Below are positions 1 through 43,560 of a DNA stretch of 43,560 nucleotides, piece after piece. This DNA is from an uncultured Bacteroidales bacterium (lineage in GTDB: Bacteria > Bacteroidota > Bacteroidia > Bacteroidales > Paludibacteraceae): assembly GCA_902774185.1 (NCBI GenBank), contig CACYHE010000015.1:1-43560 (forward strand), read 5' to 3'. The translations under genes were made by a program, and so were the position numbers. Under the pieces are notes generated by a model that saw only the letters and a list, made by a program, of their open reading frames with translations, was not told where the DNA came from and did not search any database. Numbering within the stretch: position 1 is the first letter of the stretch; every line of letters begins with the position of its first letter.

Positions 1-2
1 TT

Positions 3-128
3 CCCAATGTTCGCTCACTGTTCATCATCCATGGTCAGCGGTATATCTGCGAGAAGATAACCGCCAACTTCACGGAAAACGGAATGTCAGAGCTGATGAA
101 AGGAGAGTTTTGGCTGGTCGAGGATTAA
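3..128 (+). CDS. C-terminal fragment of an unknown protein (partial)
   Basis: An open frame enters from the left edge and ends at the TAA at 126-128, giving 41 residues that end in GEFWLVED. It has no stop in this frame and looks like the end of a normal gene rather than a chance frame. I do not recognise the family. It lies 18 nt from the end of a convergent phage-type integrase, so it probably belongs to the same integrated element. This is inferred from position only. Confidence 0.4.
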   Translation, partial: PNVRSLFIIHGQRYICEKITANFTENGMSELMKGEFWLVED

Positions 129-146
129 CCTCGACCGCCATTGCTC

Positions 147-1383
147 TTAGAATTCTACTGCGTGTGTATTCAGTTTCTCTACAAGGTCTTTGTCGGCATG
201 TTTGCGGACATATCTTGTGGTGATGTTCAGGTCGTGGTGATCTGCAGCCTTCATGACAGTCTTCGCATCCAAGCCATTGTCAAAGAGTCCGGTCAAGCCG
301 CCATCGCGGAGCGAGTAGAGCTGGATGGTCTGAATCAATGCCGGTCTTGTAGCGCATTTTCTGCCATTCCTTTTGATACATCTTCGTGGTGATTGCTTCT
401 TTGCCCGGAGCAAATTTAGGTCCGATTAAGAAGTAATCATTAGGATAGCCGGGAGCGAGTGTATCGGCCAGGATCTGTATCAGTTCATTAGAGAGCACGC
501 AGTCACGCGCATAGCCGTTCTTGGTTTGTCCGGCGTCGAGGTGGATCACCTTGTTAGCAAGGTCAACCTGCCCAACCTTGATACGGCTAATCTCAACTGG
601 ACGGATGAGAGCATTGAAAACAAGCTCGCACACTATCATGTAGCGCGGGTTCTTCTCCATGAAGTACTCACGTATCTTCTTACGGTCTTCTGCAGAAGCC
701 AGTGTGCGCTTCTTTTCTTCCTTCTTCTTGAGCTTGATATCCACGAAAGGATTCATCGTGCAGTATTCCTTCTGTAGCGCCCAAGAGAAGAATGCGCGGA
801 TCTGCTTGAGGATGTTGTTATATCGATTGGCACCGATATGCTTTTCCTCGTGTTGGAGCGCCTTGCCATACTTGCGGGCAGAGCCTTCTTTCGGTCCTGT
901 ATAGGTATAGTCATTATATACCCAATCCATGAACTGAATAGCAAGCGTTTTGGTGAAGTTCTTCATCTCCAACTCATCGCATTTTTTACTCTTGAGCCAT
1001 TTGAGGAGCAGCGCGTTTACGCTCTTGTAATTCTTGAGAGAATCGGGAGCGAGTTTATCACGCGTTTTCTCTTTGATGTACTTATCCATCACGTCATGGA
1101 TAGTCTCATAGTTGCGCACGTTTTGGGTCTCCATGAAGGGTGTCCATCCGGAGAATAATTTGGCATTGATAGCGCAGACCATTTTGTTTGCATACGTGCG
1201 AAATTCCGCAGTAGTACGGAAGCGTTTCTTCATGTCATTAAGGCACATACGCACACGTTCTCTTTCACCCGTAGCAGGGTTGTATGCGTAGTAATCAATG
1301 CGCCATCCGGCTTGGGGTAAGTGTTTCAAAATTGCGGGAGAATAGGGCAATTCCGTGGGGGAAAAATCATGGGTAAAAGTCAT
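147..1383 (-). pseudogene. Phage-type tyrosine recombinase (integrase), frameshifted
   Basis: Site-specific tyrosine recombinase of the Bacteroidota phage/integrative-element kind. The first frame (1383 down) gives 351 good residues: an N-terminal arm, a core-binding helical region (about 90-205) and the start of the catalytic domain, with the first catalytic Arg in RPVEI (about 261) and the beta-hairpin Lys in QTKNG (about 288). Near 325-333 the frame is lost: after the residues GIDS a one-base shift is needed to continue into TIQLYSLRDGG, then ADHHDLNITTRYVRKH with the nucleophilic Tyr, ending at 147. The intact product would be about 411 residues. In this family the box II His is often Tyr (YSLRD), so that is not itself a defect. 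Either the gene is dead, or the reads carry an error, or it is translated by frameshifting; I favour a real or assembly frameshift. It lies just downstream of a broken tRNA-His, the typical position for an element integrase. Confidence 0.88.
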
Positions 1384-1392
1384 TTTTTAAAA

Positions 1393-1421
1393 AGGAGATT
1401 GATTGTGAAAATCAACCTCCT
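1393..1421 (-). promoter_or_regulatory. Hairpin just upstream of the integrase start
   Basis: Twelve-nt arms (AGGAGATTGATT and AATCAACCTCCT, one mismatch) around a 5-nt loop lie 9 nt upstream of the integrase ATG on the minus strand. In the transcript it would place a structured element over the ribosome-binding region. It may limit integrase translation or end readthrough from the tRNA promoter. It has no adequate U-run, so I do not call it a terminator. Confidence 0.5.
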
Positions 1422-1518
1422 AAGCTATATGACTTGCTGGCTAGATTTTGGCTGAGCTTGTTGCCAAATTTCGCCCTAAGTTACTGATTTTGTGGCGTTT
1501 ATGTCGTTTTTCCCATAA

Positions 1519-1574
1519 AACCCACGACACTCGGAACCACAATCCGATGCTCTGCCAACTGAGCTATGACCACC
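1519..1574 (-). tRNA. tRNA-His(GTG), 3'-truncated remnant
   Basis: Read on the minus strand from 1574, the sequence follows a bacterial tRNA-His: the extra 5' G, GTGGTCA acceptor strand, D arm, anticodon stem-loop with GTG, variable loop, and the 5' half of the T arm (GTCGTGGGTT). From 1518 downward the expected TTCGA...CC T-arm half and acceptor 3' strand are absent; the sequence instead reads TTATGGGAAAAACG, which pairs with neither stem. The break is on the side facing the integrase, so the element probably recombined in the T arm and failed to restore the gene. A good promoter lies upstream (1629-1660). Cells would need another tRNA-His copy. Confidence 0.8.
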
Positions 1575-1580
1575 ATAAAC

Positions 1581-1616
1581 ATTTACGATTTGACGATTTA
1601 CGATTTGGTCATTTCG
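1581..1616. repeat. Short tandem array, 7-8 nt period (ATTTACG word)
   Basis: Five degenerate units based on ATTTACG/ATTTGACG lie in the leader between the tRNA-His promoter and the tRNA 5' end. It belongs to the family of short arrays described in the findings. Confidence 0.65.
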
Positions 1617-1628
1617 TAAAAGCGGGTG

Positions 1629-1660
1629 CAAAGGTACTGCTTTTTTTTGAATTGTGCAAA
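1629..1660 (-). promoter_or_regulatory. Promoter of tRNA-His
   Basis: On the minus strand: -33 TTTG, 20-nt spacer, -7 TACCTTTG. This matches the Bacteroidota primary sigma consensus. The predicted start is about 50 nt upstream of the tRNA 5' end. Confidence 0.75.
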
Positions 1661-1709
1661 TTTTTTTGATTTTTTTTGCAAAAAATTTTTATATATGGCA
1701 AAAAAGTTG

Positions 1710-1717
1710 TACCTTTG
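1710..1717 (+). promoter_or_regulatory. Promoter -7 element of the barrel gene
   Basis: TACCTTTG is a perfect -7 box, but no clear TTTG lies 20 nt upstream (T-rich sequence instead). The transcript would begin near 1723. It carries a perfect palindrome, ATGCACATGTGCAT at 1731-1744, in its leader. Confidence 0.6.
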
Positions 1718-1790
1718 TTCGCTTTTTCGTATGCACATGTGCATGCATGCCGGCATACGAGCGCGTAAATTAGGTAATGTACATACACGT

Positions 1791-2750
1791 ATGATAGAGA
1801 AACAAAACTTATCCGGATTAGCAAAGCGCACACTGTTATGTGCCGCTGTTTTGGTTTGTTCGGTCTTGGCAAGTGCCCAAACTTTTCACCGTCGTCACAA
1901 CCCGTTAGAGGGAGGGGATGATTATCATTTCGGTTGGGTAAGCGGAAGTGTCGGTTACTCGATGCTGGACACACATATCCCGGGTGCCAAGTCGCACGGC
2001 AATGCCGGTGGGTCGATAGGCGTAGGATATGAGTTCAGAAATAGCGGTCTATGGGTCAATATGGGTTTGCAGATGAGTTTTCACCGTTCCCGTCTGGCGA
2101 TCGATGAATACACCTTCACCCTTCCGGGACAAGATACGCAGGGAAAGAATGTACAATTATTATACCGTGTGAACGAGACCGACAAGTTACTATGGAACTT
2201 TGTGGACATCCCCATCATGGTGGGTTATTACTATAGCGGATTATATGTGGGCGGAGGTTTGAAATTAAGTTACGCCATCAGTCCTTCGACTACCGCCAAA
2301 GGCGATTATGATCTGAGCGGTAAGTATGCCGAATATCCGGAGCCGATATCCAATCAACCCCAACACTGCTATACGCAATATGAATTTGAGGATAAGAGAG
2401 CGAACAAATTGAATGTAGGCGCTTCGCTGATCGGAGAGATCGGTTATGACTTATTGTCATCAATGCCTACCAGTTCTCGCACCTGCCACGTGCTTAAACT
2501 CGGCTTTTATTTCGAGTACGGACTGAATAATCAGTTAAGCAAATGGGATTCACCTCAGTCCCATATTGAGCCGATAGGAAATACACGCCCCACGCCGGCA
2601 ATGAACGTGCAGGTAAACCCGTATCTAAATACGTTTGCTCAACCGGAACGCACCGTTCCCTTCTATGCAGGCGTTAAGTTGACCTACATGATCGGTGGGA
2701 GCAGAACCGCTAGAGCCGGCTTCCATCACGGGTGCATGTGCTATAATTGA
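1791..2750 (+). CDS. Outer-membrane beta-barrel protein
   Basis: A 319-residue exported protein. I chose ATG 1791 because it directly precedes a good signal peptide (hydrophobic LLCAAVLVCSVLASAQ) and lies downstream of the -7 box; in-frame upstream ATGs would put a cysteine-rich non-signal tail in front. The mature part alternates short Gly/aromatic strands (GYEFRNSGLWVNMGL, VGYYYSGLYVGGGLKLSY, LKLGFYFEYGL), the pattern of small Bacteroidota barrels of the PorT/outer-membrane beta-barrel kind. Its stop codon lies in a 7-nt repeat array, and the giant repeat protein starts 32 nt further on. The pair therefore looks like an operon of a barrel partner and a large surface protein. Family assignment is by pattern; the exact function is unknown. 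Confidence 0.7.
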   Translation: MIEKQNLSGLAKRTLLCAAVLVCSVLASAQTFHRRHNPLEGGDDYHFGWVSGSVGYSMLDTHIPGAKSHGNAGGSIGVGYEFRNSGLWVNMGLQMSFHRSRLAIDEYTFTLPGQDTQGKNVQLLYRVNETDKLLWNFVDIPIMVGYYYSGLYVGGGLKLSYAISPSTTAKGDYDLSGKYAEYPEPISNQPQHCYTQYEFEDKRANKLNVGASLIGEIGYDLLSSMPTSSRTCHVLKLGFYFEYGLNNQLSKWDSPQSHIEPIGNTRPTPAMNVQVNPYLNTFAQPERTVPFYAGVKLTYMIGGSRTARAGFHHGCMCYN

Positions 2751-2781
2751 TAGTTGACAGTTGAAAGTGGAGAGTTGAATT
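2747..2781. repeat. Heptanucleotide array (TTGAAAG word), 5 units
   Basis: Five exact-length 7-nt units of the TTGANAG type fill the whole space between the barrel gene and the giant gene. The first unit contains the TGA stop of the barrel gene. Confidence 0.85.
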
Positions 2782-2782
2782 T

Positions 2783-5700
2783 ATGAAAAGAAAACCAATA
2801 CTGCGATTAATGATTTGCATGGCGATGCTGGTAGCATCCCAAGTGATCTACGGTGCCATACCGGAAGAGACCGACGTACAAACCGTCTGCCTGGCAGAGG
2901 GTGAGGCCTTTGAATGGTATGGTAAGAACTATACGAACTCGGGTTCTTATGAGTATCTCGAGAAAGATCAATACGAGCAGGATAGTGTCTTGCACATTCT
3001 CAAACTGACCGTCAATAGGGCGTACTATATCACCCGGCGTATTCCTGTGTGCGACCAGAGTTCGCTCTACTATAACGGTACAATCTATACAGAGGACACC
3101 GATATCGTGGAGAATCTTCATACCGTAAATAATTGCGACAGTATCATCACTACCGAGATTCGTTTCGGTCAAGAGTTCCGCAGACGGGATACGATGATCA
3201 TCCATGCCAGCGATGCCAAACCGATCTATTGGCACGAGATGGAAGTGAAGGGTCCCGGTTTAATGACCGACCATTATATCAACCAACAAGGTTGTGACTC
3301 GGTATATGAGGTGATGGTCTTTATCGAAGAAGATAATGTCCGCTTGACGACAGCTTCAATCTGTAAGGTGGATACCCCCTATGTTTGGCGTGACTACAAA
3401 TACTCCGACGTTGGTGTTTATTACAAAGATGACACCATTTGGACAAAAGATAAAAGCAGAGACTCCCTCATCTATCGTTTGTACCTGACGATCAACGACA
3501 ACCCGGAGAGAACCTACTCCATCAATCTCTGTCCCGGTAGTATTCAGACTTATCGAGGCAAGGTGTATCAGACTGAAGGTGTGTATTACGATACCATTCC
3601 TTCCGTCACCGGCTGTGACACCATCACCAAGATCGTTGTTACCAACCTGTCGGACCATATTCAGGTAGATAGTATTCGGTTATGGCCCGGAAAGACCTAT
3701 ACATGGAGAAACGACAGCACCTATACCTATTTAGATGCAAATCGCCAAGACATCTTTATCAGCGGTACCAACCAATACGGGTGCGATAGTTCCTATCGAC
3801 TGATTATCACGTACATTCCTATGTTTGAGAAGACTGAGGATGTCGATTTCTGTTGGTCTAAAGAAGAACCGTATTACTTTTGGCACGGTAAATTCCAATT
3901 AAGTAAAGACACCACTGTCTATGATACCGTCCTCGCTAAATTCCAAACAGAACTGGATACGGCGTATACGCTCAACCTGCATATGCGTTATGCGTCCGCT
4001 CCAACCTATTTGTACCGGGAGATATGCAGTTTAGGCGCAGGTGTGGAGGACTTCCCGGACATCAAGGAGGAAGGCATTCATTACGATACCTTGACCAACC
4101 AATACGGATGCGACTCGGTGCTGGTCATCAACGTCAAGTATAACCCGCAGAATATCACGTTCTACGACCGTGTCAAATACGGTACTACGGTCAATTGGTA
4201 CGGTCAGGAACTGGGAGCAGAAGAAGGTATTTATGACTACATACCGGATAATCATATTGTCGGTCTTTGCGATACGATTTATCACTGTAACCTCAAATGG
4301 TGGTATCCTTTTGCCAGAAACTACGATGACACCATATGCGAGCAACGCTTGGCGAATGGCGAGATGTATATATGGAAACAAGACCCGTATGAGATTGCTT
4401 TCCGTCTGAACAAAGATGCAAACGGTTATCGGGATTCTATCTTCTACAACCAAGACTCGACCTATTCACTACATCTGCATGTGGTTAAACAGAATATCCA
4501 CCGGGATACGATCCATCTGTGCGAAGGTAGTTCCTATTCGGTAACGTGGAGCGACGGAAGTACGCGTATTCTGAATACCGAAGGATATTATTTGGATACC
4601 TTCCCTGCTATCGGAGCCAACCGTCAGGGCTGCGACAGTATCATCGAGTATTTCGTAGTCGTTCATAAGCCTGACCGCAGAACGCTACCGGATGCTCATG
4701 TAGCAGATACTGCCAAGCAGTATGTATGGGAGATACGGGAATGGAACAAGAAGATCACGTTGCCGGTTCATAAAGAGTTAGGTTACGAGTTCTTCTACGA
4801 CACCCTCCGCTCCAACTCTTTCGGGTGCGATAGTGTGATCTACCGGTTGAAGTTGATCATAGACACGACGTATTTCTTCGAGGAAAAGATCACCATATGT
4901 CATCCTTACACCTGGGAAGGGCACCTGTTGCAAGGCAAGCCCTATATCGTGGAGAAATCCGGAGTTTATTGGGATAGTCTGCGTACCAAAGTAACCAATG
5001 TGGACAGTGTGTATAAACTGGTTGTGGATACGTTCCCCAATTATCTGATTCGTGAGAATGTGGTAATCTGTCAAGGAGACTCGGCTGATTTCTTCGGAGA
5101 GCGAATCAGGACAGCAGGTATCTACCGTCACACGGATCTTACCGTAGATGGTTGTGACTCCATCACGGAATGGATTGTTAATATTATTCCGGTGGCTTCG
5201 CCTACGGTTATTGAGATCAACCGTTCGGACAAGGAGATTCCTTACACATGGGAGCGTCGTAATGCCGATGGTTCCCTCAAAAACACGTCCTCCTACAGTT
5301 GGCCGGGACTCTATCGCGATACCGTCAAGTCTTCCCGTGCTTGTGATAGTATTTTGATCTTGGACCTCAAGGTTTGGCCTACCTACAAAGTAACGGTAAA
5401 AGATACCGTTTGTGCCTCCTCGTTACCCTACGAATGGCACAATCGATTATTCAACTCCGATACGGTCTATGTCGATTCGATGCAAACCGTGATGCATTAT
5501 GACTCTATCGTCACCTTGGAATTAAAAGTATTAAAAACGGACATCACGGAGATACCTATTAACATGTGTTTTGGGCAACCCTACACCTATAACAAAATCA
5601 CTTATACCCAAGGCGGAAGATATACCCAACGCTTGACCAATTCGCTTGGCTGCGACAGTATCATCGTGCTGCAGATCAAAGAATTAGGACAAATCATGAC

Positions 5701-8422
5701 CAGCCAAAGTGTACACGTGAACGATTCCTTCACTTGGGTGGTTCCCGGTAAACCGGTCAGCCATACGTACTACGACTCAGGCACCTATTACGATACTGTA
5801 CCTGCCTCGAACGGTTGCGACAGTATATTGGAGTTACGCCTCACTATCCATGCCAAGATAGTGCTTGACCAACGCACGATACAGGAATGTGAAGACAACC
5901 TACCCTACCTCTGGCGTTCCGTTAAACCGCTCTATAACGATACCATCCTATTGGATACCGTCAAGTCGGACATCACGGATACGATCCATGTGGTTGATTT
6001 CAAAGTACTGCGTGCTTCAAGAGATACCATTCATCCTATCCTTTGCGAAGGGGATTTCTATGACTATAGCGGTAAGCGTTACATGCGTGATACTTTGATT
6101 CACGACACCACCTATTCGGAATTGGGCTGCGCCAAGACGATTTACTCCATTGACCTTCGTTTCCGAAAAGTAAACAACCAGGATATCCCGTTGAAGACCA
6201 GTGACAAGAAACCCTACACATGGATATCACCGGCAGGGAATACCTTTATCATCCCTACCCAAAATATCAGTACCCACCAAGTGGAACGTACCGATACGGT
6301 GCGTTACAAGGACGGAAAATGTGACTCCATTCGGTATCATCTGATCCTTTCAATCGGGCAAACCTATTATTTCTCCGACTCTATTCACCTCTGTCTGCCG
6401 GACACAATCGAATGGCACGGACAACAGATTACGAAGGGTGGTATTTATTACGATAGCTTACAGACGAAAGGATTCGCATTCGACAGTATCTACGAATTGC
6501 GAGTCGGAGCCCACAACGATACTATCATTAGAGAGAACTATAGTATTCCTGCCGGAACGACGATTAAGATTCACGGAATCGAGATCACGGAAACAGGTAA
6601 ACATACGAAGCAGTATATCGACCAACATGGTTGCGACAGTATCTATGAGTTCAATGTGAATGTGGTTCATCCCAAAGTGGTTATTAACAGAGATACAACG
6701 ATCTGCGAAGGTGATTTCGCGCCGTTCTACGGCAAGACATACACCAAAGAAGGAACGTATCAATATATCTCCCAAAGCGGTGACTCCGTTGTGAACCTGA
6801 CACTGCACGTTAATCGAACGAGCCTGACCCGCTTAGATACAGTGATCGCGTCCTACGTGAATCCTCCTTATGTCATCCATAACAAGGAGTACAGGCAGGC
6901 AGGTATGTATTACGACACGTTGGTGAACCGCTTCCATTGTGATAGTGTGATCTTAATCAATCTGGTCATCACGGATCACTATTCTGATTGGGACGCAATA
7001 CCGCTTTGCCCGGGTGCACAACTGGAGATAGAAGGTCACGTCATTACCAAAGCCGGTCTGTACACCTTCACTCTTCCATCGCACACACAACTGATGGACA
7101 GTCTGCATTGCGTACACGTCTATGATGCGCCGGCATTTGACCTGGAACCGGTGAAAAGGGAGATCTGTCAAGGAGATACCGTTGAGTATGGAGGTAAGAA
7201 ATTCACTACCACCGGTAATTATGAACTGCGTTTCACCTCGTCTAAAGGTTGCGACAGTATCATGCACTTGGATCTCACCGTATATCCTACCTATCATCAT
7301 GATACTGTCATTTATAAAACAGATTACGACAAACCCATCAAGTGGTTTAACTCCACCTATGACTCAACCGGTGTCTATCAACATAGAGAACCCACGCTCG
7401 GTCATATGTGTGACAGTACGTTCACCCTTAAGTTGACAGTGGTAGAAACCCAACGCGACACAGTGGAAGACAGTATTTGTGGCGGCATGTCTTATACCTG
7501 GCGGGGTAAGGAATATACCCAAACAGGCTGCTACCGGGATACCGTACGCATGCTGGATGTAAAACAGTCCTATATCCATACCTTGCTGCTGGATGTGAAA
7601 GATCCGATTGTCATTACTTCTGCCAAGATAGAGGAGGATATATGCGCTGACGCAGAAAGTTTCGATATCACCTTGTCCTTCCGTGGCGGAACACCGAAGA
7701 AGTATAACATCCGCTTTGACGAGGTAGCAAAGAAAGCCGGCTTTGTGGATATCGTAGATGAGCCCTTCGACCAAACGCTCAAAGCACATATCGCACTACC
7801 GCAATTCAAAAATGTGGTTTATCAAAATCACACCGCTTATGTACAACCGAACTACTACAGCCTGCGTATTGAGTTGGATAACGACATATGCGGTATTGAA
7901 CGCTCCGACAGTATCGAGATGCTGATTCGTTACCCGAGTTGGGTAATCGAGCAGAACTGGGGAGATATCGTCATGCCACTGAGTGCGGAGTATAACGGCG
8001 GCTATGAGTTCATCAAGACAGAATGGTACGTGAACCATGTGCTGCAACCAAGCACAGGCACCGGTTACCTGCAGAGCCCGAACTTATTCCCAGGCGATGA
8101 AGTAATGATGATGGCTATACGTAAGGGCGAGAATAAAGCGGTACCGAGTTGTGCTATTGTAATCAGCGATTTCAGTACCAAGGTACATGACACGCCGGTC
8201 ATCGTCTATCCGACACAGGCGCCGAGACATGCACCCGTTGTAACGATAGCGGCACAACAAAGAGGTACATATGCCATCTATTCGTTCACCGGAACGCTGA
8301 TCACCGAAGGCAACTTGATCGACGGAGACACACAAGTAAGACTTCCGGCTGTCAGCGGAATGTACTTCATCCATACGACATTGGATCAAGAAAGTCAAAC
8401 GCACAAAGTGCTGATCTATTAA
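2783..8422 (+). CDS. Giant secreted repeat protein with T9SS-like C-terminal domain
   Basis: An 1879-residue protein starting with a signal peptide (MKRKPILRLMICMAMLVASQ). From about residue 30 to 1590 it consists of about 28 degenerate units of 45-70 residues. Each has a Trp/Tyr-Gly 'WHGK-Y' turn, a 'G-YYDT' strand, and a closing GCDSI-type motif followed by a beta strand. Well-preserved GCDS copies alternate with eroded ones (for example NVDSV, ELDTA, GCAKT). A non-repeat Ig-like region follows (about 1590-1800). The last 75 residues (VIVYPTQAP ... GTYAIYSFTG ... GMYFIHTT ... HKVLIY) resemble a T9SS type A sorting domain. It is probably secreted by the type IX system and held at the surface, with the upstream barrel as partner. 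The ligand is unknown. It is followed by a strong bidirectional terminator. Confidence 0.85.
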   Translation: MKRKPILRLMICMAMLVASQVIYGAIPEETDVQTVCLAEGEAFEWYGKNYTNSGSYEYLEKDQYEQDSVLHILKLTVNRAYYITRRIPVCDQSSLYYNGTIYTEDTDIVENLHTVNNCDSIITTEIRFGQEFRRRDTMIIHASDAKPIYWHEMEVKGPGLMTDHYINQQGCDSVYEVMVFIEEDNVRLTTASICKVDTPYVWRDYKYSDVGVYYKDDTIWTKDKSRDSLIYRLYLTINDNPERTYSINLCPGSIQTYRGKVYQTEGVYYDTIPSVTGCDTITKIVVTNLSDHIQVDSIRLWPGKTYTWRNDSTYTYLDANRQDIFISGTNQYGCDSSYRLIITYIPMFEKTEDVDFCWSKEEPYYFWHGKFQLSKDTTVYDTVLAKFQTELDTAYTLNLHMRYASAPTYLYREICSLGAGVEDFPDIKEEGIHYDTLTNQYGCDSVLVINVKYNPQNITFYDRVKYGTTVNWYGQELGAEEGIYDYIPDNHIVGLCDTIYHCNLKWWYPFARNYDDTICEQRLANGEMYIWKQDPYEIAFRLNKDANGYRDSIFYNQDSTYSLHLHVVKQNIHRDTIHLCEGSSYSVTWSDGSTRILNTEGYYLDTFPAIGANRQGCDSIIEYFVVVHKPDRRTLPDAHVADTAKQYVWEIREWNKKITLPVHKELGYEFFYDTLRSNSFGCDSVIYRLKLIIDTTYFFEEKITICHPYTWEGHLLQGKPYIVEKSGVYWDSLRTKVTNVDSVYKLVVDTFPNYLIRENVVICQGDSADFFGERIRTAGIYRHTDLTVDGCDSITEWIVNIIPVASPTVIEINRSDKEIPYTWERRNADGSLKNTSSYSWPGLYRDTVKSSRACDSILILDLKVWPTYKVTVKDTVCASSLPYEWHNRLFNSDTVYVDSMQTVMHYDSIVTLELKVLKTDITEIPINMCFGQPYTYNKITYTQGGRYTQRLTNSLGCDSIIVLQIKELGQIMTSQSVHVNDSFTWVVPGKPVSHTYYDSGTYYDTVPASNGCDSILELRLTIHAKIVLDQRTIQECEDNLPYLWRSVKPLYNDTILLDTVKSDITDTIHVVDFKVLRASRDTIHPILCEGDFYDYSGKRYMRDTLIHDTTYSELGCAKTIYSIDLRFRKVNNQDIPLKTSDKKPYTWISPAGNTFIIPTQNISTHQVERTDTVRYKDGKCDSIRYHLILSIGQTYYFSDSIHLCLPDTIEWHGQQITKGGIYYDSLQTKGFAFDSIYELRVGAHNDTIIRENYSIPAGTTIKIHGIEITETGKHTKQYIDQHGCDSIYEFNVNVVHPKVVINRDTTICEGDFAPFYGKTYTKEGTYQYISQSGDSVVNLTLHVNRTSLTRLDTVIASYVNPPYVIHNKEYRQAGMYYDTLVNRFHCDSVILINLVITDHYSDWDAIPLCPGAQLEIEGHVITKAGLYTFTLPSHTQLMDSLHCVHVYDAPAFDLEPVKREICQGDTVEYGGKKFTTTGNYELRFTSSKGCDSIMHLDLTVYPTYHHDTVIYKTDYDKPIKWFNSTYDSTGVYQHREPTLGHMCDSTFTLKLTVVETQRDTVEDSICGGMSYTWRGKEYTQTGCYRDTVRMLDVKQSYIHTLLLDVKDPIVITSAKIEEDICADAESFDITLSFRGGTPKKYNIRFDEVAKKAGFVDIVDEPFDQTLKAHIALPQFKNVVYQNHTAYVQPNYYSLRIELDNDICGIERSDSIEMLIRYPSWVIEQNWGDIVMPLSAEYNGGYEFIKTEWYVNHVLQPSTGTGYLQSPNLFPGDEVMMMAIRKGENKAVPSCAIVISDFSTKVHDTPVIVYPTQAPRHAPVVTIAAQQRGTYAIYSFTGTLITEGNLIDGDTQVRLPAVSGMYFIHTTLDQESQTHKVLIY

Positions 8423-8425
8423 ACA

Positions 8426-8459
8426 AAATACCCTCGCGAACTAATCGCGAGGGTATTTT
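8426..8459. terminator. Bidirectional rho-independent terminator
   Basis: A perfect stem (TACCCTCGCGA with its complement) around loop ACTAA is flanked by A-run and T-run. It can therefore end both the plus-strand giant gene and the minus-strand nrdDG operon that converge here. Confidence 0.93.
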
Positions 8460-8467
8460 ATGAAATC

Positions 8468-8956
8468 TCAAATGTCAAATGTCTTTTTCCAAAAAGACGC
8501 CGTGCTATCCTGCCATTCATCTCCTACCCGTTTATAGAGACGCTGGTTGGTAGTAGGCGATTTAAGTCCGCCAAGACTCTCTATATACGGCCCGAGTTTG
8601 ACGTAGTCAAAGGGATTCTGAGTATTCGGAATAATCTGATTTTTCGGAGTATTCGGATAAGTCGGACGCCCGCTATACCATGCCGTTTTTAACCCGCTGT
8701 CCTTTATATATTCGGCCCATCGGGCTACTTCTTCCGGTTCCGCGTCACCGCCCATAAAAGCCACACAAGTGATCATCGCACCGTAACGTGCAAGAAGACC
8801 GTTCAGCAATTCCTCATTCAGCGGTTCACCGATATCATCTGCCAGATGCGGACTATGACATCCCGGACAGTGACAAGGACAATTGGAGAGATTAAGGGCG
8901 AGTGTTACCTCGCCCGGAATCTCTTGAAAGACTATATCAAATGATGCTACTTTCAT
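8468..8956 (-). CDS. nrdG: Anaerobic ribonucleotide reductase activating protein
   Basis: A radical-SAM activase of 162 residues that installs the glycyl radical on NrdD. The cluster-binding motif CxxxCxxC is visible in NCPCHCPGCHSP (about residues 25-36), followed by MGGDAEP and the KLGPY and TTNQRLY segments typical of the Bacteroidota form. It lies 20 nt downstream of nrdD, so it is co-transcribed. Two oddities: residues around YPNTPKNQIIPNTQNP are encoded by a 9-nt tandem array that looks inserted in a loop, and the last residues plus the stop codon (KTFDI-stop) lie in ATTTGAC-type heptanucleotide repeats. Confidence 0.93.
   Translation of the reverse strand: MKVASFDIVFQEIPGEVTLALNLSNCPCHCPGCHSPHLADDIGEPLNEELLNGLLARYGAMITCVAFMGGDAEPEEVARWAEYIKDSGLKTAWYSGRPTYPNTPKNQIIPNTQNPFDYVKLGPYIESLGGLKSPTTNQRLYKRVGDEWQDSTASFWKKTFDI
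8615..8668. repeat. In-frame 9-nt tandem array inside nrdG
   Basis: Six units with consensus ATTCGGAGT encode, on the minus strand, the loop residues YPNTPKNQIIPNTQNP. The same word recurs in the amidase gene (25866-25928), where it encodes a Thr/Pro linker. Confidence 0.75.
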
Positions 8957-8989
8957 TAGCTGTTAGCTGTTGGCTGTTAGCACTTAGGC
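8956..8989. repeat. Heptanucleotide array (TTAGCTG/TTGGCTG word) between nrdD and nrdG
   Basis: Four to five 7-nt units span the intergenic gap and reach into the last codons of nrdD, supplying its TAA stop. The same word occurs in frame within the DUF2520 gene at 18602-18644. Confidence 0.8.
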
Positions 8990-11076
8990 GCTTTTTGTTT
9001 CTCAGCGTAGTAGCGCTGAGCAGCCTCTTTCTGACGTGCCTCCGAGAAGTTCGATACACGTTTCATGTAACCGATGACACGCGTCAGATAGTCCACGTTC
9101 TTCGAGTGGCAATGCGGACACTCTTTAAGGTAACGCTTGTCGATATGACCACAATCGTTACAAACGGTATTCGGGATATTGAAGGTGAAGTAGTTACATC
9201 CCTCCACCGCTGCCACGCGCAGCAGTTGACGATACTGCTCTTGGCTCAAGTGTTCTTCGAGGTTGCAGTGTAATGCACTACCACCTGTCAAGTGCTCGAT
9301 ATACTTCGCGCCGTGCAGACGGAAACGATCCAGTACGTTCAGACTCTTGTCTTCTACAATGTAGAAATAGCTGTTATAGCAGTCACGCGGAACAACATAT
9401 CCGTCCTCACGATCCCATTTCGCATGTTTCACGCCTACGTTCTCAGCCGGAATCATCTCACAGTTGAACATCACGTCCTTCGTGCGGTACTCTTTATTTT
9501 TCTTCTCGATGATACCGAGCAACTCTTGTACGAAGTGTGCGTATTCCGGTGTGTCTTTGATCTCCAAGCCCAGAAACTCTGCGGCCTCTACCAAACCGTT
9601 CACACCAATGGTGAGGTACTGACGACCGATGTTGATGTAACCGGCATCGAAGAGCGGTAACATACCTTTCTCTTGCAGGCTCTTGAGGTTCTCGTTATAA
9701 GCGAGTTGTACCTTATGCATCAAGTCCACAACGTCCTCGATATATGCCTGATACGGGATATTGTTACGTACGGCATACTGGATAGCACGGTTGAGGTTGA
9801 TGGTGAGTACGGACTTCGAACCCGTAGAGATACCGCCGGCACCGAGGGTGTAACTGAAACTGTTATCCGTGATCGCATTACGCAGACGGCAGCAAGAGGA
9901 GAGGCTGTCGGCATTATCGGATACATAGGTGAAGAACGAGTGACCCTTCGCGTACATCTCTGCGGTGAAATCGCCGTACTCCTTATCCTTGATGTCGCCG
10001 TTCTCTGCGAGCAGCGCCATGGTCTCTACCGGGAAGGTGAGCACGCAACGCGTACGCTCTTCGTTGAACCAGTTCATGAATCGTTTCTGTAACCAGTTGA
10101 GACTGTCCCAATGCGGTTCCTCACCGTTCGGGAAACGGAAATGCTCAAACAAGCTCTGGAAATAATAGCGGTCATAGTAACTGATATTCCAGAATACGGA
10201 CTGGAAGTTACGGGCACCTGACGGTTGGTTCAGGCTATATACCACCTGCTGGAAGCAGTCCGTAATGACCTTATCGATCGTACGACGTTTCTTACTCAGA
10301 TCCACTACTTCGTCGGCACGTTTGTAGTAATCTTCACCGTATTCCTGCTCAATGAAATAGTTCATGTACATAAGGAACTCAGGCGTAGCGCACGCACCCG
10401 AAAGCATGGAGCTAACCATGAAGACCATGTTGATGAAACCGCCACAGAACGATTTAAGATTGTGAGGAGGCGTAGCGTTACCGCCGATACTCTTCGTACC
10501 GCCGATCAACCACGGATACATCGTAATGGACGCACAGTAGTTGGCGAGGTTGGTCTCGTCGTTCTTGTAGATAAAGTGCTGGTTAAGCAGGTTCATGTAA
10601 CGGTCAGAAAGCTCCTTACCGTACATCTCTTTGATACGCTCGGTGAGCAGACGACGGTTGAGACGAATGAATCCCTGTTTCGGTAACTCACCGATCAAGG
10701 TAGCGATGTTCTTGTGCTCTACATTGGCATTGGCATCGAATTTCGAACCCTCTGCCGCATTGGAAGCCTGCACATAGTTCATCATAAAGTCCAAACGACG
10801 CTGGGTCTCACGATCCTCGGTGTGTCCCTGACGATAGAGGATAAATGCTTTTGCAACCTGGTAATACCCCTCTGCCATCAATGCTACCTCTACCTGGTTC
10901 TGGATCTCCTCTACGGTCTGACCGTCCCGTACTCGTAAGTGCGACAATACCGCACCTAATGTCTCTTCGGTGGCAAATGCGCCTACCGCCAAGAATGCCT
11001 TCGATATCGCATTCTTGATTTTGTCAATGGTAAAAAGTTCCTTCTTACCGTCTCTTTTAATAATGTATGTTTCCAT
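8977..11076 (-). CDS. nrdD: Anaerobic (class III) ribonucleoside-triphosphate reductase
   Basis: A 699-residue enzyme that makes deoxynucleoside triphosphates without oxygen. It opens with an ATP-cone (residues about 1-90, METYIIKRDGKKE ... ILYRQGH), has the large ten-stranded barrel typical of NrdD, and ends with a four-Cys zinc site (CNDCGH ... CPHCHS). The glycyl-radical loop follows (RVIGYMKRVSNFSEARQ); the Gly in RVIGY is the radical site. Length is normal. It is transcribed from its own promoter at 11152-11183 and followed by nrdG. Having the class III enzyme as the complete reductase in this window fits an anaerobe. Confidence 0.96.
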   Translation of the reverse strand: METYIIKRDGKKELFTIDKIKNAISKAFLAVGAFATEETLGAVLSHLRVRDGQTVEEIQNQVEVALMAEGYYQVAKAFILYRQGHTEDRETQRRLDFMMNYVQASNAAEGSKFDANANVEHKNIATLIGELPKQGFIRLNRRLLTERIKEMYGKELSDRYMNLLNQHFIYKNDETNLANYCASITMYPWLIGGTKSIGGNATPPHNLKSFCGGFINMVFMVSSMLSGACATPEFLMYMNYFIEQEYGEDYYKRADEVVDLSKKRRTIDKVITDCFQQVVYSLNQPSGARNFQSVFWNISYYDRYYFQSLFEHFRFPNGEEPHWDSLNWLQKRFMNWFNEERTRCVLTFPVETMALLAENGDIKDKEYGDFTAEMYAKGHSFFTYVSDNADSLSSCCRLRNAITDNSFSYTLGAGGISTGSKSVLTINLNRAIQYAVRNNIPYQAYIEDVVDLMHKVQLAYNENLKSLQEKGMLPLFDAGYINIGRQYLTIGVNGLVEAAEFLGLEIKDTPEYAHFVQELLGIIEKKNKEYRTKDVMFNCEMIPAENVGVKHAKWDREDGYVVPRDCYNSYFYIVEDKSLNVLDRFRLHGAKYIEHLTGGSALHCNLEEHLSQEQYRQLLRVAAVEGCNYFTFNIPNTVCNDCGHIDKRYLKECPHCHSKNVDYLTRVIGYMKRVSNFSEARQKEAAQRYYAEKQKAPKC

Positions 11077-11151
11077 AAATATAGTATATATGATCGTTCG
11101 TTACACTCACTGACAGACCGCTTCGCTGACGGACATGGGCGAAATCGAGTG

Positions 11152-11183
11152 CAAAAGTACTACAATTATTTCAATTGTGCAAA
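11152..11183 (-). promoter_or_regulatory. Promoter of nrdD-nrdG
   Basis: Minus strand TTTG, 20 nt, TACTTTTG. The first transcribed bases (CACTCGATTTCGC) are identical to those at the dnaA promoter, over a 17-nt shared stretch at 11139-11155 and 24423-24439. Confidence 0.8.
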
Positions 11184-11200
11184 TTTTTTGACAAGAAAAT

Positions 11201-11299
11201 TTTTCAACATTTTAAAAAGTTTTCCAAAACAAAATGTTATTCCGTTCATTATCTGCATTTTATAATTTTAAAAATGTTGAAAAGTTTTCCAAAACAAAA
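11201..11299. repeat. AT-rich inverted and direct repeats between nrdD and the S9 peptidase
   Basis: A perfect 13-bp inverted repeat (TTTTCAACATTTT at 11201-11213 and its complement at 11271-11283) is combined with a perfect 20-nt direct repeat beginning AAAAGTTTTCC (11215-11234 and 11280-11299). It lies between two divergent promoters. It could be a double operator for one or both genes. Confidence 0.75.
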
Positions 11300-11340
11300 A
11301 TTTACTTTTCATTTTTCAAATAAAAAAATCACAGTAGCTC

Positions 11341-11371
11341 TTGCATATATGCATTTTTTTTTGTACCTTTG
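11341..11371 (+). promoter_or_regulatory. Promoter of the S9 peptidase operon
   Basis: TTG, 20 nt, TACCTTTG. The start codon at 11390 is only about 12 nt from the predicted transcription start, so the leader is very short. Confidence 0.75.
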
Positions 11372-11389
11372 CACGATTTTTTTAGGATT

Positions 11390-13570
11390 ATGAGCAAATT
11401 ATTCAAACTATTTATGATGGCATTAGCAGCGTTGGTTGGCGCAAGTTGTCAGAAGGCGGAAGAAGGTAAGGCTCCTGTCACGAAGCCGCAGATCACGATT
11501 GAAGGCGGTCGGTTAACGCCGGAGGGGTTATGGGCGATGGGTCGTATCGGTAGTGTAAAGAGCGATATCGAAACGGGATTATTAGCTTATACCGTCAGTT
11601 ATTACAGTGTAGAAGAAAACCGTTCCACATCTTGGATTCGGATCTGCGATCCGTATAACGGGTTAATGGATGAAGGGGTGAATGGGTTAAAGGTATGCGA
11701 TGAGTTCGTGGGATACGAGCCCGCATGGTTCGGGTGCAGCGGTTGGCTTGCCTATATGCGAGGCGGACAACTCTATCTGCGTAGAGACAAAGAGGAAATC
11801 AAAGTGGAAGGAGCGGAAGATATTGACGGTTTCCTACTCTCCCCCATGCGCGATAAGGTCATCCTAATCAAGCAGGTAAAAACCGTTCAGACAACCGCAG
11901 ACAAGTATCCCGACTTACCTTTGGCTACGGGACATATGCACGAGGACCTCATGTATAAGCATTGGGACGAGTGGACGGAAACGGCACCGCAACCGTTTGT
12001 GTGCGATCTGGAGATTGAATACTACGGTGAAGGGGAACGAATGAAGAGCGCGAAGGTGAATGAGGGTGTGAATATCCTAGAAGGTACGGCTTTTGAGTGC
12101 CCGATGAAGCCTTTTGGTGGAGTGGAACAGTTGGCATGGAACCCGAATAACGAAGAGATCGCTTATACCTGCCGCAAAAAGACCGGACTGGAGTACGCCA
12201 TCAGCACAAACAGCGATATATACCTATATGATTTACGCACGGGCGCGCATAAAAATATCACAAGCGACAACAAAGGCTATGACATTAACCCGACTTTCTC
12301 ACCTGATGGTCAATGGATTGCATGGCAGTCAATGGAGCGCGACGGCTATGAGAGCGATGAGAACCGCCTGGCTGTGATGAACCTCGAAACGAAAGAGAAG
12401 CGCTATCTGGTTTCCGGTTTCGGGCAGAGCGTCATGGAGTTCGCATGGTACGACAACACAAGCCTGCTCTACACCGATGTATGGCAAGGCACGATTGACT
12501 TGTATTACGCCACCGTGGAAGGTGATCTGGAACGCATGACGGAAGGTCAGTACGACCTTGGATTAGGCGATGTAAGCGATAAGTATGCGTATCTGTTAGG
12601 ACATTCGATGCGTCAGGCGAACGAGATCTACCTCATGGACGTAGAGGAATGGAAGAACGACCCAACGCGTGATTTCGGGCCGAGAGGCATCGACTGGGAA
12701 CAACCGCACACGGCGTTGGAGAAAGAAATACCGCAACTGACACACGAGAACGACAATATATACAATCAGATCGAGCGCTCCACCGTTGTGCCGCGCTGGC
12801 AGAAGACGACGGACGGCAAGGACATGCTGACGTGGATCATCTACCCGCCGCATTTCGACCCGAAGAAGAAATATCCGACTATCCTCTATTGCGAGGGCGG
12901 TCCGCAAAGTCCGGTAAGTCAGTTCTGGTCATTCCGCTGGAACTTTATGATGATGAGTGCGGGCGATTATATCATCGTAGCGCCGAACAGACGGGGTCTG
13001 CCGGGCTTTGGTATGGAATGGAACGAAGAGATCAGCGGCGACTACGGCGGACAATGTATGAAGGATTACTTCACCGCCATCGATGAGTTCTGCAAGGAGC
13101 CATATGTGGACAAAGATCACCTCGGCTGCGTGGGTGCGTCGTTTGGCGGGTTCAGCGTCTATTGGATCGCCGGACATCATGAGGGTCGTTTCAAAGCCTT
13201 CATTGCCCATGACGGTATCTTCAACCTGGAGATGCAGTACCTGGAGACCGAAGAGAAATGGTTCGCCAACTGGGACATGGGCGGTGCATACTGGGACAAG
13301 AACAACAAGATCGCGCAACGCACGTTTGCCAACAGCCCGCATAAGTTCGTGGATCAATGGGACACGCCTATCCTCTGTATCCATGGAGAGAAAGACTACC
13401 GGATCCTTGCCAACCAAGCCATGGCTGCTTTTGATGCGGCCAAGATGCGAGGCGTACCGGCAGAGTTATTGATCTTCCCTGACGAGAACCACTGGGTACT
13501 CAAACCGCAGAACGGCATTCTATGGCAACGAGAATTTAGGAACTGGTTAGACAAATGGCTTAAAGAATGA
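11390..13570 (+). CDS. S9 family (prolyl oligopeptidase-type) peptidase, lipoprotein
   Basis: A 726-residue exported serine peptidase of the DPP/acylaminoacyl-peptidase type. It has a lipoprotein signal (ALAALVGASC, Cys at about residue 20), a beta-propeller region with WD40-like NPTFSPDGQWIAW motifs, and a C-terminal alpha/beta hydrolase domain. The catalytic triad is visible: Ser in GASFGG (about 584), Asp in GEKDYR (about 669), His in DENHW (about 701). It probably trims peptides in the periplasm or at the outer membrane of a peptide-using organism. ATG 11390 is chosen because it gives the signal peptide and follows the promoter; the next gene overlaps its stop (ATGA). Confidence 0.93.
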   Translation: MSKLFKLFMMALAALVGASCQKAEEGKAPVTKPQITIEGGRLTPEGLWAMGRIGSVKSDIETGLLAYTVSYYSVEENRSTSWIRICDPYNGLMDEGVNGLKVCDEFVGYEPAWFGCSGWLAYMRGGQLYLRRDKEEIKVEGAEDIDGFLLSPMRDKVILIKQVKTVQTTADKYPDLPLATGHMHEDLMYKHWDEWTETAPQPFVCDLEIEYYGEGERMKSAKVNEGVNILEGTAFECPMKPFGGVEQLAWNPNNEEIAYTCRKKTGLEYAISTNSDIYLYDLRTGAHKNITSDNKGYDINPTFSPDGQWIAWQSMERDGYESDENRLAVMNLETKEKRYLVSGFGQSVMEFAWYDNTSLLYTDVWQGTIDLYYATVEGDLERMTEGQYDLGLGDVSDKYAYLLGHSMRQANEIYLMDVEEWKNDPTRDFGPRGIDWEQPHTALEKEIPQLTHENDNIYNQIERSTVVPRWQKTTDGKDMLTWIIYPPHFDPKKKYPTILYCEGGPQSPVSQFWSFRWNFMMMSAGDYIIVAPNRRGLPGFGMEWNEEISGDYGGQCMKDYFTAIDEFCKEPYVDKDHLGCVGASFGGFSVYWIAGHHEGRFKAFIAHDGIFNLEMQYLETEEKWFANWDMGGAYWDKNNKIAQRTFANSPHKFVDQWDTPILCIHGEKDYRILANQAMAAFDAAKMRGVPAELLIFPDENHWVLKPQNGILWQREFRNWLDKWLKE

Positions 13571-14283
13571 AGTACGCTTACGAATATGAGATGAAGTACC
13601 AAGAGTCGGACGCGCATAAAAAAGTGCGGCTCTTTCACTTGGAGGAATACCTGCTGGAAGTGGCAGGCAAAGTAGCGGACGAGTTAGGATACGGTATTGC
13701 CGCCATGCACCCGAGAGGGTTGGGATGGATCTTAACGCGTCTGTCGATGGAGTTCTACGACTTACCGAGACATAACGACAAGATACGCTTTGAGACTTGG
13801 ATCGAATCCAACGCCCACATGCTCAGTACCCGTGATTTTCGTATCTACAAGGGCGATACGTTGATCGGTATCTGCAAATCCATCTGGGCAGTGCTGGATC
13901 TGAACAAACGTGAGTTGGTTAATATCTTCGACGAACCGATCTTTGAGGGTTGCGTGGACGGCGAAGTGTTGGATATGTCGCGTGTGCGAATGACGACCAT
14001 TCCGGAACCGACGGGTTGTGTGCCGCATAAGGTCGTCTATTCGGATATCGATTATAACCATCATTGCAACAGTTGCCGCTATCTGCAGGCGATGATAGAC
14101 GCCTACCTACCCGATTACTACGGAAAGAAAGTGCGCTTGGATATCAACTATTCGAAGGAAGCGATGCTCGGCGAGACGCTGCAGACCTATTATCTTGTTA
14201 CAGACGAAGGCGTGCAGTACCAGCAGAAGAACGAAGCCGGAGAAACCTCTTGCTCGGCAAAAATTACAATTGATAATTGCTAA
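13567..14283 (+). CDS. Acyl-ACP thioesterase
   Basis: A 238-residue protein of the acyl-[acyl-carrier-protein] thioesterase family (double hotdog). It releases fatty acids from ACP in the cytoplasm. Recognisable features are the N-terminal hotdog (YEMKYQESDAHKKVR ... GWILTRLSMEFYDLPRHNDKI) and, in the second half, SDIDYNHHCNSCRYLQAMID with the Asn/His catalytic region. It starts inside the stop of the peptidase gene (4-nt overlap), so the two are translationally coupled. Its last codons (KITIDNC) and stop lie in an ATTGATA heptanucleotide array. Confidence 0.9.
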   Translation: MKYAYEYEMKYQESDAHKKVRLFHLEEYLLEVAGKVADELGYGIAAMHPRGLGWILTRLSMEFYDLPRHNDKIRFETWIESNAHMLSTRDFRIYKGDTLIGICKSIWAVLDLNKRELVNIFDEPIFEGCVDGEVLDMSRVRMTTIPEPTGCVPHKVVYSDIDYNHHCNSCRYLQAMIDAYLPDYYGKKVRLDINYSKEAMLGETLQTYYLVTDEGVQYQQKNEAGETSCSAKITIDNC

Positions 14284-14296
14284 TTGATAATTATGG
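14262..14296. repeat. Heptanucleotide array (ATTGATA word)
   Basis: Five consecutive 7-nt units cover the end of the thioesterase gene, its TAA stop and the ATG of the next gene. Confidence 0.85.
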
Positions 14297-14781
14297 AGAT
14301 ACAAGAAGACAAAACCTTACTGAAACGTCCGACCGAGTTGGAAGCAGATGTCGTTCGCTTCCAGAATCAGAAAGATAAATGGATTGCGTTTGTGGGACTC
14401 AAAGACGGACGTCCGTATGAGATCTTCACCGGTCTGGCAGATGACGAGATGGGTATCGCCTTACCCAAATCGGTTACCAAAGGAAAGATCATCAAAGTAG
14501 TGCAGGCGGACGGTACCAAGCGGTATGACTTCCAATTCGTCAACACCCGAGGATTCAAGACGACGGTGGAAGGACTGAGTTATAAGTTCGACCGGGAGTT
14601 CTGGAACTACGCCCGTCTCATCTCCGGCGTGCTGCGTTACGGCATGCCGATAGACCAAGTGGTCCATATGATCAGCGGTCTGCAGATGGACAGCGATTCC
14701 ATCAACAACTGGACAACGGGTGTGGCACGTGTGCTCAAACGCTACGTACCGGGGGCAGAGATGGAAGAATTAGAGATTTAG
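14293..14781 (+). CDS. Free-standing NrdJ C-terminal-like protein
   Basis: A 162-residue protein that, from memory of the family, matches the C-terminal part of the long Bacteroidota adenosylcobalamin-dependent (class II) ribonucleotide reductase. The relevant stretches are RPTELEADVVRFQNQKDKW, GRPYEIFTGL, GIALPKSVTKGKIIKV, KTTVEGLSYKFDREFWNYA and LISGVLRYGMPIDQVV. There is no catalytic reductase domain beside it and no CxxC swinging arm at the end. It is the last gene of the S9-thioesterase operon. It may be a relic, a subunit acting in trans with a split NrdJ elsewhere, or a repurposed regulator. ATG 14293 is used; a TTG 9 nt upstream is less likely. Confidence 0.65.
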   Translation: MEIQEDKTLLKRPTELEADVVRFQNQKDKWIAFVGLKDGRPYEIFTGLADDEMGIALPKSVTKGKIIKVVQADGTKRYDFQFVNTRGFKTTVEGLSYKFDREFWNYARLISGVLRYGMPIDQVVHMISGLQMDSDSINNWTTGVARVLKRYVPGAEMEELEI

Positions 14782-14801
14782 AGAATTAGTGAATTAGAGA
14801 C
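14768..14801. repeat. Short array based on GAATTAG
   Basis: Degenerate GAATTAGAG-type units (spacing 7-9 nt) run from the last codons of the NrdJ-like gene through its TAG stop to the terminator. Confidence 0.6.
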
Positions 14802-14802
14802 T

Positions 14803-14833
14803 AAAAAAGCCGGCGAGTGCCGGCTTTTCTTTT
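14803..14833. terminator. Bidirectional terminator
   Basis: GCCGGC, loop GAGT, GCCGGC, with an A-run before and a T-run after. It serves the plus-strand operon and the convergent RNase G gene, whose TAA stop overlaps the T-run. Confidence 0.93.
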
Positions 14834-16358
14834 ACTTTTCTGCCACAAATCGGGTTTCTAACATGCCCAAGGATTGATTCTCCACGACCTTGATGCCGTA
14901 TTGCCGGCGCCAACGGCGTGCGATACTCGACCACAAGCCTCGGGTGACGTAAGCGTAGATATACGGATGGAGATGCAGTTTGAGTCCTCTGCCGTGCTCC
15001 TCGTACTCGTGCGCTATCTGTTCCTCGATCTGGTCGGTAAAGAGGATGGATGACTGGATTTTTCCTTTTCCCATACAGGTAGGACAGGTCTCTTCCACTT
15101 GTACCTCCACAGCGGGGCGTACGCGTTGGCGGGTGATCTGCATCAGGCCGAACTTACTGAGCGGTAACACGTTATGCTTTGCGCGATCGCGTTCCATCAG
15201 TTTGCGTACGTAGTCGTACAACTCCTGCTGATGCCCTTTATCATCCATATCGATGAAATCGACGATGATGATGCCGCCTATATCGCGCAGACGCAGTTGG
15301 TGAACCAACTCATCTGCCGCCAACATGTTGAATTGGAAGGCATTCTCCTCTTGATCCTCATATATCTTCTTGCTGCCTGAATTGACATCAATGGAGAACA
15401 GTGCTTCGGTTTTGTCGATGATGAGGTAACCTCCGTGTTTAAAACCGACCGTTCTGCCGAGTCCCGTCTTCATCTGGCGGGTGATGTCGAAATGGTCGAA
15501 GATAGGTTGCTCGCCCTGGTAAAGTTTCACGATTTTCGCACTCTCGGGTGCGATGAGTTCCAGGTAACTGCGCACTTCGTCATAGATGGCGCGGTCGTTG
15601 ATCTGGATGGACGTGAAGTCGGGACTGAGGACATCTCGAATGATGCCGAGTGTACGTCCCATCTCTTCGTTAACCAGGCTTACAGGTTCGCGTTGCTGGA
15701 GTGTCTTGACGGTTTGCTCCCAACGCTCTAACAACAGCCGCAATTCGTTATCCAACTCAGCGGCGCGTTTGTCTTCTGCTACGGTACGTACAATGATGCC
15801 GAAACCCGCAGGTTTGATTGATAGCATCAGTTGTTTCAGACGCTGGCGTTCCGCCTCGCGTTTAATTTTCTGGCTTACCATCACGCCGTCGGCGAAGGGG
15901 ATGAGGACGATGTTGCGACCTGCGATAGAGATCTCTGCGGTCAAACGGGGTCCTTTGGTGTTGATCGGTTCTTTGGAAACCTGCACCAAGATCGGGGCGC
16001 CTACTTTCAACACATCCGCTATCTGTCCTTCTTTGCCCACTTCGGGTTGACGCTGCGTCTTCGTGATGACAGGCACGCGTCTTCTATCCGAAACGGCTTT
16101 GGTAACATACGACTGCAGCGTACGATACTGAGAACCTAAATCCAAATAGTGCAGAAAAGCTTCTTTCTCATAACCCACATCCACAAAAACCGCATTGAGC
16201 GCCGGCATCACTTTCTTGACACGACCGTAGTAGATATTACCTACTGCAAAATTATCCTGGTCGCGTTTCTCACGTGCCACCTCTTGCAATCGGTCATCCT
16301 CCGTCAGCGCTATAGCGATTTCTTGCGGCTGTACGTCCACAATCAATTCGCTTTTCAT
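14832..16358 (-). CDS. rng: Ribonuclease G/E family endoribonuclease
   Basis: A 508-residue single-strand-specific endoribonuclease for rRNA processing and mRNA decay. It has an N-terminal S1 domain (NIYYGRVKKVMPALNAVFVDVG, about 40-110), an RNase H-like body (KGPRLTAEISIAGRN) and the DNase I-like catalytic part. Two metal-binding Asp motifs are visible, FSIDVNSGS and IIIVDFIDMD. The zinc-link region has CPTCMGKG. It is the short RNase G type, lacking the long C-terminal scaffold of RNase E. I use ATG 16358, where the conserved MKSELIVDV start begins; the 25 upstream residues belong to the preceding terminator region. It is probably partly co-transcribed with HU and the 29-residue protein. 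Confidence 0.92.
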   Translation of the reverse strand: MKSELIVDVQPQEIAIALTEDDRLQEVAREKRDQDNFAVGNIYYGRVKKVMPALNAVFVDVGYEKEAFLHYLDLGSQYRTLQSYVTKAVSDRRRVPVITKTQRQPEVGKEGQIADVLKVGAPILVQVSKEPINTKGPRLTAEISIAGRNIVLIPFADGVMVSQKIKREAERQRLKQLMLSIKPAGFGIIVRTVAEDKRAAELDNELRLLLERWEQTVKTLQQREPVSLVNEEMGRTLGIIRDVLSPDFTSIQINDRAIYDEVRSYLELIAPESAKIVKLYQGEQPIFDHFDITRQMKTGLGRTVGFKHGGYLIIDKTEALFSIDVNSGSKKIYEDQEENAFQFNMLAADELVHQLRLRDIGGIIIVDFIDMDDKGHQQELYDYVRKLMERDRAKHNVLPLSKFGLMQITRQRVRPAVEVQVEETCPTCMGKGKIQSSILFTDQIEEQIAHEYEEHGRGLKLHLHPYIYAYVTRGLWSSIARRWRRQYGIKVVENQSLGMLETRFVAEK

Positions 16359-16382
16359 ACTTGATAAGGGTATTAAATAAAT

Positions 16383-16433
16383 AAAAAAGCCTTGTGGCAA
16401 CTTGCCCACACTTGAGCAAGCCTCATGCCACAA
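16383..16433 (-). terminator. Terminator or attenuator between the small basic protein and RNase G
   Basis: On the minus strand an outer stem (TTGTGGCA and complement) encloses a CTTGC/GCAAG stem and is followed by GGC and a T-run. It lies 25 nt before the RNase G start, so it may reduce rather than fully stop readthrough. Confidence 0.75.
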
Positions 16434-16449
16434 AGCTAAAACTCGTCAA

Positions 16450-16539
16450 TTACTTATGCTTATGACGATTCTTACGCAGGCGTTTTTTACGCTTGTGCGT
16501 TGACATCTTATGTCTCTTATGCTTCTTTCCGTTTGGCAT
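16450..16539 (-). CDS. 29-residue basic protein (AURKAIP1/COX24-domain type)
   Basis: A short gene coding for MPNGKKHKRHKM followed by STHKRKKRLRKNRHKHK. More than half of the residues are Lys, Arg or His. This matches the tiny conserved Bacteroidota protein usually annotated as AURKAIP1/COX24 domain-containing, thought to be ribosome-associated. It lies between HU and RNase G, a conserved order in the group as I remember it. It is too short for most gene finders but is clearly real. Confidence 0.85.
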   Translation of the reverse strand: MPNGKKHKRHKMSTHKRKKRLRKNRHKHK

Positions 16540-16588
16540 AATGATTGGTAATTAAAAATGTTAATTATAAAAAAGTTCTTTTGTTTGC

Positions 16589-16864
16589 TTATTTGCGAAC
16601 CAGCTCGCAGAACTCGTCAGCCGGCTTGAAGTACGGAATATCGTGTGCAGGAACCTGAACAGAGGTGTTCTTGCTGATATTACGTGCGACCTTAGCGGCA
16701 CGTGTTTTGGTTACGAAACTACCGAAGCCACGGAGATATACATTCTCGCCGTTAGCCACGTTATTCTTCACTTGCTCCATGAAGCCCTCAACGATCAGGG
16801 AAATCGACTTTTTGTCGTATCCGGTGGTGATGGCCAATTCGTTAACTAATTCAGCTTTAGTCAT
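16589..16864 (-). CDS. HU/IHF-family DNA-binding protein
   Basis: A 91-residue histone-like protein that bends and compacts DNA as a dimer. Helical N-terminus (TKAELVNELAITTGYDKKSISLIVEGFMEQV), then the signature GENVYLRGFGSFVTKTRAAKVARN and the beta-arm with an Asp-Ile-Pro tip. The Pro that intercalates is in VPAHDIPYFKP. It has its own promoter at 16907-16937 and heads the HU / small basic protein / RNase G cluster, divergent from mutY. Confidence 0.95.
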   Translation of the reverse strand: MTKAELVNELAITTGYDKKSISLIVEGFMEQVKNNVANGENVYLRGFGSFVTKTRAAKVARNISKNTSVQVPAHDIPYFKPADEFCELVRK

Positions 16865-16906
16865 AATTGTAAGTAAATTTTATGTGTTATTTTTCAAAAA
16901 AGCGTG

Positions 16907-16937
16907 CAAAGTTACTATAAATTATTGAAATACAAAA
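16907..16937 (-). promoter_or_regulatory. Promoter of the HU gene
   Basis: Minus strand TTTTG, 18 nt, TAACTTTG. The spacer is slightly shorter than the 20 nt seen at the other promoters here. Confidence 0.65.
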
Positions 16938-16954
16938 GTTTTTCGCAAAAAAAA

Positions 16955-16985
16955 TTGCAAAAATCGTTATTTTTTTGTAATTTTG
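16955..16985 (+). promoter_or_regulatory. Promoter of mutY
   Basis: TTG, 20 nt, TAATTTTG. It lies back to back with the HU promoter. Confidence 0.7.
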
Positions 16986-17026
16986 CACGTTTTTTGAACA
17001 ATTTAGTGCCCAAAATGCCAATTTTT

Positions 17027-18046
17027 ATGGTCAACTCGTTATTCTATAGCCGATTATATGAATGGTACGAAATCCACCATCGCGTTCTTCCGTGGAGGGA
17101 GACGGAAGATCCCTATTGCATCTGGTTGAGTGAGATCATTCTTCAGCAGACACGTGTCGCTCAGGGGATGGAATATTACATGCGATTTGTGGCCCGTTGG
17201 CCGAAGGTGGAGGATCTGGCTAATGCCGACGAAGCGGAAGTGTTGCGCGAATGGCAGGGTTTGGGGTATTACACCCGTGCACGCAATCTTCATAAAGCGG
17301 CGCAGATGATAGGGGAAAGCGGTTTTCCTCAGACTTTTGAAGAGATACGTGCCTTACCGGGTGTGGGCGATTATACGGCAGGGGCGATCGCTTCATTCGC
17401 CTACAACCTGCCCTACCCGGCGATGGACGGCAATGTGTATCGGGTAGTTGCCCGGCTGATGGATATCGATGAGGCGTTTGACACGACGCAAGGAAAGAAA
17501 CTGTTTCACAAGAAGATAGAAGAACTATTGGATCGGGATCATGCCCGTTTGTTCAATTCCGCCATCATGGAACTGGGTGCGCTGCATTGTACGCCGTTAT
17601 TAGGAGACAACTGTCAGACCTGTCCGATACAGGAATTTTGTGCCGGGTATGCGCATCATACCGCAGAATTACTGCCGGTTCGCAAGCCCCGCCCCAAAGT
17701 GCGGGACAGATGGTTCACGTATCATATCTATATTAAAGGTGAAAGGTTAAAGGTGAAAGGTGAAAGGACGCCTGTCTATACTTTAATTCGTCGCCGGGAA
17801 GACAAAGATATCTGGTATCATTTATACGAATTTCCGTGTACGGAAGGTCAAACGGACGACGCGTATCCGTTTACGCATGTGCTGTCTCATCAAAAGATCC
17901 ATGCGCGGTATATTATTCATAAGGTACAAAAAATGCCGGAGATACCAGGCACTATTGTCATTCGTTGGGAGGACCTCAATGATTATGCGCTTTCTCGATT
18001 AACGCTGCGAGTGCTTGATACACTAAAGCCAATTCGTCAGGGCTGA
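17027..18046 (+). CDS. mutY: A/G-specific adenine glycosylase
   Basis: A 339-residue base-excision enzyme that removes adenine opposite 8-oxoguanine. The catalytic Glu is in SEIILQQTR (about 36), the helix-hairpin-helix is ALPGVGDYTAGAIASFAYN, and the catalytic Asp is in MDGNVYRV. A four-Cys iron-sulfur site is formed by HCTPLLGDNCQTCPIQEFC, with a first spacing of 7 instead of the usual 6. The C-terminal Nudix-like domain reads PVYTLIRRREDKD. The linker between the domains, IKGERLKVKGER, is encoded by AAAGGTG heptanucleotide repeats. The start at ATG 17027 precedes the family N-terminus; ATG 17015 is possible. Its last 71 nt overlap the convergent DUF2520 gene. Confidence 0.93.
   Translation: MVNSLFYSRLYEWYEIHHRVLPWRETEDPYCIWLSEIILQQTRVAQGMEYYMRFVARWPKVEDLANADEAEVLREWQGLGYYTRARNLHKAAQMIGESGFPQTFEEIRALPGVGDYTAGAIASFAYNLPYPAMDGNVYRVVARLMDIDEAFDTTQGKKLFHKKIEELLDRDHARLFNSAIMELGALHCTPLLGDNCQTCPIQEFCAGYAHHTAELLPVRKPRPKVRDRWFTYHIYIKGERLKVKGERTPVYTLIRRREDKDIWYHLYEFPCTEGQTDDAYPFTHVLSHQKIHARYIIHKVQKMPEIPGTIVIRWEDLNDYALSRLTLRVLDTLKPIRQG
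17735..17768. repeat. In-frame heptanucleotide array inside mutY
   Basis: Nearly five 7-nt units of the AAAGGTG word encode the linker KGERLKVKGER between the iron-sulfur cluster and the Nudix-like domain. This reading frame has no stop codon. Confidence 0.85.
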
Positions 18047-18740
18047 ACTCCTTGGTACCTTGTACCTCGCTCCTTAGTACATTCAAATGATGCTCCATCA
18101 CTTCGTTGTCCCCTCGTTTGGCGGGACCGGTTTGAGCATCAAAGGGTTTGAGTGTGTGGACCTTAACGGCAGTCTGGTCGATAAGCGGCAACAGAGCTTC
18201 GAAGGGGATCTGCGTACCTTTGAGCACGTCGGCTGCTATCTGATACATGAGGTTGGTATAGTTATTGGCAAACACGCCTGCAATGTGCAGCCTTTCCCTG
18301 TCATGCCGGTTGGCTTCGTAGATACGGCTCGTCAGACATTGCGCCAAGGAGTATATCGCTGCGACGTCGTCGATGTTACGTCCTTCGATGATACAAGGGA
18401 TCCCGCTCCAGTCATCAATCAAGACCTCCCTGCTGAAACTCTGGAAGAAATACAACACACCAGCATGTGGCTTGTCCGCTCCGAACACCTCGATGGGCAT
18501 TGAGCCGGAAGTATGCAGATGCAAAGCCTGCGGAGCGTGTACCTTACTGACGACCTCCCGTAAGGCGTGATCTGCCACGGTATAGATATAACAGTCTGCC
18601 TTTGGCAGATTGGCTGTTGGTGCTTGGCTGTTGTCTGTTAGCGGTCGCGCATGTACCAACTCTGCCCGAATACCTTTCTGCGCCAATGCGTGGTGTAAGT
18701 TCGTCCCCACACTCCCTGCTCCGATAATCGCTATTCTCAT
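17976..18740 (-). CDS. Rossmann-like / DUF2520 domain protein
   Basis: A 254-residue cytoplasmic protein with an N-terminal dinucleotide-binding fold (MRIAIIGAGSVGTNLHHAL) and a helical DUF2520 domain (HIAGVFANNYTNLMYQIAADVL ... TGPAKRGDNEVMEHHL). It resembles pyrroline-5-carboxylate reductase and F420-dependent oxidoreductases, but its substrate is unknown. Start ATG 18740 is used because it opens the Rossmann fold; a TTG 9 nt upstream is not needed. Residues TDNSQAPTANLPKAD are encoded by a TTGGCTG-type heptanucleotide array inserted between beta strands. The 3' end overlaps mutY by 71 nt. Confidence 0.87.
   Translation of the reverse strand: MRIAIIGAGSVGTNLHHALAQKGIRAELVHARPLTDNSQAPTANLPKADCYIYTVADHALREVVSKVHAPQALHLHTSGSMPIEVFGADKPHAGVLYFFQSFSREVLIDDWSGIPCIIEGRNIDDVAAIYSLAQCLTSRIYEANRHDRERLHIAGVFANNYTNLMYQIAADVLKGTQIPFEALLPLIDQTAVKVHTLKPFDAQTGPAKRGDNEVMEHHLNVLRSEVQGTKEFSPDELALVYQALAALIEKAHNH
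18602..18644. repeat. In-frame heptanucleotide array inside the DUF2520 gene
   Basis: Six units of TTGGCTG and variants. On the minus strand they encode about 14 residues (LTDNSQAPTANLPK) that lie in a loop of the Rossmann fold. Confidence 0.8.
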
Positions 18741-18759
18741 ATCCTTCAATTTTGCGATG

Positions 18760-18790
18760 CAAAATTAGTGTTTTTTTTGCAAATATGCAA
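18760..18790 (-). promoter_or_regulatory. Promoter of the DUF2520 gene
   Basis: Minus strand TTG, 20 nt, TAATTTTG. The start codon is about 15 nt after the predicted transcription start. Confidence 0.7.
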
Positions 18791-18792
18791 GA

Positions 18793-18820
18793 GTCGAAAG
18801 AAAAAAGTCGAAAGAAAAAA
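18793..18820. repeat. Perfect 14-nt tandem duplication
   Basis: GTCGAAAGAAAAAA occurs twice head to tail, directly upstream of the DUF2520 promoter. The period of 14 is twice the usual 7. Confidence 0.8.
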
Positions 18821-18831
18821 GCAAAAAGACA

Positions 18832-18860
18832 GAAAAATCGCCCGCTTTGAACGATTTTTT
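18832..18860 (-). terminator. Probable terminator of the 116-residue protein gene
   Basis: AAAAATCG, an 11-nt loop, CGATTTTT, then T-rich sequence on the minus strand. The stem is AT-rich and weak. Confidence 0.5.
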
Positions 18861-19209
18861 ATGATTCAAAGGGGTGCGTTTGTTTGTATTCAAATTGGAG
18901 AGAGTTGAATTTCCACGACCAGGGTGTTGTATATTTTTTGCCGTTAGAACCAATATGGTGAGCGGCTTCGTACTCTGCTGCCAAGCGGATTTTTCCTTCG
19001 GGTGTGCCGTAGTTTTGTGTCATTTGGGCGTTGGCATAGGCAAAGGCAGCAGAGTTATATTTCTGCTTAGGAGATTGATTTTTCTGATAGGTTTCTTCGC
19101 GCGTGCGGTAAAATTGCTTGCCGTTACGCATGTAAAAGTAGCCTGAGTCCTTGCCGTTGGTTTTGCCTTGAATCTTATTGATCGCGGATGCTGTTTCTAT
19201 TTTTGACAT
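18859..19209 (-). CDS. Unknown 116-residue basic protein
   Basis: No signal peptide, membrane segment or known catalytic motif. It has a GYFYMRNGKQFYRTREET motif, then a helical stretch (SPKQKYNSAAFAYANAQM), LAAEYEAAHH, and near the end NGKKYTTPWSWKFNSLQFEY. The order of motifs (Q...F..A, L..EY, GK.Y, FN) is similar to the 144-residue protein at 39947-40381, suggesting a shared family. It has its own promoter and an unusually long (about 160 nt) leader containing an 11-nt tandem array and an AT hairpin. I do not know the function. Confidence 0.7.
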   Translation of the reverse strand: MSKIETASAINKIQGKTNGKDSGYFYMRNGKQFYRTREETYQKNQSPKQKYNSAAFAYANAQMTQNYGTPEGKIRLAAEYEAAHHIGSNGKKYTTPWSWKFNSLQFEYKQTHPFES

Positions 19210-19228
19210 AAAAATGAGGGTTTAATTG

Positions 19229-19254
19229 TATATTATATATAAATATATAATATA
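19229..19254 (-). promoter_or_regulatory. AT-rich hairpin before the 116-residue protein start
   Basis: An almost perfect inverted repeat (TATATTATATATA arms) about 20 nt upstream of the start codon. It may fold over the ribosome entry region. Confidence 0.45.
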
Positions 19255-19283
19255 GTAAATGTTACAAAAAAATGGGTTCATTT

Positions 19284-19360
19284 TTAGTCTGACAGATGCC
19301 TGACGTTACTATTGACTGTCGGCTGACCGTCGGTTGACCGTCGGCTCACTGTCGGTCCTG
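19284..19360. repeat. 11-nt tandem array in the leader of the 116-residue protein
   Basis: Seven 11-nt units with core consensus CGTCGGNTGAC (plus strand). The inner four are well conserved and the outer ones degenerate. The array is in the transcribed leader, downstream of the promoter at 19378-19409. Confidence 0.75.
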
Positions 19361-19377
19361 ATAGCTAATTGAGAGTG

Positions 19378-19409
19378 CAAAGATACTGCTTTTTTATTAT
19401 ATATGCAAA
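19378..19409 (-). promoter_or_regulatory. Promoter of the 116-residue protein gene
   Basis: Minus strand TTTG, 20 nt, TATCTTTG. The transcription start is predicted near 19371. Confidence 0.75.
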
Positions 19410-19458
19410 TATTTGGGAATAAATTTGAAATTACACAAGATTTTTGATATATGCAAAT

Positions 19459-20874
19459 TTATTTGCAGTTTCCTGCAAATTCTTTGTAGAACTCTGAGAC
19501 GGCGATGATGCCTTTTTCCCAGACCTCGAGGTCCATGGACTCGTTGGGGGAATGGATCGCGTTCTGTTCCAAGCCGAAACCCATAAGGATGGTCTTGCAG
19601 CCCAGGATGGCCTCGAAGGCAGCGATGATAGGTATCGAACCGCCACGACGGGCAGCCAATGGACGTATGCCAAAGGCAATCTCAAAACCTTTCTCTGCCG
19701 CTTTGTACGCAGGGATATCGATGGGACAGACATAGCCTTGCCCTCCGTGCATAGGAGTAACGGTTAGACGGACTCCGTCCGGTTTGAGGTTTTGAAGATA
19801 GTTGATAAAAGCCTGTGAGATCTTCTCATGGTCCTGGTTAGCGACGAGACGGCAGGAGACCTTTGCAAAGGCTTTGGAGGGCAGGACGGTTTTGGCCCCC
19901 TCTCCGGTGTAACCGCCCCAGATACCGCAGATGTCGAAAGAGGGTCGGCAGGAGTTACGTTCGAGGGTGCTGTACCCTACTTCACCGAAGACGTCCTCGA
20001 CATCGATGGCCTTGTTATACGCCTCTTGGGAGAAAGGTATCTGTGCGATCATGGCGCGTTCCTCGTCCGGGATAGGCAGTACGTCATCGTAGAACCCCGG
20101 AACGGTGATACGTCCGTTGCGGTCAACGACCTGCGCGAGCATCTCGCAGAGGGCGTTGATGGGGTTCTTGACCGCTCCGCCGAAATGCCCGGAATGGAGG
20201 TCCCGGTTGGGTCCGTCCACCTCAATCTGCCAATAAGCAAGGCCACGCAAACCGGTGGTGATAGACGGGGTATCCTTGCCGATCATAGAGGTGTCGGAAA
20301 CCAAGATGATATCGGCTTTGAGCAGGTCCTTATGTTCCTCCAGAAAGGCTTCGAGGGACGGCGAACCGATCTCTTCTTCTCCCTCGAAGATGAACTTGAC
20401 ATTACAGTTCATCTGTCCGGTTTTAACCAGATATTCAAAGGCTTTGGCTTGAATCATCGCCTGTCCTTTGTCATCATCGGCGCCGCGTGCGTAGAGCCGT
20501 CCGTCCCGAACAGAGGGTTCCCAAGGATCGGAGTGCCAAGCGTCAATGGGTTCGACGGGCATGACGTCGTAGTGGGCATAGACCAAAACGGTTGGCGTTT
20601 TGGTATTTGTCATTTGACATTTGTCATTTGAGATTTTATACTCCGCATAGACGAAGGGGTTGCCTTGGGAGGGAAGGACCTCAGCCTTCCGGCAACCGGC
20701 TTCGAGCAGCAGTTCTTTCCACCGCTCGGCACAACGGATCATATCCGCCTTATGCTCTGCCTGACAACTGACACTGGGAATACGAATGAGCGATGCCCAT
20801 TCCTCCATGAACCGCGCCTTATGCGCGTTGATATAAGAAGAAATATTTGTCATTTGATATTTGACATTTGTCAT
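19459..20874 (-). CDS. M20 family dipeptidase/metallopeptidase
   Basis: A 471-residue cytoplasmic zinc peptidase of the M20 (CNDP-like) family. The metal ligands are visible: His in YAHYDVMPV, bridging Asp in RGADDDKGQ, the Glu pair in EGEEEIGS, Asp in LVSDTSM and His in NAIHSPNES. The dimerisation domain follows DLHSGHFGGAV. I start at ATG 20874, just after the -7 box, which would give an almost leaderless mRNA; ATG 20853 (MTNISSY) is equally possible and nearer the family N-terminus. Two ATTTGAC-type heptanucleotide arrays are translated: one at the N-terminus (MTNVKYQMTN) and one in the loop before the catalytic His (ISNDKCQMTNTKTPT). Confidence 0.92.
   Translation of the reverse strand: MTNVKYQMTNISSYINAHKARFMEEWASLIRIPSVSCQAEHKADMIRCAERWKELLLEAGCRKAEVLPSQGNPFVYAEYKISNDKCQMTNTKTPTVLVYAHYDVMPVEPIDAWHSDPWEPSVRDGRLYARGADDDKGQAMIQAKAFEYLVKTGQMNCNVKFIFEGEEEIGSPSLEAFLEEHKDLLKADIILVSDTSMIGKDTPSITTGLRGLAYWQIEVDGPNRDLHSGHFGGAVKNPINALCEMLAQVVDRNGRITVPGFYDDVLPIPDEERAMIAQIPFSQEAYNKAIDVEDVFGEVGYSTLERNSCRPSFDICGIWGGYTGEGAKTVLPSKAFAKVSCRLVANQDHEKISQAFINYLQNLKPDGVRLTVTPMHGGQGYVCPIDIPAYKAAEKGFEIAFGIRPLAARRGGSIPIIAAFEAILGCKTILMGFGLEQNAIHSPNESMDLEVWEKGIIAVSEFYKEFAGNCK
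20605..20639. repeat. In-frame heptanucleotide array inside the M20 peptidase
   Basis: Five 7-nt units (ATTTGTC, ATTTGAC and variants) code for residues ISNDKCQMTNTK in a surface loop upstream of YAHYD. Confidence 0.85.
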
Positions 20875-20879
20875 TTTAC
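20845..20879. repeat. Heptanucleotide array at the M20 peptidase start
   Basis: Five 7-nt units of the same ATTTGTC/ATTTGAC word. They contain the proposed ATG (20872-20874) and encode TNVKYQMTN. Confidence 0.85.
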
Positions 20880-20883
20880 GGCA

Positions 20884-20915
20884 CAAAATTACACTTTTTT
20901 TTGCACATGTGCAAA
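20884..20915 (-). promoter_or_regulatory. Promoter of the M20 peptidase
   Basis: Minus strand TTTG, 20 nt, TAATTTTG. Its -33 box is one half of the palindrome TTTGCACATGTGCAAA (20900-20915), shared with the groES promoter. Confidence 0.85.
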
Positions 20916-20931
20916 TATTTTTGTAATTTTG
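20900..20931 (+). promoter_or_regulatory. Promoter of groES-groEL
   Basis: TTTG, 20 nt, TAATTTTG. The -33 box is the other half of the shared palindrome, so the two promoters fire outward from the same 16-bp core. No CIRCE element is seen. Confidence 0.85.
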
Positions 20932-20940
20932 CAGTCGATT

Positions 20941-20992
20941 CTGCCATTTTGGCAGTATTAGTGCCTTTGGCACATTGTTTGTCTCAGACAAA
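20941..20992 (+). promoter_or_regulatory. Three consecutive mini-hairpins in the groES leader
   Basis: CTGCCA-TTT-TGGCAG (20941-20955), GTGCC-TTT-GGCAC (20961-20973) and TTTGTC-TCA-GACAAA (20978-20992). All are perfect, with 3-nt loops, in the 100-nt leader. Possibly a thermosensor or a stabilising 5' structure for the chaperonin mRNA. Confidence 0.8.
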
Positions 20993-20994
20993 GT

Positions 20995-21029
20995 GTTGAA
21001 AGTTGAAAGTTTAAAGTTTAAAGTTTAAA
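20995..21029. repeat. Heptanucleotide array (GTTGAAA/GTTTAAA), 5 units
   Basis: Two GTTGAAA and three GTTTAAA units in perfect 7-nt phase, between the leader hairpins and the groES start. Confidence 0.9.
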
Positions 21030-21040
21030 GAATATATACT

Positions 21041-21314
21041 ATGAGTAAAATTCAACCATTAGCAGACCGGGTTCTGGTAAGACCTGCGGCTGCAGAAGAG
21101 AAGACGGTAGGCGGAATCATCATTCCGGATAGCGCCAAAGAGAAACCGCTGCGCGGTGAGGTACTCGCCGTAGGCGAAGGAACCAAAGACGAGGCGATGG
21201 TTCTCAAAGCCGGAGACCAAGTGCTGTACGGTAAGTATGCCGGAACGGAACTCGAATTGGACGGCGAAAAGTATTTGATTATGCGCCAAAATGACGTTTT
21301 GGCCGTACTCAAAT

Positions 21315-21316
<2 letters not shown>
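21041..21316 (+). CDS. groES: Co-chaperonin GroES
   Basis: A 91-residue Hsp10 that caps GroEL as a heptameric ring. It has the expected [33 protein letters not shown] with the mobile loop, the GEVLAVGEG roof region and the C-terminal [13 protein letters not shown] strand. It is followed by groEL after a 30-nt gap made wholly of AATTAAA heptanucleotides. Transcription starts at the bidirectional promoter and passes through three leader hairpins. Confidence 0.97.
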
Positions 21317-22975
<1,659 letters not shown>

Positions 22976-22986
22976 TTCCGAAGAGG

Positions 22987-23007
22987 GATTAGCGATTAGA
23001 GATTAGA
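22987..23007. repeat. Heptanucleotide array (GATTAGA word), 3 units
   Basis: Three 7-nt units directly after the groEL stop and before the terminator stem. Confidence 0.75.
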
Positions 23008-23037
23008 AAAACGGCATCCGATGGATGTCGTTTTTTT
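23007..23037. terminator. Bidirectional terminator between groEL and dnaA
   Basis: ACGGCATCC, loop GAT, GGATGTCGT, then a T-run; the opposite strand also ends in Ts from the leading A-run. It overlaps the dnaA TAA stop. Confidence 0.9.
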
Positions 23038-24403
23038 AGTGGGTGAGGGAGGCTTCCAGTTTGTGAATCTGCTGCCGGAGCACGGGATCAAACTCCATCT
23101 GCTCTTTGATGATGGAAATCGAGTGCAGGATCGTAGCATGGGTGCGCTTTCCCATCTTGACACCTATCTCCGCCAAGGATGCGTTGGTGAGCTGTTTGCT
23201 CAGATAGATGGCAATATGCCGCGCTTGTGCAATCTCACGGGAGCGGTTCTGCGCCACAAGGGCTTTCTCCGGCAGGTTATAGTGTTTCGCCACTTTATCC
23301 ATCACATCGCCGACCGTAATCACTTTGGGTTGGATGGTAACGATATGACTGACTACCTGTTCGGTAAGCGCCAAGTCGATCTCTTTGTTGGTAAGCGTCG
23401 AGTGCGCCAATAGAGATGCCAACACACCTTCGAGGTCCCGCACGGAGTCACGCACGTTCTGCGCAATAAAATCGACAATGTCGTCTGACAAGGTGATACC
23501 GTCCCGGTGCATCTTGCTAACCAATATATCCCGCCGTAACTGATAATCGGGTTTGAGAATCTCAGCCGAGAGTCCCCATTTGAAACGGGTGAGCAGACGT
23601 TCCTCGATATCTTTAAGTTCTACCGGCGGACGGTCGGAAGTTAGAATCAGCTGTTTCCGGCTCTGCTGCAAGTAGTTGAATATATGGAAGAAGGTGTCTT
23701 GCGTACCTTTCAGTCCGGCAAAATACTGGATGTCATCCACGATCAGCACATCTACCGATTGGTAGAAATTAAGGAAATCGGGAATCTTATTGCATTTCGC
23801 AGCGTCTTGATACTGTAATTTAAAAGTATTAGCGCTCACGTATAACACGCGTGCCTGCGGATGAAGGGCTTTGACCTGATGCCCGATGGCATTTGCCAGG
23901 TGGGTCTTCCCCACTCCACTGCCACCATAGATAAAGAGCGGGTTGAACGCCGTATAACCGGGTTGCTTGGCGATAGCCAAACCGGCAGTACGCGCGAGTT
24001 TATTAGGTTCGCCCGCGATAAAAGAATCGAAGGTATAGAGCGCGTTCAGTTGGGAATCGAAAGAAGCCGCCTGTTGCTGATCGCTCCCTACCGGTTGCAG
24101 ACCGTTCCCCATCGGGCGTGATGGCATCATGGTCGTAGCACCGGAAGTGGAGTCAATCAGCACGCGGTACTCCAAACGCGTACCTTGCCCAAAAACACGA
24201 TAGATAGCAGAAGACAATAAAGGAATATAATTCTCTTCAATATACTCCGCCACAAATTGCGATTTCACCTGCAACACGAGCACGCCTTCTACGAACTGCA
24301 AAGGCACGATAGGCGCGAACCAGGTCTGGTACGCACTGCTCGTCATGTTGTCAGCCAAGATGGTCTGACATTGGGCCCATTGTTGTTGTAGTGTTTGTGT
24401 CAT
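23036..24403 (-). CDS. dnaA: Chromosomal replication initiator DnaA
   Basis: A 455-residue AAA+ initiator. Domain I (QQQWAQCQTILADNMTSSAYQTWF) is followed by a variable linker (about 85-120). The AAA+ core has Walker A GGSGVGKTH (about 160), Walker B VLIVDDIQYF and arginine-finger region EERLLTRFKWGL. Domain IV ends with AQARHIAIYLSKQLTNASLAEIG and KRTHATILHSI, the DNA-binding signature. Length is normal. The promoter (24436-24467) and the probable oriC lie upstream. Confidence 0.97.
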   Translation of the reverse strand: MTQTLQQQWAQCQTILADNMTSSAYQTWFAPIVPLQFVEGVLVLQVKSQFVAEYIEENYIPLLSSAIYRVFGQGTRLEYRVLIDSTSGATTMMPSRPMGNGLQPVGSDQQQAASFDSQLNALYTFDSFIAGEPNKLARTAGLAIAKQPGYTAFNPLFIYGGSGVGKTHLANAIGHQVKALHPQARVLYVSANTFKLQYQDAAKCNKIPDFLNFYQSVDVLIVDDIQYFAGLKGTQDTFFHIFNYLQQSRKQLILTSDRPPVELKDIEERLLTRFKWGLSAEILKPDYQLRRDILVSKMHRDGITLSDDIVDFIAQNVRDSVRDLEGVLASLLAHSTLTNKEIDLALTEQVVSHIVTIQPKVITVGDVMDKVAKHYNLPEKALVAQNRSREIAQARHIAIYLSKQLTNASLAEIGVKMGKRTHATILHSISIIKEQMEFDPVLRQQIHKLEASLTH

Positions 24404-24435
24404 GTGTTACGCTATTTTTTGAGCGAAATCGAGTG

Positions 24436-24467
24436 CAAAGGTACTGCTTTTTTTTGACATACGCAAA
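24436..24467 (-). promoter_or_regulatory. Promoter of dnaA
   Basis: Minus strand TTTG, 20 nt, TACCTTTG. The first 13 transcribed bases match those of nrdD exactly. Confidence 0.8.
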
Positions 24468-24479
24468 TCAGGAGCCATT

Positions 24480-24735
24480 GGGGATTACTGCACATTTTCG
24501 TAACTTTCCCATTTTTAGGCAGTTATGCACAAGCATATGATTTTCAGCATGTTATATAAGTTATCAACATTTAACTTGTTGATTTATAGCATGTTTGAAT
24601 TGTGCAATAGACTGTTCAATTTTATAAAAAAAATACGTAACTCCTGCAATTTTCAGTAAGTTACGTATTCTGTAAAAATATTGCAATTTAGAAAATCTAC
24701 AAATTGTGAAACATGTGTTTCTCAGTAAAAAGGAC
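24480..24735. other. Probable chromosomal origin region (oriC)
   Basis: An AT-rich non-coding stretch upstream of dnaA with a perfect DnaA box TTATGCACA (24523-24531) and a one-mismatch box TTATCAACA (24561-24569). The second is part of an inverted repeat ATCAACA/TGTTGAT. AGCATGTT occurs twice (near 24547 and 24588). A perfect 11-bp inverted repeat AATACGTAACT lies at 24632-24642 and 24659-24669, with AT-rich DNA on both sides. Position next to dnaA and the composition fit an origin; GC skew would be needed to confirm. Confidence 0.6.
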
Positions 24736-24738
24736 TAT

Positions 24739-25626
24739 TTATTTATTCTTTTTTCCGAACAGGGAGAAATGAACATATCGTTTGGGGTGTGCCTTAAGAT
24801 CCGATAATAAGGAGTCGGCAGAAACGACGGCAGCGTCAAGATGGAGCATGAGGGGTTGCAGGGGTTGACGCACCTCAGTGAGCAGTCCGTTGACTTGGTC
24901 GAGCGCCGTGTCCACACGTGCGACTGTAGCCGGCAGGTTAGCTGCCTGTATATCCGTAACAACCGTATTGAGGTTGGAGACCGCCGTGTCGGCTTTCTGC
25001 AGGAGAGACGGCACTTCGGATGCCATCATTTTTTTCATGTCCGCAGAGACCTTAGTCAGGTCTTCGGAGATACGGTGTACGTTCGCCAAAGAGCGTTGGA
25101 GATGGTCTCCGCTCAGCTGTTGCTGCAAGGCAGAGACGAGAGAGTCCACGTTCAGCACCGCCTGATCGACATGTGCCATTAGTTCGCCTTGCAGGCTCTC
25201 CATCAGTCCGGGGACGTAAGTGGTGTTGAGAAAGGAATTTTTCTCAACAATTTGTGATTTGTCATTTGTAATTTGTGATTGTTCCGGCAGTTGGAGTTCG
25301 ATCGCCATGCCGCCGAGCATGCCGTCAGAGACAAGCGCCATGCGGGTACCGGCAGGCAGGCTGATATCTTTTTTGATAGATATATCTACGAGGAACGCGC
25401 TATCACGTGTGAAGTCATAATGGATGGCATCGACTTGTCCCACTTTATGACCGCGGATATAGACCGCCGCCTGTTCTTCCAAACCATGCAGATGGGTATA
25501 GACACCATGGTACGAATTGGTGGGTGTGAAGATATTAACGCCTTTCAGAAAATTAAATCCGAAGAATAGCAGAAAGAGGCAAACCGCTGCCAGTAGTCCT
25601 ACTTTTATTTCACGTAAATGTTTCAT
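24739..25626 (-). CDS. MCE/MlaD-family lipid transport protein
   Basis: A 295-residue inner-membrane-anchored periplasmic protein. One N-terminal membrane segment (VGLLAAVCLFLLFFGFNFL) is followed by a single MCE domain (about 38-115: VYIRGHKVGQVDAI ... SLPAGTRMALVSDGMLGGMAIEL). A long helical, coiled-coil-like tail (about 145-280) probably lines a lipid channel across the periplasm. No permease or ATPase gene lies beside it, so partners must be elsewhere. Residues SQITNDKSQIVEK come from an ATTTGTG heptanucleotide array between the MCE domain and the helical tail. It follows the amidase gene by 28 nt, probably as one operon. Confidence 0.88.
   Translation of the reverse strand: MKHLREIKVGLLAAVCLFLLFFGFNFLKGVNIFTPTNSYHGVYTHLHGLEEQAAVYIRGHKVGQVDAIHYDFTRDSAFLVDISIKKDISLPAGTRMALVSDGMLGGMAIELQLPEQSQITNDKSQIVEKNSFLNTTYVPGLMESLQGELMAHVDQAVLNVDSLVSALQQQLSGDHLQRSLANVHRISEDLTKVSADMKKMMASEVPSLLQKADTAVSNLNTVVTDIQAANLPATVARVDTALDQVNGLLTEVRQPLQPLMLHLDAAVVSADSLLSDLKAHPKRYVHFSLFGKKNK
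25250..25284. repeat. In-frame heptanucleotide array inside the MCE gene
   Basis: Five 7-nt units (ATTTGTG, ATTTGTC, ATTTGTA and variants) that encode the linker after the MCE domain. Confidence 0.85.
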
Positions 25627-25630
25627 TATT

Positions 25631-25658
25631 CGATTAACGATTTTCGATTATCGATTAG
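25631..25658. repeat. Heptanucleotide array (CGATTAN word), 4 units
   Basis: Four 7-nt units fill the gap between the amidase and MCE genes and contain the amidase TAA stop. Confidence 0.85.
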
Positions 25659-26713
25659 CGGGTGAAAGAGATGATCCAGCAGTCGGGGAAGAGGTTTTTC
25701 AAGTCCGGCAGTTTAGCAGCTACCTTGTCCCGGTCCGTGTCCGCAGCGGTGTAGTATTTGATCCACTCGCCGGCATGAATAGTGTCACAGGCCTGTCCTT
25801 TGAGGCGTGCATCATCGGCAGCGATAGGCGCTTTGGACGCACAGATTTGGATGGCGTAGTAGGTAGTGGGAGTGGTCGGAGTAGTCGGAGTGGTCGGAGT
25901 GGTCGGAGTGATCGTAGTATTCGGAGTACTATCTGCTCGCTGCTCCCGACTCTCTACTTTCACTGCTTGTTTGTGGGTATAGGCACCGAAGGCGTTGACG
26001 AGGGCATTCGCCATCTGAGCAATGGAAGCGGGTTGGTTCAGGAATTTCTCTTCTTCGGGATTGGAGATGAACCCCATCTCAAAGAGGATGGACGGGCAGG
26101 CGGTCTTGAGCAGCACCCAGAACGCCGCTTGGCGTACCCCCCGGTCTTCACGGTTGAGGTTTCCGACAAAACGTTTCTGTACCTGTTCGGCGAACAATAA
26201 GGACTGCTCCATATAACTATTCTGCATCAATTCAAACATGATGTAGGAGTCAATGGAGTTGGGATCAAAGCCCTGATAGGTAGTGTTATAATCCGCTTCA
26301 AGTTTAATCACGGCGTTCTCGCGCATTGCCACATCGAGGTTCGCTTCCATGCGGTCGGTACCCAAGATAAAGGTCTCCACGCCGCGTGGTTCTTTCTTCT
26401 CCGCCGAATTGGTATGGATAGAGATGAACAAGTCGGCATTGGCTTTATTGGCGATGTCCGCCCGTTCCTGCAGCGGAATGAAGACATCGGAAGAACGGGT
26501 ATAGATGACCTTGACATCGGGATATTTCTCTTGGATGAGTTCTCCGACCTTAAGCGCCAGCTTGAGGTTGAGGTCTTTCTCCTGCGAGAAGCGTCCAACG
26601 GCGCCCGGGTCTTTACCTCCGTGTCCGGCGTCGAGCACGAGGGTAAAGTTGGTCTCCGCCAACATAGTAAGGCAGCAACACCACGCTATGAGTATAAAGA
26701 GTATCTTTCGCAT
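25655..26713 (-). CDS. N-acetylmuramoyl-L-alanine amidase
   Basis: A 352-residue exported peptidoglycan hydrolase (Amidase_3, AmiC-like) that cuts between MurNAc and the peptide stem. After a signal peptide come the zinc ligands His31 (DAGHGG), Glu45 (FSQEKDLN), His in ISIHTN, and the catalytic Glu in FEMGF. A Thr/Pro linker (TITPTTPTTP...) is encoded by 9-nt repeats. It is followed by a SPOR-like C-terminal domain (YYAIQICASKAP ... CWIISF), which usually targets septal peptidoglycan. It is first in an operon with the MCE gene. Confidence 0.92.
   Translation of the reverse strand: MRKILFILIAWCCCLTMLAETNFTLVLDAGHGGKDPGAVGRFSQEKDLNLKLALKVGELIQEKYPDVKVIYTRSSDVFIPLQERADIANKANADLFISIHTNSAEKKEPRGVETFILGTDRMEANLDVAMRENAVIKLEADYNTTYQGFDPNSIDSYIMFELMQNSYMEQSLLFAEQVQKRFVGNLNREDRGVRQAAFWVLLKTACPSILFEMGFISNPEEEKFLNQPASIAQMANALVNAFGAYTHKQAVKVESREQRADSTPNTTITPTTPTTPTTPTTPTTYYAIQICASKAPIAADDARLKGQACDTIHAGEWIKYYTAADTDRDKVAAKLPDLKNLFPDCWIISFTR
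25866..25928. repeat. In-frame 9-nt tandem array inside the amidase gene
   Basis: Seven 9-nt units of GTCGGAGTG encode Thr-Pro-Thr repeats in the linker. Copy-number change would only alter linker length, not frame. Confidence 0.9.
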
Positions 26714-26739
26714 ATTAAGCCATTTTACAAAATCGGGTA

Positions 26740-26747
26740 CAAAGGTA
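26740..26747 (-). promoter_or_regulatory. Promoter -7 element of the amidase gene
   Basis: Minus strand TACCTTTG. The expected -33 position falls inside a GTTGAAA array and reads CTTT. Confidence 0.55.
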
Positions 26748-26756
26748 CAAAAAAAA

Positions 26757-26784
26757 GTTGAAAGTTAAAAGTTGATAGTTGAAA
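26757..26784. repeat. Heptanucleotide array (GTTGAAA word), 4 units
   Basis: Four 7-nt units in the divergent amidase/rsh intergenic region, covering the -33 position of the amidase promoter. Confidence 0.85.
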
Positions 26785-26837
26785 GAGTGCAAAAATTATG
26801 CCGTTTTGCATTTTTTTAAAAATTTTATGCGTGCGTG

Positions 26838-26869
26838 CTTGCGTATATAAAAAAAAAGCAGTATCTTTG
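26838..26869 (+). promoter_or_regulatory. Promoter of the rsh operon
   Basis: CTTG, 20 nt, TATCTTTG. The start codon at 26889 lies about 14 nt after the predicted transcription start. Confidence 0.75.
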
Positions 26870-26888
26870 CGCGGTATTTTGGCTGATT

Positions 26889-29132
26889 ATGCAAAAGAAT
26901 GAGTTCACACAGGAAGAAGAGCAAATGATTCAGCAGGAGTTTGAGGCTTTGCTGGACGACTACGCGCATACTCCTCACCGTCAGAAAGTGGAGTTGATTA
27001 CGCACGCGTTCAATTTTGCTCACAAGGCGCATTACGGTGTGCGCAGGTTAAGCGGTGAACCGTATATCATGCATCCGCTGGCTGTCGCGCGTATCTGCGT
27101 TCGGGAGATAGGTTTGGGTAGTACGAGTATCTGTTCGGCCTTATTGCACGACGTGGTGGAAGATACAGATTATACGGTGGAGGACATCGCCGGTCTGTTC
27201 GGAGACAAGATCGCGCAGATTGTAGGCGGTCTGACGAAGATCAGCGGAGGTGTTTTTGGAGACCAGGCGAGTGAGCAGGCGGAGAACTTCCGAAAGTTGC
27301 TGCTCACCATCAGTGATGATATCCGCGTGGTACTGATTAAGATTGCCGACCGTTTGCATAACATGCGTACGTTGGGTGCGCAGCCGAAGAACAAGCAGTA
27401 TAAGATTGCCGGTGAGACGCAATATATCTATGCCCCTCTGGCGCATCGTCTGGGTCTGTTCCCGATTAAGACTGAGTTGGAGGATCTTAGTTTCAAATAC
27501 GAGCATCCGGAGACCTGGCAGGAGATACATGACAAGTTAGAGGGTATCAAAGCCTCGAAGATGGAGAGTTTTGAGGAGTTCGCGTTACCTATCCGGGAAC
27601 GGTTGAACGAGATGGGATATTCCTTCACGCTCAAAGCCCGCATCAAGACCGTCTATTCGATCTGGAAGAAGATGGTTAGGCAGCAGTGTTCGTTTGAAGA
27701 TGTGTATGACCTGATGGCCGTTCGTATCATCTTCACGCCGCACGAAGGCATGACGGAGAAAGACCAGTGTTGGATGATTTACTCCGCTATTACGGAGATA
27801 TACCGTCCTCATCCGGAGCGTATCCGCGACTGGATCTCCACGCCGAAGGCGAACGGTTACGAAGCGCTGCATGTGACGGTGATGGGTTCTCACGGCGAGT
27901 GGATAGAGGTGCAGATCCGTACCGACCGAATGCACGAGATTGCAGAACACGGATACGCAGCGCATTGGAAATACAAGACCGGTGAATCGGACAACTCGGA
28001 GTTGGACAAATGGATTCAGGAGATCAAGGATATCCTGGCGCATCCGGACAAAGATGCGATGGAGTTTTTGGGTACGTTCAAGTTGAATCTGTTTGCGCAA
28101 GAGGTGTTTGTCTTCACGCCGAAGGGAGAGATCAAGACGATGCCTGCCGGTTCGACAGCTTTGGATTTTGCATTCCTGTTGCACTCGGAGTTAGGCGAGC
28201 ACTGTATCGGAGCCAAAGTGAACCATACTCTGGTACCGCTTTCCTACCGTCTCAAAGGCGGAGACCAAGTGGAGATTTTGACGTCCAACAGTCAGCATCC
28301 GCAACGGGAGTGGTTGGAGATGGTGACGACGGCGAAAGCGAAGAACGGTCTGAATCAGTATTTCCGGAAGGAAGAACGCAAATACACGAAACACGGCGAG
28401 CGGTTGGTTGAGGATGCCATCAGTATGGATAAGGACTTGGCGGCGAACCACGACCAGGCATTGGCACGATTATTGAGTTACTACCAATTGACGCAGCCGA
28501 GTGAGTTGTATCTGAAGGTAGGGCAAGGTCTGATTCGTTTGGATACGATCCATGATATCGTATTCCCGAAACGCGGTTGGCGGTCATATATCCCGTTCAT
28601 AGGCGGCAAGAAGCCTTCGGAAGTTGTTCCGAAGCCGGAGGAGAACAAAGAGATCGTGAAGCCGCAGAAGGGTCCGCATGCGATAGTGCTGACCGATGAG
28701 AACTTAGGGAAGGATTATCTGCTGAGTAACTGTTGTCATCCTATTCCTGGCGATGAGGTATTGGGTTATCTGGACGAGGCAGGCAAGATGCATATCCATA
28801 AGATCGACTGCGAGGAAGCGATGGTGCTCAAGAGCAGTTACGGTAAACGGATCTACTCGGCAACGTGGAATACGCATCGTGTACAGTCGTTTGTTGAGAC
28901 GATCGAGTTGAAGGGTATCGACCGGTTTGGTGTCTTCATCCGGGTGCTGCAGACGATCACGACGGACTTCCATATCAACATGCGTGCCATCAATATATCC
29001 AGCGAAGACGGTATCTTCCAAGGCACGATGGAGATTTATGTATATGACCGTCTGGAGTTGGAGAACCTGCTCAAAGCCATCCGTAAGATTGACAACATCA
29101 AAGAGGTGAAACGAGTGGTGGTGGAAAGTTGA
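26889..29132 (+). CDS. RelA/SpoT-family (p)ppGpp synthetase/hydrolase
   Basis: A 747-residue long RSH protein controlling the stringent response. The HD hydrolase domain has SALLHDVVEDTDYT (about 80-95) and IADRLHNMRTL. The synthetase domain has DWISTPKANGYEALHVTV (about 315) and EVQIRTDRMHEIAEHGYAAHW. A TGS domain starts at EVFVFTPKGEIKTMP, and a C-terminal ACT domain begins at ELKGIDRFGVFIRVLQTI. Both catalytic halves look intact. I use ATG 26889, just after the promoter; the longer frame would start upstream of it. The stop lies in the first part of a ten-unit GTTGAAA/GTTTAAT array. Confidence 0.94.
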   Translation: MQKNEFTQEEEQMIQQEFEALLDDYAHTPHRQKVELITHAFNFAHKAHYGVRRLSGEPYIMHPLAVARICVREIGLGSTSICSALLHDVVEDTDYTVEDIAGLFGDKIAQIVGGLTKISGGVFGDQASEQAENFRKLLLTISDDIRVVLIKIADRLHNMRTLGAQPKNKQYKIAGETQYIYAPLAHRLGLFPIKTELEDLSFKYEHPETWQEIHDKLEGIKASKMESFEEFALPIRERLNEMGYSFTLKARIKTVYSIWKKMVRQQCSFEDVYDLMAVRIIFTPHEGMTEKDQCWMIYSAITEIYRPHPERIRDWISTPKANGYEALHVTVMGSHGEWIEVQIRTDRMHEIAEHGYAAHWKYKTGESDNSELDKWIQEIKDILAHPDKDAMEFLGTFKLNLFAQEVFVFTPKGEIKTMPAGSTALDFAFLLHSELGEHCIGAKVNHTLVPLSYRLKGGDQVEILTSNSQHPQREWLEMVTTAKAKNGLNQYFRKEERKYTKHGERLVEDAISMDKDLAANHDQALARLLSYYQLTQPSELYLKVGQGLIRLDTIHDIVFPKRGWRSYIPFIGGKKPSEVVPKPEENKEIVKPQKGPHAIVLTDENLGKDYLLSNCCHPIPGDEVLGYLDEAGKMHIHKIDCEEAMVLKSSYGKRIYSATWNTHRVQSFVETIELKGIDRFGVFIRVLQTITTDFHINMRAINISSEDGIFQGTMEIYVYDRLELENLLKAIRKIDNIKEVKRVVVES

Positions 29133-29190
29133 GAGTTGAAAGTTGAAAGTTTAATGTTTAATGTTTAATGTTTAAAGTTTAAAGTTTTGA
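29121..29190. repeat. Longest heptanucleotide array, 10 units
   Basis: Ten consecutive units in perfect 7-nt phase, drifting from GTTGAAA through GTTTAAT to GTTTAAA. They fill the whole rsh-DUF1573 gap and supply the rsh stop codon. Confidence 0.93.
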
Positions 29191-29193
29191 GAT

Positions 29194-30276
29194 ATGAAAA
29201 AGATTTTTAGTACATTCTGCATGGCGCTGGTAGCGGTAGCCATGATGGGTCAGGATCCGGTCATCACGTTTGAGAAGACCGAGCATGATTTTGGTAAGAT
29301 TAATGAAGAGGACGGTCGTGTGTCTGTTGTCTTCGAGTTCAGAAACGAAGGTATGTCTCCACTGGTATTGAGCAATGTTCGCGCCAGTTGCGGTTGTACC
29401 ACTCCTACATGGACGAAGGATCCGGTAGAGCCGGGTCAGACCGGTGCTATCACCGTGACCTATAACCCGAACGGTCGTCCGGGTCGTTTCCAGAAGACGG
29501 TGACCATCACTTCGAATGCCAAAGAGGCTACGACACGTGTGTATATCAAGGGTGAGGTTATCCCTAAGCAAGCCAAGCCGGTGAACAAATACACGTTGCC
29601 TGTAGGTGAGTTGAGTATGATGAAGAAGACTTTGGATTTTGGCAAAGTGAAGAAAGGGGAAGTGAAGAACGGCGAGTTGGAGTATGCCAACCTCACGCAG
29701 GCAGCTCATCAGGTGGATCTGGTGATCACCGCTGCGGATGCGTATATCCTTCATCAAGTAACGCTGCCCACGATCCAGGCAGGCGAAGTAGGTAAATTCG
29801 TCTTCTCGCTAGACACCAAAGTATCCAAGTTCTACGGTCCTACAGAGGTACAGGCGTACGTAGTGGTGGACGGTAAGAAAGTGATGGAGGACAGTTATAA
29901 ACTGACCATCAAAGCGGATATCGTGGAAGACTTCAGCAACTTGACCCAAGAGGACAAGCAGAACTCGCCGATTATCGAAACCGACGCCGAGTTCGATGCC
30001 GGTAAAACAGCAGTAGGCAAACATCTGCGTGTCAGTTTCCCCATCAAGAACAGCGGTGTGAACGCTTTGGAGGTACGTCGTGTTTATGCAAGAGCCAATA
30101 ACGTACTTATCAAGTCCGCACCGAAGGCTGTCAAGACCGGTAAGAAAGGTGAGGTACGTATTGAGATCGATACTACCGGTATGGAACCGGGTAAATATAG
30201 TCGTGAGGTTGTCATCATTAGCAATGACTACCAACATCCGATTAAGAAAGTGAGAGTCAACTTTACCGTTGAATGA
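29194..30276 (+). CDS. DUF1573-domain exported protein
   Basis: A 360-residue protein with a signal peptide (MKKIFSTFCMALVAVAMMGQ) and repeated Ig-like DUF1573 units. The first has the hallmark FEKTEHDFGKI ... VFEFRNEG, SCGCTTPTW and PGQTGAITVTYNPNGRPG. Later copies are at KTLDFGKVKKGEV and HLRVSFPIKNSG. It is common in Bacteroidota and probably periplasmic or surface-associated; its role is unknown. Its stop overlaps the meaB start by 4 nt. Confidence 0.88.
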   Translation: MKKIFSTFCMALVAVAMMGQDPVITFEKTEHDFGKINEEDGRVSVVFEFRNEGMSPLVLSNVRASCGCTTPTWTKDPVEPGQTGAITVTYNPNGRPGRFQKTVTITSNAKEATTRVYIKGEVIPKQAKPVNKYTLPVGELSMMKKTLDFGKVKKGEVKNGELEYANLTQAAHQVDLVITAADAYILHQVTLPTIQAGEVGKFVFSLDTKVSKFYGPTEVQAYVVVDGKKVMEDSYKLTIKADIVEDFSNLTQEDKQNSPIIETDAEFDAGKTAVGKHLRVSFPIKNSGVNALEVRRVYARANNVLIKSAPKAVKTGKKGEVRIEIDTTGMEPGKYSREVVIISNDYQHPIKKVRVNFTVE

Positions 30277-31364
30277 TTGATCATCCGGAAAATAGTGCCG
30301 AGTATAAAGGGTTGACGGTGAACGCAGGGGTAGAGAACCTGCCGTCCGTCAATCCGTATGCCACCTTCCGCCGCAAGAAGACGGTGCTGAGCCCCGAAGA
30401 GTATTTCGAGGGTATCCGTCGCGGTGACATGACGATACTGAGTCAGGCAGTGACCTTGGTGGAGAGTAACCTGTTGGCAGACCAAACTATTGCGCAGAAA
30501 GTGATAGAGTTGTGCCTACCCTATGCGGGTAACTCGATTCGTGTAGGTATCACGGGTGTACCGGGAGCAGGCAAGTCCACGTTTATTGAGGCGCTGGGTA
30601 GTGAACTTTGTGACAAGGGCAAGAAACTGGCGGTGCTGGCAATCGACCCGTCGAGTGAACGGAGTAAGGGTTCCATCTTAGGCGACAAGACCCGTATGAA
30701 CGAGTTATCGGTCAAGTCGAATGCGTTCATCCGTCCGAGTCCGAGTGCCGGTTCGTTAGGCGGTGTAGCCCGTAAGACGAGAGAGACGATCGTGCTGTGC
30801 GAAGCGGCCGGGTTTGACACCATATTACTGGAGACGGTAGGAGTGGGTCAGTCCGAGACCGCCGCTCACTCGATGGTGGACTATTTCCTGTTGCTGCAAG
30901 TGACGGGTACGGGCGATGAGTTACAAGGAATCAAACGCGGAATCATGGAGATGGCGGACGGTATCGCCATCAATAAATGCGACGGTAATAATATTGAACG
31001 TGCGCGCGCTGCGCGTGTAAGTTTCAAGAACGCCTTGATGCTCTTCCCGCCATCCGAGAGCGGATGGAAACCGGAGGCTATCTGCTGTTCGTCCATCGAC
31101 CACAGCGGTGTGATGGAGGTTTGGCAGAACATCGAGGACTATATCGCCTTCACCAAAGCCAACGGTTATTTTGACGCCCACCGTACGGAGCAGGCCAAGT
31201 ACTGGATGTACGAGACGATCAATCAAGCCCTGTTGGACGGTTTCTATAAGAGCGAGCAGATGGAGCATCAGATAGAAGTAGCTGAGCGACAGGTGCTTAA
31301 TAATGAGATAAGCAGTTTTATAGCTGCCCATAATTTATTGACTGCATATGGCAGGAACAAGTAA
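30273..31364 (+). CDS. meaB: MeaB/ArgK-type GTPase for methylmalonyl-CoA mutase
   Basis: A 363-residue G-protein chaperone that loads and protects the B12 cofactor of methylmalonyl-CoA mutase. Walker A GVPGAGKST (about 92-100), IDPSSERSKGSILGDKTRM switch region, ETVGVGQSE, and the base-specificity segment INKCDGNN are present. The mutase genes are not in the window. It overlaps both neighbours (4 nt with DUF1573, 17 nt with dnaB), so it is tightly coupled in the operon. It implies propionate/succinate metabolism with cobalamin. Confidence 0.93.
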   Translation: MIDHPENSAEYKGLTVNAGVENLPSVNPYATFRRKKTVLSPEEYFEGIRRGDMTILSQAVTLVESNLLADQTIAQKVIELCLPYAGNSIRVGITGVPGAGKSTFIEALGSELCDKGKKLAVLAIDPSSERSKGSILGDKTRMNELSVKSNAFIRPSPSAGSLGGVARKTRETIVLCEAAGFDTILLETVGVGQSETAAHSMVDYFLLLQVTGTGDELQGIKRGIMEMADGIAINKCDGNNIERARAARVSFKNALMLFPPSESGWKPEAICCSSIDHSGVMEVWQNIEDYIAFTKANGYFDAHRTEQAKYWMYETINQALLDGFYKSEQMEHQIEVAERQVLNNEISSFIAAHNLLTAYGRNK

Positions 31365-32925
31365 GACAAGCAAACGCGCCCCGCAGACAACGATCATTAA
31401 GGTGGGTGCCAATGAGGCGGGTAAGTTACCTCCTCAGGCGCAGGAGTTGGAAGACTCCGTACTGGGTGCGTTGATGATAGAGAAAGATGCCTACGGAACA
31501 GTAGCAGACTTGCTGCGTCCGGAGGTATTCTACAAGGATCAGAACCGGTATATCTTCGAAGCTATCCGTGAACTGGCTTCGCAGGATCACCCGATCGATA
31601 TCTTATCGGTAGGTGAGACCTTGAAATCCCAAGGAATGTTGGAACGTGTAGGCGGAGCGGTCTATCTGGCCGATCTGACTCGTCGTGTGGCATCTGCAGC
31701 GCACCTTCGTTACCATGCGGAGATTATCTCCAAGAAAGCGACTGCGCGTGATTTGATTGCATTAGCTGCGCAGATCGAAGAGAAGGGTTTTGACGAGACG
31801 CAGGACGTCGATGAGTTGATGCAGGAAGCGGAAGCCGGTATCTTCGAGATCAGTCAACGCAGTCAGAAACGTGACGTGACGCAGATTGATCCGGTTATCT
31901 CCGAAGCCTTTGCGCGTATGGAGAAAGCGGCGAAGAACACGGGTTCGATCAGTGGTATCCCTTCGGGTTTCCATGCGTTGGACAAAATCACTTCGGGTTG
32001 GCAGACACCGGACTTGATTATTATTGCCGCCCGTCCGGCGATGGGTAAGACGGCGTTTGTGCTCTCGATGGCGAAGAATATCGCCGTGGATCGTAATATA
32101 CCGGTAGCTATCTTCTCGCTGGAGATGAGTAACGTGCAGTTGGTTAACCGTCTGATTATGAATGTCTGCGAGTTGGAAGGCGACCGTATCAAGACGGGCA
32201 AGATGAGTCAGGAAGAGACGAGGCGGTTGAATACGAAGATCAATGTGATGAAAGGCAAACCGTTGTATCTGGATGACACGCCTTCGTTGTCAATCTTCGA
32301 GTTACGGTCCAAAGCCCGCAAGTTGGTTCATGACTACGGGGTACGCATGATCATCATCGATTATCTGCAGTTGATGAACGCACAGGGTTCAAGTTTCGGC
32401 AGCCGTGAGCAGGAGGTAAGTATTATCTCACGCAGTCTGAAAGCATTGGCGAAAGAGTTGGATATTCCGATTATCGCTTTGTCTCAGTTAAACCGTGGTG
32501 TAGAAGCCCGTCAGGGTGTGGAAGGCAAGACGCCGCAGTTGAGTGACCTTCGCGAGTCGGGTGCCATCGAGCAGGATGCCGATATGGTTTGTTTCATTCA
32601 CCGTCCGGAGTATTACCACTTGTATAACGATGACAAGACGGGTAAGGATTTACGCGGTCTGGCACAAATCATCGTAGCCAAGCACCGTAACGGTGCGACG
32701 GACAGTATCTGGTTGCGGTTCAGAGGTAAGTTCGCCAAGTTCCAGAACGAAGAGGAGGCGGTGGATCCGGATGAGTTAGGCGCACCGATCATTCCGGACG
32801 GAGGTATCTCCATTCCGTCCAGTATGAACAGCAGTATGGGGGCCGTGTCGTTCGGGCAACAGATGGGTCCGGACGGAGCAAGCATGAACAGTTTAGGGGA
32901 AGATTTAAGTCAATTTCAGTTATAA
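31348..32925 (+). CDS. dnaB: Replicative DNA helicase DnaB
   Basis: A 525-residue hexameric helicase. The N-terminal domain starts at PPQAQELEDSVLGALMIEKDAY (about 28). The RecA-like C-terminal domain has Walker A ARPAMGKTAFVLS, Walker B MIIIDYLQLM, and DLRESGAIEQDADMVCFIHR. A short Gly/Ser-rich tail ends the protein. No intein is present. It starts 17 nt inside meaB. Confidence 0.96.
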   Translation: MAGTSKTSKRAPQTTIIKVGANEAGKLPPQAQELEDSVLGALMIEKDAYGTVADLLRPEVFYKDQNRYIFEAIRELASQDHPIDILSVGETLKSQGMLERVGGAVYLADLTRRVASAAHLRYHAEIISKKATARDLIALAAQIEEKGFDETQDVDELMQEAEAGIFEISQRSQKRDVTQIDPVISEAFARMEKAAKNTGSISGIPSGFHALDKITSGWQTPDLIIIAARPAMGKTAFVLSMAKNIAVDRNIPVAIFSLEMSNVQLVNRLIMNVCELEGDRIKTGKMSQEETRRLNTKINVMKGKPLYLDDTPSLSIFELRSKARKLVHDYGVRMIIIDYLQLMNAQGSSFGSREQEVSIISRSLKALAKELDIPIIALSQLNRGVEARQGVEGKTPQLSDLRESGAIEQDADMVCFIHRPEYYHLYNDDKTGKDLRGLAQIIVAKHRNGATDSIWLRFRGKFAKFQNEEEAVDPDELGAPIIPDGGISIPSSMNSSMGAVSFGQQMGPDGASMNSLGEDLSQFQL

Positions 32926-32929
32926 AGTT

Positions 32930-33045
32930 AACATATTTACCATTTGTTCATGTACCATGTACCATTTATGTACCATTTGGCTATTTAGCCATTTGACTCA
33001 ATGACCAAATAAATGAACAAATCGTAAATGACAAAATCGTAAATG
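32930..33045. repeat. Degenerate short repeats upstream of asnS
   Basis: Irregular words such as CATTTG, TGTACCAT and AAATCGTAAATGA recur with spacings of 7-15 nt, less regular than the other arrays. A small GGCTATTTAGCC palindrome lies within. No promoter matching the consensus is seen. Confidence 0.5.
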
Positions 33046-33050
33046 ATATT

Positions 33051-34448
33051 ATGCAAAGAACAGTTATTATAGACGCATTGAAGCGTACGGATTTCGGGTC
33101 GGAGATCAATGTAAGAGGTTGGGTTCGCAGCCGTAGAGGAAACAAGAATGTATCGTTCATCGCCCTCAACGACGGTTCGACAATCAAGAACATCCAGATC
33201 GTAGTCGATTTGGAGAAATTTGACGAAGAGCGTCTCAAACCCGTAACGACCGGTTCGTGTATCTCGGCGACGGGTATATTGGTGGAGAGTCAGGGAGCTG
33301 GTCAGTCGGTAGAGATCCAATTGACTGATTTAGAGGTCTATGGAACGGCAGATCCGGAGAAATATCCGCTGCAGAAGAAGGGATTGAGTATGGAGTTTTT
33401 GCGCACTATCGCGCATTTGCGTCCCCGTACGAACACGTTCGGAGCTGTGTTCCGTATCCGTCACAATATGGCGATGGCGATTCATACGTACTTCCATGAG
33501 CACGGTTATTTCTATTTCCACACCCCGTTGATTACCGCCAGTGACTGCGAAGGTGCAGGTCAGATGTTCCAAGTGACGACGAAGAACCTGTACAACCTCA
33601 AGTACGACGAGAACGGACAGATCGACTATAGCGATGATTTCTTCGGCAAGCAAGCCGCCTTGACGGTGAGCGGTCAGTTGGAAGGCGAGTTAGGTGCGAT
33701 GGCACTTGGTAAGATCTACACCTTCGGTCCTACTTTCCGTGCAGAGAACAGTAACACTCCGCGTCACTTGGCAGAGTTCTGGATGATCGAGCCGGAAGTA
33801 GCGTTTATCCAGAAAGAGGAGTTGATGGATCTGGAAGAGGATTTTATCAAGTTCTGCGTTCGTTGGGCGTTGGAGCACTGTATGGATGATCTGGAGTTCC
33901 TGAATCAGTTTGTGGACAAGGGTTTGATTGAGCGCCTGAAGAGTGTGGTGGATACGGAGTTCGTCCGTCTGCCCTATACCGAGGGTATCAATATCCTGCA
34001 GGAGGCGATTAAGAACGGAAAGAAATTCGAGTTCCCCTGCGCATGGGGTGATGACTTGGCTTCGGAGCATGAGCGTTATCTGGTAGAGGAGCACTTCAAG
34101 AAACCGGTTATCATGACCGATTATCCGAAGGATATCAAGGCGTTCTACATGAAGATCAACGAGGACGGCAAGACGGTGCAAGGTACGGATGTCCTCTTCC
34201 CGCAGATCGGTGAGATCATCGGTGGCAGCGTACGTGAGGAGAGTCTGGAGTTGTTGAACGAAGAAATCGAGCGTCGTCACATTCCGATGAAGGATATGTG
34301 GTGGTATCTGGATACCCGTCGTTTCGGAAGTGCTCCGCACGCCGGTTTCGGTTTGGGCTTTGAGCGCCTGATGCTCTTTGTGACGGGCATGCAGAACATA
34401 CGCGACGTCATTCCGTTCCCGCGTACACCGAAGACGGCCGAGTTTTAA
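33051..34448 (+). CDS. asnS: Asparaginyl-tRNA synthetase
   Basis: A 465-residue class IIb synthetase. An N-terminal OB-fold anticodon-binding domain ([19 protein letters not shown], about 20-100) is followed by the catalytic core. Motif 2-like [22 protein letters not shown] and motif 3 [15 protein letters not shown] are clear. The Asn-type rather than Asp-type assignment rests on overall similarity ([20 protein letters not shown]) and the lack of an AspRS insertion domain. Confidence 0.95.
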
Positions 34449-34481
34449 TTGATAATTGATAATTGAAAATTGAAAATTATA
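34447..34481. repeat. Heptanucleotide array (AATTGAT/AATTGAA), 5 units
   Basis: Five 7-nt units begin within the asnS TAA stop and extend to 30 nt before the TonB receptor gene. Confidence 0.88.
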
Positions 34482-34510
34482 TATCATAGAAACACTAACA
34501 AACAATCGTT

Positions 34511-37500
34511 ATGAGACAAAAACTCTTATCGCTGATGTTTGTGCTGGCTATCGGACTATGTTCGTTTGCGCAGACATCGCTCAAGGGTCGTGTTATCGAT
34601 GAGGCCACGCAGTTACCTGTAGTGGGAGCAAAGATAACCCTGGCCAACCAAAACATCTCCACCTCGACGAACCAAGAGGGTTTGTTTACCCTACTCTACT
34701 TGGAAGCGATGGATGAAGAGGTGCTCATTGAGAAAGAGGGGTTCATGCCGGAGCTTGAACTGATCAATCTCAGGGAGAATGAAGAAAACGTGATGGACGA
34801 CATTGTCATGAAGCAAGACATTGTCAATCAGGCACAAGACGAGATCTTGCTGAACCTGACGGAAGAGGAGATGACGGACGATGAAGGTCGTTCCCAATCG
34901 CAGGCATCCTCTTCTTCGGCATCGACGGACGTATTTAATTCAAACACCTCATTCGCTTGGTCCACAGCCCGTTATCGCAACCGTGGTTACCAGTCGAACG
35001 CAGAGAACTACTACATCGAGGGTTTGAATTTCAGCTCGCAGGAACGCGGTCAGTTCAACTATTCGGCGATGGGAGGCTTGAATGATGCAAGTCGTTACAA
35101 AGAGGTGTTGAACCCGATGGAGGCGACCAACTTCACCTTTGGTGGTATCGCTCAATCGACGAACTACCTGATGGGTGCCAGCCGTTATGCACAAGGTTGG
35201 AAAGTAGGAGCAGCGGGAACGAACCGAAACTACAAGGCTCGTGTGAACGCAACTTATTCGAGCGGTGTGATGGCGAACGGTTGGGCAGTAACAGCACAGT
35301 TGGCTTACCGTTTCTCTCCGTATATCGATAACAAAGGTATCATCGGAGAAGGTATCAAGTACTACTCGCTGGGTTACTTCCTGACGGCAGAGAAGATCTG
35401 GGACAATGCCCGTTTGAAGTTGATCACTTTCGGTGCCCCGACAGAGCGTGGCCAAAATGCAGCGGTAACGCAAGAGGTTTATGACTTGACGGGAAGTAAC
35501 AACTACAACCCGTATTGGGGTTATCAGGACGGCAAGGTACGTAACAGCCGTATCGTGAAGTCGTACGACCCGACGGTTATCGCCGCTTATGAGCGTATGA
35601 TCGATGACAAGCAACGCTTCAAAGTGGCAGCCGGTTACCATTATTCCTGGTATTCGAACTCTGCGTTGACGTTCTACAACGCACCGGATCCCCGTCCGGA
35701 CTACTACCGTAACCTGCCTTCGGCCATGTGGGACGGTCAGATAGCGAACCCGAACAACGCGGGCTCAGCGGATCAGTTATTCGACGCCAACGGCAAGCAC
35801 TATCCTTGGGGTTTGTTTATCGGCGAGGACATGAACGGCAAGAGTTACGGCAGCGGTTTCATCGGTCATGACGGTAATTTGGTAGGTCCGTCTATTGATG
35901 AGGCTCAGTACAATGCGTTGGTAGATTTGTGGAAGAACAGAGATAATCTGACTACTCAGATTGACTGGAATAATATCTATGCCGCCAACTATGCGAACAA
36001 CGCCGTAGATCCGGAAGGTTCGGCACGTTATATCCTGGAGCGCCGTCATAATGACATCCAGGAAGCGAATGCGATGTTCAACTATGTGAACGAGCAATAT
36101 GACCACCTGAAGATGACCTTGGGCGTAGAGGGTAAATATTCGCAAGGTATTCATTACAAGACGATTGATGATCTGCTTGGCGGTAATCAATGGATTGATA
36201 TTGATGCTTTTGCAGACCGTGATATCAAAGAGTTGGCTTCCAACAGCGGTTTCACTCAGTCCGATATCGCCTATGTGATCCAGAACGATCTGTATAACCG
36301 AAATCAAAAGATTCATAAGAACGAACGTTTCGGTTACGATTACCGCATTAACATGGCGAAAGCCAATGTATGGTTCCAGAACGAGTGGACATTCAATGAG
36401 GTTGATTTTTACTACGCCCTCGCGCTTAACTACACCTCGATGCAACGTTTCTCCAAAATGTTCAACGGTCGTCAAGCTTACTTGGCTACGCTGGGTTATA
36501 AGAGCGGCACGATGTGGAAATACTTAGGCAACAATATTGATCAGTATCCTATTGATCCGGATCAGGATCAAGGTCTTCACAAAACTTTCTACGGAAATGC
36601 GCACCATTTCTTAGATCCGTCTTTCAAGGTCGGTGCCACGTATAAGATCAACGGTCGTAACCGTTTGAAATTGAACGCATTGGCAGAGACTCGTGCTCCT
36701 TATGCACGCGATGCTTATATCTCGCAGCGTGTACACGACCGCGTGGTAGAGAGTATTTATGTGCATGACAAAGCCAAGAACCTGAAACAATTCTACGCAT
36801 CGAGCGAGAAAGTGGTTTCGGCAGACCTGACGTATGAATTTAACTACCCGATCGTACGTGGTCGTATCACGGGATTCTTCACGCAGAGTTGGGACGGAAC
36901 GGAGTTGAACGGATATTATGACGACGAGTCCCGTACGTTTGTGAACCAAGCGATGACCGGTATTGACAAACGCTACATGGGTATTGAGGCAGCTGCCGCT
37001 GTTAAGTTAGGTACGTACTTTACGTTGACGGGAGTTACGTCGGTAGGCGACTACCGCTACACGAGCGATGCCATCGCTGTTCAATCCGCAGAAAACGGTA
37101 TGCCTATGTCGCAGGACGAGGTGACGAAAGGTCTGATTCTTGAGACCACGGACAAGGTTTTACTGAAAGGCATGCGTCTGTCAACGGGTCCGCAAGTGAA
37201 CGCCAGCTTGAAGTTAAGTTTCTTCCATCCGAAGATGTGGTTTGCTGATGTGACGGTCAGTTACCATGACTGGAATTTCCTGTCAGTAGCACCGAGTCGT
37301 CGAATGCAAGGTTTGTACACCGGTACGCGTATTGACGGAACGCATGTGAACGGATCGTTCAATGACGAGTTCGCCAATGCGGTTATGACGACCGATAACA
37401 AAGTTTCGGAGGCTACTATTGATATCGATCCGGAGAGTCCGACTTACGGTCAGGCTACCTATAGCGCGAATACGGTGCTGGATGCGAACGGCGTACCGGT

Positions 37501-37831
37501 ACTCAAATATCCGTACAATATTATGACGGAGCAAGAGAGTCTGGCAGCAACGAACCCGATGAACCGCTTCCTGATTGACATGTCCGTAGGTAAATTGATT
37601 TATCTGCCGAACCGTCAGTCTGTATCTATCAACCTGAGTGTGACCAACTTAACGAACAACACGCACTTCAAGACAGGCGGTTATCAACAAGCCCGTCTGC
37701 CGCGTGGTGTACGTCAAGGAGAGAAAGACTACCACAACTCGGTTATCACCGCCAATGCATGGAAATACCCGTCCAAGTACTACTATGCATGGGGAGTTAA
37801 CTTCTTCTTAACAGTAACCTATAAATTCTAA
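34511..37831 (+). CDS. TonB-dependent receptor-like outer-membrane protein
   Basis: A 1106-residue exported protein: signal peptide, then a carboxypeptidase-regulatory-like domain (TSLKGRVIDEATQLPVVGAKITL, about 22-110) and an acidic Ser-rich linker (SQSQASSSSASTDV). A plug-like region (RYRNRGYQSNAENYYIEGLNFS) leads to a long beta-barrel ending in aromatic Phe (FFLTVTYKF), as outer-membrane barrels do. It precedes a DUF5689 lipoprotein by 5 nt, a pairing seen in Bacteroidota uptake loci. The substrate is unknown; no clear SusD gene is present. Confidence 0.85.
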   Translation: MRQKLLSLMFVLAIGLCSFAQTSLKGRVIDEATQLPVVGAKITLANQNISTSTNQEGLFTLLYLEAMDEEVLIEKEGFMPELELINLRENEENVMDDIVMKQDIVNQAQDEILLNLTEEEMTDDEGRSQSQASSSSASTDVFNSNTSFAWSTARYRNRGYQSNAENYYIEGLNFSSQERGQFNYSAMGGLNDASRYKEVLNPMEATNFTFGGIAQSTNYLMGASRYAQGWKVGAAGTNRNYKARVNATYSSGVMANGWAVTAQLAYRFSPYIDNKGIIGEGIKYYSLGYFLTAEKIWDNARLKLITFGAPTERGQNAAVTQEVYDLTGSNNYNPYWGYQDGKVRNSRIVKSYDPTVIAAYERMIDDKQRFKVAAGYHYSWYSNSALTFYNAPDPRPDYYRNLPSAMWDGQIANPNNAGSADQLFDANGKHYPWGLFIGEDMNGKSYGSGFIGHDGNLVGPSIDEAQYNALVDLWKNRDNLTTQIDWNNIYAANYANNAVDPEGSARYILERRHNDIQEANAMFNYVNEQYDHLKMTLGVEGKYSQGIHYKTIDDLLGGNQWIDIDAFADRDIKELASNSGFTQSDIAYVIQNDLYNRNQKIHKNERFGYDYRINMAKANVWFQNEWTFNEVDFYYALALNYTSMQRFSKMFNGRQAYLATLGYKSGTMWKYLGNNIDQYPIDPDQDQGLHKTFYGNAHHFLDPSFKVGATYKINGRNRLKLNALAETRAPYARDAYISQRVHDRVVESIYVHDKAKNLKQFYASSEKVVSADLTYEFNYPIVRGRITGFFTQSWDGTELNGYYDDESRTFVNQAMTGIDKRYMGIEAAAAVKLGTYFTLTGVTSVGDYRYTSDAIAVQSAENGMPMSQDEVTKGLILETTDKVLLKGMRLSTGPQVNASLKLSFFHPKMWFADVTVSYHDWNFLSVAPSRRMQGLYTGTRIDGTHVNGSFNDEFANAVMTTDNKVSEATIDIDPESPTYGQATYSANTVLDANGVPVLKYPYNIMTEQESLAATNPMNRFLIDMSVGKLIYLPNRQSVSINLSVTNLTNNTHFKTGGYQQARLPRGVRQGEKDYHNSVITANAWKYPSKYYYAWGVNFFLTVTYKF

Positions 37832-37836
37832 CAACA

Positions 37837-39057
37837 ATGAGAAAGTCTATATATGCATACGCAATGATGCTGGCATTGCCGGTCATTGTTCTAATGACTT
37901 CCTGCGAACCCCGCGGGCTAACCGCAGAGGACGTGATTCTTTCGGAAGAGAGTCAACTGGCGGAGATGTTGGATGCCGAGAATCCGGAAGGATATAAGAT
38001 ATACAATATCAATGACTTGCTGGATACGTTCATGACGGAGCCAGGAAACTTCATGAGTGATTCGAGCCGCTACCGTACCCGTTCGTACTATAACGGATTG
38101 TATCTGTTCTCTATTGATACATTCCCGAAGGGAGGTCCGGGTATCTATATCCGTGCACGTGTCGCGACGGATGACTACGGAGGCAATTTCTACAAGTCGA
38201 TGGTGCTGCAACAGGTGAACGACTGGAGTCAAGAGGGTTATCCTGAGATCGACCAGCAATGTCTGCGTGTATCGCTCGATATGGGTTCCGCAGGCGGTAT
38301 GTTCCATCAGGGTCAGGAGATGATTATCCGTTGTAACGGTTTGGCCATCGGTCGTTATGCGAACCAGCCGCAGTTATGTATCCCGACGAACAACAACAAT
38401 ATCTACGCCGGTTCGGCAGAAGAGAAGACAGGTTGGGCACCGGGCCGTATCACGTCTGGTCAATTCCGCAATGCAGCTCATATGATTGGCATGCCGGATG
38501 TGAGCAAGTTGGTCTATGATGATATCAGTATGGTCGTTTTGACGGCTAACTACATCAAGAAATACAGCAATGTTGTAGCAGCCCGCAAAGCGGATGGTCG
38601 TTTGATCCGCATCCGTGATGTTCATTTCAACGGCAAATATGATGAGATGAACAGTGGTCCGACGCCGTGTAACCATTATAAAGCCGATTCGACCGATCTG
38701 GGTAATCCGGAGACGGATAAAAACGCTTGTACGTTTGGTCCGACGACCGGTAATGTGGGTTATCCGCAGTCCCGTTTCGTGGCAGACAAGACCAACAAAT
38801 ACCAAGTGCTGATCAGTACGTCCGAGTACGCACGTTACGCCTATTACTACCTGCCGGCAGAGAAATATGTAGGTTCGATCACCGGTGTGTTGGGATATTA
38901 CATGGATAACGGCAACTACGCCCCGGACGGAGGCGAGTGGTCCATCACGCCGTGTAGCATGGCGGATATTCTGCCGGAGTGTCAGGCAGAGGGTGCAGAT
39001 CCCCGTTGGGAGCCTGTTGAGTGGAAGTTAGGTGTTCCCCAGCCGGAAGACGAGTAA
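37837..39057 (+). CDS. DUF5689-domain lipoprotein
   Basis: A 406-residue lipoprotein with lipobox LMTSC. The N-terminal region is typical of DUF5689 (INDLLDTFMTEPGNF ... YLFSIDTFPKGGPGIYIRARVATDDYGGNFYKSMVLQ ... GQEMIIRCNGLAIGRY). The second half is less recognisable (PTPCNHYKADST, YYLPAEKYVGSITGVLGYY). It probably sits on the outer membrane with the preceding TonB-type receptor. Assignment is from memory of the family pattern. Confidence 0.75.
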   Translation: MRKSIYAYAMMLALPVIVLMTSCEPRGLTAEDVILSEESQLAEMLDAENPEGYKIYNINDLLDTFMTEPGNFMSDSSRYRTRSYYNGLYLFSIDTFPKGGPGIYIRARVATDDYGGNFYKSMVLQQVNDWSQEGYPEIDQQCLRVSLDMGSAGGMFHQGQEMIIRCNGLAIGRYANQPQLCIPTNNNNIYAGSAEEKTGWAPGRITSGQFRNAAHMIGMPDVSKLVYDDISMVVLTANYIKKYSNVVAARKADGRLIRIRDVHFNGKYDEMNSGPTPCNHYKADSTDLGNPETDKNACTFGPTTGNVGYPQSRFVADKTNKYQVLISTSEYARYAYYYLPAEKYVGSITGVLGYYMDNGNYAPDGGEWSITPCSMADILPECQAEGADPRWEPVEWKLGVPQPEDE

Positions 39058-39061
39058 ATAA

Positions 39062-39559
39062 ATGAACTGGTTGGACGTCATACTCCTATTACCGTTATTA
39101 GCCGGCCTGGTACGAGGCTGGGCGCGCGGGTTTATCTCCGAGGTCATCGCCCTTGCGGTGGTGATTCTCGGAGTACTCGGCGCGCGTTGGTTTGCGCCGG
39201 CCGTATCGGGTGCGGTGATGACGCTCTTTGCTTGGCCGAAGGGGGTATGCGACGTGGTCGGTTACACGATCATCTTCTTGGCGATCGCGGTGGCATTGTC
39301 GTTATTGGCAAGACTGCTGAACCGATTCCTGAGCGCCATCCATTTAGGATGGGTGAACAGGATCGTAGGCGCGGCATTCGGATTGTGCAAGTACGGGTTG
39401 ATCACGTTGATTGCCGTCTTTATCGTAGAGCGCACGAATGCGGAGTATCATTATCTGGATGATGCGCCGGTGGTGAAGAAATCTGTTTTGTATCCGAAGA
39501 TGGTGAAAGCAGCACATGCGGTATTATCTTTCACTCGGGAGCAATGTGGGCAACCGTGA
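39062..39559 (+). CDS. CvpA-family membrane protein
   Basis: A 165-residue inner-membrane protein with four hydrophobic segments and the CvpA signature near the N-terminus (NWLDVILLLPLLAGLVRGWARGFISEV). Known relatives affect colicin V production, envelope homeostasis and biofilm; the molecular role is unclear. It starts 4 nt after the lipoprotein gene and overlaps folK by 44 nt. Confidence 0.88.
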   Translation: MNWLDVILLLPLLAGLVRGWARGFISEVIALAVVILGVLGARWFAPAVSGAVMTLFAWPKGVCDVVGYTIIFLAIAVALSLLARLLNRFLSAIHLGWVNRIVGAAFGLCKYGLITLIAVFIVERTNAEYHYLDDAPVVKKSVLYPKMVKAAHAVLSFTREQCGQP

Positions 39560-39941
39560 GCAGACGCTACGGGAGGCACTACAGTATATAGGGCAGCGAA
39601 TAGGAAGGATTGATCGCTGCTCTTCTTTTTTCTATTCCGAACCTTGGGGTTTTGAGAGCGAGAACGGGTTTTGCAACCTGTGCTGTTGTGTAGAGACGAG
39701 ATTGGCGCCGCTGGAGGTGCTGCAAGAGACGCAGGAGATAGAGCGGGAGTTGGGCAGGACGCACAAGTCCGATCCGGCGCATCCGGAGTACCAAGACCGC
39801 ACGATTGATATAGACCTGATACGGGTGTTTGACGAGGCAGGGGAAGAGATTCTAATGAGCGGATCTACGCTCACGCTACCCCACCCGCTTTGGGAAAAGC
39901 GGGAATTTGTAAAACTGCCGTTGGAGGAGATAAGGGGTTAA
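39516..39941 (+). CDS. folK: 6-hydroxymethyl-7,8-dihydropterin pyrophosphokinase
   Basis: A 141-residue HPPK of folate synthesis, transferring pyrophosphate from ATP to the pterin. Recognisable motifs: YLSLGSNVGNREQTL at the N-terminus, FYSEPWGF, and QDRTIDIDLIRV with the Mg-binding Asp pair, then LTLPHPLWEKREFV. The ATG at 39516 begins the family N-terminus exactly, so the 44-nt overlap with cvpA in another frame is real. It suggests translational coupling. Confidence 0.93.
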   Translation: MRYYLSLGSNVGNREQTLREALQYIGQRIGRIDRCSSFFYSEPWGFESENGFCNLCCCVETRLAPLEVLQETQEIERELGRTHKSDPAHPEYQDRTIDIDLIRVFDEAGEEILMSGSTLTLPHPLWEKREFVKLPLEEIRG

Positions 39942-39946
39942 TCCGA

Positions 39947-40381
39947 CTATTTGAGTTCCTGATAGATCATGGCGCGGATAAAGTTATCGAAGCGGAAATA
40001 GTATTTCTGCTTGCCGGATTTGTCGAGAGGGGCTTGCGGGTCAGGCGCACCTTTGAGCTGGGATTCAAAACGACGGCGGTAGTCCTCCAGGAGGGAGCGT
40101 TGCTCATCGGAGGCTGTGTCGGGGAACTTATAGGCATAGATGAGGGCGGTGGTACGTTTTGCCGCTTCGCCGAAATGATTTAGATGGGCAAGTTCGTTGC
40201 CTTGAGGTGGTTTTTGTTTGTAGTCACGTTTGTTTCTCTGGAGATAGGTTTCCGGATCGCATTCTTTGGAAAGTGCTCCGTTCGGAGCATGGAGATGTTT
40301 GCGGCGCGTGATAAGTTTGTGTTGGCTGTCCAAAGCGCCGGTTGTGTAATCGATGCCAGGATCATAAAAGATTTTTCCCAT
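39947..40381 (-). CDS. Unknown 144-residue basic protein
   Basis: No signal peptide or membrane segment. It is charged and Lys/Arg-rich (LITRRKHLHAPNG, YLQRNKRDYKQKPP), then Q...HFGEAAKRTTALIY, LLEDYRRRF, and near the end GKQKYYFRFDNFIRAMIYQEL. The motif order resembles the 116-residue protein at 18859-19209. Both have their own Bacteroidota promoter and a long leader with 11-nt repeats. Convergent with folK, 5 nt apart. Function unknown; a small protein family with leader control is my inference. Confidence 0.7.
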   Translation of the reverse strand: MGKIFYDPGIDYTTGALDSQHKLITRRKHLHAPNGALSKECDPETYLQRNKRDYKQKPPQGNELAHLNHFGEAAKRTTALIYAYKFPDTASDEQRSLLEDYRRRFESQLKGAPDPQAPLDKSGKQKYYFRFDNFIRAMIYQELK

Positions 40382-40472
40382 ATTCTGAATAATTTAAGAT
40401 TATATCTGTTTTGTCAGAGTGATTAGAGAGGTTTGACGTCTTAAAATGGCCATGTGATGCAACCAATAACCA

Positions 40473-40560
40473 CCTACTAATAACCTACTAATCACCTACT
40501 AATAACCTACTAAAATCATACTAATGATGTACTAATCGCATACTATAATATGCTAAATCG
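40473..40560. repeat. 11-nt tandem array, 8 units, in the leader of the 144-residue protein
   Basis: Eight consecutive units in exact 11-nt phase (88 nt) with plus-strand consensus CCTACTAATNA. The upstream end of the array coincides with the predicted transcription start. Units nearest the promoter are the most diverged. Confidence 0.9.
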
Positions 40561-40564
40561 GGTG

Positions 40565-40596
40565 CAAAGGTACTACAAAAAAATGGAATATGCAAA
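40565..40596 (-). promoter_or_regulatory. Promoter of the 144-residue protein gene
   Basis: Minus strand TTTG, 20 nt, TACCTTTG, then CACCCGATTT, similar to the first transcribed bases at dnaA and nrdD. Confidence 0.8.
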
Positions 40597-40726
40597 TTTA
40601 TCCCACAAAAAATTGCATTTTTGTATGTTTTTGCATGTGAATCATTCATTTTAGCCCACAGATTGGACGGATTGGACGGATTTTGGATGGGGTCAACAAT
40701 TGACAACAATTAGACAACAATTATTT
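40597..40726. other. AT-rich spacer with short repeats
   Basis: No coding signal. GATTGGACG occurs twice in tandem (about 40663-40681), and CAACAATT three times with 10-11 nt spacing (about 40694-40722). Nothing else is recognised. Confidence 0.5.
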
Positions 40727-40791
40727 CTTCGCGCTGTTGCGCGAAGCAGGGAACGAAGTATCTATTTGTCAAAAAAGATCAAAAATGATAC

Positions 40792-40815
40792 AAAAAAGCG
40801 CACATGGATGTGCGC
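40792..40815 (-). terminator. Terminator-like stem in array A
   Basis: GCGCACAT stem with loop-less GG turn, followed on the minus strand by six Ts. It is the last hairpin of the array in the minus direction. Confidence 0.7.
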
Positions 40816-40908
40816 GCATAGACGCTATAGAAAGGAAACAGCCGTCTCCCAGGCGGAACAAAGGACGAAATGAGCGGGCAATAGTATTGCCCTGCAAGAA
40901 ACGAAGTC

Positions 40909-40946
40909 AAAAAAAAATCCCCCACTCTGCAGGAGAGAGGGGGATT
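40909..40946 (-). terminator. Terminator-like stem in array A
   Basis: ATCCCCC/GGGGGAT stem with an inner CTCT/GAGAG extension, followed by nine Ts on the minus strand. Nearly the same hairpin ends the aquaporin gene at 42082-42116. Confidence 0.8.
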
Positions 40947-40948
40947 GG

Positions 40949-40998
40949 ATAGGATGCTATAGGACACAATAGGTCGCTATAGGAGGTTATAGAAAGGC
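40949..40998. repeat. 10-nt tandem array (ATAGGNNNNN), 5 units
   Basis: ATAGG followed by five variable bases, repeated five times with exact 10-nt spacing within array A. The last unit is ATAGA. Confidence 0.8.
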
Positions 40999-41056
40999 GA
41001 GGCGGCGTTTTCTATCCGCCAAGATTGGACGGACACATGAGAAAACGCCGAACGGG

Positions 41057-41122
41057 AGGGCGAACATGCCCGGTCGTGGAGAACGGGCAGCGAAGCGGTA
41101 AACCGCCTACACCGCGAGCCCT
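41057..41122. repeat. Three-way-junction module in array A
   Basis: Outer stem AGGGC/GCCCT. The first arm is TGCCCG with 11-nt loop and CGGGCA. The second arm is GCGGT-AA-ACCGC, preceded by GCGAA. It matches the module at 41888-41952 with a fully different but still complementary first arm. Confidence 0.75.
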
Positions 41123-41270
41123 ACACGGGAAACGGAATAACGGGATAGCGGTATAACGAAAGGGAACGGCGGAGTTGACGATCCGCCAAGGGGACGTACT
41201 ATTACGCGCTCTCCGAAAGAGCGCGCACAGGACACTAAAGCGGGATTCAATCCCGAGGAAAGGAAGAAAG

Positions 41271-41297
41271 AAAACGCCCGAGAGGTTGGCTCGGGCG
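41271..41297 (-). terminator. Terminator of the GldL-like gene
   Basis: CGCCCGAG, 7-nt loop, CTCGGGCG, then TTTTC and T-rich sequence on the minus strand, about 20 nt after the stop codon at 41319. Confidence 0.85.
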
Positions 41298-41318
41298 GTA
41301 AGATATTTGATAGGTAGA

Positions 41319-41729
41319 TTATTTCTTTTTAACAAAAAATATACAACCCAATATGCCAGCCAGAAGACTAAGGTTCATTAAGGTGAAGCATGAAAGCATC
41401 ACTATTAGAGAACCTCCAGGCCAATGCAAATGCCGGAAGAGAAAGCCACAAATAGCAAGAGCAAAAAAGATGAAAGCTATGCCTTCCGTATTACGCAGAT
41501 GTTTAGCGACAGAGAGTCCCTTTTCCACATATGCATTCAAAGCACCATATTTGAATATATATATTGCCAAAAAGATGAATAATAAAGAAACAAGAAGAGG
41601 AACAACTACACTCAGTATAAAACAACCACCCGGCCAATGCAAGGTTCTGAATAAAACACCATCAACCAACACGGTTCCAATAAAACCACCGTACAAGGCT
41701 AATAATCCTTGAAAAACTGATTTTTTCAT
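41319..41729 (-). CDS. Small membrane protein with two HWPGG motifs (GldL-like)
   Basis: A 136-residue protein with four predicted membrane segments. The segment FRTLHWPGG (about 27-35) recurs as FRHLHWPGG (about 98-106), so the protein looks like an internal duplication of a two-helix unit. An HWPG motif after the first helix is typical of GldL, the T9SS motor protein. However, GldL is larger with a cytoplasmic tail, and no gldM or other gld genes lie nearby. It is best called a GldL-related membrane protein of unknown role. It has its own promoter and terminator. Confidence 0.7.
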   Translation of the reverse strand: MKKSVFQGLLALYGGFIGTVLVDGVLFRTLHWPGGCFILSVVVPLLVSLLFIFLAIYIFKYGALNAYVEKGLSVAKHLRNTEGIAFIFFALAICGFLFRHLHWPGGSLIVMLSCFTLMNLSLLAGILGCIFFVKKK

Positions 41730-41759
41730 AAATAATTAATTTTAGTAATAAAGATGCCG

Positions 41760-41791
41760 CAAAGGTACAAAGAATTTTTGATATATGCAAA
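41760..41791 (-). promoter_or_regulatory. Promoter of the GldL-like gene
   Basis: Minus strand TTTG, 20 nt, TACCTTTG, about 30 nt before the start codon. Confidence 0.8.
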
Positions 41792-41887
41792 TAAAAGGAG
41801 ATTTTTCTGCGAAAAATATCGGATAGTATCCGATGACAATGAACAAAGCCCGCATATAATTGCGGGAAAAGAACGAAGACGACAGAC

Positions 41888-41952
41888 GCGAGGGCGAAGG
41901 GTCCGCACGTAGAGGGCGGACGGCGAAGCGGTAAACCGCCATATGCCCGAGC
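41888..41952. repeat. Three-way-junction module in array B
   Basis: Outer stem GGGC/GCCC extended across tandem G-A mismatches to a further GC pair. The first arm is GTCCGC with 9-nt loop and GCGGAC; the second arm is GCGGT-AA-ACCGC preceded by GGCGAA, identical to array A. Confidence 0.75.
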
Positions 41953-42081
41953 ACTACAAGAGCAGGCAATCAGATTGCCCTGCAATAGAAGAAAAAGAAA
42001 CTCCGCGCTATCACGCGGAGCAGGAAACGAACTATAAAATATGAAACAGCCGCCTCTCAGGCGGGACAATGAACGAAAATG

Positions 42082-42116
42082 AAAAAATCCCCCTACTCTA
42101 CGGGAGAGAGGGGGAT
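42082..42116 (-). terminator. Terminator of the aquaporin gene
   Basis: ATCCCCC/GGGGGAT stem followed by six Ts on the minus strand, 40 nt after the stop codon. A small GTCCAAAT hairpin precedes it. Confidence 0.88.
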
Positions 42117-42155
42117 CGGGATGTCCAAATAGTATTTGGACGTAATGGACGCTGA

Positions 42156-42869
42156 TTATTTTTTGCAGGAACCTTCGCAGGTGAGGCATTTGTAGCAAAG
42201 ACCGGCGAGGGCAGCGCCTACAAGCGGAGCTACGATGAAGAGCCAGAGTTGCGGAAGGGCAAGTGCGTTCTCGGAGAAGATAGCCTGCGAGATGGAACGT
42301 GCAGGGTTCACCGAAGTATTGGTCAGAGGAATGGAGATGAGGTGGATAAGGGTCAGGGTAAGACCAATTGCCAAGCCACCGAAAGCGCCGTTAGCATGCT
42401 TAGAGTCCGTAACACCGAGAATGACCATCAAGAAGACAAAAGTCAGGACAGCTTCGATAGCGAAAGCACCCCATACATTGGTCTGCAGGTAGCCAGCAGC
42501 GAGGTCAGCCTCACCGAAGAAATCTCCGTAACCGTTAGCGGCAAAGGTACCAATCTCCATACCGGCAGATTTAGCGATACCAAAGAGGATCGCGGCTGCA
42601 GCAATTGCACCGAGGATTTGCGCACACCAGTAGCACAACATCTCTTTGGCGCTCATGCGACCGTTCACAAAAACACCAAGGCTGACAGCGGGGTTAAGAT
42701 GGGCACCGCTGATATGACCGATGCCATAAGCAGCTGCTACGATGGTCAAACCGAAGGCCAAAGCAACACCCAGAAATCCAACATGTCCAAACAGGGCTGT
42801 TCCACAACCGCCCAATACCAATACAGCTGTTCCGAAGAACTCTGCTGCGAATTTATTACATAACTTCAT
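42156..42869 (-). CDS. aqpZ: Aquaporin (MIP family water channel)
   Basis: A 237-residue six-helix channel with both Asn-Pro-Ala motifs, HLNPAVSLG (about 57-65) and SVNPARSIS (about 186-194). It has a narrow aquaporin-type pore rather than the glyceroporin Asp after the second motif. Length and motifs match AqpZ. An odd feature is a cysteine-rich tail, CYKCLTCEGSCKK, which could bind metal or form disulfides. It has its own promoter at 42907-42937. Confidence 0.92.
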   Translation of the reverse strand: MKLCNKFAAEFFGTAVLVLGGCGTALFGHVGFLGVALAFGLTIVAAAYGIGHISGAHLNPAVSLGVFVNGRMSAKEMLCYWCAQILGAIAAAAILFGIAKSAGMEIGTFAANGYGDFFGEADLAAGYLQTNVWGAFAIEAVLTFVFLMVILGVTDSKHANGAFGGLAIGLTLTLIHLISIPLTNTSVNPARSISQAIFSENALALPQLWLFIVAPLVGAALAGLCYKCLTCEGSCKK

Positions 42870-42906
42870 AACGTATAATATTTAAAAGTTAAACGTTTTG
42901 CGAGTG

Positions 42907-42937
42907 CAAAGTTACTACAAAAAAATGACATGTGCAA
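42907..42937 (-). promoter_or_regulatory. Promoter of the aquaporin gene
   Basis: Minus strand CTTG, 20 nt, TAACTTTG. Around the -33 box is an imperfect inverted repeat ACATGTGC/GCACATG (42929-42946). Confidence 0.75.
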
Positions 42938-42972
42938 GCGCACATGCCACTTTTCTTAAAAATTTGTACTTT

Positions 42973-43560
42973 TTACTTAACTTCTTCGAAGTCGACGTCC
43001 TCGGCGGTGGGTTGACCGTTGTTGGAGGTTTGATCGTTTGCGCCTCCGGCGTTGTTTGAGGTCGTTTGACCACCTTGCTGTGCTTGCTGTTGGGCAGCGT
43101 ACATCTCAGCGGAAGCGGCTTGGAAAGCAGACATCAACTCGTTGTTGTACTTCTCGCATGCATCGGCGTCACGTTTAGCGTAGGCGTCTTTGAGGTCCGC
43201 GAGGGCTTTTTCGATCGGCGCTTTCTTGTCAGCCGGGATCTTATCGCCGAGTTCAGCGAGTTGCTTCTCGGTCTGGAAGATTGTAGCGTCGGCTTTGTTG
43301 AGTTTGTCAGCTTGCTCTTTGGCCTTCTTGTCGGCTTCAGCGTTGGCTTCGGCTTCCGCTTTCATGCGCTTGATCTCGTCGTCAGACAGACCGGACGATG
43401 CTTCGATACGGATCTTCTGCTCCTTGCCGGTAGCTTTATCCTTGGCGGTGACGTTCAAGATACCGTTGGCATCGATATCGAAGGTCACTTCGATCTGCGG
43501 TTCGCCACGACGGGCCGGCATGATACCATCGAGGTGGAAGATACCGATCTGCTTGTTCTG
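42973..43560 (-). CDS. dnaK: Chaperone DnaK, C-terminal part (partial)
   Basis: The last 195 residues of Hsp70; the gene continues past the right edge. The visible part starts in the substrate-binding beta domain ([41 protein letters not shown]). It continues through the helical lid ([23 protein letters not shown]) to the Gln/Gly/Asn-rich tail and the conserved acidic end EDVDFEEVK. It is the housekeeping Hsp70. grpE and dnaJ are not in view, and no clear terminator follows. Confidence 0.97.

Follow-up and report, generated by a model that had tools for sequence, protein, structure and literature searches.

Introduction

REP palindromes and the RAYT (TnpA-REP) transposases associated with them form REPtrons, for instance in E. 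coli; according to PMC8266576, TnpA-REP binds and cleaves single-stranded DNA, and how REPs spread is poorly understood. Two published descriptions are closest to the locus studied here. In-frame REPs within genes of TnpA-Y1 subclass 2.4 were described in Cyanobacteria, Bacteroidetes and other phyla (Quentin 2018; PMC6006769), so that insertion of a REP within a gene is already known; there, the subclass has GT[AG]G feet, a median length of 194 aa and the motifs NH[IFV]H and YIxNNP. REPs with a CGTC tag, including intragenic copies, were reported in Bacteroidetes (Di Nocera 2013; PMC3733652); these units have stems of 8–9 bp and loops of 4–5 nt, without extra bases at the tag, and as no transposase was found beside them, what moves these palindromes was left open.

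Here, we describe two arrays of hairpins, A (40727–41300) and B (41818–42155), in a window of 43,560 bases, by which we mean the whole stretch of DNA that was analysed. The genome that holds it, G000, is represented by 2.19 Mb in 35 contigs and is 87% complete. In our reading, to which we give a probability of about 0.83, several RAYT (TnpA-REP, HUH/Y1) transposases encoded in this genome left the REP-type palindromes that make up the arrays, which are mosaics of units set head to tail. What is observed is the anatomy and repetition of the units, their position beside and in RAYT-like genes, and the stacking of differing stems on one strand.

Two arrays of tagged palindromes

According to the initial annotation, the two arrays consist of the same modules in shuffled order, all in one orientation. 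The plus-strand orders that it gave hold, and direct repeats link A to B (D2, 56 nt, 75%; D4, 44 nt, 75%; D5, 38 nt, 84%; D6, 36 nt, 86%; D10, 24 nt, 79%). A gene-sized minus-strand ORF (41319–41729), inside the interval first annotated, separates the arrays, which also contain hairpins beyond those listed initially (at 40798, 41168, 41205 and 41241 in A; at 41818, 41849 and 42123 in B). The features are given below; the scores come from matching 13 array units to the six RAYT loci of G000 and to 84 background segments of that genome; the nearest RAYT locus is the one with the best match, and background values are maxima.

40727..40760, minus: REP unit A1, tag ACTTCGTTCCCTG and hairpin CTTCGCGC..GCGCGAAG; nearest RAYT locus C19 (19 against 12)
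40798..40829, minus: REP unit A2, tag TAGCGTCTATG and GCGCACATCCATGTGCGC; nearest RAYT locus C25 (16 against 11)
40841..40872, minus: REP unit A3, the AACAGCCG stem of array A, an imperfect hairpin, tag TTTCGTCCTTTG; nearest RAYT locus C16 (16.5 against 15.5, marginal)
40876..40908, minus: REP unit A4, tag CTTCGTTTCTTG and GGGCAATACTATTGCCC; no RAYT locus above background
40917..40945, minus: intrinsic-terminator-like stem of array A, ATCCCCC..GGGGGAT with a minus-strand T run, no tag
40990..41119 (core 41058–41119), minus: junction element copy A, a structured element distinct from the REPs
41168..41201, minus: REP-like unit A5 (weaker), tag TACGTCCCCTT and GGCGGATCGTCAACTCCGCC; absent from the tag-plus-hairpin scan, no RAYT match above background
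41205..41239, minus: REP-like unit A6 (weaker), tag GTGTCCTGTG and CGCGCTCTTTCGGAGAGCGCG; absent from the tag-plus-hairpin scan, no RAYT match above background
41241..41270, minus: possible REP unit A7, CTTTCTTCCTTTCCT and CGGGATTGAATCCCG; no YGTY, under the threshold of the tag-plus-hairpin scan
41275..41297, minus: terminator-like stem directly 3′ of the minus-strand ORF 41319–41729, no tag
41818..41848, minus: REP unit B1, tag CTTTGTTCATTGTC and ATCGGATACTATCCGAT
41849..41880, minus: REP unit B2, tag CTTCGTTCTTTT and CCCGCAATTATATGCGGG; relatives on contigs C21, C8, C29 and C17
41875..41960 (core 41891–41952), minus: junction element copy B, P1 arms GGGC/CCGC, pairing lost
41965..41996, minus: REP unit B3, tag TTTCTTCTATTG and GGCAATCTGATTGCC; CTTC replaces YGTY
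42001..42034, minus: REP unit B4, tag GTTCGTTTCCTG and CTCCGCGTGATAGCGCGGAG; nearest RAYT locus C19 (21.5 against 18.5, a good background match too)
42050..42080, minus: REP unit B5, tag TTTCGTTCATTGTC and CCGCCTGAGAGGCGG; nearest RAYT locus C16 (26.5 against 12)
42087..42116, minus: intrinsic-terminator-like stem of array B, ATCCCCC..GGGGGAT, no tag
42123..42155, minus: REP unit B6, tag CAGCGTCCATTAC and GTCCAAATACTATTTGGAC; directly 3′ of the aquaporin gene

On the minus strand, array B is directly preceded by the aquaporin-family gene (42156–42869; Pfam MIP, E 5e-48). Tandem repeats of eleven bases, CCTACTAATAA-like (family D1), occupy 40460–40536, upstream of the minus-strand ORF 39947–40381, and loose short repeats containing TATAGCGTCCTATT-like words, or the reverse complement of these, adjoin REP arrays at window positions 40949–40994 and in another stretch (L009, ~1340–1395).

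A unit measures about 31–40 nt and is formed by a 5′ tag of about 14 nt, with a YGTY core, and a hairpin of 6–8 bp whose loop is mostly of 3 nt. In most units, the conserved word stands directly 5′ of the palindrome on the minus strand, as in TTTCGTTCATTGTC-CCGCCTGAGAGGCGG at 42050 and ACTTCGTTCCCTG-CTTCGCGCAACAGCGCGAAG at 40727; the GAAACGAA-like word that was said to be kept in the linkers is the reverse complement of this tag (TTCGT). Among the 15 perfect-stem hairpins of the arrays, ten have YGTY at the tag position of the minus strand, two have CTTC and three have neither; on the plus strand, YGTY is at the tag position of none of the 15. A scan for tag plus hairpin, with a tag matrix that had window units in its training set, returned eight units in the window, all on the minus strand and all within the arrays, in agreement with the single orientation first described. 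Extended beyond the window to 37 stretches from G000 and from a relative, G021, the scan found 97 units in all, against four when the tag was reversed, a figure that tests specificity and not density, because the stretches were chosen around covariance-model or blastn matches. The commonest unit has a stem of 7 bp and a loop of 3 nt (47/97), rather than the 8–9 bp and 4–5 nt of the published CGTC REPs, and a 3-nt loop is found in 73 of the 97. In the unit alignments (A4 and A5), the base after GT is T or C in every row; GTAG is absent as a tag, and no row has the GT[AG]G foot of subclass 2.4.

Adjacent units less than 300 nt apart have an identical direction in 36/36 pairs (two units of ambiguous strand are excluded, and the pairs are not fully independent, one C3 array being present twice). 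Their hairpins differ in 30 of these pairs, and the spacing is 31–49 nt in 23. Because neighbours point the same way, and yet mostly carry different hairpins at such a spacing, the stacking is not plain tandem duplication. An orientation set by replication is not supported, nor is a lagging-strand bias shown: the majority strand of the units agreed with the sign of the local GC skew in 10/31 regions (p 0.07), the tendency being, if anything, the opposite. Head-to-tail folded sites with variable stems resemble in outline the attC arrays of integrons; however, units mostly 31–49 nt apart leave no room for genes, and the units have a 5′ tag and sit at RAYT genes. Of the accounts considered, we judge the least probable to be an integron-like array of cassettes or attC sites, or the ends of a non-RAYT insertion sequence.

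The palindromes lie beside and within RAYT-like genes

Further copies of array modules were found on eight other contigs of G000 (blastn, E <= 1e-3); those on C16 and C19 sit at genes encoding proteins that contain MPDHLH or MPDHFH. With the C16 protein as query, tblastn found six RAYT-like genes in G000, on C16, C32, C17, C4, C19 and C25, and an extra piece of 18 residues at the end of C32. Palindromes lie beside or within each of the six. In the C16 gene the stem of unit B5 is present both within and beside the gene, the C19 gene contains several in-frame occurrences of the repeat, in C4 the frame has an identical palindrome at its N-terminal end and in its middle, and in C17 a palindrome stands just ahead of the start and again in mid-gene; the C17 and C4 genes look double-footed. 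At C32 the flanking palindrome has a tag, TTTCTTTGTATTT, without YGTY, and the palindrome in the gene, as judged by eye, retains that tag with a different stem and in the opposite orientation. Five of the 13 array units scored best at one RAYT locus and above every background segment (A1 and B4 at C19, A3 and B5 at C16, A2 at C25); for the other eight, none of the RAYT loci of this assembly, which is 87% complete, exceeded background. The initial view that no known element matches has to be abandoned, since the modules have the anatomy of REPs and adjoin and occupy RAYT-like genes.

The C4 gene begins where a Cas9-like gene has its stop (RuvC_III, HNH_4; L045:2527–3567 and 3567–6416) and is followed by apparent CRISPR repeats; a RAYT gene seems here to have settled between cas9 and a CRISPR array. 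Another intragenic case is found on contig C5 of G000, where REP units lie within the frame of a DUF3987 protein (L196:9999–11420).

Of 34 RAYT loci read, four had no frame fitting the motifs (L086, L093, L094 and L095), and 21 of the remaining 30 were aligned (alignment A1); in these 21 proteins, from seven genera, MP[DN]HxH and YxxxNPxR are invariant, with great divergence between the two motifs. All of eight proteins match the NCBIfam family REP_Tyr_transpos (NF047646; E 2.6e-11 to 2.6e-4), with scores of 20.9 to 43.6 bits that lie below the curated cut-off of 80 bits; they are divergent relatives and do not belong to this equivalog. The Pfam Y1_Tnp cut-off was reached by one of ten RAYT-like proteins and, in a Pfam family search, by none of the G000 candidates.

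A collection of species genomes was scanned for relatives with two short conserved patterns, which limits the scan to near kin, and the best 80 of 320 were kept; in 74 of these 80 the title gives Bacteroidales or Paludibacteraceae, and sites in the ruminant gut appear in many of the titles. On viral contigs, 19 pattern matches were considered and dropped, none being related to RAYT by tblastn. The frame is intact in 77 of the 80 relatives (L118, L119 and L122 are the exceptions) and spans 235–698 aa, 74 of the 77 falling within 326–420; DHLH is present in 50. In 76/77, an in-frame insert of 18–82 residues separates the HuH and Tyr motifs, the one insert-free relative being excluded from the insert tests. 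A perfect stem of >=7 bp is found in 64 of the 76 inserts, against 133 of 1719 equal-sized windows elsewhere in the same frames, and an insert is more similar to the flanks of its own locus than to the flanks of others (mean score 18.7 against 11.2; permutation p 1e-4). Own flanks were ranked first by 10 of the 76 inserts and among the top three by 23, and we think that palindrome families common to many loci explain this low self-match ranking. In alignment A6 (66 of the 77 passed the length filter, and 52 were aligned), W105 and Q106, the WQ motif, are nearly invariant. The predicted N-terminal fold aligns to the TnpA-REP structure 4ER8 and the predicted C-terminal fold to solved DprA; the proteins would be composed of an HUH domain and a DprA-like domain, a fusion of which we found no description in the open-access literature searched.

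Distribution of units and enzyme among genomes

A covariance model, R1, was built from 19 units, with G000 supplying training units. All R1 counts are lower bounds, because a limited number of candidates was scored per genome (up to 150 in a set of 17 genomes, up to 118 in a draw of 61). In the hand-chosen set of 17, R1 matched in 6/6 RAYT-bearing and 0/11 other genomes, with at least 49 matches in G000, training copies included, and at least 56 in G021. This perfect co-occurrence weakened once 61 genomes were drawn evenly from the genus. RAYT was detected at E <= 1e-20 in 41 of the 61, and R1 matched in all 41 (median at least 22), but also in 15 of the 20 without RAYT at that threshold (median over the 20 at least 4; one genome with at least 39). 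Counts differ between the two groups (Mann–Whitney p 2.6e-5, a value that overstates independence because the genomes are related), and the five genomes without an R1 match are all without RAYT, four of them being 98–100% complete. The distribution, 41/41 against 15/20, therefore indicates that the units accompany the enzyme but outlast it, or that some enzymes were missed. The search for further copies, proposed at the outset, thus found them in G000, in relatives and in the even draw of the genus.

Some REP matches lie a few hundred bases or less from contig ends, in G000 (C4:48; C24:38553 of 38874) as in G021 (C28:303259 of 303524; C9:30238 of 30334); arrays may therefore break the assembly, and the true arrays may be longer.

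The junction element and the case for RNA

One of the modules common to both arrays, the three-way junction, is a thing apart from the REPs. This junction was found, by sequence and not by pairing, in 18 of the 61 genus genomes at E <= 0.01, in 1–4 copies each; four of the 18 were found only at E >0.003. Of 24 places outside G000, 20 were fetched. The P1 arms are fully complementary in 17/20 copies, with six types of arm pair, in a test that allowed the 3′ arm to slide one base either way; the count omits L247 (no blastn match) and L246 (truncated), and alignment A8 also omits L239 and L240. Of the P2 cells, 90.7% are paired, and those with a double change number 10, where shuffles have 2.6; two of five measures are not above shuffles (three pairs with changes on both sides, 126/500 shuffles being as high, and six further pair types, 112/500). 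Compared with shuffles, folding was better for four of the five copies tested (z -3.3 to -5.8); for the fifth, z was -1.5. The loops carry TAGGCGGTTTA-like and CTCTACG-like words, and the variable part of some copies contains a REP-like unit (e.g., L243 and L249).

The initial annotation took stems that change on both arms and stay complementary as the sign of a maintained fold. Covariation in P1 and P2 supports this for the junction. For the REP units it is not proof of RNA, as paired changes arise likewise in palindromes that are recognised as single-stranded DNA, and the covariation in unit alignment A5 (38 double-change cells, 100% paired) was discarded as evidence, being circular since perfect stems had been selected; free of this bias are the test on the insert sites and those on the junction. 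A CRISPR, tRNA, rRNA or known RNA family was rejected as the identity of the region: ARAGORN found no gene and Rfam had no hit at the gathering score in the window, nor had Rfam any in six junction loci, searched in E-value mode. Three sub-threshold hits in these loci were taken as chance: Bacteroidales-1, a suggested 6S RNA, just upstream of the copy (L239:708–909, 32.6 against 60 bits); GcvB, upstream of the copy in L232 (21.1 against 42 bits); and M23 in L237 (25.3 against 41.2, E 0.27), overlapping the edge of the copy on the other strand.

The junction is scarce outside the genus: among 120 genomes of the family, nine matched the junction model R2 at E <= 0.01, strongly only in G000 and G021 and with fewer than 23 bits in the rest; 94 RAYT-bearing loci gave one match. 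The upstream gene is common to two of the 18 junction loci, and in the one tested (L243) it codes for Hsp70/DnaK, as does the gene at the right end of the window, next but one to array B. Neither a RAYT product nor a part of a gene system fits the junction, as RAYT is present in 14/18 junction genomes and 27/43 others (p 0.37) and no neighbour is common to more than four of the 18 loci. The same two results argue against taking the whole region as one multi-domain non-coding RNA gene with shuffled domains. The covariation of the junction, and the folding of four of its five copies, are on the side of such a gene; however, dozens of REP units occur in genomes with few or zero junction copies, and copy B has lost its P1 pairing. 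We regard a single RNA gene as very improbable. The junction is a separate structured element at REP intergenic sites, with two copies in the window.

The arrays could also be kept mainly as RNA, as hairpins in the 3′ UTRs of minus-strand genes, where they would end transcription or shield mRNA 3′ ends. Both arrays lie 3′ of minus-strand ORFs, the stretch from 40300 to 42950 has 14 terminator-like sites, all on the minus strand, against a shuffle mean of 3.6, and the ATCCCCC stems first annotated as terminators do look intrinsic-terminator-like on that strand, without a tag. In 17/27 clusters, the tag is on the strand of the nearest ORF pointing its 3′ end at the unit; 17 against 10 is, however, a weak contrast, and the ORF calls behind it are crude. 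Moreover, units also lie in frame within RAYT genes, and a terminator has no need of a conserved 5′ tag. We thus consider maintenance as RNA unlikely, although less so than a single RNA gene.

Discussion

If REP-type palindromes were left by RAYT enzymes in the arrays, a mechanism may be proposed by analogy with published TnpA-REP enzymes. RAYT would bind tag and hairpin as single-stranded DNA, its tyrosine would cut the unit and join it elsewhere, and the DprA-like domain may hold the single strand; repeated insertion adjoining older units would build the stacks. The junction would share intergenic sites with the REP units as a separate structured element, and effects on neighbouring genes (termination, 3′-end protection) would be secondary. 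In a bolder version, which we hold to be doubtful, RAYT–DprA fusions would be stacking enzymes: the DprA-like domain would present single-stranded DNA, REP units would be added singly and in one orientation beside units of other families, and arrays would grow by ordered capture, somewhat like integron cassettes; the in-gene copy would be a resident donor or a self-recognition site, and the covarying junction a separate new structured RNA or single-stranded DNA element sharing the landing sites.

YGTY-tagged palindromes flank and occupy HUH transposase genes of Bacteroidales, so that a single protein and a single oligonucleotide would suffice to test what moves such palindromes. The predicted HUH–DprA fusion would couple a strand-cutting transposase with the fold of a protein that handles single-stranded DNA, and the junction is an unclassified structured element in which two helices show paired changes.

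The system shares with the REPtrons a short palindrome that follows a conserved, unpaired word on its 5′ side and is dispersed in many copies, some of which flank an HUH/Y1 gene, and the presence of several families per genome. It differs from them in its tag, YGTY in a longer motif and not GT[AG]G, in a transposase with a predicted DprA-like C-terminal domain, and in its head-to-tail arrays; one-way stacking across families contrasts with the REP pairing in PMC3733652, where head-to-tail pairs are absent or under-represented. With the CGTC REPs of that study it has in common the occurrence in Bacteroidetes and intragenic copies; the YGTY core is similar to their CGTC/TGTC tag, but lies within a longer tag and further from the stem, with extra bases between core and stem. 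Here, stem and loop are mostly of 7 bp and 3 nt, and RAYT-like genes lie beside some families. The predicted DprA-like domain is 16% and 15% identical, in the respective alignments, to DprA and ShosA (4LJL, 8ZVA), and differs from them in being fused, according to the model, to an HUH transposase. The likeness to subclass 2.4 as published (PMC6006769) lies in the in-frame REP between the HuH and Y motifs (here an insert in 76/77, with a stem of >=7 bp in 64 of the 76), the WQ motif, the occurrence in Bacteroidetes and the double-footed arrangement of some genes (C17 and C4); our proteins have longer frames, and DHLH in 50/77. Relative to subclass 2.4 as described there, what sets this system apart is the YGTY tag, the additional predicted DprA-like domain and the one-way mosaic stacking.
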